From NCBI GenBank assembly GCA_025356595.1, contig JANXSQ010000357.1, positions 1 to 49,911 on the forward strand: DNA of 49,911 nucleotides, in the 5' to 3' direction. A program made the position numbers and the translations under genes. The notes beneath the pieces are model-generated. The model saw nothing but the letters and a program-made list of their open reading frames with translations. It was not told the origin of the DNA and searched no databases. This stretch comes from Janthinobacterium sp. GTDB taxonomy: Bacteria; Pseudomonadota; Gammaproteobacteria; Burkholderiales; Burkholderiaceae_D. Shown piece by piece: positions 1-49,911 of the stretch; positions within the stretch are counted from its first letter, which is position 1, and each line of letters opens with the position of its first letter.

Positions 1-1410
1 GCTGCGTTCGAGGAGCCGCTGCAGCTCGACAACGGCCAGGAAGTCGTGATTTCGCCGTCGATCGGCATCAGCATGTATCCCGACCACGGCCAGTCGCCGA
101 GCGACCTGTTGAAGTTCGCCGATACCGCGATGTACCAGGCCAAGGAACACGGTCGCAAGACATGGATGGTCTACACCGACGCGATGGATGCCGCCGCGCG
201 CCTGCGTGCAACCATGATCGGCGCGTTGGGCAAAGCGCTGGAACGCAACGAGTTGGCGTTGGTGTATCAACCCAAACTCTCGCTGCTCGACGAACGCATC
301 ACCGGCGTCGAGGCGCTGCTGCGCTGGCGGCGTCCGGGGCACGGCATGGTGTCGCCGCAGGCCTTCATCCCGCTGCTCGAAGAGACCGGCCTGATCTGCC
401 AGGTCGGCGCCTGGGTGATCGCCGAGGCCTGCCGGCAGATCGGCGCCTGGCTGCGCGGCGCCGTGGGCGCGCTGCAGATCTCGGTGAACGTGTCGGGCCA
501 GCAATTCAACAACCCCGATCTGGCCGGCCACATCCTGCGCTCCCTCGACGAACACGGCGCGCCGGCCGACCTGCTGGAACTGGAGTTGACGGAGAGCACG
601 CTGATGCTCAACACCGAACACACCATCGCCACCCTGCGCCAGCTCAAGGAGCACGGCGTCTGGATCTCCATCGACGATTTCGGCACCGGTTATTCCAGCC
701 TCGCCTATCTGCGCCGCTTCCCCATCGACAAGCTGAAGATCGACATCGCCTTCATCCGCGACATCACCAGCAATCCGGACGACGCCGCCATCGCGCTGGC
801 CATCATCGGCATGGCCCACAGCCTGAAGCTGGGCGTCATCGCGGAAGGGGTGGAGACGGCGGCGCAACTGGCCTACCTGCAGCGCCACCGCTGCGACCAG
901 ATCCAGGGCTTTTACTTCAGCCTGCCGCTGCCGCCGGCGCAACTGGAAAGCATGCTGGCGGCCGGCGCCTGCCTGCCCTCGGCGCAGCCGAGCGGGCCGC
1001 AGCGCACCGTGCTGCTGGTCGACGACGAGGCCCACGTCCTGACGGCCCTGCGGCGCCTGCTGCGACAGGACGGCTACCAGATCCTGTCGGCGCAGTCGGC
1101 CGCCGAGGGCTTCGAACTGCTCGCCCTGCATCCCGTGCAGGTGATCCTGTGCGACCAGCGCATGCCGAACATGAGCGGGACGGTGTTTCTCGATCGCGTC
1201 AGGGAAATGTATCCGCACACCTTCCGCATCATCCTGTCCGGCTACACCGATCTGGAATCGATCATGGAGGCGATCAACCGCGGCGCGATCTACCGCATCT
1301 ACACCAAGCCCTGGGACAACAAGGTGCTGCGCGAAAACGTGCGCGACGCCTTCCTCCACTACAGTCTGTTGCACGACATCCCGGCGCCGCCGGCCCCGCC
1401 CGCCCCTTGA
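1..1410 (+). CDS. GGDEF-EAL-receiver protein, 3' part (cyclic-di-GMP phosphodiesterase)
   Basis: The frame is open from base 1, so the 5' end lies outside the window. The first residues are the tail of a GGDEF domain (SIGISMYPDHG, then DTAMYQAK). An EAL domain follows with its usual catalytic motifs visible: EALLRW, ELTES, DDFGTGYSSL, KID, EGVET and QGFYFS. It should therefore be able to hydrolyse cyclic-di-GMP. The C-terminal ~120 residues are a receiver domain (VDDE, phospho-acceptor Asp in LCDQRMP, LSGY, Lys in YTKPW), which is unusual because receivers normally precede the output domain. No partner histidine kinase is visible. The protein ends in a Pro/Ala-rich tail that overlaps an 11-base tandem repeat. 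Confidence 0.9.
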   Translation, partial: AAFEEPLQLDNGQEVVISPSIGISMYPDHGQSPSDLLKFADTAMYQAKEHGRKTWMVYTDAMDAAARLRATMIGALGKALERNELALVYQPKLSLLDERITGVEALLRWRRPGHGMVSPQAFIPLLEETGLICQVGAWVIAEACRQIGAWLRGAVGALQISVNVSGQQFNNPDLAGHILRSLDEHGAPADLLELELTESTLMLNTEHTIATLRQLKEHGVWISIDDFGTGYSSLAYLRRFPIDKLKIDIAFIRDITSNPDDAAIALAIIGMAHSLKLGVIAEGVETAAQLAYLQRHRCDQIQGFYFSLPLPPAQLESMLAAGACLPSAQPSGPQRTVLLVDDEAHVLTALRRLLRQDGYQILSAQSAAEGFELLALHPVQVILCDQRMPNMSGTVFLDRVREMYPHTFRIILSGYTDLESIMEAINRGAIYRIYTKPWDNKVLRENVRDAFLHYSLLHDIPAPPAPPAP

Positions 1411-1440
1411 CGGCCCCTTGACGGCCCCTTGACGGCCCCG
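1400..1440. repeat. 11-base tandem repeat over a stop codon
   Basis: The unit CGGCCCCTTGA occurs about three times (1400-1410 with one mismatch, 1411-1421, 1422-1432) followed by a partial copy. The TGA of the first unit is the stop of the EAL-receiver gene. This looks like simple slippage expansion. Confidence 0.75.
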
Positions 1441-1465
1441 GCGCGCCGGGCGCGCGGCCTTTTTA
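1434..1465 (+). terminator. Probable Rho-independent terminator
   Basis: A GC-rich imperfect inverted repeat beginning GGCCCCGGCGCGC and closing GCGCGCGGCC is followed by five T. It lies directly after the EAL-receiver gene and before the Pho-box promoter. Confidence 0.6.
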
Positions 1466-1479
1466 TCAAAAATCAAACG

Positions 1480-1513
1480 ATGTCATAAGCCTGTCATCAT
1501 CAGGCGTTACAGT
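1480..1513 (+). promoter_or_regulatory. Pho box with -10 element
   Basis: Positions 1480-1497 read ATGTCATAAGCCTGTCAT, matching the PhoB consensus at 15 of 18 positions. Both TGTCA direct repeats are intact and spaced 11 bases apart. A -10-like TACAGT sits at 1508-1513, exactly 10 bases after the box, as in PhoB-activated promoters. The next gene starts at 1546. Confidence 0.75.
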
Positions 1514-1545
1514 CGCCCACTTGATTTTTTAATAAAGAGGCAAGA

Positions 1546-3648
1546 ATGAAAACAAATATGGTGATGCTGGCGGCGCTGGCCGCGGGCGGTCTGACCGCTT
1601 GCAGCGGCGGCAACGACGCGCCGTCGCTGCCGGCCATTCCGGAAGGCACAACCATCACGCTGGCCTTGATGGAGACGACCGATCTTCATTCCAACGTGTT
1701 GAGCTACAATTATTACGGCCTGAACGACGACCCCAGCCTAGGACTGGAGCGCACCTCCACGCTGATCCAGGCCGCCCGCGCCGAAAATCCGAACAATATT
1801 CTGCTTGATGACGGCGACGTCGTCCAGGGCACCCTGCTGGCCGACCTGCAGGCGGTGGCCGCGCCCATTCCCTGCGGCACCACGCTGGCCGTGCACAAGG
1901 CCATGAACGCGCTCAAGTACGACGCCGGCGGCATGGGCAACCACGAATTCAACTATGGCCTGCCCTTCCTGAGCCAGATCACCAACACCGATTTCGGCAT
2001 TCCCGGCGTGAGCAAGCCGGCCGGCGCCTGCGGCGCGCCCAGCTTCCCCCTGGTGCTCAGCAACGTCACCGGCGTGGCCAGCCAGAAGCCGATCTTCCAA
2101 CCCTATGCCATGCTGGGGCGCGACTTCACCGCAATCCTGCCGGACGGCAACAAGCTGACCCTGAAGCTGAACATCGGCGTGATGAGCTTCGTGCCGCCGC
2201 AAATCCTCGAATGGGACCAGAAGAACCTCGCCGGCAAGGTCGCCGTCACGGGCGTCCAGGAGGCGGCCAAACAATACGTGCCCGAGTTGCGCGCCAAGGG
2301 CGCCGACCTGATCGTGGCCCTCTCGCACGGCGGCCTCGACACCGCGCCCTACAGCCCGAAGATGGAAAACGGCAGCTACCACTTGACCGGCACCGGCATC
2401 GACGCGCTGATGATAGGCCATTCCCACTTGGTGTTCCCGAAAGGCAAGGAAAGCGGCGCCGCGCCGCTGGACGCCAGCTTCGCCGCCTTCCCGGCCAGCG
2501 CCAAGATCGACGCCATCAACGGCTTCGTCAACGATGTGCCGACGGTCATGGCGCAAAGCTGGGGCCGTCGCCTGGGCATCATCAAGATGACCCTGGCCTA
2601 TCAGGGCGGAAAATGGGTCGTGCAGCCGAGCAAGACCACGGTCGAGTCGCGCGGCTTCAAGTATCTCGACGGCACCAGCAACGTCAAGGCCGATCCGGCC
2701 ATCGCGCCCTTGGTGGCGGGCGAGCACGCGGCCACGATCGCCTATGCCAAGCAGCCGCTGGGCATCAGCACCGACTTTGAGATGTCGGCCTACTTCGCGC
2801 TGGCCGGCGACGTCAGCGCCATCCAGCTGGTGAACCAGGCGCAGCTGAGCTACGTGAAAAACCTGCTCGCCACCACCGGCGACGCAACCCTGGCCGGCTA
2901 CAAGAATATCCCCGTCATTTCCTGCAGCGCGCCGTTCAAGGCCGGCCGCAACGGTCCCAGCGACTTCACCGACGTCGCCGCCGGCGCCAGCGGCGCCGCG
3001 CCGATCGGCTTGCAGGTGCGCAACGCCGGCGACCTGTATCTGTACGGGAACAACAACTTGCAGGCGGTGAAGATCAAGGGTTCCGACCTGAAGGCCTGGC
3101 TTGAAACGGCGGCCAAGCAATTCGGCCAGATCGATCCGGCCAAGACGGCGGAGCAGGACCTGGTGCCTGTGTACAACGCCATCTACAACTATGATGTGTT
3201 CTACGCGGAAAACAATGCCCTGACCTATCAGATCGACGTCACGAAGGCGGTCGGCAAGCGCATCGTCAATCTGAGCTACCTGGGCAAGCCGGTGGCCGAC
3301 GCCGACGACTTCATCGTCGCCACGAACGACTATCGCGCCGGAGGCGGCGGCGCTGTGCCCGGCATCGACGGCAGCAAAACGGTCTTCAAGTCGCCGGACG
3401 CCAACCAGGCCGTGGTCAGCAGCTATCTTCAGGCCTTGGGCAGCAAGGCCGTCAACGTGACGCTGGCCGCCAACGGCAGCGCGAAAAGCTGGAGCTTCGT
3501 CAAGGTGAGCACGGCCGGTCCGGTCTTCCTGCGCTCGGCGCCGGGCCACTTCGCGCTGGCGCAGAAAAGCGGCGTCAAGAACGTCACGGCCGAGGGTGGC
3601 CTGGACAGCAGCGGCTTCGCTAAGTACGCCATCGACCTGAGTAAGTAA
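1546..3648 (+). CDS. 5'-nucleotidase / 2',3'-cyclic-nucleotide phosphodiesterase lipoprotein
   Basis: A 700-residue CpdB-like metallophosphoesterase. It carries a lipoprotein signal with lipobox LTAC (Cys19), so it should be anchored in the periplasm. Metal-binding motifs are visible: D46-x-H48 in TTDLHSN, GD91 in DDGDVVQG, N132-H133 in GNHEF, H261 in LSHGG and H292-x-H294 in GHSH. The C-terminal half, from about residue 400, is the 5'-nucleotidase substrate-specificity domain. The ATG at 1546 follows an AAGAGG ribosome site. The family removes phosphate from extracellular nucleotides, which fits the Pho box upstream. A Sel1 lipoprotein follows after 75 bases and may be co-transcribed. Exact substrate preference cannot be read from the sequence. 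Confidence 0.9.
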   Translation: MKTNMVMLAALAAGGLTACSGGNDAPSLPAIPEGTTITLALMETTDLHSNVLSYNYYGLNDDPSLGLERTSTLIQAARAENPNNILLDDGDVVQGTLLADLQAVAAPIPCGTTLAVHKAMNALKYDAGGMGNHEFNYGLPFLSQITNTDFGIPGVSKPAGACGAPSFPLVLSNVTGVASQKPIFQPYAMLGRDFTAILPDGNKLTLKLNIGVMSFVPPQILEWDQKNLAGKVAVTGVQEAAKQYVPELRAKGADLIVALSHGGLDTAPYSPKMENGSYHLTGTGIDALMIGHSHLVFPKGKESGAAPLDASFAAFPASAKIDAINGFVNDVPTVMAQSWGRRLGIIKMTLAYQGGKWVVQPSKTTVESRGFKYLDGTSNVKADPAIAPLVAGEHAATIAYAKQPLGISTDFEMSAYFALAGDVSAIQLVNQAQLSYVKNLLATTGDATLAGYKNIPVISCSAPFKAGRNGPSDFTDVAAGASGAAPIGLQVRNAGDLYLYGNNNLQAVKIKGSDLKAWLETAAKQFGQIDPAKTAEQDLVPVYNAIYNYDVFYAENNALTYQIDVTKAVGKRIVNLSYLGKPVADADDFIVATNDYRAGGGGAVPGIDGSKTVFKSPDANQAVVSSYLQALGSKAVNVTLAANGSAKSWSFVKVSTAGPVFLRSAPGHFALAQKSGVKNVTAEGGLDSSGFAKYAIDLSK

Positions 3649-3723
3649 GCAACAAGGGCGGTGCGTGGACTGGGAATGTTTCCGCCCACGCGCCGCCGCA
3701 AGCGGCAACGCCGAGGTGAAACA

Positions 3724-4464
3724 ATGAATATCGTTCCTATCAGGCTGGCGGCCGGGCTCCTGCTCGCCGCGGCCCTGTCGGCCTGCAACGGTCCGCAAGT
3801 GACGGCGCCGACGGCGGCGCTGATCGAGGCCGACGCCATGCGTGCCGGCCACGCCCAGGACGCGGCGGCCGAGCGCCGCGTGCGTGATTGGGCCATGCGC
3901 GGCCTTCCCGTGGCCGAGCGCGAACTGGGACTGTTGTACCGGATGCGCCCCGCCATGCGCGCCCAAAGCATGCAATTATTTGAAAAATCGGCCCGCGCCG
4001 GCGACGCCGAAGCGGCCTTCCAACTCGGCGATATGTACCGCAGCGGCGGCGCCGGACTGACCGTCCAGCCGGAAAAGGCGGCGCCCTGGTATCGCCTGGC
4101 CGGCGCGCAAAAGCATGCGAAGGCGGCGTTGGCGCTGGCGCTGATGGTCAAGAACGGCGACGGCGTGCCCCTCGACGAGGCCGAGGCCGCGCGCTGGCTG
4201 GCGCTGGCCAGCGAATGGGGCAATCCGCATGCCATGTTTTTGCTCTACAACGCCTACCAAAACGGCCTCGGACTGCCGCGCGACGCCGCCAAGGCCCGCC
4301 ATTTCCTGGAAGAAGCGGCCGAACACGAGTATCCTCCGGCGCTCCAGGAACTGGCGATGGCCATGCAGCACGGCGACGCGCTGGCGCCGGGCGACGCCGT
4401 GCGCGCCGGCCACTTGATGAAGGAGGCGACCGAACACCGCCGGAACAACTGGAATCGTTTCTGA
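3724..4464 (+). CDS. Sel1-repeat lipoprotein
   Basis: A 246-residue protein with a lipobox LSAC (Cys21). The ATG at 3724 is chosen over upstream in-frame codons because GAGGTGAA lies just before it and the lipoprotein signal starts there. Residues ~80-230 hold three to four Sel1-like helical repeats of about 36 residues, recognisable as A-x2-x-LG-x-(M/L)-Y-x-x-G and EAARWL-type blocks. Sel1 repeats are protein-binding scaffolds, so a periplasmic interaction role is likely, but the partner is unknown. It sits 75 bases after the nucleotidase and could share its phosphate-starvation control. The gene converges on the SCO gene with a 16-base gap. Confidence 0.8.
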   Translation: MNIVPIRLAAGLLLAAALSACNGPQVTAPTAALIEADAMRAGHAQDAAAERRVRDWAMRGLPVAERELGLLYRMRPAMRAQSMQLFEKSARAGDAEAAFQLGDMYRSGGAGLTVQPEKAAPWYRLAGAQKHAKAALALALMVKNGDGVPLDEAEAARWLALASEWGNPHAMFLLYNAYQNGLGLPRDAAKARHFLEEAAEHEYPPALQELAMAMQHGDALAPGDAVRAGHLMKEATEHRRNNWNRF

Positions 4465-4480
4465 GGCAGTGCACCGGGCT

Positions 4481-5158
4481 TCATGGCCGGCCGGACCGCA
4501 GCCCTTCCCGCTCCATGGCCAGGGTGGTGATATCGTTGAACACGACATCGGCCAGCAGAAAGGCCGTCGAGTAGATCTCGCGCACCCGCCCGTCGGCATC
4601 GATCAGGAATACCTTGAGCATGTGGCTGTAGAGGCGGGTGGCCCGGCCCTGCTTGTCGCGCTGCAATCGCACGCTTTGACCGAAGCCCTCGACCAGAGGC
4701 TGAAGTTGGCCGAGCGTATCCGTCGTCAGGAAGTTCCAGCGCAGCGCGCTGGCGGGATCGGCCAGCGGACCGGCATAGCGCCGCATCGCCTCCGGCGTGT
4801 CGTGAATCGGATCGAAGGACAGGCTGACGAAGCGCACGTGCCGCGCCAGTTCCGGCGCCGCGAGCAAGCGCCGGCGCAACTCGTGCATGGTGGCGTAGGC
4901 CAGCGGGCAACCGAGCGGATCGCTGCAGTAGGTGTAGATGAAACTGAGCAAGGTGATGCGCCCCTTGCTGAAGCGTTCAAAATCGTAATCGCGGCCGTCG
5001 CTGTCGCGCACCCTGCCGCCGGGAACCCGCTGGATCGCCGGCAAGGTGTAACTGCCGGCTGGCGTGGCGATAAATTGCTGCGGCGGGCGCTTGACCGGCG
5101 CGGTCGCGGCGCCGCCTGAAAGCAGGCACAGCATCATGCCCAGGCGACTCGCGCGCAA
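4481..5158 (-). CDS. SCO1/SenC-family copper protein
   Basis: A thioredoxin-fold SCO protein of 225 residues. SCO proteins bind copper and deliver it, or act as thiol-disulfide reductants, for periplasmic copper enzymes. The two Cys (C78 and C84, in YCSDPLGCP) are five residues apart rather than the classical three, while the distal His (H169, in LYSHMLKVFLID) is present. Start choice is uncertain. TTG at 5158 gives a basic n-region and a plausible signal peptide. ATG at 5137 gives a shorter, weaker one. Its 5' end overlaps the upstream gene. It is the expected partner of the selenium-binding/methanethiol-oxidase gene. Confidence 0.85.
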   Translation of the reverse strand: MRASRLGMMLCLLSGGAATAPVKRPPQQFIATPAGSYTLPAIQRVPGGRVRDSDGRDYDFERFSKGRITLLSFIYTYCSDPLGCPLAYATMHELRRRLLAAPELARHVRFVSLSFDPIHDTPEAMRRYAGPLADPASALRWNFLTTDTLGQLQPLVEGFGQSVRLQRDKQGRATRLYSHMLKVFLIDADGRVREIYSTAFLLADVVFNDITTLAMEREGLRSGRP

Positions 5159-6428
5159 AAGCGAGCCCGTCCGCGTTGACCGGCCTGGCCGTGAATTTCA
5201 TATGGTGGGGGCGGCCCAGTTTTTCCTTGTAAAAGTCGATTTTCCACTGCTCCTTGAGTTCTTTGCCGTCCCAGTGGTACAGCTTGAGGAACTGATCGTC
5301 GTTGCCCAGATCCCAGTTGGCCAGCAGGCTGGTGGTGATGTAGAGGCGTCTGCCGTCCCAGCTCTGGCTGACCATGTTGACGTGTTTTCCGGTCACCTTT
5401 TCATAGACCTGGACCGGTTTGCGCGGCGTGCTCAGGTCAAACAGCCGGGTCTTGCCGTCCATGAAGGTATTCACCCACAAAGCCTTGCCGTCGGCGGCGA
5501 TGGAAATATCCACAGGCAAGGGCGTCGCGGCCGGATCGCCGATGGCGGCCACGTCCGTGACCAGCCACAACTTGGAACTGAGCGCTGTGGCGGTGATCGC
5601 CCAATTGTCGCCCTCGCGCAAGGACCAGCGCACCTCGAGCGGCGCGCCGGGCGTGCGCAGCACCTGCCGCGGCTTCATCGCCTTCAAATCCCACATCACC
5701 ATGGTGTTGCCGAAGTTCTTCATCGCCTGCGCATCCTTCATCAAGGTGGGCAGGTCGGCCATATAGTTTTTCAGGCCCGTGAAGCTGGACGAGAGCAGCG
5801 CATTCTTTTGCGGGCTGATGGCCAGATCGTAACCGTAGCCGTCGCCCAGGCCCGCCGCGGACTTGCCGGCCGGCATCGGGTAGCGGGCGACAAAATCGCC
5901 CTTGTTGTTGTAGACCGCCATGCCGGTCAGCCCGCTGCTATCCTTGTTGTTGGACAGGAAGCCGATCAGCATGCGCCCGGGCAGGGCGTAGAAGGTGTGC
6001 GGGCCGACGAAGCCGGTGCGCTGCGCTGCGTCCGCAATCGTCCTGACCAGGCGCGGCTTGGCCGGGTCCGTGCCGACGTCGAAAATGAAAATCTTGCTGT
6101 CTTCCAGGCGTCCCGCCCACAGGTATTTCCGGTCGTCGCTGAAACCGATGTGGTGGGCCTCACCGCGCCCGCCGACGCTCAGCGCGCCGATCACCTTGCC
6201 ATACTGCCGGGAGTGCGGGTTGACGTCCACCGTGACGAGCTTGTCGGCGCCATCGCCCATGCCCGCCACGCCGAGCGTCCAGACATGGACATACTCCTCC
6301 TGTCCCTTGATCAAATTCGCCATGTACGGCGAATTGCAGGTTTCGTCGCCTCGGGCTGGCGCCGCGAGCAGGAGTGCGGCGGCCAGCCCGGCGCCGGCGC
6401 AGCAGCGCCCGTACAGACTGTGTCTCAT
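4977..6428 (-). CDS. mtoX: Selenium-binding protein family, probable methanethiol oxidase
   Basis: A 483-residue SBP56/MtoX-like beta-propeller with a Sec signal peptide (cleavage near PARG/DE). The start at 6428 has a strong GGGGAGG site. Family features include TCNSPYMAN near the mature N-terminus, EAHHIGFS, PHTFYALPGR and a His pair in GRPHHMKF. MtoX oxidises methanethiol to formaldehyde, sulfide and peroxide in the periplasm using copper, and an adjacent SCO gene is typical. The mauG gene often found with it is absent here. As read, the frame runs ~60 residues past GRPHHMKF in low-complexity Arg/Ala sequence and overlaps the SCO gene by 182 bases, so the true C-terminus may lie earlier. 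See the finding on a possible indel near 5159. Confidence 0.8.
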   Translation of the reverse strand: MRHSLYGRCCAGAGLAAALLLAAPARGDETCNSPYMANLIKGQEEYVHVWTLGVAGMGDGADKLVTVDVNPHSRQYGKVIGALSVGGRGEAHHIGFSDDRKYLWAGRLEDSKIFIFDVGTDPAKPRLVRTIADAAQRTGFVGPHTFYALPGRMLIGFLSNNKDSSGLTGMAVYNNKGDFVARYPMPAGKSAAGLGDGYGYDLAISPQKNALLSSSFTGLKNYMADLPTLMKDAQAMKNFGNTMVMWDLKAMKPRQVLRTPGAPLEVRWSLREGDNWAITATALSSKLWLVTDVAAIGDPAATPLPVDISIAADGKALWVNTFMDGKTRLFDLSTPRKPVQVYEKVTGKHVNMVSQSWDGRRLYITTSLLANWDLGNDDQFLKLYHWDGKELKEQWKIDFYKEKLGRPHHMKFTARPVNADGLAFARESPGHDAVPAFRRRRDRAGQAPAAAIYRHASRQLHLAGDPAGSRRQGARQRRPRLRF

Positions 6429-6513
6429 CGATGCCTCCCCAGGTATCCCGGCCCGCCGCGGCGGCCCGCATGCCGCCCTCCCATCGAACTTAAAGAGCAC
6501 GCTCGGGCCCGCA

Positions 6514-6527
6514 CTGATAAAAATCAA
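6514..6527 (-). promoter_or_regulatory. FNR/Anr-type box upstream of mtoX-sco
   Basis: On the minus strand this reads TTGATTTTTATCAG, matching TTGAT-N4-ATCAA at nine of ten conserved positions. If it acts at the class II position (-41.5), the predicted -10 falls at about 6486-6492, where TAAGTT occurs on the minus strand. The site is also upstream of the divergent prkA gene. Confidence 0.5.
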
Positions 6528-6646
6528 ACCCGGGGCGGCGGGACGGCCCGGACGCATGGCGGACTGGAGGCGAAATGCCGCCCACGCCGGGGCGGTTCCG
6601 CCCGCCACATTGAGCGACATCACGCCGCCCGCGAGGGGGCGCGCCG

Positions 6647-6654
6647 TATACTTT
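6647..6654 (+). promoter_or_regulatory. Sigma-S-like -10 before prkA
   Basis: TATACTTT resembles the sigma-S extended -10 (CTATACTTAA). No good -35 is visible. It lies about 56 bases before the prkA start. The homologous E. coli operon is stationary-phase induced, which fits, but the match is short. Confidence 0.35.
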
Positions 6655-6709
6655 GGGTGTGCCGGGCCAAGCGGCCGGCGCATTTTGCCATTTGAATCCG
6701 GGAGCGAAC

Positions 6710-8674
6710 GTGACGACCAATCGTGATGAACATCCCACCGACGATGACGAGCGGCGCACGCAATTTCTCGACCGTCTCGTCGCCTTTACGCAGGAGCACC
6801 GGGTCGGCCATTGGTCCGGCAGTTTCGCGCAATTCATCGAACAGGTGCTGCCGGAGGCGCCGGGCAGACTGGCGCGCAGTTCCCATCAATACATCTGGGA
6901 CATGATACGTTGGAGCGGCTACGAGGATCAGGACGGCCATTTCCGCTGCCGCCTGTTCGCGGACGAGCTGTTCGGCGTCGAGGACGCGATCGACCGCGTC
7001 GCGGCCTATTTCAAGGCGGCGGCGGCCGGCTCCGAAGTGGGCCGGCGTCTGCTCTTGCTGCTGGGGCCGCCGTCGGGCGGCAAGTCGACCCTGGTCATCC
7101 TGCTCAAGCGCGGCCTGGAGGAATACAGCTACACGGGCGACGGCGCGTTGTACGGCATCGACGGCTGCCCCGTGCACGAATCGCCGCTGCACCTGGTGCC
7201 GCACACGATGCGGGCCGGCTTCCGCGACACCTATGGGGTCGACATCGCCGGCGAGGCCTGTCCGCACTGCCGCGCCCGCCTTGAACAGCAGTACAACGGC
7301 GACTTCCTGCAGATGCCCGTCGAACGCATCTACATTTCCGAAGCGGGCCGCAGCGGCATCGGCACCTACGCGCCGCACGACCCGACGACGGCCGACCTGG
7401 CCGACCTGGTCGGCTCGGTCGACCTGTCCAAGGTGGCCGAATTCGGCGATGAGGGCGACCCGCGCGCCTGGTCCTGGTCCGGCGCCGTCTACGCGGCCAG
7501 CCGCGGCATGCTGGAGATGATCGAGATCCTCAAGGTCAAGCGCGAATTCCTGTATCTGTTGCTGACATTGACCCAGGAAAAAAACGTCAAGGTATCGCGC
7601 TTTCCCTTGATTTTCCTCGATGAAACGATCCTGGCGCACACCAACCTGGCCGAATTTCGAAAGTTCCTGCAAGAAAGCGAAAACGAGGCCTTGCTCGACC
7701 GTATGGTCATCGTGCAAGTGCCCTACACGCTCAACTACCGCGAAGAGGCGCGCATATACCACAAGCTGATCCTGTCGGCCGCGCCGGCCTTCCGCGAAGT
7801 CCACCTCGATCCCCATGTGCTGCACGCCGCCGCCGTCTTCGCGATCCTCAGCCGCATGCAGGAGGGCGACGAAAAAGACGCGGAACTGGTCAAAAAAATC
7901 CGCATCTACGCCAACGAAGAGGTCGATGGCGTCAATCAGGCCGAAGCGCGGCGCGTCAAGGACAAGGAAAGAACGCCCGACGAGGGCTTGTCGGGCGTGT
8001 CGCCGCGCTTCGTCATCAACGCGCTGTCGAACGCCATCATCGCCTCCAACCAGAAGAGTTTGAGCACGATGGACGTCTTGCTCGCGCTCAAGGACGGCAT
8101 CGAGAACGACGCCCGCATCGAAGCCAAGAAGAAGCGCAAATGGGTGGACTATCTGGTGCTCACGCGTAAAGATTTCTACAACCGCTGGGTCAAGCAAGAC
8201 GTGCACAAGGCGCTGTTCGTATCCTTCGAGCAAGAAGCCCAGGATTTGCTGAACAAGTACCTCGATGAAGTCGAGGCCATGCTCGACAACCGCCAGATCA
8301 AGGACCCGATCACCAGCGAGGAAAGACGGCCGGACGAGCGCTTCCTGCGCGCGGTGGAGGAGAAAATCCATATTTCCGATTCCGGCAAGCAGTCTTTTCG
8401 TCAGGAAGTCGTGCGCAAGGCCATGGGCGCCTATAAAAGGGGTGAAAAGTTTGGCTTGGGCAGCCATATGCAATTGAACGACGCGGTTCAGCAATATCTA
8501 TTTGAACAAAGACGCGATGTCTTGCGCTTGGTGAGTTCGGCCAAGCGCCCGGACGAGGAAGTGCGGGCCAAGGTGTCCGCCGTCGAGCAGCGCCTCGTTG
8601 ACGAATATGGTTATGACGGCCACAGCGCCCGCGAGGCGCTCAACTACGTCACGACCCTGTTGGCGCAGGAGTGA
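6710..8674 (+). CDS. prkA: PrkA serine protein kinase / AAA-type ATPase
   Basis: A 654-residue homologue of E. coli YeaG. The GTG at 6710 with GGGAG upstream is preferred over the longer frame. The N-terminal two thirds is the PrkA AAA module with P-loop GPPSGGKST (about residues 118-126). The C-terminal third is the PrkA-specific kinase-like domain. The conserved CPHC zinc-like pair is visible around residue 185. PrkA works with YeaH and SpoVR in starvation and stationary-phase responses, although its substrates are poorly known. It heads a three-gene operon: yeaH starts 21 bases later and spoVR overlaps yeaH. Confidence 0.95.
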   Translation: MTTNRDEHPTDDDERRTQFLDRLVAFTQEHRVGHWSGSFAQFIEQVLPEAPGRLARSSHQYIWDMIRWSGYEDQDGHFRCRLFADELFGVEDAIDRVAAYFKAAAAGSEVGRRLLLLLGPPSGGKSTLVILLKRGLEEYSYTGDGALYGIDGCPVHESPLHLVPHTMRAGFRDTYGVDIAGEACPHCRARLEQQYNGDFLQMPVERIYISEAGRSGIGTYAPHDPTTADLADLVGSVDLSKVAEFGDEGDPRAWSWSGAVYAASRGMLEMIEILKVKREFLYLLLTLTQEKNVKVSRFPLIFLDETILAHTNLAEFRKFLQESENEALLDRMVIVQVPYTLNYREEARIYHKLILSAAPAFREVHLDPHVLHAAAVFAILSRMQEGDEKDAELVKKIRIYANEEVDGVNQAEARRVKDKERTPDEGLSGVSPRFVINALSNAIIASNQKSLSTMDVLLALKDGIENDARIEAKKKRKWVDYLVLTRKDFYNRWVKQDVHKALFVSFEQEAQDLLNKYLDEVEAMLDNRQIKDPITSEERRPDERFLRAVEEKIHISDSGKQSFRQEVVRKAMGAYKRGEKFGLGSHMQLNDAVQQYLFEQRRDVLRLVSSAKRPDEEVRAKVSAVEQRLVDEYGYDGHSAREALNYVTTLLAQE

Positions 8675-8695
8675 GGACAACCGAAGAGGCGCACA

Positions 8696-9868
8696 GTGAG
8701 CCAATACGGAAGGGACAGGCAACAGTCGTGGTATGACTTGTTTTCCCGCGGCGCGCGCGATTGGCTGCGGCACAACCAGAAGGTGCGCGACGCGGTGCAA
8801 GCCCACCTGCCCGATTTGATCGCCGGGCCCGATCTCATTACCGGGCCGCGCGAGCGCACCGTGCAGGTGCCGGTGCACCTGCTGGAACACGCCCGCTTCC
8901 GCCTGGCCGAGCCGCGCAGCGCGAGCGGCGCCGGCCAGGGCGAAGGCCAGCCCGGCGATATCCTGCTACCGGCCCAGCAACAGGGCGACGCCGGCACCGG
9001 CGCAGAGCAAGGCGGTGGCGGCCAGCACGGCGCGGTGCGTTTGCTGTTGGAATTCTCCATCGACGACATCATGGATTGGTTGTGGGACGAGCTCAAGCTG
9101 CCGCTGCTCAAGCCGAAGCGCACGACGCTGATCGAAGAGCAAGTGCTGGTGCGCGAAGGCTGGGACAAACGCGGCGCGCGCTCGCGCCTGGACCGCCGCC
9201 GCACCGTCAAGGAGGCCATCAAGCGCCGCGCGATGCAGGACAACCCCGTTCCCTTCACCAATGAGGATTTGCGTTTCCGGCAGCTTGTCATGCGCCCCAC
9301 GCCCAGCTCCAACGCCGTCGTGTTTTTCGTCGTGGACGTCTCGGCCAGCATGACGCAAGCCGAACGCAAGCTGGCCAAGACCTTCTTCTTCTTCGCGCTG
9401 CAAGGCCTGCGGCGCAGCTATGCGAAGGTCGAGACCCGCTTCATCGCGCACACGACACGGGCGTGGGAGTTTTCCGAAAAAGAATTCTTCCAGGTTAGCG
9501 GCATCGGCGGCACGATCGCCTCGAGCGCCTTCCGCCTGACGCGCGAGCTGGTGCGCGGGAAATATGCGGACGGTCAATACAACGCCTATATGTTCTACGC
9601 CTCGGACGGCGAAAATTTCACCGAGGACCGCGGCGCGGCGGCCCTGGCCCTGGCCGAACTGGCCGGGATACTCAACTATATCGCTTACGTCGAGACGGTG
9701 CCGGGCATGCCGCGTTCGCTCGAGACGGAGATGAGCCGCCTGTGCAAGGAGCTGGGCCGCCGCGGCCTGCCCGTCCATAGCTGCCTGCTGGCCAACAGCG
9801 ACGATGTCTGGCGCGCGCTGCGCCAGTTCTTCGTGCAGCAGCTTGAGCCCGGGGAGTGTGTGCCGTGA
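8696..9868 (+). CDS. yeaH: YeaH family protein (DUF444, von Willebrand A-like)
   Basis: A 390-residue DUF444 protein. The GTG start follows GAAGAGG, 21 bases after prkA. Residues ~75-115 are a low-complexity Gly/Gln/Ala linker. The C-terminal half is a von Willebrand A-like fold with a metal-dependent adhesion motif D214-V-S-A-S and a later YASDGENF. It is always found with PrkA and SpoVR and is needed for their stress phenotypes in enterobacteria, but its biochemical activity is unknown. Its stop overlaps the spoVR start in a GTGA, which implies translational coupling. Confidence 0.92.
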   Translation: MSQYGRDRQQSWYDLFSRGARDWLRHNQKVRDAVQAHLPDLIAGPDLITGPRERTVQVPVHLLEHARFRLAEPRSASGAGQGEGQPGDILLPAQQQGDAGTGAEQGGGGQHGAVRLLLEFSIDDIMDWLWDELKLPLLKPKRTTLIEEQVLVREGWDKRGARSRLDRRRTVKEAIKRRAMQDNPVPFTNEDLRFRQLVMRPTPSSNAVVFFVVDVSASMTQAERKLAKTFFFFALQGLRRSYAKVETRFIAHTTRAWEFSEKEFFQVSGIGGTIASSAFRLTRELVRGKYADGQYNAYMFYASDGENFTEDRGAAALALAELAGILNYIAYVETVPGMPRSLETEMSRLCKELGRRGLPVHSCLLANSDDVWRALRQFFVQQLEPGECVP

Positions 9869-11259
9869 GCTCCGAATCCGCATCGTCGAACGACTATGGC
9901 GCTCGCATCGAAGCGCTGGCGCGCCAACTGGGACTGGATTTTTATCCGGTCAGTTTCGAGCTGGTACCGAGCAGCTTCATGACTGAGATCGCGGTCTACG
10001 GTTTGCCGGTCAGAATGCGCCATTGGTCTTTCGGCGTGCGCTACATCCACCATCTGGTGCACCAGCAGATGGGCAACTCGAGGATCTTCGAAGTGATGTT
10101 CCCCGGAAATCCTTGCCACGCCTACATGGTCGACAGCAATTCGCTGGCCGAAAACACCTTGGTGACGGCCCACGTGCTGGGACACGCCGATTTCGCGAAA
10201 AACAATCAACTCTTCGCGCGTTTCATCGCCATGGCCGGCGGCCGTATCCTCGAGCAGAGCGCGGCCCGGGCCAGGCGCATCGAAGAGGCTTTGCAACGCC
10301 ACGGCCAGGAAAGGGTCGAGGCCGTGCTCGACGCCGCGCTGGCCCTGGAGCAGCATATCGATGTCAACGCCGAGTTGCACCGTGCCCCCTACCCGCTCGC
10401 CGCCCCGGTCAAAACGGACTCCGCCCCCGGCCCCTTCCGCCAACGTTACCAGGACCTGCCCGGCGAGCCCCCAGCGGCGCCGGCCGCCGCGCCGCCGCGC
10501 CCCGGCGTTCCGCCGCACGCGGAGTACGATCTGCTGTGGTTCATCGCGCGCTACGCGCCCGAGTTGGCCGATTGGGAGCGCGATATTTTTTTGGCGGTGC
10601 GCGAAGAATCCTTCTATTTCTATCCGGTCTACGCCTGCCAGATCATGAACGAAGGGTGGGCCTCGTACTGGCATGCGCGCCTGTTGCGCGAAGCGCGTTT
10701 CCTGCCCGCCGAACTGTATCTGGATGCCATCAAATCGCATTCCGACGTCGTGCGCCCCTACGCCGGCGAGAGCCAACTGGCCTTGTCGCTCAATCCCTAT
10801 CACCTGGGCTTCTCGCTGTGGGAGCGTATCGTCGAACGCGACGGCGTGGCCGAGGCGCGGCGGATTTGTCGCGAGGACGACGATTTCAGCTTCATCCGCA
10901 ACTACCTCGATACCGAAATGGTCGAGCAACTCGACCTGTTTGTCTATGAAAGCCGCAAGGACGGCGAAACGAAGATCGTCAGCCGCGACATCCACGCCAT
11001 ACGCGAAGCGATACTCGGCGCGAAATACAATTATGGCGCGCCCTGCATCGCCGTCTCGCAGCTGAACGAGGATGGCAGCCTGGTGCTCCGGCACGACCAT
11101 CTACGCGACGGCCGTGGTCTGGATCTGAGCCAGGCGGAACGGGTCATGGAGTATGTCGGCCGGATCTGGCGCCGCCCGGTGTCCCTGCACACCGTCGATT
11201 TCCGCGGCCTGGCGCGCCTCATCTCGTATCCGCCCCGGCCATCCGGCGCAGTGGTCTGA
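9865..11259 (+). CDS. spoVR: SpoVR family protein (YcgB-like)
   Basis: A 464-residue SpoVR/YcgB homologue. The GTG at 9865 is chosen because GGGGAG lies eight bases upstream and the start forms a GTGA overlap with the yeaH stop. GTG at 9856 is the alternative. Typical blocks are visible: YPVSFELVP, HWSFG, VMFPGNPCHAYMVDSNSLAENTLVTAHVLGH, EGWASYWHARL and NPYHLGF. A proline/alanine-rich linker at about residues 175-210 is variable in the family. The function is unresolved: it is required for spore cortex assembly in Bacillus and linked to stress responses in enterobacteria. It ends the triad. Confidence 0.95.
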   Translation: MSSESASSNDYGARIEALARQLGLDFYPVSFELVPSSFMTEIAVYGLPVRMRHWSFGVRYIHHLVHQQMGNSRIFEVMFPGNPCHAYMVDSNSLAENTLVTAHVLGHADFAKNNQLFARFIAMAGGRILEQSAARARRIEEALQRHGQERVEAVLDAALALEQHIDVNAELHRAPYPLAAPVKTDSAPGPFRQRYQDLPGEPPAAPAAAPPRPGVPPHAEYDLLWFIARYAPELADWERDIFLAVREESFYFYPVYACQIMNEGWASYWHARLLREARFLPAELYLDAIKSHSDVVRPYAGESQLALSLNPYHLGFSLWERIVERDGVAEARRICREDDDFSFIRNYLDTEMVEQLDLFVYESRKDGETKIVSRDIHAIREAILGAKYNYGAPCIAVSQLNEDGSLVLRHDHLRDGRGLDLSQAERVMEYVGRIWRRPVSLHTVDFRGLARLISYPPRPSGAVV

Positions 11260-11596
11260 AGCTCAATGCGGCGCACGCGGCGGCCGGCGCGCAGGTCCCG
11301 CGTGTCGAACCGCGATTTCAGGTCGATGAAACACCCGCCGGCCGCCGGCTCGGCTTGCGTGTCGGCCAGCGGCCGAGGCCAATCCGCCGGTGTCGGCGGC
11401 GCAGTCTGGCGAGGCGCGCAATGCCCACCTAAAGCCATTCTATGCAACGGCCCGGCGCCGCCATTGAGACGCGACAAGGGAGCTCCGTTTGCGACGTCAA
11501 AGCCCCTTCGTTTGCGGACTATCAACGAGGGGGCCGCGCATTCTTTTTACCCTTGCCTGTACCGCGCACTGACGGCACACAGACTTGGAGAGCACC
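11260..11596. other. Intergenic stretch before prsT
   Basis: About 337 bases with no convincing gene. Open frames on both strands are short and low-complexity. I looked for a sigma-54 -24/-12 pair (GG-N10-GC with TTGC), expected if PrsR controls prsT, and found none convincing. No strong hairpin plus T-run is seen. Confidence 0.5.
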
Positions 11597-14380
11597 ATGC
11601 CCCATTCCCCTATCGCTTCGACCACGCTGGCGCGCGGCTTGCTGTGCGCGACCGTTCTGCTCGGCGCCCTGTCCGGTTGCCACCGCACGCCCGACGGCGA
11701 CGGCCTGCTCGCCGAAGCCCGCCAGTACCGCGAGCGCGGCGAGCTCAAGGCCGCCGTCATCCAGTTGAAGAACGTCCTGCAGCAGGCGCCCGGCGACGCG
11801 GCGGCGCGCTTGTTGCTGGGCCAGATCTACATTGAGGCCGGCGATCCCCTGTCGGCGGAAAAAGAGTTGCGCAAGGCCCAGTCGCTGGGACTGCCGCCGG
11901 CGCAGCTCCTGCCCTCCTTGGGCAGGGCCATGTTGATGCTGGGGCAAAACGACAAGCTATTGGCCGAGTTCGCGCTCGACCCGTCCAAGCCGGCCCAGCT
12001 CGATCTGATGGCGCTGCGCGCCAACGCCTACCTGGCCAGTGGCGCGGCCGGGCAAGCGCGTGAATTGTTTGAGCAGATGCTCAGCGCGCAAGCGGATTCG
12101 AGCGATGCCCTGCAGGGACTGGCGCGGCTGGCCGTCGCCGCCAATCAGGCCGACAAGGCGGCCGAACTGGTCGTCCTGGCGCTGCGGAAATCGCCCTCCG
12201 ACATCGACGCCCTGCGCCTGCACGGTGATATTCTGCGGATGCAGGGCAAGAGTGCCGACGCGCGCCTGCTCTACCTGAGGATACTGGCGCTGCGCCCGGA
12301 GAGTACCTACGCCCACGTCGACATCGCCAATCTGGACATCCAGGACGGCCAATTCGCCGCGGCCCGGCGGGAAATCGACGCGGCCGCCAAGAACGCGCCG
12401 AACAGCCTGATCGTCCTGCACGCGCAGGCCCTGCTCGACGCCCGCGAGGGCCGGAACCAGGGGGCGCTCGACGCGCTGCAACTGATTCTGCGGGCGGCCC
12501 CCGATCACATGCCCAGCATCCTCCTGATCGGCGCCGTGCATCTGGCGATGGGCGCCTCGCCACAGGCGGAGCAATATTTGCGGCGCTTCCTGGCGGCGAA
12601 TCCGCGCCACCCCTACGCCAGCAAGATGCTGGCGACGCTGGCCTTGCAGAACGGCCAGGCGGAGCGCGCCATCGAACTGGTCGCGCCGGCGTTGCTCAAC
12701 AACCCTAACGATATCGAATTGCTTTCCCTGAACGGCGAGGCGCAGATACGCGCGGGACGCTTCGCCAAGGCGGCCGAGTATTTTGAAAAAGCCAGCGCGC
12801 TCGCTCCCGGCACCGCCGCGCTACACACGTCGCTGGGCCTGAGTCGTCTGGGCATGGGCGAAAACGCGCGCGCGATCGGCGAACTGGAAAGGGCTGCGGC
12901 GCTCTCCGGCAAGGAACCGCGGGCCGGAGTGCTGCTGGTCATGACCTTGTTGCGCGACAAACAGTACGACCGGGCCCTGGCGGCCGTCCAAGCCCTGACG
13001 CAACAATTGCCCGCCAATCCCTTGGTGCACAATCTGCAGGGGGGCGTGTATCTGGCGAGGACGGACGCGGTCGCGGCGCGCGCCAGCTTTGAGAAGGCCT
13101 TGCGCATCGATCCAGCCTATCTGCCGGCCCTGGAGAACCTTGCGCAACTGGACATCGCCGAGAAAAAGCCCGAAGCGGCCCGCCTGCGCTTCGAGGCGGC
13201 CCTGGCCAAGGAACCGAAGAGCGCCGCCCTGATGACGGCGCTGGCCAAGCTGGCGGCCAGCCAAAACAAGCCGGCCGAGATACGCCGCTGGCTGGAGCGG
13301 GCCAGCGCCGAGAACCCCGGCGCGGTGCCACCGGCCGTGGCGCTGGGCAATTTTTACCTGCAGGCGGGAGAAACGAAAAAAGCATTGGCGCTGGCGCTGG
13401 CCCTGCAGTCGAGCCACCCGGACGATGCCGCCCCCCTGGCGCTGCGCGCGCTGGCGGAACTGACCTTGGGCGAGCGGACGGCGGCGCTCGCCAGCTACAA
13501 CAAATTGGCGATATTGCAACCCGGCTCGGCGGACCTGCAAATGCGCATAGGCGCCATTCACATGGCACTGAAGAACTCCGACGCGGCGCTGCAATCGGTG
13601 CGCCGCGCGCACGCGCTGCAACCCGATATGCTCGAGGCCCAAGTCACCGAGGTCGCCTTGTTGCTGCTGAAGGGCAAGCAAGGCGAGGCCCTCAAACTGG
13701 CGCGCGCAGTGCAAAAGGAGCATCCCGAATTGCCGGCGGGCTTCAAAATGGAAGGCGACATCCTGATGGTGCAGAATCAAGCGCCGGCGGCCCTGAAACT
13801 CTACGAGCGCGCCTTTGGCATCAAACCGATCGCGCCCCTCCTGATCCAGATCCACCGCGCGCTGATCCTCGCCGGCAGGGGCTCGGAGGCGGGCGCCCGC
13901 ATGGATTCCTGGTTGCGCGCCCACCCGTCCGACTCGTCCACCCGCCTCTATCTGGCCGGCACGAGCTTGCAGGCCAAAGACTACAAGGCAGCCATCGCGC
14001 AATTTGAAAAATTGCTGCAACAAGATCCGAAGAATGTGGTCGCATTGAATGATCTGGCCTGGGCCTACCAGCAGGAAAAGGACAAGCGCGCCTTGCCGAC
14101 GGCGGAACTGGCGTTCCGCGAACAGGCGTCCAACCCCGCCGTACTCGACACGCTGGGCTGGATTCTCATCGAGCAGGGTGGCGCGGCGCGCGCGCTGCCG
14201 CTGTTGCAAAAAGCCGTCGCGCTGGCGCCGGAAAGCGTGGTCACGCGCTACCACCTCGGCGTCGCCCTAGTGAAGTCGGGCGATAAGAAAGGCGCGCGCA
14301 GCCAGTTGCAGCAATTGCTCGCCGAAAACAAGGAATTCCCGGAGCGGACCGAGGCGCAGGCGCTGTTGTCCACATTGTGA
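11597..14380 (+). CDS. prsT: PEP-CTERM system TPR-repeat lipoprotein PrsT
   Basis: A 927-residue protein with lipoprotein signal and lipobox LSGC, followed almost entirely by tetratricopeptide repeats. ATG 11597 has GGAGAG close upstream; TTG 11585 is a poorer start. This length and architecture match the PrsT family (TIGR02917-type) that accompanies the PrsK/PrsR two-component pair in exosortase-A EPS loci. It probably scaffolds envelope assembly of exopolysaccharide, by analogy with other giant TPR proteins of polysaccharide export. Its stop overlaps the next start in a GTGA, so it is coupled to the polymerase. PrsK and PrsR are about 10 kb away on the opposite strand. Confidence 0.9.
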   Translation: MPHSPIASTTLARGLLCATVLLGALSGCHRTPDGDGLLAEARQYRERGELKAAVIQLKNVLQQAPGDAAARLLLGQIYIEAGDPLSAEKELRKAQSLGLPPAQLLPSLGRAMLMLGQNDKLLAEFALDPSKPAQLDLMALRANAYLASGAAGQARELFEQMLSAQADSSDALQGLARLAVAANQADKAAELVVLALRKSPSDIDALRLHGDILRMQGKSADARLLYLRILALRPESTYAHVDIANLDIQDGQFAAARREIDAAAKNAPNSLIVLHAQALLDAREGRNQGALDALQLILRAAPDHMPSILLIGAVHLAMGASPQAEQYLRRFLAANPRHPYASKMLATLALQNGQAERAIELVAPALLNNPNDIELLSLNGEAQIRAGRFAKAAEYFEKASALAPGTAALHTSLGLSRLGMGENARAIGELERAAALSGKEPRAGVLLVMTLLRDKQYDRALAAVQALTQQLPANPLVHNLQGGVYLARTDAVAARASFEKALRIDPAYLPALENLAQLDIAEKKPEAARLRFEAALAKEPKSAALMTALAKLAASQNKPAEIRRWLERASAENPGAVPPAVALGNFYLQAGETKKALALALALQSSHPDDAAPLALRALAELTLGERTAALASYNKLAILQPGSADLQMRIGAIHMALKNSDAALQSVRRAHALQPDMLEAQVTEVALLLLKGKQGEALKLARAVQKEHPELPAGFKMEGDILMVQNQAPAALKLYERAFGIKPIAPLLIQIHRALILAGRGSEAGARMDSWLRAHPSDSSTRLYLAGTSLQAKDYKAAIAQFEKLLQQDPKNVVALNDLAWAYQQEKDKRALPTAELAFREQASNPAVLDTLGWILIEQGGAARALPLLQKAVALAPESVVTRYHLGVALVKSGDKKGARSQLQQLLAENKEFPERTEAQALLSTL

Positions 14381-16815
14381 GCCGTCGCTATCTCGCCCCG
14401 AAACGGCGCGCCCACGCCGCCCTGCGTGCCTGGCCCAAAGTCCTGGGCCTCGGTTTTGGCGCCGCCTTCTGTTATGCCGCCAGCTTGTACCCCTTCGGCG
14501 CCACTTGGCTGGCACCCATCGTCGTGCTTTACATTGCGCTGCTATGCTGGCGCGAGCAACTCTGGCTGTTCGCCCTGCCCGCCCTTGTGCCGGCGCTGGA
14601 TCTGGCGCCGTGGACCGGTTGGTTCTTCATCGAGGAAATCGACCTGTTGCTCTTGCTGACGGCCGCTTTCGGCTATTGGCGCCTGCCCGGCGCCACTGTG
14701 CATGCCCGTCTCCCGCGCTTCGCGTCGTACTGCGTCGCCGCCGTCGCGCTGGCCTACCTGATCGGCGCCCTCAGGGGCTTGCTCCCTCTGCCCGCGCTCG
14801 ATGCGAACGCATTCAACAATTATCTGAGCCGCTACAATAGCTTGCGCATGGCCAAGGCGTGGTGCTGGGCGCTGCTCCTGCTGCCGCTGCTGACTCGTGC
14901 GGCCGGCCCGCAACTGGTCAATCTGCGCCGCCACTTCCTGCCCGGCATGCTCTGTGGCCTGCTGCTGGTCTCCGGCGCAGCTCTCTGGGAGCGCATGGTC
15001 TTCCCCGGCCTGCTGGATTTCTCCAGTGAATACCGTACCAGCGCGCCTTTCTCCGCGATGCACACCGGCGGCGCCGCGCTGGACGGTTACCTCGCGCTCA
15101 GCCTGCCCTTCGTCGCCTGCTGGCTGCTGGCGCCGCCATCGCGCCGCGCCTGGGCGGCTGCGCTGACCCTGCTGGCCCTCGGTGCTTACGCCGGTCTGAG
15201 CACCTTTTCACGTGGGCTCTATGGCGCCTTCGTCTGCTCGGCCGCCTTGCTGGCGGTGTTTCTGCTGATCCGGGCGCCGCGCCGGCGCTTCCGCTGGCGG
15301 CAGATCTTGGCCGGCGCCGCACTGGCGGCCTTGAGCGCCTTCGCCCTGTTACGCATGTTCGCCGGCGCCGGCTACCGCGGCTTGGCGGCGGCCCTGGTCT
15401 TGCTCGGCGCAACGGTCATGCTGGTGACGCTGCCGCTGCCGCGCCGGCTGCTGCCGGCCGCCCTGCTGGGCGCCGGAGCGGCGCAACTACTGCTGACACT
15501 GCTGGGCGCCGGCGCCGCGCCGCGCGCCGGTCTGCTCAGTCCACCGTACCTGCTGTTCCTGCTGGCGGTCGGCGTATTCCTGGCCGCCTTCCGGCGCATC
15601 CTCCAAGGCGGGCCGTCCCTGCCGGCCGGCCCCGTCGGCCTTGCCTTGATTGCCTACCTCTGCCTCGCCTGGAATACCTTGTGGATTGCCGAGCGCTGGG
15701 GCGGCGCGCCGGCGCTCGCGGCCGCCGCGCCTGTCGCCGTCCTGGCCCTGCTGATCGCCGTCGGCCATATCGTCCTGCGCCGGCCGCCGTGGCGCTCGCC
15801 CGGCTACCCCGCCATGGCCGCCGCCGCCGTGCTGCTGTCGCTAACTATCCCCATCGGCGCCAGTTACTACGCCGCCGAACGCTTCGCCGACAGTGGTGCG
15901 GACCTGCGCCTGCGCCTGCGCCACTGGACCCATGTTCTGAGCATGATGGACGAGGACTGGCCGACCCGCATCCTCGGCATGGGATTGGGCACCTTTCCCG
16001 CCACATACTTTTGGCGCAATCCCCGCCATGAAGTGCCCGGCGCCTACCGCTACATCGATGAAGACAATAATCGCCACATCCGCCTGGGCGCACCCCAGTA
16101 CGCCCGTGGCTATGGCGAAATCCTGCGCCTGCTGCAACGTCTGCCCGTACGCCCGCACAGCGCCTACCTGCTGGCCCTCGATGTCAGGCGCCAGAGCGAC
16201 ACGCCACTGCTTAGCGTCAGCCTGTGCGAACGGTTTTTACTGTACGAACAAAATTGCGTGGATGCGCCATTGCGCCTGCTGCCCGCCGATGGCCGCTGGC
16301 ACCACTATCGGCTGACGCTGGATTCCGCTGCCCTCGGCGCGGGGAGCTGGACGCTGCGCGCGCCCGTGCAGCTTGAACTGGGCGCCGATGGCGCGCCCGG
16401 CACCCTCGACGTCGACAACGTGAGCGTGCGCCGCGTCGCCGACCCGGAGGAATTGGTACGCAACGGCGGCTTCTCCGATGCCAACGACTACTGGTTCTTC
16501 AGCAGCGACCGTCACCACCTGCCTTGGCACATTGAAAATTTACCGCTGAATCTGTATTTCGAACTGGGCTGGCTGGGGCTGCTATCCCTGTCCGGCCTGC
16601 TCGCCCATGCCGCCACGCGCTTGCTACGGCAACTGCGCGGCGGCGACGCGCACGCGGCGGCGAGCCTTGCCTCCCTGCTCGGTTTCCTCTGCGTCGGCCT
16701 GTTCGACAGCCTGCTCGACGTGCCGCGCCTGAGTCTGCTGTTTTTTCTCGTCCTGCTTTGCGCCGCGCTGCAGGCCAGCGCCAGCAGCGCCCCGCAAATA
16801 GGCGCCGCGCCATGA
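14377..16815 (+). CDS. Large Wzy/O-antigen-ligase-like membrane protein with lectin-like insert
   Basis: An 812-residue membrane protein with about twelve hydrophobic segments across residues 15-515 and more at 720-800. Motifs LGMGLGTFP (about 531) and PWHIENLPLN...ELGWLGLL (from 716) fit the Wzy_C periplasmic loop of polysaccharide polymerases and O-antigen ligases. Between them, about residues 550-712, lies an extra soluble region containing LVRNGGFS, a phrase typical of CBM4/9-like beta-sandwich domains. Likely role: polymerising or ligating the EPS repeat unit at the outer face of the inner membrane. The GTG start overlaps the prsT stop (GTGA), and its own stop overlaps the protease start (ATGA). 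Family-level call only. Confidence 0.75.
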   Translation: MSRRYLAPKRRAHAALRAWPKVLGLGFGAAFCYAASLYPFGATWLAPIVVLYIALLCWREQLWLFALPALVPALDLAPWTGWFFIEEIDLLLLLTAAFGYWRLPGATVHARLPRFASYCVAAVALAYLIGALRGLLPLPALDANAFNNYLSRYNSLRMAKAWCWALLLLPLLTRAAGPQLVNLRRHFLPGMLCGLLLVSGAALWERMVFPGLLDFSSEYRTSAPFSAMHTGGAALDGYLALSLPFVACWLLAPPSRRAWAAALTLLALGAYAGLSTFSRGLYGAFVCSAALLAVFLLIRAPRRRFRWRQILAGAALAALSAFALLRMFAGAGYRGLAAALVLLGATVMLVTLPLPRRLLPAALLGAGAAQLLLTLLGAGAAPRAGLLSPPYLLFLLAVGVFLAAFRRILQGGPSLPAGPVGLALIAYLCLAWNTLWIAERWGGAPALAAAAPVAVLALLIAVGHIVLRRPPWRSPGYPAMAAAAVLLSLTIPIGASYYAAERFADSGADLRLRLRHWTHVLSMMDEDWPTRILGMGLGTFPATYFWRNPRHEVPGAYRYIDEDNNRHIRLGAPQYARGYGEILRLLQRLPVRPHSAYLLALDVRRQSDTPLLSVSLCERFLLYEQNCVDAPLRLLPADGRWHHYRLTLDSAALGAGSWTLRAPVQLELGADGAPGTLDVDNVSVRRVADPEELVRNGGFSDANDYWFFSSDRHHLPWHIENLPLNLYFELGWLGLLSLSGLLAHAATRLLRQLRGGDAHAAASLASLLGFLCVGLFDSLLDVPRLSLLFFLVLLCAALQASASSAPQIGAAP

Positions 16816-17570
16816 ACACAGCACCCATCCTGCTTTGCCTCGGCCTGGCCGGCGTTTCCGGCGCCGCGGCGGCCGACCAGTTGGCGCGGGTGATAGAAGG
16901 CATCAAGCCTTCCATCGTCGGCATCGCCAGTTTTCAAAAAACGCGCAACCCCGCACTGGCCTTTATCGGCACCGGCTTCGTCGTCGGCGACGGCTTGACG
17001 GTGCTGACCGCCGCCCATGTCATCCCGAAGAGCCTGGACAGCGACAACAAGGAGGTCCTCGGCATCCTGGTCGGCCACGGCGACGCGGCGGAGTTCCGTC
17101 CCGGCAGCGTCAGCGGCATGGACCGTGAACATGATCTGGCGCGCCTGAGCATCAACGGCAGTGCGCTGCCGGCCCTGCGGCTGGGCGATTCGGCCACGGT
17201 GCAGGAGGGCCAGACGATGGCCTTCACCGGTTTCCCATTGGGCATGGTCCTGGGCCTGCACCACGTAACGCACCGCGCCACCATCTCCGCCATCACCCCG
17301 CTCGCCATGCCATCGCTGAACGCCCAAAGACTCGACGCCCGGCTGCTCGGCCCCTTGCAAAAGCCCATGTATTCGATCTTTCAACTCGACGCCACCGCCT
17401 ATCCCGGCAGCAGCGGCAGTCCCCTGTACGATCCCGACACGGGATTGGTGTATGGCGTGATCAATATGGTTTACGTCAAGGGCTTGAAGGAATCCGCTGT
17501 CAGCGCACCCAGCGGCATTACCTATGCGATCCCGGGCAACTTTATCCGCCAGCTCGGCGGCGTGAAATAG
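16812..17570 (+). CDS. Secreted trypsin-like serine protease
   Basis: A 252-residue chymotrypsin-fold protease with a Sec signal peptide (cleavage around GAAAA/DQ). The catalytic triad is visible: H69 in LTAAHV, D108 in EHDLARL and S201 in PGSSGSP. There is no PDZ domain, so it is not a full DegP/HtrA. The ATG overlaps the polymerase stop (ATGA), making it the third coupled gene of the prsT operon. This suggests it processes an envelope component of the EPS/PEP-CTERM system, an inference from position only. Confidence 0.85.
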   Translation: MNTAPILLCLGLAGVSGAAAADQLARVIEGIKPSIVGIASFQKTRNPALAFIGTGFVVGDGLTVLTAAHVIPKSLDSDNKEVLGILVGHGDAAEFRPGSVSGMDREHDLARLSINGSALPALRLGDSATVQEGQTMAFTGFPLGMVLGLHHVTHRATISAITPLAMPSLNAQRLDARLLGPLQKPMYSIFQLDATAYPGSSGSPLYDPDTGLVYGVINMVYVKGLKESAVSAPSGITYAIPGNFIRQLGGVK

Positions 17571-17766
17571 CGACGGCGCCGCTCGCTTTCCAGCGCGCGG
17601 GGCATCGTTCCCTCCCGCGCCCGAGCCGGCCTGTGCGGCGGCCTTGAGCGGCATCAAGCGGGGGCGCGGTTGCGCAAGCGGCCTATATTCCCGGCCATAT
17701 AATCTGCTGCAGTGCTCGGCCAATCCGGGCGGCGCGCTGCGCTTGTTGCCTTGGGGGAGACTGGTG

Positions 17767-19296
17767 ATGGAGGAGTTGATCGAACAATTACTGTCCAGTC
17801 TGAAAGGAATATGGAAATACCGCTGGCACGCGCTCATCGTCGCCTGGCTGGTGGCGGTGCTCGGTTGGATCAAGGTGGCCAGCCTGCCGGACGACTACCA
17901 GACCACGGCGCGGGTCTTCGTCGATACCCAGAGCATCCTCAAGCCGCTGTTGTCGGGCATGACCAGCATGCCGAATGTCGAGCAGCAAGTGTCCATCATG
18001 AGCCGGACCCTGCTCAGCCGGCCGAACGTGGAGCGCGTGATGCGCATGGTCGATCTCGATCTCGACGCGAAGACGGCGCGCGACCACGAACTGCAGATCG
18101 ACGAACTCATGAGCAAGATCAAAATCGGCGGCACGAGCAACAATGACATCTACACCATCAGCTACAACCACTGGAACCCCAAAATCGTCCGCGACGTGGT
18201 GCAGTCGCTGTTGACCATTTTTGTCGAGGGCAGTTTCAAAGGCAAACAGGTGGATTCGCAAAAAGCGGTGCGGTTCATTGACGAACAAATCAAGAATTAC
18301 GAGGAAAAGCTCAGTTCCGCCGAAAATCTCGTCAAGGAATTTAAATTGAAGAACAATACCCTGCTGCCGCGCCAGGGCATCGATTACGGCAGCCAGTTAC
18401 TCATGGCGGCCGACAGCCTGAACAACGCGAAACTCGAATTGACCGAGGCCGAACAGGGGCGCAACGCGATCAAGAGCCAGATTTCCGGCGACGAACCGGT
18501 GCTGGATCTTGAGTCCAACGCGGCGAGCGTCGAGAATCCCGAAATCGACGGGCGCATCGCCACGCTCAACAAAAACCTCGACGCGCTGAGGATGCAGTAC
18601 ACCGAACTGCATCCCGACATCATCGCCGCCAAGCGCCTGGTCGCGCAACTGGAGGCACGCAAGCTTGAGGAGGCGCAGTCGAAACCGGCCAACCCGGATC
18701 CCGGCAAGAACTACAGTCCGATGCTGCAACAATTGAAGGTGGCCCTCACCGACGCCGACGCCCGGGTGGCGTCGATCAAGGCCAGGACCCTGGAGTACGC
18801 CAGGCGCTACGACAAATTACTGGAGCAAAGCAATGCCGTGCCGGAGGTGGAGTCGCAACTGGCGCAATTGAACCGCGACTACATGATCAACAAGGACAAT
18901 TACGAAAAACTCATCAGCCGTCGCGAAGCGGCCAAATTGTCGGGCGAACTCAGTTCGACGACGGAAATGATGACCTTCAAAATCATCGACCCGCCGACGG
19001 TGCCGTTCCGCCCGATCGGCCCCAACCGTCCGCTGCTGTTTAGCCTCGTCCTCGGCGCCGCCCTGCTCATCGGCGGCGCCACCGCGCTGCTGATCAGCCA
19101 GATACGGCCGACCTTCCTGAGCCCCGGAGAACTGCGCGCCGCGACCGGTTTTCCGGTGCTGGGCACGGTAGCCATGAATTGGACGGATGGTGAAAAAATT
19201 AAGCGCAAGCGCGGGCTGTACGGCTTCGGCACCTGCATGACCAGCCTGTTCGTCCTGTACGGAGGGGTGATGGGGACGCTTCTCGTGAAGCTCTGA
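17767..19296 (+). CDS. XrtA-system polysaccharide chain-length determinant (Wzz-like)
   Basis: A 509-residue polysaccharide co-polymerase. ATG 17767 is chosen because GGGGGAGA lies about seven bases upstream; an in-frame extension to 17644 lacks a ribosome site. A transmembrane segment sits near residues 19-38 and another at about 420-440. Between them is a long coiled-coil periplasmic region, ending in the family motif around DPPTVPFRPIGPNRP. It matches the TIGR03007-type EPS chain-length family used with exosortase A. It regulates EPS polymer length together with the BY-kinase encoded next. A TATAAT at 17698-17703 could be its -10, with no clear -35. Confidence 0.9.
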   Translation: MEELIEQLLSSLKGIWKYRWHALIVAWLVAVLGWIKVASLPDDYQTTARVFVDTQSILKPLLSGMTSMPNVEQQVSIMSRTLLSRPNVERVMRMVDLDLDAKTARDHELQIDELMSKIKIGGTSNNDIYTISYNHWNPKIVRDVVQSLLTIFVEGSFKGKQVDSQKAVRFIDEQIKNYEEKLSSAENLVKEFKLKNNTLLPRQGIDYGSQLLMAADSLNNAKLELTEAEQGRNAIKSQISGDEPVLDLESNAASVENPEIDGRIATLNKNLDALRMQYTELHPDIIAAKRLVAQLEARKLEEAQSKPANPDPGKNYSPMLQQLKVALTDADARVASIKARTLEYARRYDKLLEQSNAVPEVESQLAQLNRDYMINKDNYEKLISRREAAKLSGELSSTTEMMTFKIIDPPTVPFRPIGPNRPLLFSLVLGAALLIGGATALLISQIRPTFLSPGELRAATGFPVLGTVAMNWTDGEKIKRKRGLYGFGTCMTSLFVLYGGVMGTLLVKL

Positions 19297-19365
19297 TTTC
19301 ATGAACGGCCAGGGCGAAGCATGCGACACGGCCCGGGCGCAGACGCACTTTCAATGAGAGGTGAT

Positions 19366-20184
19366 ATGGTAAGTTTACCGGAGCAGCCCACAGCCGGGCC
19401 AGGATGCGCGGCGCCGCCGCTGGAGCGCGCCGAGGCGTGCGAGCCCTATCTTGGGGCGCCGGCCAAGTACTGCGACATCAATCTCGCCCGCCTGCAGAAA
19501 ATGGGCATGGTGACGCAGGACGGCGGCCGCACCGCCGTGGCGGAGGATTTCCGCATCATCAAACGCCCCTTGCTGCGCAACGCACGCGGCGGCGACGGTT
19601 CCGCGCCGATCAAGCATGGCAACCTGATCGTCGTCACCAGCGCCTTGCCGGGGGAGGGGAAAACCTATTGCGCCATCAATCTGGCCATGAGCATCGCCAT
19701 GGAAATGGATATCACGGTGCTGCTGGTGGATGCAGACGTGGCGCGTCCCTCGGTGCTCAAGGTGCTGGGACTCGCCCCCCTGCCCGGACTGATGGACATT
19801 CTCCTCAGCGAGGAACTGGAATTGTCTGATGTGATCCTGAAAACCAATGTGCCGACACTGAGCATCCTGCCCGCCGGACGCAGCAACAAGCACGCGACCG
19901 AACTGCTGGCGAGTCGATCCATGAGCAACCTGCTCAGTGAGATAGCCAATCGCTACGCCGACCGCATCGTCATTTTCGACTCGCCGCCTCTGCTCATCAC
20001 CAGCGAAGCGAATGTGCTGGCCGCCCAAATGGGCCAGGTCGTGCTCGTTGTCGAAGCGGAAACGACCACCCAGCACGCCGTGAAGGAGGCGCTGCGCCAG
20101 ATCGAGGGCTGCGCCCATATTAATCTGATCTATAACAAGACCAAGGGTTTCCCTGGCGGCGACTACTATGGATATTACGACTAA
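19366..20184 (+). CDS. XrtA-associated tyrosine autokinase (BY-kinase)
   Basis: A 272-residue cytoplasmic BY-kinase. Walker A is ALPGEGKT (residues 93-100), Walker A' is VLLVDADVARP (118-128), Walker B is VIFDSPPLL, and the C-terminus is a short Tyr cluster (DYYGYYD) that is autophosphorylated. It acts with the Wzz-like protein 69 bases upstream to control EPS polymerisation and export. ATG 19366 is preferred because of GAGAGGTGAT just before it; ATG 19354 and 19321 are alternatives. The TAA stop lies inside the terminal inverted repeat of the palindromic element that follows, so the insertion touched the very end of the gene. Confidence 0.9.
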   Translation: MVSLPEQPTAGPGCAAPPLERAEACEPYLGAPAKYCDINLARLQKMGMVTQDGGRTAVAEDFRIIKRPLLRNARGGDGSAPIKHGNLIVVTSALPGEGKTYCAINLAMSIAMEMDITVLLVDADVARPSVLKVLGLAPLPGLMDILLSEELELSDVILKTNVPTLSILPAGRSNKHATELLASRSMSNLLSEIANRYADRIVIFDSPPLLITSEANVLAAQMGQVVLVVEAETTTQHAVKEALRQIEGCAHINLIYNKTKGFPGGDYYGYYD

Positions 20185-20346
20185 GAGCCTATCCCAGTAG
20201 AGAGCGTCGCCGGATGTCGGTCCATCGGGAGCGCGGACAAGGCGTGAGGAGGACGCATGGCTAGCCATGCTACGACGAGCAACGCCGTCCCCGCTTCCGA
20301 GGGGCCCGGCAGCAGGCGGCGCCTCGTCTACTGGGACAGGCTCTAA
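20182..20346. repeat. MITE-like long palindrome A
   Basis: About 165 bases with terminal inverted repeats TAAGAGCCTATCCCAGTAGA and, on the other strand, TTAGAGCCTGTCCCAGTAGA (two mismatches in 20). The arms remain imperfectly complementary inward and meet at a perfect 16-base palindrome, GCATGGCTAGCCATGC (20255-20270). No coding capacity. It could fold into one long hairpin and act as a bidirectional terminator. Confidence 0.8.
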
Positions 20347-20519
20347 GTACCCCATCGGAATAAATTGTGAGATGGCTGTGGTGCTGGTCGGAAGCGATGC
20401 AAGGCGCCCGTTCCGCCGCAGTGCGAGCACTGCAAGGGACGGGCAAGACTCGGCGTCCCCCTTGCAGCGCACCGGCCAGAGCCACAGACGTCCACACTTT
20501 ATTCTGATGGGGTACTTAG
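20343..20519. repeat. MITE-like long palindrome B
   Basis: About 177 bases abutting element A. The terminal inverted repeats are CTAAGTACCCCATC-N-GAATAAA with a single mismatch (20343-20364 and 20498-20519). Inner arms share CTGTGG, CTGG-N-CGG and TGCAAGG blocks in mirror order and meet at GCAGTGC-GA-GCACTGC (20418-20433). Its sequence differs from element A, so these are two families side by side. Confidence 0.8.
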
Positions 20520-20554
20520 CGCGCCGCGCGCATGGGCCACCCCCGCCGCCGGCG

Positions 20555-21622
20555 TCAGCCTGGCCGCGGCTGCTCCGCCGGGAACAAGCTGAGGTAGCAG
20601 CTGGCGATCTGCGCGGCCACCCGCTCCCATGTCAGGTGGCTCACCAGGGCCCGCACGGCGCCCCGTTCGGGGGGCGCCTCGAGCAGGGCGCGCACGGCCA
20701 GGCGCTGCCCGCAGGGATCATCCCAACGCACTTTTTTCAGGGCGAAGTCGGCGCCGGGCAGTTCCAGGGCGCTGTCGACGGTCATCAACACCGGAGTGCC
20801 GGCGGCCAAAGCCTCCAACACGCTGAGGGGAAAGACCTCGCCCTGGCTGGGCAGCGCCACCACGGTGGCGGCGCCGTACGCGCTGGCCAGCAAGGGGTCG
20901 GCGTGATCCAGCGCCCCCAGCCAGTTAACGTGCGGCATGCGCAGCAGGTCCTGCAGATAGACCGGGTCGCTGCGCTGCGGCGCGCCTATCAGTACCAGGG
21001 GCAGTTCGGTGTCGAGCAGGGCGCGCGCCAGTCCCAGCTGGTTTTTGTACGGGGAAATGGCGCCCACCACCAGCACGAACGGTCCTACGATGCCGGTGAC
21101 CCGGCGAAACAGGGTCTCGTCCGCACCAAAAAACTGTGGGTTCACGCCGTTCGGATACACCTGGATTTTCCCGGGCTCGATCTGGAAGCCGGAAATGATG
21201 GCCTGCCGCTCCGGTTCGCCGAGCGCGATCACGCGGTCCGCCAGTTGCAGCGCCCGCTTGCTCTGGGCGTAGTTGGTTTGGACGTTCCACGTCGTCAGCT
21301 TGCCGGTCAGACGCTCGGCGAGGCGCGCCACGATGCCCGAGCGGTGGTCCCAGGCGGGCGACAGCAGGGCCGATAGCACCACCGGCAGCCCCCGTTCCTT
21401 GGCAAGTTCGACGATACGATAGTTGCCATTGATCGCGGAAAATACATGAATCAGGTCATAGTCATCGACGCGCTCGCGCGTCGGGTCGAGCAACTCGACA
21501 CGCAGGCCGCGCGGCGGCCCCGGCGGCAGGCGGTTCAAGGCGGCGATCGTCTCGCGCACCTGGATCTGCAGGCCGCCGTCGCGCTGGAACAGCATCGGGT
21601 AGGACAAAATGCCGACGCGCAT
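20555..21622 (-). CDS. Glycosyltransferase, GT4-like
   Basis: A 355-residue GT-B fold glycosyltransferase. The ATG at 21622 has GGGGAGGGG about eight bases upstream, and the first residues MRVGILSYPM form the usual first beta strand. N-terminal acceptor-side motifs include GGLQIQVRETI and DLIHVFSA. The donor-side Rossmann domain has VYPNGVNPQFF, VGAISPYKNQ and the nucleotide-sugar E-x7-E region in SQGEVFPLSVLEALAAGTPV. Probably adds a sugar to the EPS repeat unit on the cytoplasmic side. It points against the kinase gene and is separated from it by the two palindromic elements, so the original operon order may have been broken. Confidence 0.82.
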   Translation of the reverse strand: MRVGILSYPMLFQRDGGLQIQVRETIAALNRLPPGPPRGLRVELLDPTRERVDDYDLIHVFSAINGNYRIVELAKERGLPVVLSALLSPAWDHRSGIVARLAERLTGKLTTWNVQTNYAQSKRALQLADRVIALGEPERQAIISGFQIEPGKIQVYPNGVNPQFFGADETLFRRVTGIVGPFVLVVGAISPYKNQLGLARALLDTELPLVLIGAPQRSDPVYLQDLLRMPHVNWLGALDHADPLLASAYGAATVVALPSQGEVFPLSVLEALAAGTPVLMTVDSALELPGADFALKKVRWDDPCGQRLAVRALLEAPPERGAVRALVSHLTWERVAAQIASCYLSLFPAEQPRPG

Positions 21623-21976
21623 GGATGGCCCCTCCCCTATTGAACGGACAACGGCGCTGGCCGGCGGACAAGGCCACGCCTGGAAAGCGCGCGGTACCCA
21701 GCACGAGGCGGGCGATGCGCACCGACGCGGGCATTGCAAGGCCACTCGATCCCGTATTGGAATGATATAGAGCGCCGGGCGGACGGGCCTGATGCGCGTC
21801 AAGCGCCCGGGGCCCCACAGTCGCCGCGTGCCGAAGCTTGCGCCGATTCAAATGGTGCGGCGGTTGGCCGGTGTTTAATGGCTACAGTCTGCATACGCTT
21901 GGCGCTGCGTCCCTTCCGGCGGTGCAGCCCTTCGTTCCGCGCCGGCGCGATGAATGGTCCGTCCGATGGAGTTCTT
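21623..21976. other. Divergent intergenic region
   Basis: About 354 bases between the minus-strand glycosyltransferase and the plus-strand acyl carrier protein. It should hold both promoters. I looked for sigma-54 sites because PrsR is a sigma-54 activator; the nearest candidate, on the minus strand around 21734-21750, has the wrong -24/-12 spacing. No repeat or RNA gene is recognised. Confidence 0.4.
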
Positions 21977-22222
21977 ATGCCCCACCTCGAAGCGATGAAA
22001 AACATCCTCTCCAACACGCTTGGCCTGCGCCGCGCCGAACTGAGCGCCGACACGCCGCTGCTGGGCGCCATGGGCGAACTCGACTCCATGGCCACCGTCG
22101 GCCTCATCGCGGCGCTGGAGGCGCATTTCGGCATCGCCATCGCGGACGATGATGTGCACGCCCGCCATTTCGCCACGCTGGGCAGCCTGACCGCCTTCGT
22201 GCGCGAGCGGACACGCACATGA
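21977..22222 (+). CDS. Acyl carrier protein, EPS-locus associated
   Basis: An 81-residue acyl carrier protein. The phosphopantetheine attachment site is S37 in GELDSMA, within a four-helix ACP-like pattern. ATG 21977 follows GGAG with a five-base gap; upstream in-frame codons give a non-homologous extension. Lone ACPs are known beside exosortase-A EPS genes with an acyl-AMP ligase, presumably carrying an acyl group that modifies the sugar or protein, but no ligase is present here. Its stop overlaps the next start in an ATGA. Confidence 0.85.
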   Translation: MPHLEAMKNILSNTLGLRRAELSADTPLLGAMGELDSMATVGLIAALEAHFGIAIADDDVHARHFATLGSLTAFVRERTRT

Positions 22223-22971
22223 AGGCGCCGCCGCCGTCCGCCCCCGGCCGCGCCGGCCGCTGGAAGGGAGGCACTGCCGTGTGCGCCCTTCTGCTGTACG
22301 CGGTCTGCGTCTGCGCGCGCGCCCAATGCGGCACCGCCGAGCGCATCAACAGCGGCGGCGACTACATCGACCCGAACGACAGCGGCAAGCTGAGGACGGT
22401 CGAGAGCGCGCATTTCACCAAGGACGTCGAAACCCTGGTGCGCGGCGCCTCGTCCAGCGTCGGCGACGACATCGCCTATACGCTGGGCCACTTCCCCAAC
22501 CATCACAGGGCGCTGGCCTCGATCGCCAAACTGGCTTTGCGCAACAAGACCGGCAAGGTCGCCGGCGCCAAGTTCACGGTCGTTTGCTACTTTGAGCGGG
22601 CCATCCAGTTCAGCCCGAAAGACCCGTCCGTGAGAATGATTTACGCGTCTTACCTGATCGCCGTCGGCCAGCCCGACACGGCCTTGCTGCAATTGCGCGA
22701 AGCCTTGCAGCAGGCGCCGCGCCATCCCACCCTCAACTACAACCTGGGCTTGCTGTATGCGAAGAGAAAGGACTACGAGCAGGCGCGCATCTACGCCTGG
22801 AAGGCCTACGAGCTCGGTTTTCCGCTGCCCGGCCTGAAAAATCAATTGAGCGCCGCCGGCCAGTGGCGGGAGGCGCCGCCGATGCCGCCGCCGTCACCCG
22901 CCGCTCCGGCGACGCGGGTTCCGGACGAGGGAGCACCGCCGGCGCGGGAAAAAAGCCCGGCGCCCGACTGA
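22219..22971 (+). CDS. Exported TPR-containing protein
   Basis: A 250-residue protein with an N-terminal signal peptide (hydrophobic stretch AVCALLLYAVCVC, cleavage after ARA). Residues ~115-215 hold two to three tetratricopeptide-like repeats (FERAIQFSPKDPSVRMIYA; LNYNLGLLYAKRKDYEQA). The C-terminal ~35 residues are Pro/Ala-rich and disordered. I do not recognise a named family. It is translationally coupled to the acyl carrier protein (ATGA) and converges on prsR, so an EPS-related envelope role is an inference from position. Confidence 0.75.
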   Translation: MKAPPPSAPGRAGRWKGGTAVCALLLYAVCVCARAQCGTAERINSGGDYIDPNDSGKLRTVESAHFTKDVETLVRGASSSVGDDIAYTLGHFPNHHRALASIAKLALRNKTGKVAGAKFTVVCYFERAIQFSPKDPSVRMIYASYLIAVGQPDTALLQLREALQQAPRHPTLNYNLGLLYAKRKDYEQARIYAWKAYELGFPLPGLKNQLSAAGQWREAPPMPPPSPAAPATRVPDEGAPPAREKSPAPD

Positions 22972-22982
22972 GGCCCCGCCGC

Positions 22983-24329
22983 TCACTTGATGCCGTGATG
23001 GCCCATCAAGTCGTACAGCGTCGGCCGGCTCACCCCCAGCAACTCGGCGGCCTTGAGGATGTTGCCGTCGGCCCGCGCCAGCGCCTTCACCATCACCCGG
23101 TACTCGGCCGCGTCGCGCGCCTGGCGCAGATTGATCGCCTCCTCGACGGCGCAGGCCTGCGGCAGGCCCAGATCATCGACACCGATCTGCGGCCCGTCCG
23201 ACATGATCACGGCCCGTTTGATGCAGTTCTCCATTTCCCGCACATTGCCCGGCCAGCCATAGGACTCGATCGCCGCCAGCGCGGCGGCGCTGAAGTGCAG
23301 CGACGGCCGCCCCTCGCTGGCGCACAGTTTGTTCTTGAAATGGTGCGCGAGCAGGGCGCTGTCGCCGACCCGCTCGCGCAGCGGCGGAATCATCAGCACG
23401 ATCTCGCTGAGGCGGTAAAACAGGTCTTCGCGGAAGCGCCCGGCGCAGGCCTGTTCCTTCAGGTTCTGGTGCGTCGCGCAGACGATGCGCACGTCGACGG
23501 CGATCTCGGTGCGCCCGCCGATGCGCTCGATCACGCGCTCCTGCAGGAAGCGCAACAGCTTGGCCTGCAAGCCCGGCGCCATGTCGCCTATCTCGTCGAG
23601 AAAGAAGGTGCCGCCGTGGGCCAGTTCGATCTTGCCCAGGGTCAGCTTGGCGGCGCCCGTGAACGCGCCCTTTTCATAGCCGAACAACTCGCTCTCGAGC
23701 AGGTTTTCCGGAATCGCCGCGCAATTGATGGCGACGAAGCGCTTGTCGTGGCGCGCGCTGAGCGCATGCAGGCCGCGCGCGATCAATTCCTTGCCGCTGC
23801 CCGAGTCGCCCAGCAACATCACCGTGGCCGACGAGGGCGCCACCTTTTCCACGCTGCGGCACAACTTGAGCATGCCGGGATCGCGGCTGACGATGCCGGC
23901 CAGCGGAGAATCGGCCTGGGTTTGCAACATGCGGCGGTTTTCCTGTTGCATGGCGTGCAGATAGAAGGCGCGCTCGATCACCAGCGCCAGCATGTCGGCG
24001 TCGAAGGGTTTCTGGTGGAAATCATACGCGCCCATGGCGATGGCCTTCAAGGCGTTGGCGCGGTCCTGGTTGCCCGAGAGGATGATCACCTTGCTGTCCG
24101 GCGCCAGGGCGAGGATTTGCTGCAGGGTGGCCAGCCCCTCGCTGGCGCCGTCCGGGTCGGGCGGCAAGCCCAGATCCATGGTCACCACCGCCGGCATGTG
24201 GCGCCGCATATGCGCCAGCGCCGCTTCGCGCTCGCCGGCCGCCAGGACCTCGTAGGCCGACAGGCTCCAGCGCAATTGCTTTTGCAAGCCTGCGTCGTCC
24301 TCGATCACCAACACTTTTTGCTTGGACAT
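22983..24329 (-). CDS. prsR: PEP-CTERM-box response regulator PrsR (sigma-54 activator)
   Basis: A 448-residue NtrC-type regulator. The receiver domain has D11, D12 and phospho-acceptor D52 plus K107. The central AAA+ domain has Walker A GDSGSGK (174-180) and the sigma-54 contact loop GAFTGA (221-226). A Fis-type helix-turn-helix occupies the C-terminus (AAELLGVSRPTLYDLMGHHG). The family switches on PEP-CTERM and EPS genes with RpoN. The start at 24329 has GGAGG upstream. It lies 28 bases after prsK, its kinase partner. Confidence 0.95.
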   Translation of the reverse strand: MSKQKVLVIEDDAGLQKQLRWSLSAYEVLAAGEREAALAHMRRHMPAVVTMDLGLPPDPDGASEGLATLQQILALAPDSKVIILSGNQDRANALKAIAMGAYDFHQKPFDADMLALVIERAFYLHAMQQENRRMLQTQADSPLAGIVSRDPGMLKLCRSVEKVAPSSATVMLLGDSGSGKELIARGLHALSARHDKRFVAINCAAIPENLLESELFGYEKGAFTGAAKLTLGKIELAHGGTFFLDEIGDMAPGLQAKLLRFLQERVIERIGGRTEIAVDVRIVCATHQNLKEQACAGRFREDLFYRLSEIVLMIPPLRERVGDSALLAHHFKNKLCASEGRPSLHFSAAALAAIESYGWPGNVREMENCIKRAVIMSDGPQIGVDDLGLPQACAVEEAINLRQARDAAEYRVMVKALARADGNILKAAELLGVSRPTLYDLMGHHGIK

Positions 24330-24357
24330 ATGTCCGCCTCCGTCTTTCTGGCTCCCC

Positions 24358-26400
24358 TCACGCCGGTGTGGCGCCCTCCCCGTGCAGCGGCAATATCACG
24401 CGAAATGTGGTGCCCTGCGCCGGCTCGCTGCTGACCTCGAGTTGTCCGCCCACCTCGCGGATGTATTCGCGGCTCTCGAACACGCCTATCCCCATCCCCG
24501 CCGCCTTGGTCGATTCGAAAGGCTTGAAGAGACGTTCGCGGATGAACTGTTCGCTCATGCCCAGGCCGTTGTCGCACAGCTCCACCACCGCGCTGTCGCG
24601 CTCGCGCAGCAGGCGCACCAGCACCCGGCCATCCTTGGCCGTGGCCTCGATGGCGTTCTGGATGATATGGCCGAGCACGCGCTCGAGCCGGCCCCAGTTG
24701 GCCAGCACCGTCAAGCCGCCCTGCGCCACCTCCAGCACCGGCGCCGGTTCCGAACCCGCCCGCGCCGACACGGCTTGCGCCAACAATTGATCGAGCTGCA
24801 AGGGCGCGGCCACATCCTGGCTCTGGCCGCGGCTGAGCTTGTGCAGCAGCAGCGTCATCTTGTTCACCGAGTAGTCCAGCGTGCCCAGCATGTCGCGCTG
24901 GAAGTCCGGATTGGCCCGGTGCTTTTCGGCGTTGCTCAACAACAGGGAAAGCTGGAACACCAGGTTTTTCAGATCGTGCACGATGAAGGTCGACATGCGG
25001 TTGAAGGATTCGAATTGGCGCGCCACCAGCAGCGAATCGGCCGACTCCCGGTGCGCCAGGTAACCGGCCGCCTGGCTGCCGGCGATCTTCAGCACGTCCA
25101 GCACCTCCCAATCCAGGCTCATCGGCGTGCGTGGATGGGCCAGCGCGACGAAGCCGAACAGGCGACCGTGCAGCATCAACGGCACCACCAACCACAACTG
25201 CGGCAAGGCCAGGACCCAATCGGGCATGGGCATCCCGTTCGGCCGCGCCAGCCATTCGGGTACGTCGATGACCCACTGCTTCGTTTCCAGGTGGCGGCAA
25301 AACGCGCTGGAAGCCGACTCGACCGCCGTCTGCGCCGGCATGTTCCAACTGGCCGCCGGCTCGCAGCGGTCTTGTTCGCGGCGTATCCACAGCGCCCCGG
25401 CCGGACTCTCCACCAATTGCGCGACCGCCTGGATGGTCCGCTCCCCCAAGCCGGGCCCATCGCCGGATAGCGCGCGCGTGAAGCGCAACCATTCCTCGCG
25501 GTAGTCGAAGCTGGCCGTATAAAAATGCTTGCTGATGAATACCTTCAGTTTCGAGCGCAGGGCGCCGGAAAACAGCACGCCGGCCAACAGCAGCCCCGCC
25601 CCGCCCAGATAGGCGACTTGCATCACCGGTCCCCAGGCGCCGCCGAAGTAGCGCAGGTAGTAGGCGCTGGAGGCCATCGCCAGAAGATAAATGGCGGAAC
25701 CCAGCAAGGCGGCGGAGCGGAACATCATCTGCCGCGACAAGGCCAGTCCCAGCTTCCAGGCCGGATTGCGCGCCGCCGACAGCGCGATCAGCGGCGCGGC
25801 CAGGGCGTTGACGATACCGCGCGCGGTCCAGATTTCCGGACTCACGGCGCGGAACAGCAAGGCGTCGCTATACAGGTAGAAATCGTAGACGAACAACGCG
25901 CCTATGCCCAGGCAGGCGAACTTGATGCCCCAGCGCTGCGGCGCCGGCGTGTTGCGGTACCACTGCTCGACGAGCAACATCCCCAGCACGGCCAGGAACA
26001 GGCGGCTGAACAGCACCGCCAGCAAGGCCGCGCTCGCCAATGGCGCGGCCAGCGCGCCGGCCAGCAACTGCGCGGCGGCCAGCGCGGCGATGGCGAGCAG
26101 GCAGGCGTTCAGGCGCAAGCCCGCCGGTTCCAGCAACAACAGCACGAACACCAGCCAGGCGCCGGAGCGCAGCACCTCCAGCAGCGCGCCGTACCAGGAC
26201 AGCGGATGGGCCCACAGCTCCAGGGCCACGGTGCCGGCGGCCCACAGCGCCGTCAGCAGGCAGGCGCCCGCCAGCGCGCGGGCGTTGCGGCGGGCGCGCC
26301 AATTTCCCAACAACAGCATGGAGAGCAGCAGGAAGCACAGCGAGGCCAGGCCATAGCTGAGCGCCGCCACATCGCCGCCCGACAAGGCCCCCGGCGTCAT
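24358..26400 (-). CDS. prsK: PEP-CTERM system histidine kinase PrsK
   Basis: A 680-residue sensor kinase. About ten hydrophobic segments fill residues 10-285 and form the membrane sensor. A GAF-like domain follows (about 315-460). The phospho-acceptor is H475 in FIVHDLKN, and the ATPase domain near the end shows N (IIQNAIEA), DNGLGM and the glycine-rich GMGIGVFES. It should phosphorylate PrsR. The ATG at 26400 overlaps the stop of the upstream sugar transferase (ATGA), so it depends on that transcript; a longer in-frame extension is a shadow of the transferase gene. Confidence 0.93.
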   Translation of the reverse strand: MTPGALSGGDVAALSYGLASLCFLLLSMLLLGNWRARRNARALAGACLLTALWAAGTVALELWAHPLSWYGALLEVLRSGAWLVFVLLLLEPAGLRLNACLLAIAALAAAQLLAGALAAPLASAALLAVLFSRLFLAVLGMLLVEQWYRNTPAPQRWGIKFACLGIGALFVYDFYLYSDALLFRAVSPEIWTARGIVNALAAPLIALSAARNPAWKLGLALSRQMMFRSAALLGSAIYLLAMASSAYYLRYFGGAWGPVMQVAYLGGAGLLLAGVLFSGALRSKLKVFISKHFYTASFDYREEWLRFTRALSGDGPGLGERTIQAVAQLVESPAGALWIRREQDRCEPAASWNMPAQTAVESASSAFCRHLETKQWVIDVPEWLARPNGMPMPDWVLALPQLWLVVPLMLHGRLFGFVALAHPRTPMSLDWEVLDVLKIAGSQAAGYLAHRESADSLLVARQFESFNRMSTFIVHDLKNLVFQLSLLLSNAEKHRANPDFQRDMLGTLDYSVNKMTLLLHKLSRGQSQDVAAPLQLDQLLAQAVSARAGSEPAPVLEVAQGGLTVLANWGRLERVLGHIIQNAIEATAKDGRVLVRLLRERDSAVVELCDNGLGMSEQFIRERLFKPFESTKAAGMGIGVFESREYIREVGGQLEVSSEPAQGTTFRVILPLHGEGATPA

Positions 26401-27143
26401 CGACTGCCCTTGCCGAACAACACCACCTGCACCGTGTCGAGCAAAATCAAGAGATCGAGGAAGAGGCTGTTGTTTTTGACGTAGTACAAATCGTATTGCA
26501 GCTTGCGCACGGCATCGTCGACCGAGTCGCCGTACTGATAGTGCACCTGCGCCAGGCCGGTGACGCCGGGCTTGATGCTGTGGCGCACATTGTAATAGGG
26601 CACCTCGCGGCCCAGGCGCTCGACAAAAAACGCCCGCTCCGGACGTGGACCGACGAAACTCATCGCGCCACGGAACACGTTCAGCATCTGCGGCAGTTCG
26701 TCGATGCGCAGCTTGCGCAGCCAATGGCCGCCGCGCGTCACGCGCGGGTAGGCCGCTGCGGCCCAGACCGGCTGGCCGCCCGGTTTGGCGTCGATGCGCA
26801 TGCTGCGGAACTTCAGCACATGAAACAAGCGTCCGTTGATGCCGACCCGCTGCTGTTGATACAGGACGGGGCCGCCGTCCTCGCAGCCGGCAGCAAGCTC
26901 GGCGTCCACCAGTTCACCGTCGCCGGCTGCGTAGCCGTGGCCGGCGAGCCGTGTTGCGTACCGGCCGCCATGCTGTTGCCGGGCGAGGCCTCGCTGCTGG
27001 CCATCGCCCCCCAGCACGAACACCAGGCTGCCGCGGCTGGCGAAATGAATCGCCGGCACCAGATGGAACAGCAACTCCAGCAACTCCAGCAACAACAGAA
27101 CGAAGGCCATCCTCGAGACGTAATGGCTGAAAATCCGTATCAT
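26397..27143 (-). pseudogene. Rearranged EPS undecaprenyl-phosphate sugar transferase
   Basis: The C-terminal ~145 residues are a bacterial sugar-transferase domain (GPVLYQQQRVG, VLKFRSMR, RIDELPQMLNVFRGAMSFVGPRPE, YYNVRHSIKPGVTGLAQV, LQYDLYYVKN, VVLFGKGSR). The first ~25 residues (MIRIFSHYVSRMAFVLLLLE) match the N-terminus of the exosortase-A EPS transferase family. The open frame is only 248 residues against about 460 expected. The second to fifth membrane helices are mostly gone, the KR-x-FD membrane-entry helix before the catalytic core is missing, and residues ~42-88 are non-homologous because that stretch appears inverted. The frame stays open throughout, so a protein could be made, but normal activity is doubtful. 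Its stop overlaps prsK. Confidence 0.7.
26877..27020 (+). pseudogene. Inverted internal fragment of the sugar transferase
   Basis: On the plus strand, frame starting 26877, this encodes about 47 residues including GVHQFTVAGCVAVAGEP and LLPGEASLLAIAPQHE. These resemble the central Rossmann-like domain of the same EPS transferase family (F-x-V-x-G-x-V-x3-GE, then SLL-x-A-x2-H). They are flanked on both sides by minus-strand transferase sequence. Recognition is from family pattern memory, not an alignment. Confidence 0.55.
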
Positions 27144-27356
27144 GACCGCTCCCGCGCCGCAGCGAAGCCGTCTGCGGCCCAAGGGCACCACGCCCACGCA
27201 AATGGCCAGTCCATCATGGCTCAGCATTGGGGAGCGGTGTTGAGCCGCCACAAGCGGCGGACCCGACCAGATAAACGCGCCTGAAACTGGCGCAATACCC
27301 AGCGCGCTGATACCAAATGGACTATAGTATGCTTCCTCACAAAAAAACGACTAGTC

Positions 27357-28970
27357 ATGAAATTTGATGTAGCGATTGTCGGCAGCGGACTGGCGGGTTT
27401 GTCAGTCGCGCTCCATCTGGCTGAAACGCGCACCGTCGCGATCATTTCCAAACGCGCGCTGCTGGACGGCGCCAGCAACTGGGCCCAGGGCGGCATCGCC
27501 GCCGTCCTCGACTCCGGCGACAGCCACGCCCAGCACATCGACGACACCCTGGTGGCCGGCGGCGGCCTGTGCGACGAGAGCGCGACCCGCTTCATCGTCG
27601 AGCACGGCCGCGAGGCGATCGAGTGGCTGATCGACCAGGGCGTGCCCTTCACGCGCGACGCCAGCGCCGAACTGGGCTTCCACCTGACCCGCGAGGGCGG
27701 CCACAGCCAGCGGCGCATCATCCACGCCGCCGACGCCACCGGCCACGCCGTGCAGGTGACGCTGGAGGAGAAGGTGCGCGCGCACCCGAACATCACCCTG
27801 TTCGAACACCACTGCGCGATCGACCTGATCACCTCCGACAAGCTCGAGCACAAGCGCGGCCAGCACAACGCCCAGCCGAAATGCCACGGCCTGTACGTGC
27901 AGGACGAACAGAGCGGCAAGGTGTTGACCTTCGCCGCCGAGCAGACCGTGCTGGCCACCGGCGGCGCCGGCAAGGTCTACCTGTACACGACCAATCCGGA
28001 CACCGCCAGCGGCGACGGCATCGCCATGGCCTGGCGCGCCGGCTGCCGCGTCTCGAACATGGAGTTCATCCAGTTCCATCCGACCTGCTTGTACCATCCC
28101 TACGCGAAATCCTTCCTGATCACGGAGGCGATCCGCGGCGAGGGCGGCCTCTTGAAGCTGCCGCCCGAGGCGGGCGCGGCGGCCGGCACCCGTTTCATGC
28201 TGGCCCACGACGCGCGCGCCGAGCTGGCGCCGCGCGACGTCGTCGCCCGCGCCATCGACTTCGAGATCAAGAAGCGCGGCCTCGACTACGTGCACCTGGA
28301 CATCAGCCACAAACCGGCCGACTTCCTCATTGAGCACTTCCCGACCATCTACGCGCGCTGCCTGGAACTGGGCATCGACATCACCAAGCAGCCCATTCCC
28401 ATCGTCCCGGCGGCCCACTACACCTGCGGCGGCGTCGTCACCGACCTGTCCGGGCGCACCGACCTGCCCGGCCTGTACGCGGTCGGCGAGACGGCCTGCA
28501 CCGGCCTGCACGGCGCCAACCGCCTGGCCAGCAATTCCCTGCTGGAATGCCTGGTCATCGGCCGCGCCTGCGCCCACGAGATCGAGAAAAGCGAACGCAT
28601 CCCCGTGCCCTATCTGCCCGACTGGGACGAAAGCCGCGTCACCGACGCCGACGAGGAAGTGGTCATCTCGCACAATTGGGACGAGTTGCGCCGCTTCATG
28701 TGGAACTACGTCGGCATCGTGCGCACCACCAAGCGTCTGGAGCGGGCCCAGCACCGCATCGCCCTGCTCAAGGAAGAGATCGACGAGTACTACCGCAACT
28801 TCCGCATCACGCACGACCTGCTGGAACTGCGCAACCTGGTCGACGTCGCCTCGCTGATCGTCAACAGCGCCCTGTCGCGGCGCGAAAGCCGCGGCCTGCA
28901 CTTCAGCCGCGACTATCCGGAAACCCTGCCGAAGGCCTTGCCGAGCGTGCTGACGCCGGCGCGCCGCTAA
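27357..28970 (+). CDS. nadB: L-aspartate oxidase
   Basis: A 537-residue FAD enzyme that oxidises L-aspartate to iminoaspartate, the first step of de novo NAD synthesis. The dinucleotide-binding GSGLAGLS lies at residues 9-16. Flavin and active-site blocks are visible: [27 protein letters not shown] and [20 protein letters not shown]. The start is ATG 27357; a TATAGT at 27323-27328 is a possible -10. The product feeds NadA, encoded at 40925-42058 on the other strand. Confidence 0.97.
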
Positions 28971-28971
28971 A

Positions 28972-28995
28972 CCGGCGCAAGCGCGGCGCCGGCTT
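28972..28995. terminator. Hairpin between nadB and roxA
   Basis: CCGGCGC (28972-28978) pairs perfectly with GCGCCGG (28986-28992) around a seven-base loop, immediately after the nadB stop. Only two T follow, so it is a weak intrinsic terminator serving convergent genes. Confidence 0.5.
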
Positions 28996-29061
28996 CAGGC
29001 CCTCATGGTCTGCGCCCGGCGCCGCGCCTCTTATGTGGCGGGCGGCGCCGTCCTTGTCGCC

Positions 29062-30207
29062 TCAATCCTGGAAATACCAGAAGCCGCCGTTCACCCATTG
29101 CGTCAACTCCGCCACGAAGGCCGGCTGCTCCAGCCACGCCGCGAGCGTCGCGTGGCTCAGGCGTTCCTCGTCGCACAGCGCCAGCACGGCGCCGCGCGCG
29201 CCGGCGCCGAAATCGTGGCGCTCGCCATTGACGTAGCAAATCCCCTCGTCGACCGTCTCGTCGAGATAGAAACACCGCAGGCCGCCGATGCGCAGCAGAT
29301 CCTGGCGCGCCAGTTCCTCCAGCAATTCCGGCGCGCCGAAAGGCTCCTCCAGTTCCTGCAGATCGAGCTGGCACTTGGTCTTCGACAGATAGGCGCCGGC
29401 GAAATCGGCGATCAAGGCCTTGTCGTCGAGCAGCGCCTGCAGATGCGCCCGTATGCGCGCGAAATCGCTGGCGTCGACGCGCCCCTGTTGATGATGGCGC
29501 GGGCGCTGCGGATCCTCGATCAGGGCATTGCCCAGCTCCTTGTCGATCAAATGGTCGGCCAGGCCGCTGAGCATGTCGCGCGCCGATTTGGTGCGGAAAC
29601 CCACCGAAAAACTCATCGACTCCTCCAGCGTCACGCCGTCGTGGGGAAAGCCGGGCGGAATGTAGAGTATGTCGCCGGGTAGCAATTCGACATCGATGAT
29701 CGCCTCGAAGGGATCGGTGTGCAGCAGCGCCGCGTGGGCGGCGAACTGGCGGTGATTGCCGCGCGCGCCGACGCGCCAGCGGCGCCGCCCCGATCCCTGG
29801 CAGATGAAGACGTCGTACAGGTCGATGTGCGGCCCGACGCCGCCGCCCGGCGTCGCGTAACTGACCATCACATCGTCCATGCGCCATTTGGGCAGGAAGG
29901 AAAAGGCGCCGACCAGCTCCGCCACCTCGGGCGACCAGTGATTCACGGCCTGCACCAGCAGCGACCAGTCGCGCTCGCCGAGCCGTTCATACTCCTCGAA
30001 GGGACCGCCCTCGGCCTGCCAGGCGTCGCCTTGCTTGTAGACCAGGCGCGATTCGATCTGTTCTTCGCAGGCCAGGCCGGCCAGTTCGTCGGCGCTGATC
30101 GGGTCGCGCCAGTCCGGCAGGCCCTGGCGTATCACCAGGGGTTTTTGCTGCCAATAGTGCTCTAGAAAATGTTCGATGGAGAAATCGGTCAACTGAAGTT
30201 TTAACAT
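29062..30207 (-). CDS. roxA: Ribosomal protein L16 arginine hydroxylase (JmjC/cupin)
   Basis: A 381-residue homologue of E. coli YcfD/RoxA, a 2-oxoglutarate- and iron-dependent oxygenase that hydroxylates an arginine of ribosomal protein L16. The iron ligands are visible: H127-x-D129 in GPHIDLYDVF and H189 in IPPGFPHDG. The N-terminal cupin domain is followed by a helical dimerisation region and a winged-helix C-terminus, as in the family. It starts 248 bases from hcnA on the opposite strand. Confidence 0.93.
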   Translation of the reverse strand: MLKLQLTDFSIEHFLEHYWQQKPLVIRQGLPDWRDPISADELAGLACEEQIESRLVYKQGDAWQAEGGPFEEYERLGERDWSLLVQAVNHWSPEVAELVGAFSFLPKWRMDDVMVSYATPGGGVGPHIDLYDVFICQGSGRRRWRVGARGNHRQFAAHAALLHTDPFEAIIDVELLPGDILYIPPGFPHDGVTLEESMSFSVGFRTKSARDMLSGLADHLIDKELGNALIEDPQRPRHHQQGRVDASDFARIRAHLQALLDDKALIADFAGAYLSKTKCQLDLQELEEPFGAPELLEELARQDLLRIGGLRCFYLDETVDEGICYVNGERHDFGAGARGAVLALCDEERLSHATLAAWLEQPAFVAELTQWVNGGFWYFQD

Positions 30208-30331
30208 GGTGTGCGCAGGGAACGGTGAGCCGCCTGTTGTACCAGCATCGCCGGCGCATAGATATCTCCAGGATCAAGGAAAACAAGATTCCCCTCCCGC
30301 CCCGGGCGACGGCGTGTATTCCTATTCAATT

Positions 30332-30375
30332 TAGGACTATTCCTAGTTACAGTCAAATTATCATATTGCTATAAT
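30332..30375 (+). promoter_or_regulatory. hcnA promoter with palindromic operator
   Basis: An extended -10, TGCTATAAT (TATAAT at 30370-30375), lacks a good -35 (TTACAG at 30347-30352). A perfect inverted repeat TAGGA-CTAT-TCCTA lies at 30332-30345, centred about 43 bases before the predicted transcription start. That is the position used by class II activators such as LuxR- and FNR-type proteins. The motif does not match the FNR consensus. Confidence 0.55.
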
Positions 30376-30455
30376 GAATTAAATGACATTACTACGGATA
30401 TGGTATTACCCTGCCATGGACGCCTCCCCCATCCTGACCATCGATTAGGACATGC

Positions 30456-30770
30456 ATGTATATGTTGCACAGAAAGTATGATATTCAAGAACTCGGCGCC
30501 GAGCAGTTGAGCCTGACAATCGACGGCAAGTCGGTTGCCGCCGCCGCCGGCGAAACCGTCCTCAGCGTGCTCAACGCCGTTGGCCTGCGCCAACTGGCCC
30601 GCAACGACAATCAGGAAATGGCCGGCTCCTATTGCGGCATGGGCGTGTGCCATTGCTGCCAGGTGAAAATCGACGGCCGCTACAAGCGCCGCGCCTGCCA
30701 GACCATCGTCCAGGCGGGCATGCAGGTGGAAACGGCCAGCAACCGCATCGAACTGGAGGGGCTGCGATGA
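30456..30770 (+). CDS. hcnA: Hydrogen cyanide synthase subunit HcnA (2Fe-2S)
   Basis: A 104-residue ferredoxin-like subunit. The cluster ligands C60-x4-C65-x2-C68 and C81 are visible (YCGMGVCHCC and RRACQT). Length and sequence closely resemble pseudomonad HcnA (DIQ near the N-terminus, GETVLSV, GLRQ-x-ARND). With HcnB and HcnC it forms a membrane-associated flavoenzyme that oxidises glycine to HCN and CO2. Related opine/hydroxyproline dehydrogenase small subunits are the main alternative. AGGA precedes ATG 30456 by five bases. Stop and next start overlap (ATGA). Confidence 0.85.
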   Translation: MYMLHRKYDIQELGAEQLSLTIDGKSVAAAAGETVLSVLNAVGLRQLARNDNQEMAGSYCGMGVCHCCQVKIDGRYKRRACQTIVQAGMQVETASNRIELEGLR

Positions 30771-32176
30771 CACAGCGTCCCCTGATCATCGGCGGCGGGC
30801 CCGCCGGCATGGCCGCGGCCATCGAACTGGCCGAGCACGGCGTCGCCAGCACCCTGCTCGACGAAGCCTCGCGCCTGGGCGGGGTCCTGTACCGGGGCCC
30901 GCTGCGCCAGGGCGTCGAGCTCGACTACCTGGGCGAGCGCTACCGCGACTCCATGCAAGCCCTGCATGGCGACTTCGAGCGCGTCCGCGGCCAGGTCGAC
31001 GTGCGCCTGAACACCCGCGTGGTCGGCGGCGAAGGCGGCGCCCAACTGTATGCCCTGAACGAGCACGAACAGGTCGAGAGCTTCGCCTACCAACACCTGC
31101 TGCTGTCGGCCGGCTGCCACGAGCGCAGCGTGCCCTTCCCCGGCTGGACCTTGCCGGGCGTGCTGATGCTGGGCGGTTTGCAACTGCAAATCAAGAGCGG
31201 CGTCGTCAAGCCGCTGGGCCGCACCGTCATCGCCGGCACCGGCCCGCTGCTGCCCCTGGTGGCTTGCCAGTTGCACCGCGCCGGCGCCGAACTGGCCGGC
31301 GTGTACGAGGCCTGCAGCTTCGGCCGCATCGCCAAGGAAACGCTGGCCCTGCTGAACAAGCCGCAACTCTTCCTCGACGGCCTGAGCATGCTGGCGTATC
31401 TGAAGCGCCACCGCGTGCCCATGCATTACGGCATGGGCGTGGTGGCCGTGCAGGGACAGGCCGAGTTGCAGCGGGTCAGCGTGGCGCCCTACGACGCGGA
31501 CTGGCAGGCCGACCTGACGCGCGTATCCCACGTCGCGGCGGAAACGCTGGCCGTCGGCTACGGTTTCATCCCGCGCACCCAATTGACGCAGCAGATGGAC
31601 TTGCAGCACGACTACCACGCGGACGGCTACCTGAAGCCGCTCATCAACCCGTGGCAACAGAGCAGCCAGGCGCACATCCACCTGGCCGGCGACATCGGCG
31701 GCCTGCGCGGCGGCGAGGCGGCAATGCTCAGCGGCCGCATCGCCGCCCTGTCGATGCTGCGCCTGCGCGGCACCTTGGGCGCGGCGGACGCCGAGGCGAA
31801 GCGCCAGCAGCTCCTGGGCAAGCTCGAGGCCATCCTGCGTTTCCGCGTCGGCATCGACAGCTTCACCCAGCGCGGCAGCGCGCAACTCAAGCTGCCCGCC
31901 GCCGACACCGTCATCTGCCGCTGCGAGCACGTCACCCGCGGCGACATCGACACCGCCCTGGCCCAGGGCGTGCAAGACATGATCAGCCTGAAAATGCGCA
32001 CCCGCGTCAGCATGGGCGATTGCCAGGGCAAGATGTGCGTCGGCTATTGCAGCGACCGCCTGCGCGAGCACACCGGCAAGGACGACATCGGCTGGATACG
32101 CCCGCGCTTCCCGCTCGACCCCTTGCCGTTCTCGGCCTTCGCCGCCCCGGCAGCCCCCCACACCGCAGAGGTATGA
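30767..32176 (+). CDS. hcnB: Hydrogen cyanide synthase subunit HcnB
   Basis: A 469-residue NAD(P)/FAD-binding oxidoreductase, the size of pseudomonad HcnB. The FAD motif IIGGGPAGMAA is at the N-terminus, the second dinucleotide site is IAGTGPLLPL, and HLAGDIGGLRGGEAAM closes the flavin fold. The C-terminal BFD-like domain carries four Cys (CRCEHV; DCQGKMCVGYC) for a second iron-sulfur centre. It is joined to hcnA and hcnC by ATGA overlaps at both ends, so the three subunits are made in step. Confidence 0.87.
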   Translation: MTQRPLIIGGGPAGMAAAIELAEHGVASTLLDEASRLGGVLYRGPLRQGVELDYLGERYRDSMQALHGDFERVRGQVDVRLNTRVVGGEGGAQLYALNEHEQVESFAYQHLLLSAGCHERSVPFPGWTLPGVLMLGGLQLQIKSGVVKPLGRTVIAGTGPLLPLVACQLHRAGAELAGVYEACSFGRIAKETLALLNKPQLFLDGLSMLAYLKRHRVPMHYGMGVVAVQGQAELQRVSVAPYDADWQADLTRVSHVAAETLAVGYGFIPRTQLTQQMDLQHDYHADGYLKPLINPWQQSSQAHIHLAGDIGGLRGGEAAMLSGRIAALSMLRLRGTLGAADAEAKRQQLLGKLEAILRFRVGIDSFTQRGSAQLKLPAADTVICRCEHVTRGDIDTALAQGVQDMISLKMRTRVSMGDCQGKMCVGYCSDRLREHTGKDDIGWIRPRFPLDPLPFSAFAAPAAPHTAEV

Positions 32177-33435
32177 ACATGCATAAAAAATACGACATCG
32201 TGATCGCCGGCGGCGGCGTCATCGGTGCCTCCTGCGCCTACCAGTTATCCAAGCGCAAGGGCCTGAAAGTGGCCCTGATCGACGCCAAGCGTCCGGGCAA
32301 CGCCTCGCGCGCCTCGGCCGGCGGCCTGTGGGCCATCGGCGAATCGGTCGGCCTCGGCTGCGGCGTGATCTTCTTCCGCATGAACGCGGCCAAGGACAAG
32401 CTGGAGGCGGCCAACAACGCCGTCCACGTCAGCGCCAGCACGCCGCACATTCTGCCCGACAGCTTCTTCAACTTCGCGCTGGCCTCGAACGCCATGTACC
32501 CGCAGTTGCACCAGGAATTGAAGGACAATCACGGCATGGACTTCAAGTTCGAGGAAACCGGCTTGAAATTCGTCATCTACGACGAGCAGGACCAGCTGTA
32601 CGCCGAACACATCGCGGCGCAGATCCCGCATCTGGCGGACCAGGTGCGCTGGCTCGACCAGGGCCAGTTGCGCGCCAACGAACCCTACATCAGCCAGCGC
32701 GCGACGGGCGCGCTGGAATTCCTCTGCGACCACCAGGTCAGCCCCTTCCGCCTGACCGACGCCTATACCGAGGCGGCGCGCCAGAACGGCGTCGACATCT
32801 ACTTCAACACCAACGTCAGCGGCGTGCTGCGCCAGGGTGCGCGCGTGATCGGCGTCGAAACGCGCGAAGCGGGCCGTTTCTATTGCGACACTCTGATCAA
32901 CGCGGCCGGCTCCTGGGCCTCCGAACTGTGCGAATGGGCCACCGGCCGCGGCATCCCCGTCAAGCCGGTCAAGGGGCAGATCGTGTTGACGGAAAAACTG
33001 CCGAAGTTGCTGCGCGGCTGCATCACCACCAGCGACTGCTACATCGCGCAAAAGGACAACGGCGAAATCCTCATCGGCAGCACCACCGAGGACAAGGGCT
33101 TCGACGTCAGCAACACCCTGCCGGAAATCACCGGCCTGGTGCAGGGCGCCACGCGCTGCATCCCGGAACTGGCGAACGTCAACATCAAACGCTGCTGGGC
33201 CGGCTTGCGGCCCGGTTCGCCGGACGAATTGCCGATTCTCGGCCCGATGGCGGGCGCCGAAGGCTATCTGAACGCCTGCGGCCATTTCCGCACCGGCATT
33301 CTGACTTCGGCGATCACCGGCGTGCTGCTCGACAAGCTGGTGCACGGCGAGCCGACGCCGCTCGACGTGACGCCCTTCCTGGCCGACCGCTTCAGCGAGT
33401 GCGCGCCCGTCGCCGCCCTGCCCGCGGCGGCCTGA
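32173..33435 (+). CDS. hcnC: Hydrogen cyanide synthase subunit HcnC
   Basis: A 420-residue DAO-family flavoprotein (glycine oxidase-like). The FAD motif IAGGGVIGAS is at about residues 10-19; the C-terminal RCWAGLRPGSPDELPILG is typical of D-amino-acid/glycine oxidases. The ATG at 32173 overlaps the hcnB stop. ATG 32179 has the better spacing to AGAGG, so the true start could be two codons later. As the dehydrogenase subunit it should take electrons from glycine. It converges on eutC with a 21-base gap. Confidence 0.87.
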   Translation: MNMHKKYDIVIAGGGVIGASCAYQLSKRKGLKVALIDAKRPGNASRASAGGLWAIGESVGLGCGVIFFRMNAAKDKLEAANNAVHVSASTPHILPDSFFNFALASNAMYPQLHQELKDNHGMDFKFEETGLKFVIYDEQDQLYAEHIAAQIPHLADQVRWLDQGQLRANEPYISQRATGALEFLCDHQVSPFRLTDAYTEAARQNGVDIYFNTNVSGVLRQGARVIGVETREAGRFYCDTLINAAGSWASELCEWATGRGIPVKPVKGQIVLTEKLPKLLRGCITTSDCYIAQKDNGEILIGSTTEDKGFDVSNTLPEITGLVQGATRCIPELANVNIKRCWAGLRPGSPDELPILGPMAGAEGYLNACGHFRTGILTSAITGVLLDKLVHGEPTPLDVTPFLADRFSECAPVAALPAAA

Positions 33436-33456
33436 GGCGCGCCAAGCGGGGCGCGG

Positions 33457-34254
33457 CTAGAGCAGGAAACGGTTTTCGGCTACCTGCTCCTGGCCGCCCC
33501 CCGTCGGCGTCTCATCCTTCAGCACGACGCCGGAAATGCCGCGCCGGCGCGCTTCCGACAGCAGGTAATGCAGCTTGTAGGCCGCCTCCTCGTAGCGCAA
33601 GCCGGCCGGCCGCACATTCGAGATGCAGTTGCGGCTCTCATCGGTCAACCCGGCGCGCGGCGCCCACGTCAGGTACAAGCCCATGCTGTCGGGCGAGCTG
33701 AGGCCGGGCCGTTCGCCGATCAACACCACGACCGCCCGCGCCCCCAGCAATTCCCCGGCTTCGTCGCCGACCGCCACGCGGCCCTGGCGCACGATGGCCA
33801 GCGGCGCGATCGACCAGCCGTCCCGCCCCAGCCGCTCCGTCAGCACGCGCAGGAAAGGCAAGGCGTTCTGCTCGATCGCCAGCGCCGACAAGCCGTCGGC
33901 GATCACCAACGCCAGGTCGTAGGACTGCCCCGGCGCGCGCACATCCCGCAAGGCCTGCTGCGACACCGCGTCGAGCCGCCGCCCCAGGTCCGGGCGTTGC
34001 AGGTAGACGTTGCGGTTCTCCGCCGCGCTGCGCAGCGCGACGCAGGACAGCGCCAGCGCGGCGGACAACTGGCGCGCCAGGGCGTCCGCGTCCAGGGCCA
34101 GGTGCACGGCGTCGCGGGCGCGCGCGTGCGCCAGCTGGAACTCCAGTTGCGGGGCGGTCGGTTGGCTGACGCCCGTGCGGCCCAGCGCGATGCGCGCGGC
34201 CGTGAACTGGCGCAAGGCTTGCCAGGGGTTCTCGGTGACGCTGTTCTTGCTCAT
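33457..34254 (-). CDS. eutC: Ethanolamine ammonia-lyase small subunit
   Basis: A 265-residue EutC. Together with EutB it forms the adenosylcobalamin-dependent enzyme that converts ethanolamine to acetaldehyde and ammonia. Family blocks: [45 protein letters not shown] and [12 protein letters not shown]. The ATG at 34254 follows GAGGGGGGA, and 13 bases separate it from eutB. No EutA reactivase or microcompartment shell genes are nearby. Confidence 0.96.
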
Positions 34255-34267
34255 GCTCTGTCCCCCC

Positions 34268-35659
34268 TCATGATAAACGCAGCAAGGCCTGCTGGAACGG
34301 CGGCGGCAAGGCCGTTCCCAGCGTGACATAGTCGTCGTTGGTGAAGATCTGCATTTCCCGCAACCAGGCCTCGAACTCCGGCGCCGGCTTCAGCCCGAAC
34401 ACGCGGCGCGCGTAGAGCGCGTCGTGGAAGGAAGTGGTCTGGTAGTTGAGCATGATGTCGTCCGAGCCGGGGATGCCCATCACGAAGGTGCACCCGGCCG
34501 CGCCCAGCATCGTCAGCAGGATGTCCATATCGTTCTGGTCCGCCTCGGCGTGGTTGGTGTAGCAGACGTCGCAGCCCATCGGCAGGCCGAGCAGCTTGGC
34601 GCAGAAATGATCCTCCAGCCCGGCGCGGATGATCTGCTTGCCGTCGTACAGGTATTCCGGGCCGATGAAACCGACCACGGTGTTCACCAGCAGGGGTTTA
34701 AACTTGCGCGCCACGGCGTAGGCGCGCGCCTCGCAGCTTTGCTGGTCGACGCCGTGGTGGGCGTTGGCCGACAACGCGCTGCCCTGCCCCGTCTCGAAAT
34801 ACATGACATTGTCGCCGACGGTGCCGCGCTGCAGCGACAACGCCGCCTGATGCGCCTCGCCGAGCAGGCTCAGGTTGACGCCGAAGCTGGCGTTGGCCGC
34901 CTCGGTGCCGGCGATGGATTGGAACACCAGGTCCACCGGCGCGCCCCGCTCGATGGCGGCAATGGTGTTGGTGACGTGCGTCAGCACGCAGGATTGGGTG
35001 GGAATGCCGTAGCGGTCGATGATCTCGTCGAGCATGCTGACGATCTTGATCACCTGCGGCACGTTGTCGGTGGCCGGATTGATGCCGATGACCGCGTCGC
35101 CGCTGCCGTACAGCAGGCCGTCGAGGACCACGGCGGCGATGCCGGAGGCGTCGTCGGTCGGATGGTTCGGCTGCAGCCGGGTCGACAGGCTGTTGGCCAG
35201 GCCGATGGTGTTGCGGAAGCGCGTCACGACACGGCACTTCTTGGCCACCAGCACCAGATCCTGCACGCGCATGATTTTCGACACGGCCGCCGCCATCTCC
35301 GGCGTCACGCCGGGCGCGAGGGCGGCCAGCACAGCGCTGTCGACCGCGTCGCTGAGCAGCCAGTTGCGGAAGTCGCCCACCGTCAGATGGCGGACGGGGG
35401 CGAAGGCGGCGGCGTCGTGCTCGTCGATGATCAGCCGGGTGATCTCGTCGCTCTCATAGGGCACCAGCACATCGTTGAGGAAGGTCGTCAGCGGCAAGGC
35501 GGCCAGGGCCATCTGCGCCGCCACCCGCTCCTCGGCGCTGCCGGCCGCCACGCCGGCCAGGTAATCGCCCGAGCGGGCCGGCGTGGCTTTCGCCATCAAG
35601 TCTCGTAGATCGCGGAACAGGTACGTCTTGCTCCCGACCATATGCGCGAATTGGCTCAT
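34268..35659 (-). CDS. eutB: Ethanolamine ammonia-lyase large subunit
   Basis: A 463-residue EutB, a TIM-barrel catalytic subunit binding ethanolamine and cobalamin. Typical blocks: [60 protein letters not shown] and [17 protein letters not shown]. Full length. It lies 39 bases after the TorF-like porin in the same direction, so permease, porin and lyase probably form one transcript. Confidence 0.97.
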
Positions 35660-35698
35660 GTTCTTCCATCCAGTCGTGTGGTGCCCACTTCAGGCGGC

Positions 35699-36505
35699 TT
35701 AAAAATTGCGCGCGGCGCTCAGTTGCAGACTCTTGCCGACGACGTTTTTGCCGCCGCCGTCGGCGTTGAAGAAGGTCCACAGCGGCACGCCGTTCTTGCT
35801 GGCGTCGCCGTTGTTGTAGAGCGCGGCGGCGGCCAAGCTCCAGCCATCCCAGGTCTGGGTCAGGCCCACCTTGACGTCGGCGAAATTGTAGGCGCCCAGC
35901 CTGCGCACGCGCTGCTGGCCGGCGTGCAGGTTCAGCGTCAGCCCCGGCCTCAGTTCCGGATTCCAGTTCGCCTCGATGTACGTCGAGCCGCGCGAGTCGA
36001 GCATGTCGCCATTGTACGGATCGACGGCGTAACCGAACCAATGCTTGCTCAAGGTGAGCCAGCCGTAGGCGTTGAAGCTGCCCAGGTTGACGCCCAGCTT
36101 GGCGTCTTGGGTGTCGTACTTGACGCTGCCGCCGCCGGCCGCGTACCTGGCCCCCGGATACCAGTAGGTGACGAGGCCGACGTCGACATTGCTGTCCTTG
36201 TCCAGCGCGTGGCGGTAGCCGCCGTAGACGTCGATCTCGGAACCGCCGCCGTTATTATAGGCAGCGTTCGAGACGCCCGAACCGAACAGGCCCAGATACA
36301 GGCCGCTGGCGTGGCCGAAGTCGACGCTGGCCTGCGCGGTCGGCTTGCCCTGCGTTTGCGAGACGCCGCGGAACAGATAGTCGGACACCAGGGTGACGTT
36401 GCCGCTCGTGGTCCAGGCCGGCGCGGGCGCGTCGGCGGCCAGCGCAGGGGCGCAGGGCAAGACGCAGGTGCCCGCCAGGAGGCTGATTCGAATGACGTTT
36501 GACAT
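35699..36505 (-). CDS. TorF-family putative porin
   Basis: A 268-residue outer-membrane beta-barrel candidate. It has a signal peptide (cleavage after ALA), then SGNVTLVSDYLFRGVSQT, the hallmark opening of the TIGR02001/TorF family, and a terminal aromatic Phe (AARNF) expected for BAM-inserted barrels. Its place between the ethanolamine permease and eutB suggests it admits ethanolamine or its precursor through the outer membrane; this is inferred from context. A GGAAG site precedes the ATG at 36505. Confidence 0.82.
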   Translation of the reverse strand: MSNVIRISLLAGTCVLPCAPALAADAPAPAWTTSGNVTLVSDYLFRGVSQTQGKPTAQASVDFGHASGLYLGLFGSGVSNAAYNNGGGSEIDVYGGYRHALDKDSNVDVGLVTYWYPGARYAAGGGSVKYDTQDAKLGVNLGSFNAYGWLTLSKHWFGYAVDPYNGDMLDSRGSTYIEANWNPELRPGLTLNLHAGQQRVRRLGAYNFADVKVGLTQTWDGWSLAAAALYNNGDASKNGVPLWTFFNADGGGKNVVGKSLQLSAARNF

Positions 36506-36543
36506 GGCTTTTCTTCCTGAAATGGTGGGGGGGCGGCGTCGAT

Positions 36544-37926
36544 CTAGGCGGCGCCGCAGGCGGCCAGCGCCTCGCGGCTGTCGCGGGTCAAGAGGAAGAA
36601 GCAGTAACCCAGCGCCAGGAAGCCGAGGAAGATGGCGAAGATCAGTGGGTTGTAATAGATCATCGTCGCCATGCAGACGGCGGCGCCGAACAGGGCGAAG
36701 GCCGGGAAGTAGGGATAGAACGGCGCGCGGAAGGGCCGCACCATGTCCGGCGCGCTGCGGCGCAGCTTGAACAGACTGAGCATGCTGATGAGGTACATGG
36801 TGATGGCGCCGAACACCGACATCGTGACGATGTTGGCCGTCAGCGTCTGGCCGCCGATCTTGATCAGCTCGTCGCTATAGATGGCGGCGATGCCGATCGC
36901 GCCGCCGGCCAGCACGGCGCGGTGCGGGGTGTTGAAGCGCGGATGGATCTTGGCGAAGTAATGCGGCAGGTAGCCCTCGCGAGCCAGGGCGAAAATCTGC
37001 CGGGAGTAACCGAGGATGATGCCGTGGAAGGAGGCGATCAGGCCGAACAGGCCCAGCCAGACCAGCATGTGCAGCCAGTTGCTGTTCTCGCCGACGATGA
37101 TCTTCATCGCCTGCGGCAGTGGATCGTTGATGTTGGCCAGCTTGGTCCAGTCGCCGGCGCCGCCGGCGAACACCATCACGCCCACCGCCAGCACGACCAG
37201 GGTCAGGATGCCGGTGATGTAGGCGATGGGAATCGAGCGGCGCGGATCTTTTGCCTCCTCGGCGGCCATCGCCACGCCCTCGATGGCCAGGAAGAACCAG
37301 ATGGCGAAGGGAATCGCCGCGAACATGCCGGGAATCGAAGCCAGCGTGAAGCTGTCCTGGCCCGACCAGCCGCCCTTGGTGAAATTGCTGATCGAAAAGC
37401 CCGGCGAGACCACGCCCATGAAGACCAGCAACTCGAAGATGGCGAGCAAGGTCATCAGCAACTCGAAGGTGGCGGCCACCTGCACGCCGACGATGTTCAG
37501 CGTCATGAAGACGAAGTAGGCGCCGACGGCGGCCAGCTTCGGATCGAGCGCCGGAAACTGCACGTTCAGATAGGCGCCGATGGCCAGCGCGATGGCCGGC
37601 GGGGCGAAGACGAATTCGATCAGCGTGGCGGCGCCGGCCAGGTAGCCGCCGCTCGGGCCGAAGGCCGCCTTGCTGTAGGCGAAGGGGCCGCCGGCGTGCG
37701 GGATGGAGGTGGTCAGTTCCGTGAAACTGAAAATGAAGGTGGCGTACATGGCGGCGATGAAGATCGCCGTCACCGTGAAGCCCAGCGTGCCGGCCGAGGC
37801 CCAGCCGTAGCTCCAGCCGAAGTATTCGCCCGAAATCACCAGGCCCACGGCGATGCCCCATAGTTGAATCGTACTCAGAGTCTGTTTCAGCGCTGGCGCT
37901 GCGCCCGATGCCATTTTCGATGTCAT
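36544..37926 (-). CDS. eat: Ethanolamine permease (APC superfamily)
   Basis: A 460-residue transporter with twelve hydrophobic segments. The helix I break GLVISGEYFGWSYGW and the ELTTSIPHAGGPFAY block identify the Eat-type ethanolamine permeases. ATG 37926 with GGGGA seven bases upstream is preferred to TTG 37938. First gene of the operon permease-porin-eutB-eutC. The divergent AraC-type gene at 38153 is its probable regulator, leaving a 226-base shared control region. Confidence 0.9.
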   Translation of the reverse strand: MTSKMASGAAPALKQTLSTIQLWGIAVGLVISGEYFGWSYGWASAGTLGFTVTAIFIAAMYATFIFSFTELTTSIPHAGGPFAYSKAAFGPSGGYLAGAATLIEFVFAPPAIALAIGAYLNVQFPALDPKLAAVGAYFVFMTLNIVGVQVAATFELLMTLLAIFELLVFMGVVSPGFSISNFTKGGWSGQDSFTLASIPGMFAAIPFAIWFFLAIEGVAMAAEEAKDPRRSIPIAYITGILTLVVLAVGVMVFAGGAGDWTKLANINDPLPQAMKIIVGENSNWLHMLVWLGLFGLIASFHGIILGYSRQIFALAREGYLPHYFAKIHPRFNTPHRAVLAGGAIGIAAIYSDELIKIGGQTLTANIVTMSVFGAITMYLISMLSLFKLRRSAPDMVRPFRAPFYPYFPAFALFGAAVCMATMIYYNPLIFAIFLGFLALGYCFFLLTRDSREALAACGAA

Positions 37927-38152
37927 GTGTTTCCCCAATGCGGTGTGTTTTCTTGTGGCGAATGAGCGGCTGCCCCATTTTCACTCTCAGGCTGGTACGG
38001 AAGTTGCTGCCATTGAAGTATAGGAGTGCCCGGAAAAACAGCGTTATCGAAAATCGGCAAACTTGCGGCAAAGGCCAGAACCCGCTTCAGCTCCCGGGTC
38101 CGGGCCTGCGCCGGAAGAACCGCCGCCCGATCGGCGCGCAGAGGAGAGTCGG

Positions 38153-39166
38153 ATGGATATGCACCAGATTGTCACAGCCGTGCAGCACAGCGCTGCGAAT
38201 TGGAACAGCGCGGCCGGTTTTCGCACCGTGCTGACGCGCGACCCGGACGAACTGGCTCGCAACCTGACGGACTGGGAGCAGAGCTACGACCAGATCAGCT
38301 CCGGCAGCTTCCAGGGCACGCTCGACGAGCTGCGCCTGCCGCGCATGCAGGCCTTTCGGGAAAGCATCAGCCAGGCTGTGCGCCAATCCTGCCGCGTCTG
38401 GCCGGGCGCCCTGTGGTTCGGCTTCCCCGACCATCCCGATTGCAGCCGCATCAACGGCCGGCAGGTGGAGCAGGAATTCGTCATGGTGCGCCCCGGCAAT
38501 GAGGAATTCGAACTGCTCACGCCCAGCAGCCATACGATCTACGGTATCGTCGTCTGCCGCGAGCTGCTGGTGGCGGCCGCGGCGGCGGGCGGCTGCGAGA
38601 TCGACTGGAGCCGCCTGGAGGCGGCCGAAGTGCTGCGCGTCGATCCGGTGGAGCGGCGCCGCTGCATCCTCAGCCTGGCCACCTTGCTGGCGGCGCAGCA
38701 AGACGCCGTCAGCGGCCACGACAGCCCGCGGCAACTGCAGCAGTGGCAAGACCTGCTGGTCGACGCCCTGCTGGCCATGCTCGACCGCAGCGGCGTCGAA
38801 CCGGCCGCCGCCGCCAGTTTCCAGCGCCGCCAGCGCATCGTCGCCCGCGTGCGCGCCTACATCCTGGCGCACCGCGACCAGGCCATCGGCGTGCCGGAGC
38901 TGTGCGAACAGGCGCACGTCAGCCGGCGTACCCTGCAATATTGTTTCGAGGATGTGCTGGGCATGAGCCCGACCCTGTATCTGCGCCGCCTGCGCCTGAA
39001 TGGCGTGCGCCGCCAGTTGATGGCGGCGCAGGGCCACGCCGAGCCGATAGGCGCCGTCGCGGCCGACTGGGGATTCAGCAATTTCAGCCAGTTTTCCAGC
39101 GACTACCGCAAACTCTTCGGCGAATCGGCGTCGGCCTCGCTGCGCACGCAGGCCCTGCGCTCGTAA
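38153..39166 (+). CDS. AraC-family regulator, EutR-like
   Basis: A 337-residue protein with a C-terminal double helix-turn-helix (VPELCEQAHVSRRTLQYCF; AADWGFSNFSQFSSDYRKLFGESAS). The N-terminal ~200 residues form an effector-binding region resembling EutR-type and other AraC activators (DWEQSYDQISSGSFQGTLDEL). ATG 38153 is set by GAGGAG six bases upstream. Divergence from the ethanolamine operon suggests it senses ethanolamine, possibly with cobalamin as in enterobacterial EutR; the ligand is inferred. Confidence 0.85.
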   Translation: MDMHQIVTAVQHSAANWNSAAGFRTVLTRDPDELARNLTDWEQSYDQISSGSFQGTLDELRLPRMQAFRESISQAVRQSCRVWPGALWFGFPDHPDCSRINGRQVEQEFVMVRPGNEEFELLTPSSHTIYGIVVCRELLVAAAAAGGCEIDWSRLEAAEVLRVDPVERRRCILSLATLLAAQQDAVSGHDSPRQLQQWQDLLVDALLAMLDRSGVEPAAAASFQRRQRIVARVRAYILAHRDQAIGVPELCEQAHVSRRTLQYCFEDVLGMSPTLYLRRLRLNGVRRQLMAAQGHAEPIGAVAADWGFSNFSQFSSDYRKLFGESASASLRTQALRS

Positions 39167-39199
39167 CTCGAGGCCGGCCGCGGTTTCATGCCTGCGGTG

Positions 39200-39988
39200 T
39201 TAAGGGACGTTCACCTCGAACTGGCGCCCCAGGCGCTTTAATTCGCCGCTCTCGACCATGGCGTTGAACTCCTGGTCGAACTGCTTGCGCAGCGGGTCCG
39301 ATTCGCGGCGTTTGGGGAAGGCGAAGTAGCCGTTCTGCACCTCGATGACCCGCGCCATCGAAATCAGCTTGCCGCCCATTTGCAGGCGCGCGATGACCGG
39401 CTCGGTATTGCGGCGGTTGGTGGCGAACAGATCGACGTGCTGGGAGGTGAGCATCTTCAAGCCGTTTTCGACGGCGTTGGCGATACTGATTTGCAGCCCC
39501 GCGCTGGCGCGCGCGAACTCGGCGCCGTAGGCCCAGCCATTGAGGATGACGATGCGCTTGCCCCGCAAGGCCGCATAATCGCCGCCCCACTCCCCGGCGT
39601 CCCCGGCGCGGCCGTAAAACACCATCTGGTCCTGGTAAAAGGGGCGCTCGGAAAAGGCCAGCGTGGCCATGCGTTCGTTCGATTTGTAGGGGCCAAGCAG
39701 AATGTCGGCCTCGCCCTGCGCCACCAGCGCCTGCGCCCGCGCCCATGGATAGATGGCGAAGCGCACCGTATAGCCGAGCCGCTGCGCCACGGCGCGCACG
39801 ATTTCCGGGCCCAGGCCGATGAAGCGGCCGTCGTTGCCGCGTTCGAAGACGCGCTCGAAATGGGCGCCGACCACCAGCAACTCCGGTGGCGCGGCATGGG
39901 CCTGAAGGGCGGAAAAGATCAGCAAGGCGGCGCAGAGCGCGCGCCGCCGCAGTCTGGAAAACCGGCCCGGCCGGCGCAATGAACCCAC
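39200..39988 (-). CDS. Periplasmic amino-acid-type binding protein
   Basis: A 262-residue SBP_bac_3 fold protein with a signal peptide ending QAHA/APPE. Recognisable segments are FIGLGPEIVRAVAQRLGYTV, GEADILLGPYKS and KRIVILNGWAYG. No permease or ATPase gene is adjacent, so it is an orphan binding protein; such proteins can also act as sensors. GTG 39988 follows AAGGGGA with an eight-base gap. The ligand cannot be read. Confidence 0.78.
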   Translation of the reverse strand: MGSLRRPGRFSRLRRRALCAALLIFSALQAHAAPPELLVVGAHFERVFERGNDGRFIGLGPEIVRAVAQRLGYTVRFAIYPWARAQALVAQGEADILLGPYKSNERMATLAFSERPFYQDQMVFYGRAGDAGEWGGDYAALRGKRIVILNGWAYGAEFARASAGLQISIANAVENGLKMLTSQHVDLFATNRRNTEPVIARLQMGGKLISMARVIEVQNGYFAFPKRRESDPLRKQFDQEFNAMVESGELKRLGRQFEVNVP

Positions 39989-40061
39989 CCGAATTCCCCT
40001 TCACGAAGCGGACCACGCCGCTTGGCGGCGGCCGGGCAGCATGCCCGGCCCACGACCCGGC

Positions 40062-40928
40062 TTATCCGACGATGCGCAGCGAATAGTCGGTGGCGCGGAT
40101 ATCCTTGGTCAGGCTGCCGATCGAGATGCGGTCGACGCCCGTTTCGGCGATCGCCCGCACGCTGTCGGCGTTGATGCCGCCGGAGGCTTCGAGCAAGGCC
40201 CGGCCGGCCGTCAGCTCGACGGCTTCGCGCATCATCCCGGTGCTGAAATTATCCAGCAAAACCGAGGTGGCGCCGGCCGCCAGCGCCTCCGCCAGCTCGG
40301 CGAGGTTTTCCACCTCGACCTGGATGCTCACACCCGCCTCGAGGATGTGCGCGTTGTTCAGCGCCGCCGTCACGCCGCCAGCGGCCGCGATATGGTTTTC
40401 CTTGATCAGGATGCCGTCGTACAGGGCCAGGCGCTGGTTCTTGCCGCCGCCCACGCGCACCGCGTATTTTTGCGCCAGGCGCAGGCCGGGCAAGGTCTTG
40501 CGCGTGTCCAGGATGGCCGCCGAGGTGCCTGCGACCAGGTCGACATAGCGCCGCGTCGCCGTCGCCACGCCGGATAAGAGTTGCAGGAAATTGAGGGCGC
40601 TGCGCTCGCCGGTCAGCAAGGCGCGCGCCGGCGCTTCGATGGTGCAGACGGGACTGTCGGCCGTCATCAGGTCACCTTCCGCGTAGTGCCAGCTGATCGA
40701 AATGCTGCGGTCCAGGCTTTTCATGATGCCCTCGAACCAGGGCGCGCCGCACAGCACAGCTTCTTCGCGCACGATCACGCGCGCCGTCACGATGTCGTCG
40801 GGCGGCACCAGCTCGCCGGTCAGGTCGCCGCTGCCTATGTCCTCCAGCAGGGCGGCCAGCAGATTGCCCTCGAAGGCGCGCGCCAGGGCCGCATCGAAGG
40901 GCGCGAAGGGATTCAATAAGGTGCTCAT
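40062..40928 (-). CDS. nadC: Nicotinate-nucleotide pyrophosphorylase (carboxylating)
   Basis: A 288-residue quinolinate phosphoribosyltransferase. It condenses quinolinate with PRPP to nicotinate mononucleotide. Family blocks: [53 protein letters not shown] and EASGGIN. The ATG at 40928 overlaps the nadA stop (ATGA), so nadA and nadC are coupled. The long in-frame extension upstream is a shadow of nadA. Confidence 0.96.
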
Positions 40929-42058
40929 GCCGGCCCCACTCCCGCGAACAGTTTGCCTTCCTGGGCCAGGTCCGGACCCGGCTGCACGCCGGCCTTCTTG
41001 GCGGCGGCGAAGTCGAGCATGCGCTGGATGGATTTCACCGCTTGGCGGCCGACGGCGGCGTCGACCTGGATTTCGTTTGTCATGTTTTCCAATACCTCGG
41101 CCAGGTTGAGCAGGCCGTTCATGGCCATCCACGGGCAATGCGCGCAGCTCTTGCAGGTCGCGCTGTTGCCGGCGGTGGGCGCTTCGATGAAACGCTTGCC
41201 GGGCGCGGCGGCGCGCATCTTGTGCAGGATGCCGTTGTCGGTGGCGACGATGAAGGTGTCCGCGTCCAGCTTCTGGGCGGCGGCGATCATCTGCGAGGTG
41301 GAGCCGACGACGTCGGCCAGCGCCACCACGTTGGCCGGCGATTCCGGATGCACCAGCACCTTGGCCTGCGGATACTCGGCCTTCAGCAATTCCAGTTCGA
41401 CGCCCTTGAATTCGTCGTGCACCAGGCAGGAACCCTGCCACAGCAGCATGTCGGCGCCGGTTTCCTTCTGGATGTAGGAACCCAGATGCTTGTCCGGCGC
41501 CCAGAGGATCTTCTTGCCCTGGGCGTGCAGGTGGGCGACGATGTCGAGGCCGATCGAGGACGTCACCATCCAGTCGGCGCGGGCCTTGACGGCGGCGCTG
41601 GTGTTGGCGTAGACGACCACGGTGCGGTCCGGATGGGCGTCGCAGAAGGCGGTGAATTCATCGGCCGGGCAACCGAGGTCGAGCGAACAGGTCGCGTCCA
41701 GGTCGGGCATCAGCACGCGTTTTTCCGGGCTGAGGATTTTCGCCGTCTCGCCCATGAAGCGCACGCCGGCCACGACCAGGGTCTGGGCCGCGTGGTCGCG
41801 GCCGAAACGGGCCATCTCCAGCGAGTCGGAGACGCAGCCGCCGGTTTCTTCGGCCAGGTCCTGCAGGTCGGCGTCGACGTAGTAATGGGCGACGAGCACG
41901 GCGCCGCGCTCCCTGAGCAAACGCTTGATGCGTTCCTTCAGGGCGACTTTTTCGGCGGGGGAAGGTGTTGCTGGTGTGCGTGCCCAGGCGTGGGCGGTAC
42001 AACTGGCACCGTCTTGCGGATGCTCGTACTCGACGCTTTTGATAGAGAGAGTTTGCAT
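40925..42058 (-). CDS. nadA: Quinolinate synthase
   Basis: A 377-residue [4Fe-4S] enzyme that condenses iminoaspartate (from NadB) with dihydroxyacetone phosphate to quinolinate. Key blocks: [49 protein letters not shown] and [13 protein letters not shown], the last supplying a cluster Cys; other ligand Cys lie in ATCSLDLGC and WQGSC. First gene of nadA-nadC. The ribosome site before 42058 is weak. Confidence 0.96.
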
Positions 42059-42147
42059 GGTGATTCGTCGGCGAAATAGGAGGTGATGGACACTATCGCA
42101 TATTTGAACCGGCGCCGTGCGGCCGGGGCCGGCCCCAAGGGGTAGAC

Positions 42148-42165
42148 CCCGGCGCGCGCGCCGGG
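42148..42165. terminator. GC hairpin between ybiT and nadA
   Basis: CCCGGCGCGCGCGCCGGG is a perfect 18-base palindrome just after the ybiT stop. There is no T-run on the relevant strand, so termination ability is uncertain. Confidence 0.35.
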
Positions 42166-42181
42166 TTCAGGCAGACTGGAA

Positions 42182-43780
42182 TCAGTCGATGCCCTGGCTC
42201 TTCAGGTAGTCTTCGTAATTGCCGCTATAGTCGACGATGCCGTCTTCCTTGATCTCGATGATGCGGTTGGCCAGCGAGGAAACGAACTCGCGGTCATGCG
42301 ACACGAAGATCAGCGTGCCGGCGTATTTCTCCAGCGCGATGTTGAGCGACTCGATCGATTCCATGTCCATGTGGTTGGTCGGCTCATCGAGCAGCAGCAC
42401 GTTGTGGCGGCCCAGCATCAACTTGCCGTACATCATGCGGCCTTTTTCACCGCCGGACAGGACCTTGACGGCCTTCTTCACATCGTCGCCGCCGAACAGC
42501 AGGCGGCCCAGGATGGAGCGCACGGCTTGGTCGTCGTCGCCTTCCTTGGTCCACTGGCCGATCCAATCGGTCAGATTGGTGTCCTTGGCGAAGTCTTCGG
42601 TCGGATCCTGCGGCATATAGCCGACGTTGGCGTTCTCGGCCCACTTGACGCGGCCTTGATCGGGTTGCAGGCCTGCGACCTCGCCCGCGATGCAGCGCAG
42701 CATGGTGGTCTTGCCGACGCCGTTGGCGCCGATGATGGCGATGCGTTCACCCGCCTCGACCATGATGCTGAAGTTCTTGAACAGAGTGCGGTCGAAGCCC
42801 TTGGAGATGTTTTCCACTTCCACGGCCAGGCGGTGCAGCTTCTTCTCGCCGTCGAAACGCACGAAGGGATAGGCGCGCGAGGACGGCTTGATGTCGTCGA
42901 CCTTGATTTTCTCGATCTGCTTGGCGCGCGACGTCGCCTGACGGGCCTTGGATTTGTTGGCGGCGAAGCGGCGCACGAATTCCTGCAGCTCGGCGACTTT
43001 GTCCTTGGCCTTGGCGTTGTTGGCCAGTTGCTGGTTGCGCGCCTGGGTCGAGGCGAACATGTACTCGTCGTAATTGCCCGGATAGATCTTCAGCGTGCCG
43101 TAGTCCATGTCGGCCACGTGGGTGCAGACCTGGTTCAGGAAGTGGCGATCGTGGGAAATGATGATCATGGTGGAGTTGCGCTCGTTGAGCACATCTTCCA
43201 GCCAGCGAATCGTGTTGATGTCCAGATTGTTGGTCGGCTCGTCGAGCAGCAGGATGTCCGGATTCGAGAACAGCGCCTGGGCCAGCAGGACGCGCAGCTT
43301 CCAGCCTGGCGAGACGTTGCTCATCGGCCCCTGGTGCAGTCCGATGTCCACGCCTGCGCCCAGCAGCAGTTCGCCGGCGCGCGATTCGGCCGTGTAGCCG
43401 TCGTATTCGGAGACCTTGCCTTCGAGTTCGGCGGCGGCCATGTAGTCGTCGTCGGTCGCTTCCGGGTTGGCGTAGATGGCGTCGCGCTGCTGGATGGCGG
43501 CCCACATTTCCGTGTGCCCCATCATGACGACGTCGAGCACGCGCATGTCTTCAAACGCAAATTGGTCCTGGCGCAGCTTACCCAGGCGCTCATTGGTATC
43601 GAGCATGACGTTGCCGCCCGACGATTCGAGATCGCCGCCGAGAATCTTCATGAACGTCGATTTGCCACAACCGTTCGCGCCGATCAGGCCATAGCGGTTG
43701 CCGTCGCCGAACTTGACGGAGATGTTCTCGAACAATGGCTTGGCGCCAAATTGCATTGTAATATTTGCAGTTGATAGCAT
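42182..43780 (-). CDS. ybiT: ABC-F family ATPase YbiT
   Basis: A 532-residue soluble protein with two ABC domains and no membrane part. Walker A motifs are [10 protein letters not shown] (N-domain) and [10 protein letters not shown] (C-domain); signature motifs are [13 protein letters not shown] and LSGGEKGRM; Walker B regions are [14 protein letters not shown] and [13 protein letters not shown]. The charged inter-domain linker (about 240-290) that reaches the ribosomal P site is present. The sequence tracks E. coli YbiT closely. ABC-F proteins rescue or regulate ribosomes. A minus-strand TATAAT at 43833-43838 is a likely -10. Confidence 0.95.
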
Positions 43781-43832
43781 GTTGAACGTGTTCTTTATTG
43801 AGTTAAATCATGTAGTTAGATACTTTCCCTCC

Positions 43833-43838
43833 ATTATA
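43833..43838 (-). promoter_or_regulatory. -10 element for ybiT
   Basis: Perfect TATAAT on the minus strand, 52 bases before the ybiT start. A TTGCCT at 43859-43864 is 20 bases away, too far for a standard -35. Confidence 0.45.
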
Positions 43839-44067
43839 CAGCACCCGCCCCCGACGGCAGGCAATTCGCATGGCAAGGGGGCCGGCTTCGGGGAAGCGGA
43901 GTCGACGATGCTGGACGCTGCGCAGAAACCGACGCATGCCGCCCTCATCCGAACATTTTTGTCGCACCGCAACATTGCAATTTGATAAATATATTAGTTT
44001 CATACTATTTATTTTATGATACTCTTTCTACTCCAATCCGGAAAACCATGACTACAATGGAGTGACA

Positions 44068-44781
44068 ATGAAGCGTATCGCTTTTCTGACTATCGCCCTG
44101 GCAGCAGCGAGTCTGTCCCACGCGGCCGAAATCTACAACAATGGTCCAGTCGTCAATAGTAGTGGCCGCTCCGTGATCGGCCCCGAGTACACCACCTACG
44201 GCTACGGGATGAACACCGCCGGCGACTTGGCCGTCGCCGATGATTTCAACATCGCCGAAGGCTCGCGCTGGAACGTGAGCAGCATCGACTTTTTCGGCTA
44301 CCAAACCGGCGCCGGAAAATTCTCTTTCCAGGAAGCCAGTTGGAGCATCGTTTCGGGCCACGTCAATTCGGACATCGTCCTCGCCTCCGGCACCACCACC
44401 CTGACCAATGGGGGCCTGGAGGGGTATCGAGTTAGCGCCGGCGCCCTGAACGGGCAGACGCGCGGCATCTATCGCGCCCAGGCCGACATCGCCGACGTCA
44501 CGCTCGACGCCGGCCATTACTTCCTGCGCTGGAGCCTGACCGGTTCCGGCACATCCGGCCCGTGGCAGCCGCCGGTCAGCGGCATCAGCGCCGGCAACGC
44601 CGCCCAATGGGACGCCGATCTCGGCTTCCTGAAACTGGTCGATAGCGGCGGCGGCACGGTCGAACTGCCGTTCGCGCTGCACGGCAGCGTCAGCGCCGTG
44701 CCTGAGCCGGAAACCTACGGCATGTTGCTGGCCGGCCTGGCCATGGTGGGCGCCCTGGCGCGCCGCCGCAAGCAAGCGTAA
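44068..44781 (+). CDS. PEP-CTERM sorting-domain protein
   Basis: A 237-residue exported protein. It has a signal peptide (cleavage near SHA/AEIYNNG) and a textbook C-terminal tag: VPEPETYGMLLAGLA, hydrophobic helix, then RRRK. Exosortase cuts at the PEP motif and the protein is sent to the surface or EPS matrix. The body is Gly/Ser/Thr-rich with no Cys and no recognised catalytic domain. ATG 44068 follows GGAG with a five-base gap. It is the only PEP-CTERM substrate in the window and is remote from prsK/prsR. An AT-rich region precedes it. Confidence 0.92.
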   Translation: MKRIAFLTIALAAASLSHAAEIYNNGPVVNSSGRSVIGPEYTTYGYGMNTAGDLAVADDFNIAEGSRWNVSSIDFFGYQTGAGKFSFQEASWSIVSGHVNSDIVLASGTTTLTNGGLEGYRVSAGALNGQTRGIYRAQADIADVTLDAGHYFLRWSLTGSGTSGPWQPPVSGISAGNAAQWDADLGFLKLVDSGGGTVELPFALHGSVSAVPEPETYGMLLAGLAMVGALARRRKQA

Positions 44782-44790
44782 CGCCTCCCG

Positions 44791-44818
44791 GCGCCGGCCG
44801 CAAAATGGCCGGCGCTTT
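44791..44818 (+). terminator. Intrinsic terminator after the PEP-CTERM gene
   Basis: GCGCCGGCC (44791-44799) and GGCCGGCGC (44807-44815) form a perfect nine-base stem with a seven-base loop, followed by TTT. The T-run is short. Confidence 0.65.
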
Positions 44819-44871
44819 CACCATGCGGCGCGCCGTCGCCCCCCCATTGCGCGGGTGCGCCCCGGCCGTCC

Positions 44872-45669
44872 CTAACCCTCATCCCATTTCGCCAGCAAGT
44901 GCGCCAATTCGCCGCTCTTGCTCAGTTGCGCCAGCGCCGCGGCCACTCGGTTGACCGTGTCGGCGCTCAGCGTTTTCGACAACACGAGATAGAGTTTTTG
45001 CGAATCCATACTGGTGGGCAGTATTTTGACCTTGCCAAGTACGCCAGCCTTGCGTATCTCGGCCTTGATGCCGGGCGAGCGATGGTAGTAAAACCGCCCC
45101 CTGCCGGCGAGCAGCTTCTGGAAGTTCAGCGTCGAGGTGTTGGCGCCCGAATCGACCAGCAAGCCGCCGATTTCATTGAGGCGTTTGCTGCCGCCGAAAC
45201 CGTGGATGGCCAGGATGACGCCCTCGTCGCCGAGCTTGCGCACATCGTTCCAGTTGCCGATGCGGATGGTGTCGTCCGCCCGCACCGTCAGGAAGTAATT
45301 CACGGCGAACAGCGGTGGTTCGACGTAGACAAACCCGGCTTCGCGCTGCGGCGTGCGGATGAAGCCGCAGGCCGCGTCGAGATCGCCGGCGGCGATCCCG
45401 GCCTCGACCCGTATCAAGGGTTGCATGGTCTGGTCGCCGACAAATTTCAGGCCCGGGTCCATCCGTTCGACGGCGCGCATGATGTCGATGCACAAACCGA
45501 TGACGTGGCGCGCGCCGGCGCGCTGGACGGCGATGAACTTCGGCTCCGTCGCCTCTTGCGCGGCCGTGCGTAGCAACTCCACGGCGGCGGACGGCGCGGC
45601 GCAGCACAGCGCCAGGCACCAGCCGGCCAGGCGCCGCCCTGCGCTTGCTGGAAAGTTGAACGACGCCAT
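44872..45669 (-). CDS. Periplasmic binding protein (SBP_bac_3-like)
   Basis: A 265-residue protein with a signal peptide (LAGWCLALCCAAPSAA). It shows the bilobal binding-protein pattern: GLCIDIMRAVERMDPGLKF, AGDLDAACGFIRTPQREAGF and, near the end, DTVNRVAAALAQLSKSGELAHLLAKW. ATG 45669 with GAGGAGCG upstream is preferred; ATG 45699 is an alternative with an AGGA site. No transporter genes accompany it. Similar orphan proteins in this lineage are of unknown ligand. Confidence 0.75.
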   Translation of the reverse strand: MASFNFPASAGRRLAGWCLALCCAAPSAAVELLRTAAQEATEPKFIAVQRAGARHVIGLCIDIMRAVERMDPGLKFVGDQTMQPLIRVEAGIAAGDLDAACGFIRTPQREAGFVYVEPPLFAVNYFLTVRADDTIRIGNWNDVRKLGDEGVILAIHGFGGSKRLNEIGGLLVDSGANTSTLNFQKLLAGRGRFYYHRSPGIKAEIRKAGVLGKVKILPTSMDSQKLYLVLSKTLSADTVNRVAAALAQLSKSGELAHLLAKWDEG

Positions 45670-45761
45670 GAGCGACGCTCCTCGCGAAGAGCCCATCATA
45701 GTCTTGATCCTGCGCAAGGCATAGGTCCTTGACGCGTCAGCGCGGCCGCGCGGTGCCGCAT

Positions 45762-46679
45762 TCAGCCACCACTCAGCGTCGGATAGTCGCGCGCGCTCAG
45801 GCGGAAACCGGCCGCGTCCGACCTCAGGCGCGCCCGCGCCCCCACCGGCAGCGTGACGCGGCGGCTGATGTGGCCGAACTCCAGGCCCGTCAGCACCGGA
45901 ACCGGCAGGCGCGCGCGCACATAGGCGAGCATGGCGTCGAAGTCGTAGCCATTGTCCTGCGGACTCAGGCGGTAGTTCGAGAAATCGCCCAGCAGCACGG
46001 CTTTTTGCCGGCCGACGACGCCGGCGTGCAGCAATTGCAGCAACATGCGTTCGACCCGGTAGGGATGTTCGTTGACGTCCTCGACGAAGAGGATGCCGCC
46101 GTCGATTTCCGGGAAGTACGGCGTGCCGAGCAGATGCACCAGCATCGCCAGGTTGCCGCCCCACAGCGTGCCGCTGACATCGACGTGCGGGTTGTCCGCC
46201 GCGGCGGCGGCCACGCTGTGCTCCGGTCCGGCCAGGCAATCCCACAGTTGCTGCTGCGTGAAGGCGACCGGCTCGTCGCGGATGAAGTCGTCGCAAAACA
46301 TCGGCCCGGCGAAGCTGGCGCGGCCGGTCTGCGCCAGCAGACCCATGTGGAAGGCGGTGAAGTCGCTGTAACCGACGAAGAGCTTGCCGCTGGCGGCCAT
46401 GGCCGCGAAGTCGATCTCGGGCAAGATGCGGCTGATGCCGTAACTGCCGCGCAGCGCCATCACCACCTGCACGGCGGGATCGGCGGCCGCCGCGTTGAGC
46501 TGCTCCAGACGGCCGGCGTCGCTGCCGCCGAAGCGCTGGAAGATTTTATCCGGATCGTAATAGTTGTGGACGGTGCAACCCTGTTCCTGCAGGCGGGCGA
46601 CGCCGCGCCGCACCGCCGCGTCGTCCAACGCGTTTCCGCCCGGGGCGACGATGGCAATGCCGATGGTAGGTGTAGTCAA
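45762..46679 (-). CDS. ldcA: LD-carboxypeptidase (peptidase S66)
   Basis: A 305-residue S66 serine peptidase that trims the terminal D-Ala from murein tetrapeptides during peptidoglycan recycling. The nucleophile is S79 in ALRGSYG; the Glu and His of the triad fit VEDVNE and FGHISRR. There is no signal peptide, consistent with the cytoplasmic enzyme. It is the last gene of a minus-strand run with two alpha/beta hydrolases (21-base gap). Confidence 0.92.
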   Translation of the reverse strand: MTTPTIGIAIVAPGGNALDDAAVRRGVARLQEQGCTVHNYYDPDKIFQRFGGSDAGRLEQLNAAAADPAVQVVMALRGSYGISRILPEIDFAAMAASGKLFVGYSDFTAFHMGLLAQTGRASFAGPMFCDDFIRDEPVAFTQQQLWDCLAGPEHSVAAAAADNPHVDVSGTLWGGNLAMLVHLLGTPYFPEIDGGILFVEDVNEHPYRVERMLLQLLHAGVVGRQKAVLLGDFSNYRLSPQDNGYDFDAMLAYVRARLPVPVLTGLEFGHISRRVTLPVGARARLRSDAAGFRLSARDYPTLSGG

Positions 46680-46700
46680 GAATTCTCGATTAAGCGTGGG

Positions 46701-47654
46701 TTAGGGGAAGCGGCCGCCGCCGTCCAGGTGCGCTTGCGTCACGCCGAGACGGCCGGCCTGCGCCGCCATATTACCGTGCAGATGCACATCGATCAAGGCG
46801 AGCAGGCGCTCGATCAGCTGCGGCGGCAAATCGTGGCCCATGCCTTCGATGACGTGCAGCGTGGCGTTCGGAATCGCCCGCGCCGTGTCGATGCCGCAGG
46901 CGACCGGCACCAGCGGATCGGCGGCGCCATGGATCACCAGCGCCGGGCAGCGTATCGTCGCCAGCAAATCGCTGCGGTCTGCCGCCGCCGCCACCGCCAC
47001 CATCTGGCGCGCGGCGCCGGCGCGGTTGCCGTTGCGCTGCAGCGAGATCTCCATCATGCGGCGCAACTGTTTCTCCGGCGTCGGATAACAGGGGCTGGCG
47101 ATGGCGCGGAAGGTCTGCATCATGTGGCTGATCAACTGGCCGCGGTCGCTGCCTTTTTTGGGGCGCCGCAGCAGCGCCTGGCGCGCCGCCCGCGTCGGCC
47201 CCGGCAGGGAGCGCCGGCCGCTGCTCGACATGATCGAGGTCAGGGAGCGCACGCGCAGCGGCGCCCGCGCCGCCATGATTTGCGCGATCATCCCGCCCAT
47301 CGAGGCGCCCACCACGTGGACCGGGCCGAGGCGCAGCGCCGCCAGCAGGGCCAGCGCGTCCTCGGCCATGTCGTGCAGGGTGTACGGCGGCTTCAGCGGC
47401 CAGCCCAGCGCGTGCTTGACGAAGGCCAGCGGCAGGTTCGGCGTGCCGAGGTGATCCATGCTGCTCGACAGGCCGCAGTCGCGGTTGTCGAAGCGGATCA
47501 CGTAATACCCCATCTCGACCAGGCCCTCGACGAGGTCGGGCGGCCACGAGGTCAGCGGCGTGCCCAGGCCCATCACCAGCAGGACCGGCGGCGCGGCGGG
47601 GTCGCCATGGGTTTCATAGGCGAGCGTGAGATTGTTTGCGAGAATGGTAGCCAC
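46701..47654 (-). CDS. Alpha/beta hydrolase
   Basis: A 317-residue alpha/beta-hydrolase fold protein. The oxyanion strand is LLVMGLGTPLTSW, the nucleophile elbow is GASMGG, the acid is in IHGAADPLVP and the His in EGMGHDLPP. FDNRDCGLSS is shared with the esterase/DHHA-like subfamily. GTG 47654 has AAGG upstream; TTG 47672 would overlap the preceding stop by four bases but lacks a ribosome site. The substrate is unknown. Confidence 0.82.
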   Translation of the reverse strand: MATILANNLTLAYETHGDPAAPPVLLVMGLGTPLTSWPPDLVEGLVEMGYYVIRFDNRDCGLSSSMDHLGTPNLPLAFVKHALGWPLKPPYTLHDMAEDALALLAALRLGPVHVVGASMGGMIAQIMAARAPLRVRSLTSIMSSSGRRSLPGPTRAARQALLRRPKKGSDRGQLISHMMQTFRAIASPCYPTPEKQLRRMMEISLQRNGNRAGAARQMVAVAAAADRSDLLATIRCPALVIHGAADPLVPVACGIDTARAIPNATLHVIEGMGHDLPPQLIERLLALIDVHLHGNMAAQAGRLGVTQAHLDGGGRFP

Positions 47655-47668
47655 GGTATCGCCTTCAC

Positions 47669-48484
47669 TCAATACAAGCCAAACAGGGAGGCGAAGCCCG
47701 GCGCGCGGCGCGGGTCGCGGAACAGGAGTTTCTTGACGCCGCGGTGCCCGGCGTGGTCGAAGCGGCGCCAGCGCCCCTCCGGCTGGGCCAGGCGGTCGGC
47801 GATCGCGTACAGCGCCATCGGGTTGGCGCCCATGCCCATGTGGCTGGCGTGCACCTCAATGTTTTCCGACGACTCGCCCTCCTCCTCCTGGCTGCACTGC
47901 CAGGCGACGACGCCGTCGGAGCGGCTGAAAATCGACGTCGTCGGCACGCCGGGACGCAGCTTCAGGGCCGCATAGCGGGCCGCGTCGATTTCACGGTCGC
48001 CGGAAATGAGTTGATACAGGCGCCAGGCGTTGGTCGCCTCCGGTCCGCCGGAAAACGGCGCGCCCAGCGTGACGACGACGCGCACCTCCTCGGGCAGCAT
48101 CTTGGCGATTTCGCGCGCGTAGACGCCGCCCAAGCTCCAGCCGACCAGGCTGACGCGCTGGCCGTGCTCGGCGCGCAACTGGCGCACGCGCGCCACGCAG
48201 GCCTCCAGCACGCCGGGGCGCGCGCCCAGATTCAAACCCTGTTCCCAGGCGTGGGCGCGGTAGCCCCGCGCGGTGAGGAAACGACGGATGACGATGGTGC
48301 TCAGGTCGCCGGCGGCGAGGCCGGGCAGCACCAGCACGGGATGGCCATCGCCGCGCGGCGCCAGGCGCAGCAGGGGCAAGGCCGCCAGCGCGGCGGCCAG
48401 TTCCAGCGGCGCGCGCAATTCCAGCGCCATCCGGAGCATGCCGGGCGCTGCAGCTGAAGGCTTGGGTCGGGTGTGAAGCGGCAC
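47669..48484 (-). CDS. Alpha/beta hydrolase (lipase-like)
   Basis: A 271-residue protein with VLVLPGLAAGD (oxyanion region) and the nucleophile elbow GWSLGG. SDGVVAW probably holds the acid and EVHASHMGM the His. The pattern resembles PGAP1/triacylglycerol-lipase-like hydrolases that pair with a wax-ester or phospholipid function, but this is not certain. GTG 48484 has an excellent AAGGAGAT site. First gene of the hydrolase-hydrolase-ldcA run. Confidence 0.78.
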   Translation of the reverse strand: MPLHTRPKPSAAAPGMLRMALELRAPLELAAALAALPLLRLAPRGDGHPVLVLPGLAAGDLSTIVIRRFLTARGYRAHAWEQGLNLGARPGVLEACVARVRQLRAEHGQRVSLVGWSLGGVYAREIAKMLPEEVRVVVTLGAPFSGGPEATNAWRLYQLISGDREIDAARYAALKLRPGVPTTSIFSRSDGVVAWQCSQEEEGESSENIEVHASHMGMGANPMALYAIADRLAQPEGRWRRFDHAGHRGVKKLLFRDPRRAPGFASLFGLY

Positions 48485-48589
48485 TCTGATCTCCTTGCGG
48501 TTGCGTGATCAGCATACCATTTTTTGCGCCCGCGCCGGGCCCGCGCGCCGGCTCGCGTTGCGCGGGCGCCCGGCGCGGCGGCGGCGCGC

Positions 48590-49744
48590 TTAGCGCACCA
48601 GGCGCGGCAGGCTCTGCGCCAGGTCGGCCCAGGCTTGTGGCTGCGGCGTGGCGCGGGCCCGCACACCGAAGAAGGTGACGGCCAGGTCGCCGTTCTTGTC
48701 GAAGAATTCGACCGAGGTGACGCCGCCGCGCTTGACCACCCAGCCGCTGCCCAGCGCGCTTTCGCGCAGGTGCAGATTGAAGTTCGGGTCGAGCACGTTG
48801 TACCAGTCGCCGGCGGCGCCGGTCTTGACGATCTTGCCGCTGAAGATTTGCGTCACCGCCTCGTTGCCGACGAAGGCCATGATGGCCACCTGCTGCGCGG
48901 CGGCGCCCTCCAGCAAGCTGCGCAGGGCCGCCGGCGCGATGCGTTCGGCCGCGCCGGCCGGCGCCAGGCGCAGCGCTTGTTCGCGCGAGAGCTGGAATTC
49001 GCCGAGGATCTGCTTGAACTCATGCACGTCGCCCATCTCCTTCCAGGCCGACTGGAACTCCTTGACGTCGACGCCGGCATCCGGCTTCTTCGCCGCTTTC
49101 GGCGCCGCCTTGACGATCGTCAAGGGCGCGTCCTGCTCATCCAGGCGGAACTCGGCCACCAGCTTGTCGAAGACGGCGACGCCGGCCTCGCTGCGCAGGA
49201 AAATCTTGTGCGCCGAAGTGCCGCTGGCGTTGAAAAACTGCAGGCTGCGGGCGATCTTGCCATCGCGCCCGGGCTGGACGACGGCGAAGGCGTGCTTCCA
49301 GTTGCTGAAGTTGAAGCGCAGGTCGATCTCGCCGCCCAGGTAGCCGCCGGCGATGTTGCGCATGCGCGCGGCGCGCTCGCTGTCCTCATTGGCGCCGGCG
49401 CTGGCCTCGCCATCCTTTTCCTTGAGCTTGCTGGCCACGCCGGTGCGGTCGATGACGCCGCTTTCGTTGCGGGTGGTGGCCAGCACCGTGCCCAGGTCCA
49501 GGGCGCGGCGCATGATTTCGCGCGGCGCGTCGGCGTCGCTCTTCAGGCGCGTGACGCCCTGGCCCACGTTGGTGGCCAGCAGTTCGGCTTCGGAGGCGCC
49601 GAGGGCGCGCGCGGCGTCGCGGATGTGCAGTTTCGGCTGTTCGGCGCGCAGGCCGGCCCAGCGTTCGGCCAGCGGGGCCGGGGCGGCGTGGACGTGCGCG
49701 AGCATCAGGCTGGCGAGTAAAGCGAGGACGAGTCTGGAGAGCAT
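48590..49744 (-). CDS. HemS/HmuS-like heme protein with signal peptide
   Basis: A 384-residue protein with two tandem HemS/ChuX-type repeats (ERWAGLRAEQPKLHIRDAA, IDLRFNFSNWKHAF, SLQFFNASG-x-x-AHKIF; then FQSAWKEMGDVHEF, NFNLHLRE, VEFFD). HemS proteins bind or degrade heme in the cytoplasm. This one begins with a clear Sec signal (MLSRLVLALLASLMLA, cleavage AHA/AP), implying a periplasmic location. The ATG at 49744 has AGGA nine bases upstream, so the signal is not an artefact of start choice. A group II intron ends about 28 bases before the start. Confidence 0.82.
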   Translation of the reverse strand: MLSRLVLALLASLMLAHVHAAPAPLAERWAGLRAEQPKLHIRDAARALGASEAELLATNVGQGVTRLKSDADAPREIMRRALDLGTVLATTRNESGVIDRTGVASKLKEKDGEASAGANEDSERAARMRNIAGGYLGGEIDLRFNFSNWKHAFAVVQPGRDGKIARSLQFFNASGTSAHKIFLRSEAGVAVFDKLVAEFRLDEQDAPLTIVKAAPKAAKKPDAGVDVKEFQSAWKEMGDVHEFKQILGEFQLSREQALRLAPAGAAERIAPAALRSLLEGAAAQQVAIMAFVGNEAVTQIFSGKIVKTGAAGDWYNVLDPNFNLHLRESALGSGWVVKRGGVTSVEFFDKNGDLAVTFFGVRARATPQPQAWADLAQSLPRLVR

Positions 49745-49772
49745 ATCGGGGTTTCCTGGAATATGAGTGAGG

Positions 49773-49911
49773 ATCGAGTAGGGAACGGAGTTACCCCCGT
49801 CGCCCTCTCACACCACCGTACGTGCGGTTCCGCATACGGCGGTTCATTTAACAAACTGGAAGCGCTGCTGAGTATCTAACAGCGAAACCAACCCAAGTGC
49901 ATCGAAGGCTC
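49773..49911 (-). mobile_element. Group II intron, 3' end (domains V and VI)
   Basis: Read on the minus strand, positions 49845 down to about 49801 give a domain V-like hairpin: ACCGCCGT, TGCGG-AA-CCGCA, then ACGGTGGT. A domain VI-like stem and the usual 3' terminus CTACTCGAT follow, ending at 49773. The bulk of the intron, including any reverse transcriptase, lies beyond the window edge. The 3' exon starts at 49772, just upstream of the HemS-like gene. Confidence 0.75.

Follow-up and report, generated by a model that had tools for sequence, protein, structure and literature searches.

According to an excerpt of PMC10942596, the large enzymes of the monotopic phosphoglycosyl transferase family carry a four-helix bundle and the accessory domain PF13727 ahead of their catalytic core. 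For the small enzyme PglC, part of PMC6133551 describes a re-entrant membrane helix that anchors the enzyme and is central to its structure and function, the P24A variant being inactive. The proteins PrsK, PrsR and PrsT were proposed as a regulatory set of the XrtA/PEP-CTERM system in an excerpt of PMC1569441. As regards overlapping gene pairs, a section of PMC10666635 reports that in two E. coli pairs restart of translation needed no more of the upstream gene than its final 15 nt, and that earlier stops reduced restart.

The gene described here lies on the minus strand of the window, that is, the whole stretch of 49,911 nucleotides of Janthinobacterium sp. DNA that was analysed. Its position between nadB and prsK is the one that the TIGR03013 gene (EpsB_2, a large monotopic phosphoglycosyl transferase) holds in the closest relative, genome G022, and like TIGR03013 proteins it encodes a C-terminal Bac_transf catalytic core. 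Unlike them, it retains little of the membrane bundle and of the accessory domain, and one of its pieces is inverted. In length and catalytic core it resembles the small monotopic phosphoglycosyl transferases of the PglC type, but the re-entrant membrane helix that PglC retains (part of PMC6133551) is deleted in it. With the termination-reinitiation pairs described in the cited section of PMC10666635 it shares an open upstream frame, a 4-nt overlap and a constrained downstream gene; in this case the upstream frame belongs to a rearranged gene remnant, part of which is read antisense, and the coupling is putative. We consider the gene to be real but inactivated, a remnant of the priming sugar transferase of the resident XrtA system, possibly acting as a translated leader for prsK, with a probability of about 0.6.

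Anatomy of the rearranged gene

The gene was compared with the G022 locus (L002), whose homologue measures 1389 nt including the stop. The window's own genome (G000) is a draft of 419 contigs with 2.45% assembly contamination. The following features were recognized:

26397..27143, minus strand: rearranged epsB2-type gene, 248 codons plus stop, open frame, TIGR03013-related (blastn)
27085..27143, minus strand: 5' piece, residues 1-19, start of membrane helix 1; gene 0-59 equals L002 0-59, forward and ungapped
27069..27093, minus strand: 2.8 tandem copies of a 9-base repeat, marking deletion joint 1 (Tandem Repeats Finder and joint alignment)
27008..27073, minus strand: short piece from the region of the third/fourth membrane helix, forward, ancestral frame retained, one codon added; right limit approximate
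26886..27007, homologous sense plus: inverted piece of 122 bases, part of the accessory domain (blastn and alignment)
26397..26885, minus strand: 3' piece encoding the Bac_transf catalytic core (PF02397) but not the re-entrant membrane helix; orientation forward, ancestral frame kept
26397..26400, minus strand: ATGA overlap of the remnant's stop and the prsK start, read in the sequence
24358..26400, minus strand: prsK, XrtA/PEP-CTERM histidine kinase, intact (TIGR02916, 804 bits; omega 0.074)
22983..24329, minus strand: prsR, PEP-CTERM response regulator, intact (TIGR02915, 708 bits; omega not significantly different from the rest)

A sequence-only reading had placed the gene in the exosortase-A EPS sugar transferase family, and the assignment was borne out by homology to intact genes of the genus and by the TIGR03013 profile, which gave 284.1 bits for residues 82-248 against model positions 278-443, a score below the curated cut-off of 393.35. 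Residues 79-248 are 79% identical to the G022 homologue. The same reading had described a continuous frame of 248 residues where about 460 would be expected; the frame is indeed open, while the 23 intact genes of the genus measure 1383-1398 nt without the stop, mostly 1386 nt (462 aa). The net loss relative to L002 is 642 nt, or 214 codons.

This loss is composed of two lesions. At the 9-base repeat, whose unit is CAGCAACTC (Tandem Repeats Finder, 27069-27093), about 219 nt (73 codons) are absent relative to L002, and gene index ~70-136 then aligns, forward and without loss of frame, with L002 289 to ~351 and has one added codon. This short forward piece was matched by blastn in L002 (27030-27073) and L007 (27006-27074) only. 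A repeat marking a deletion joint after the first helix had thus been pointed out correctly from the letters, with limits of 27060-27095 that are now narrowed to those given above.

In the second lesion, about 547 bases have given way to 122 bases from this same gene in inverted orientation, so that gene index 136-258 corresponds to L002 471-593 reversed, and 256 to the end corresponds to L002 898 to the end, forward and in frame. Within the minus-strand frame, the inverted piece is read in the codon-on-codon antisense register. An internal inversion had been proposed at about 26877-27020; the inversion itself is present and its limits are 26886-27007, where the sequence is 82% identical to L002 (blastn, E 4e-29), which also upholds the proposed homology of the plus-strand fragment to the central domain. 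Among the 24 genus loci compared by blastn, one (L024) was set aside because its gene is cut by a contig end, and the query 26201-27400 gave an opposite-strand match flanked by forward matches in all 23 full-gene loci. A chance match is ruled out by these opposite-strand matches together with the E value to L002. By eye, about 2-4 bases are common to both sides of the joints of the inverted piece, as far as a relative of only 82% identity can tell, and this pattern would fit microhomology-mediated repair or template switching. Literature searches on template switching and short inversions returned no evidently related case among the matches listed, and a search joining Janthinobacterium, exosortase, polyprenyl glycosylphosphotransferase and pseudogene returned only sponge-disease papers among the matches listed.

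Membrane parts and catalytic core

The hmmscan search against Pfam found only PF02397 in the remnant (2.4e-53, model positions 26-178 of 179); since the match begins at model position 26, the re-entrant membrane helix is gone. The accessory domain PF13727 was not detected in the remnant by the Pfam search, and 122 bases of that region are left, in inverted orientation. In agreement, the hydropathy profile of L002 has a re-entrant peak at 278-296 besides its N-terminal helix peaks, and this 278-296 peak is missing in the window protein, which shows one N-terminal peak, fused from two old stretches, and one C-terminal peak. The fused N-terminal stretch is hydrophobic (peak 2.25) and carries two glutamates inside the helix. 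The AlphaFold model of intact L002 has four N-terminal helices, a bundle that the window protein lacks by hydropathy and by its deletions; the mean pLDDT is 74.5 for L002 and 59.2 for the window protein. The differences between the two models are as expected for a damaged protein, and the comparison was given little weight, as confidence is low and the aligner placed the re-entrant-helix columns over inverted residues ~59-78.

The catalytic part is better preserved. D148 and E149, which we take to be the Asp-Glu catalytic pair of the monotopic phosphoglycosyl transferase superfamily, are invariant in 43 aligned sequences including the window protein, most core motifs are kept, and the DELPQ motif is present. 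The structure chains 8e37 and 8g1n, presumably of the PglC type to judge from the enzyme name, match window residues 92-245. Judged from its sequence, the 248-residue protein is most likely inactive: having lost the re-entrant membrane helix and the greater part of the membrane bundle, the product would be unable to prime polysaccharide synthesis.

Distribution in the genus

A search of 40 genus genomes with residues 1-105 gave matches (E 0.01 or better) in 38 of them, and the whole query was matched in the window's own genome only. The 37 other genomes match it in separate fragments, the 5' piece forward and the inverted piece on the opposite strand, and G013 and G053, both incomplete genomes, gave no match to this query. 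A short form shared by the lineage is ruled out, as none of the 39 other genus genomes (two of them without a match) has it; the expectation that no relative would carry the same 248-residue protein end to end therefore held. TIGR03013 matches above the cut-off were found in 37 of the 40 genomes, in the window's genome only through another contig, C197.

Possibly damaged homologues were also encountered elsewhere. In the single-contig genome G042 (L174, G042:C1:4272900-4276800) the homologue is frameshifted and its frame ends before prsK, which may be real or a sequencing error. TIGR03013-type matches with one internal stop were seen in G159, G187, G198, G238 and G122, from other genera of the family, and breaks or end effects may explain them.

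Deletions in the resident cluster and a second XrtA/EPS set

The window is collinear with G022 except for gaps, and the large gaps of about 17.8, 13.5 and 3.0 kb leave a total of about 34 kb absent:

20183..22338, no strand assigned: three scars in the XrtA/EPS cluster, with breaks at 20183-20595, 21661-21977 and 22205-22338 relative to G022

The 17.8-kb gap, at the first scar, holds xrtA of G022. When test segments of the absent DNA (4,643 and 3,206 bases) were searched in the window's genome, long matches (74-78%) were found on C197 only, the other matches being short, up to ~130 bases. C197 (loci L150, L151 and L031) encodes an intact TIGR03013 protein of 475 aa (557 bits), a PrsK (818 bits) and PrsT, as well as an exosortase-A-associated ligase and decarboxylase, XrtA, and a PrsR frame recognized by similarity to the window's. 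PrsK is found in 39 of the 40 genus genomes, with two copies in G000 only, and XrtA is above the cut-off in 36 of the 40, the only one of G000 being on C197.

The C197 transferase was compared in 294 sampled family genomes, 116 of which gave a match at E 1e-150. Its best matches are from other genera (up to 70% identity), Janthinobacterium genes reaching 58-63%, and its nearest neighbour among the 103 others in the alignment of 104 homologues is from Pseudoduganella aquatica. As it is closer to other genera than to Janthinobacterium, the C197 set, on the sequence comparison, looks foreign and horizontally acquired. GC contents are 0.656 for the window, 0.680 for C197 and 0.689 for the G022 region. 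With the assembly contamination of 2.45%, C197 could also be a contaminant.

On the preferred reading, the cell would have acquired this second XrtA/EPS set, which would have made the resident transferase dispensable. The resident cluster would then have been cut back, with the prsK-prsR branch left behind, and the replacement of the pathway would have relaxed selection on the resident transferase, which the two lesions inactivated.

Two further observations concern gene content around such clusters. Genomes G045 and G047, listed as complete, have PrsK and TIGR03013 matches above the cut-off, and their exosortase is only of a weaker second type, with none above the XrtA cut-off. In the window, a 381-codon minus-strand frame lies beside nadB at 29062-30207, the corresponding G022 stretch (window 28971-30358) being only about 180 bases long; this frame gave no NCBIfam match at 1e-10.

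Selection on the remnant and on prsK

In the conservation alignment of 104 homologues (a few genomes occur twice, and L076 was dropped, having no usable frame), the window protein departs from the other sequences at three columns where these are at least 98% conserved (E120K, D132Y and R201H), the highest number of the 104. The next highest is two, in five sequences, and 85 sequences have none. Private amino acids among 24 genus sequences amount to 19 of 161 positions in the window protein, 4 in its sister L002, and 18 in the distant L025, whose gene is intact. The counts for the window protein speak for relaxed constraint, the L025 figure against it.

Omega values were estimated by a home-made branch codon model on a topology set by hand, the ML tree having three nodes at support 45-55. 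For the catalytic part, nine taxa gave an omega of 0.113 on the window branch and 0.060 on the other branches (p 0.09); six taxa gave 0.092 and 0.049, respectively (p 0.13), neither rise being significant. Neutral evolution along the whole window branch was rejected (omega fixed at 1, p 5e-8). With omega well below 1 on this branch, either the inactivation is recent or some constraint remains; the catalytic core is constrained over most of the window branch, and its relaxation is recent or partial. For prsK, omega was lower on the window branch (0.074) than on the others (0.129; p 0.012), and the same model gave no significant difference between the window branch and the rest for prsR and nadB.

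The inverted piece differs from L002 at 9, 6 and 7 sites by ancestral codon position, a third-position share of 0.32; in 157 intact pairs differing at 15 or more sites, this share is nowhere below 0.39. Against all 23 relatives the mean third-position share is 0.50 for the window and 0.48 for L002, and because these means are so close, dating of the inversion by codon positions was set aside as weak.

Open frame and possible coupling to prsK

The codon-on-codon antisense register of the inverted region is open in 21 of 23 relatives, the next register in 14 and the third in none. The chance of an accidental open frame is about 0.056, or 1 in 18 (1/3 x 0.51 x 1/3), a figure that is suggestive at most because the finding was picked for being open. 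When random substitutions were simulated, 20 changes left the whole frame open in 56% of cases and 40 changes in 30%.

The overlap with prsK noted in the sequence-only reading was confirmed as ATGA at 26397-26400. Of the 23 intact genes of the genus, 15 end in ATGA, 7 in GTGA and 1 in CTGA, the prsK starts there being putative. By eye, AAGGG stands a few bases ahead of the prsK ATG, and a sigma-70 scan of 26300-27400 found no promoter for prsK. By analogy with the described pairs, the remnant frame may still bring ribosomes to prsK, and a role as translated leader is plausible: ribosomes would cross the remnant and restart at prsK by termination-reinitiation, so that a frame-breaking version would lower prsK expression. 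In G042, where the frameshifted homologue ends before prsK, the coupling would be dispensable unless the frameshift is a sequencing error.

Alternative explanations

Of the three readings that had been offered from the sequence, the best supported is that of a dead gene whose translation still runs into prsK. A related possibility is plain decay without any role, in which a GC-rich gene happens to have an open frame and has not yet acquired a stop, and prsK uses its own ribosome site. The antisense register that happens to be open in nearly all relatives, the simulated frames that often survive, the AAGGG shortly before the prsK ATG, and the retention of prsK in G042 despite the frameshift upstream are all compatible with this, but the frame was preserved through two lesions, apparently separate ones, and the ATGA/GTGA stop/start geometry occurs in 22 of the 23 intact genus genes (with putative prsK starts); we regard decay without a role as a lesser, rather doubtful possibility. 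An assembly or amplification error, with an intact gene in the strain and a mis-joined contig, is unlikely. It is suggested by the fragmented, partly contaminated draft and by joints that are not shared by any other genome examined, but it fits poorly with the private changes at near-invariant residues of the catalytic part, with the extra codon and 9-base repeat in or beside the pieces, and with the three larger deletions in the same cluster. Moreover, the only other TIGR03013 match above the cut-off in G000 is the divergent C197 gene, and of 36 rows for other frames shared between the window and G022, 32 have no stop in G022. The other four have one stop each: prsK, PrsT and SpoVR, whose stops seem to lie outside the window frames as judged by frame limits, and one doubtful antisense frame.

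The gene might also encode a remodelled working protein, in which the chimeric helix anchors a trimmed catalytic core and about 41 antisense-read residues form a new linker. Omega well below 1 in the catalytic part, the retained DELPQ motif and the hydrophobic fused stretch would agree with such a protein. This reading came out weak, because the re-entrant helix is gone, which in PglC anchors the enzyme and contains the Pro24 needed for activity (part of PMC6133551), and near-invariant residues are changed (E120K, D132Y and R201H, all private); the two glutamates in the fused helix and the lower mean pLDDT than in the intact relative, with an alignment that is unreliable over the inverted part, also speak against it, and we consider it very unlikely. 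It is likewise improbable that the scrambled frame is under selection, either as a new chimeric membrane protein with ~41 former-antisense codons or as a selected leader, serving PrsK-PrsR after the pathway replacement. We therefore retain the inactivated transferase with a possible leader role; the remnant is an unusual scar of an ordinary process.

Significance

The locus provides a clean example of a compound lesion: a deletion is combined with inverted retention, and the resulting frame is open and overlaps the following gene. A gene caller could therefore label such a remnant a normal sugar transferase. The older XrtA/EPS system of this genome has apparently given way to another, but its sensor-regulator pair survives, and this PrsK-PrsR makes the question of what maintains an orphaned pair testable.
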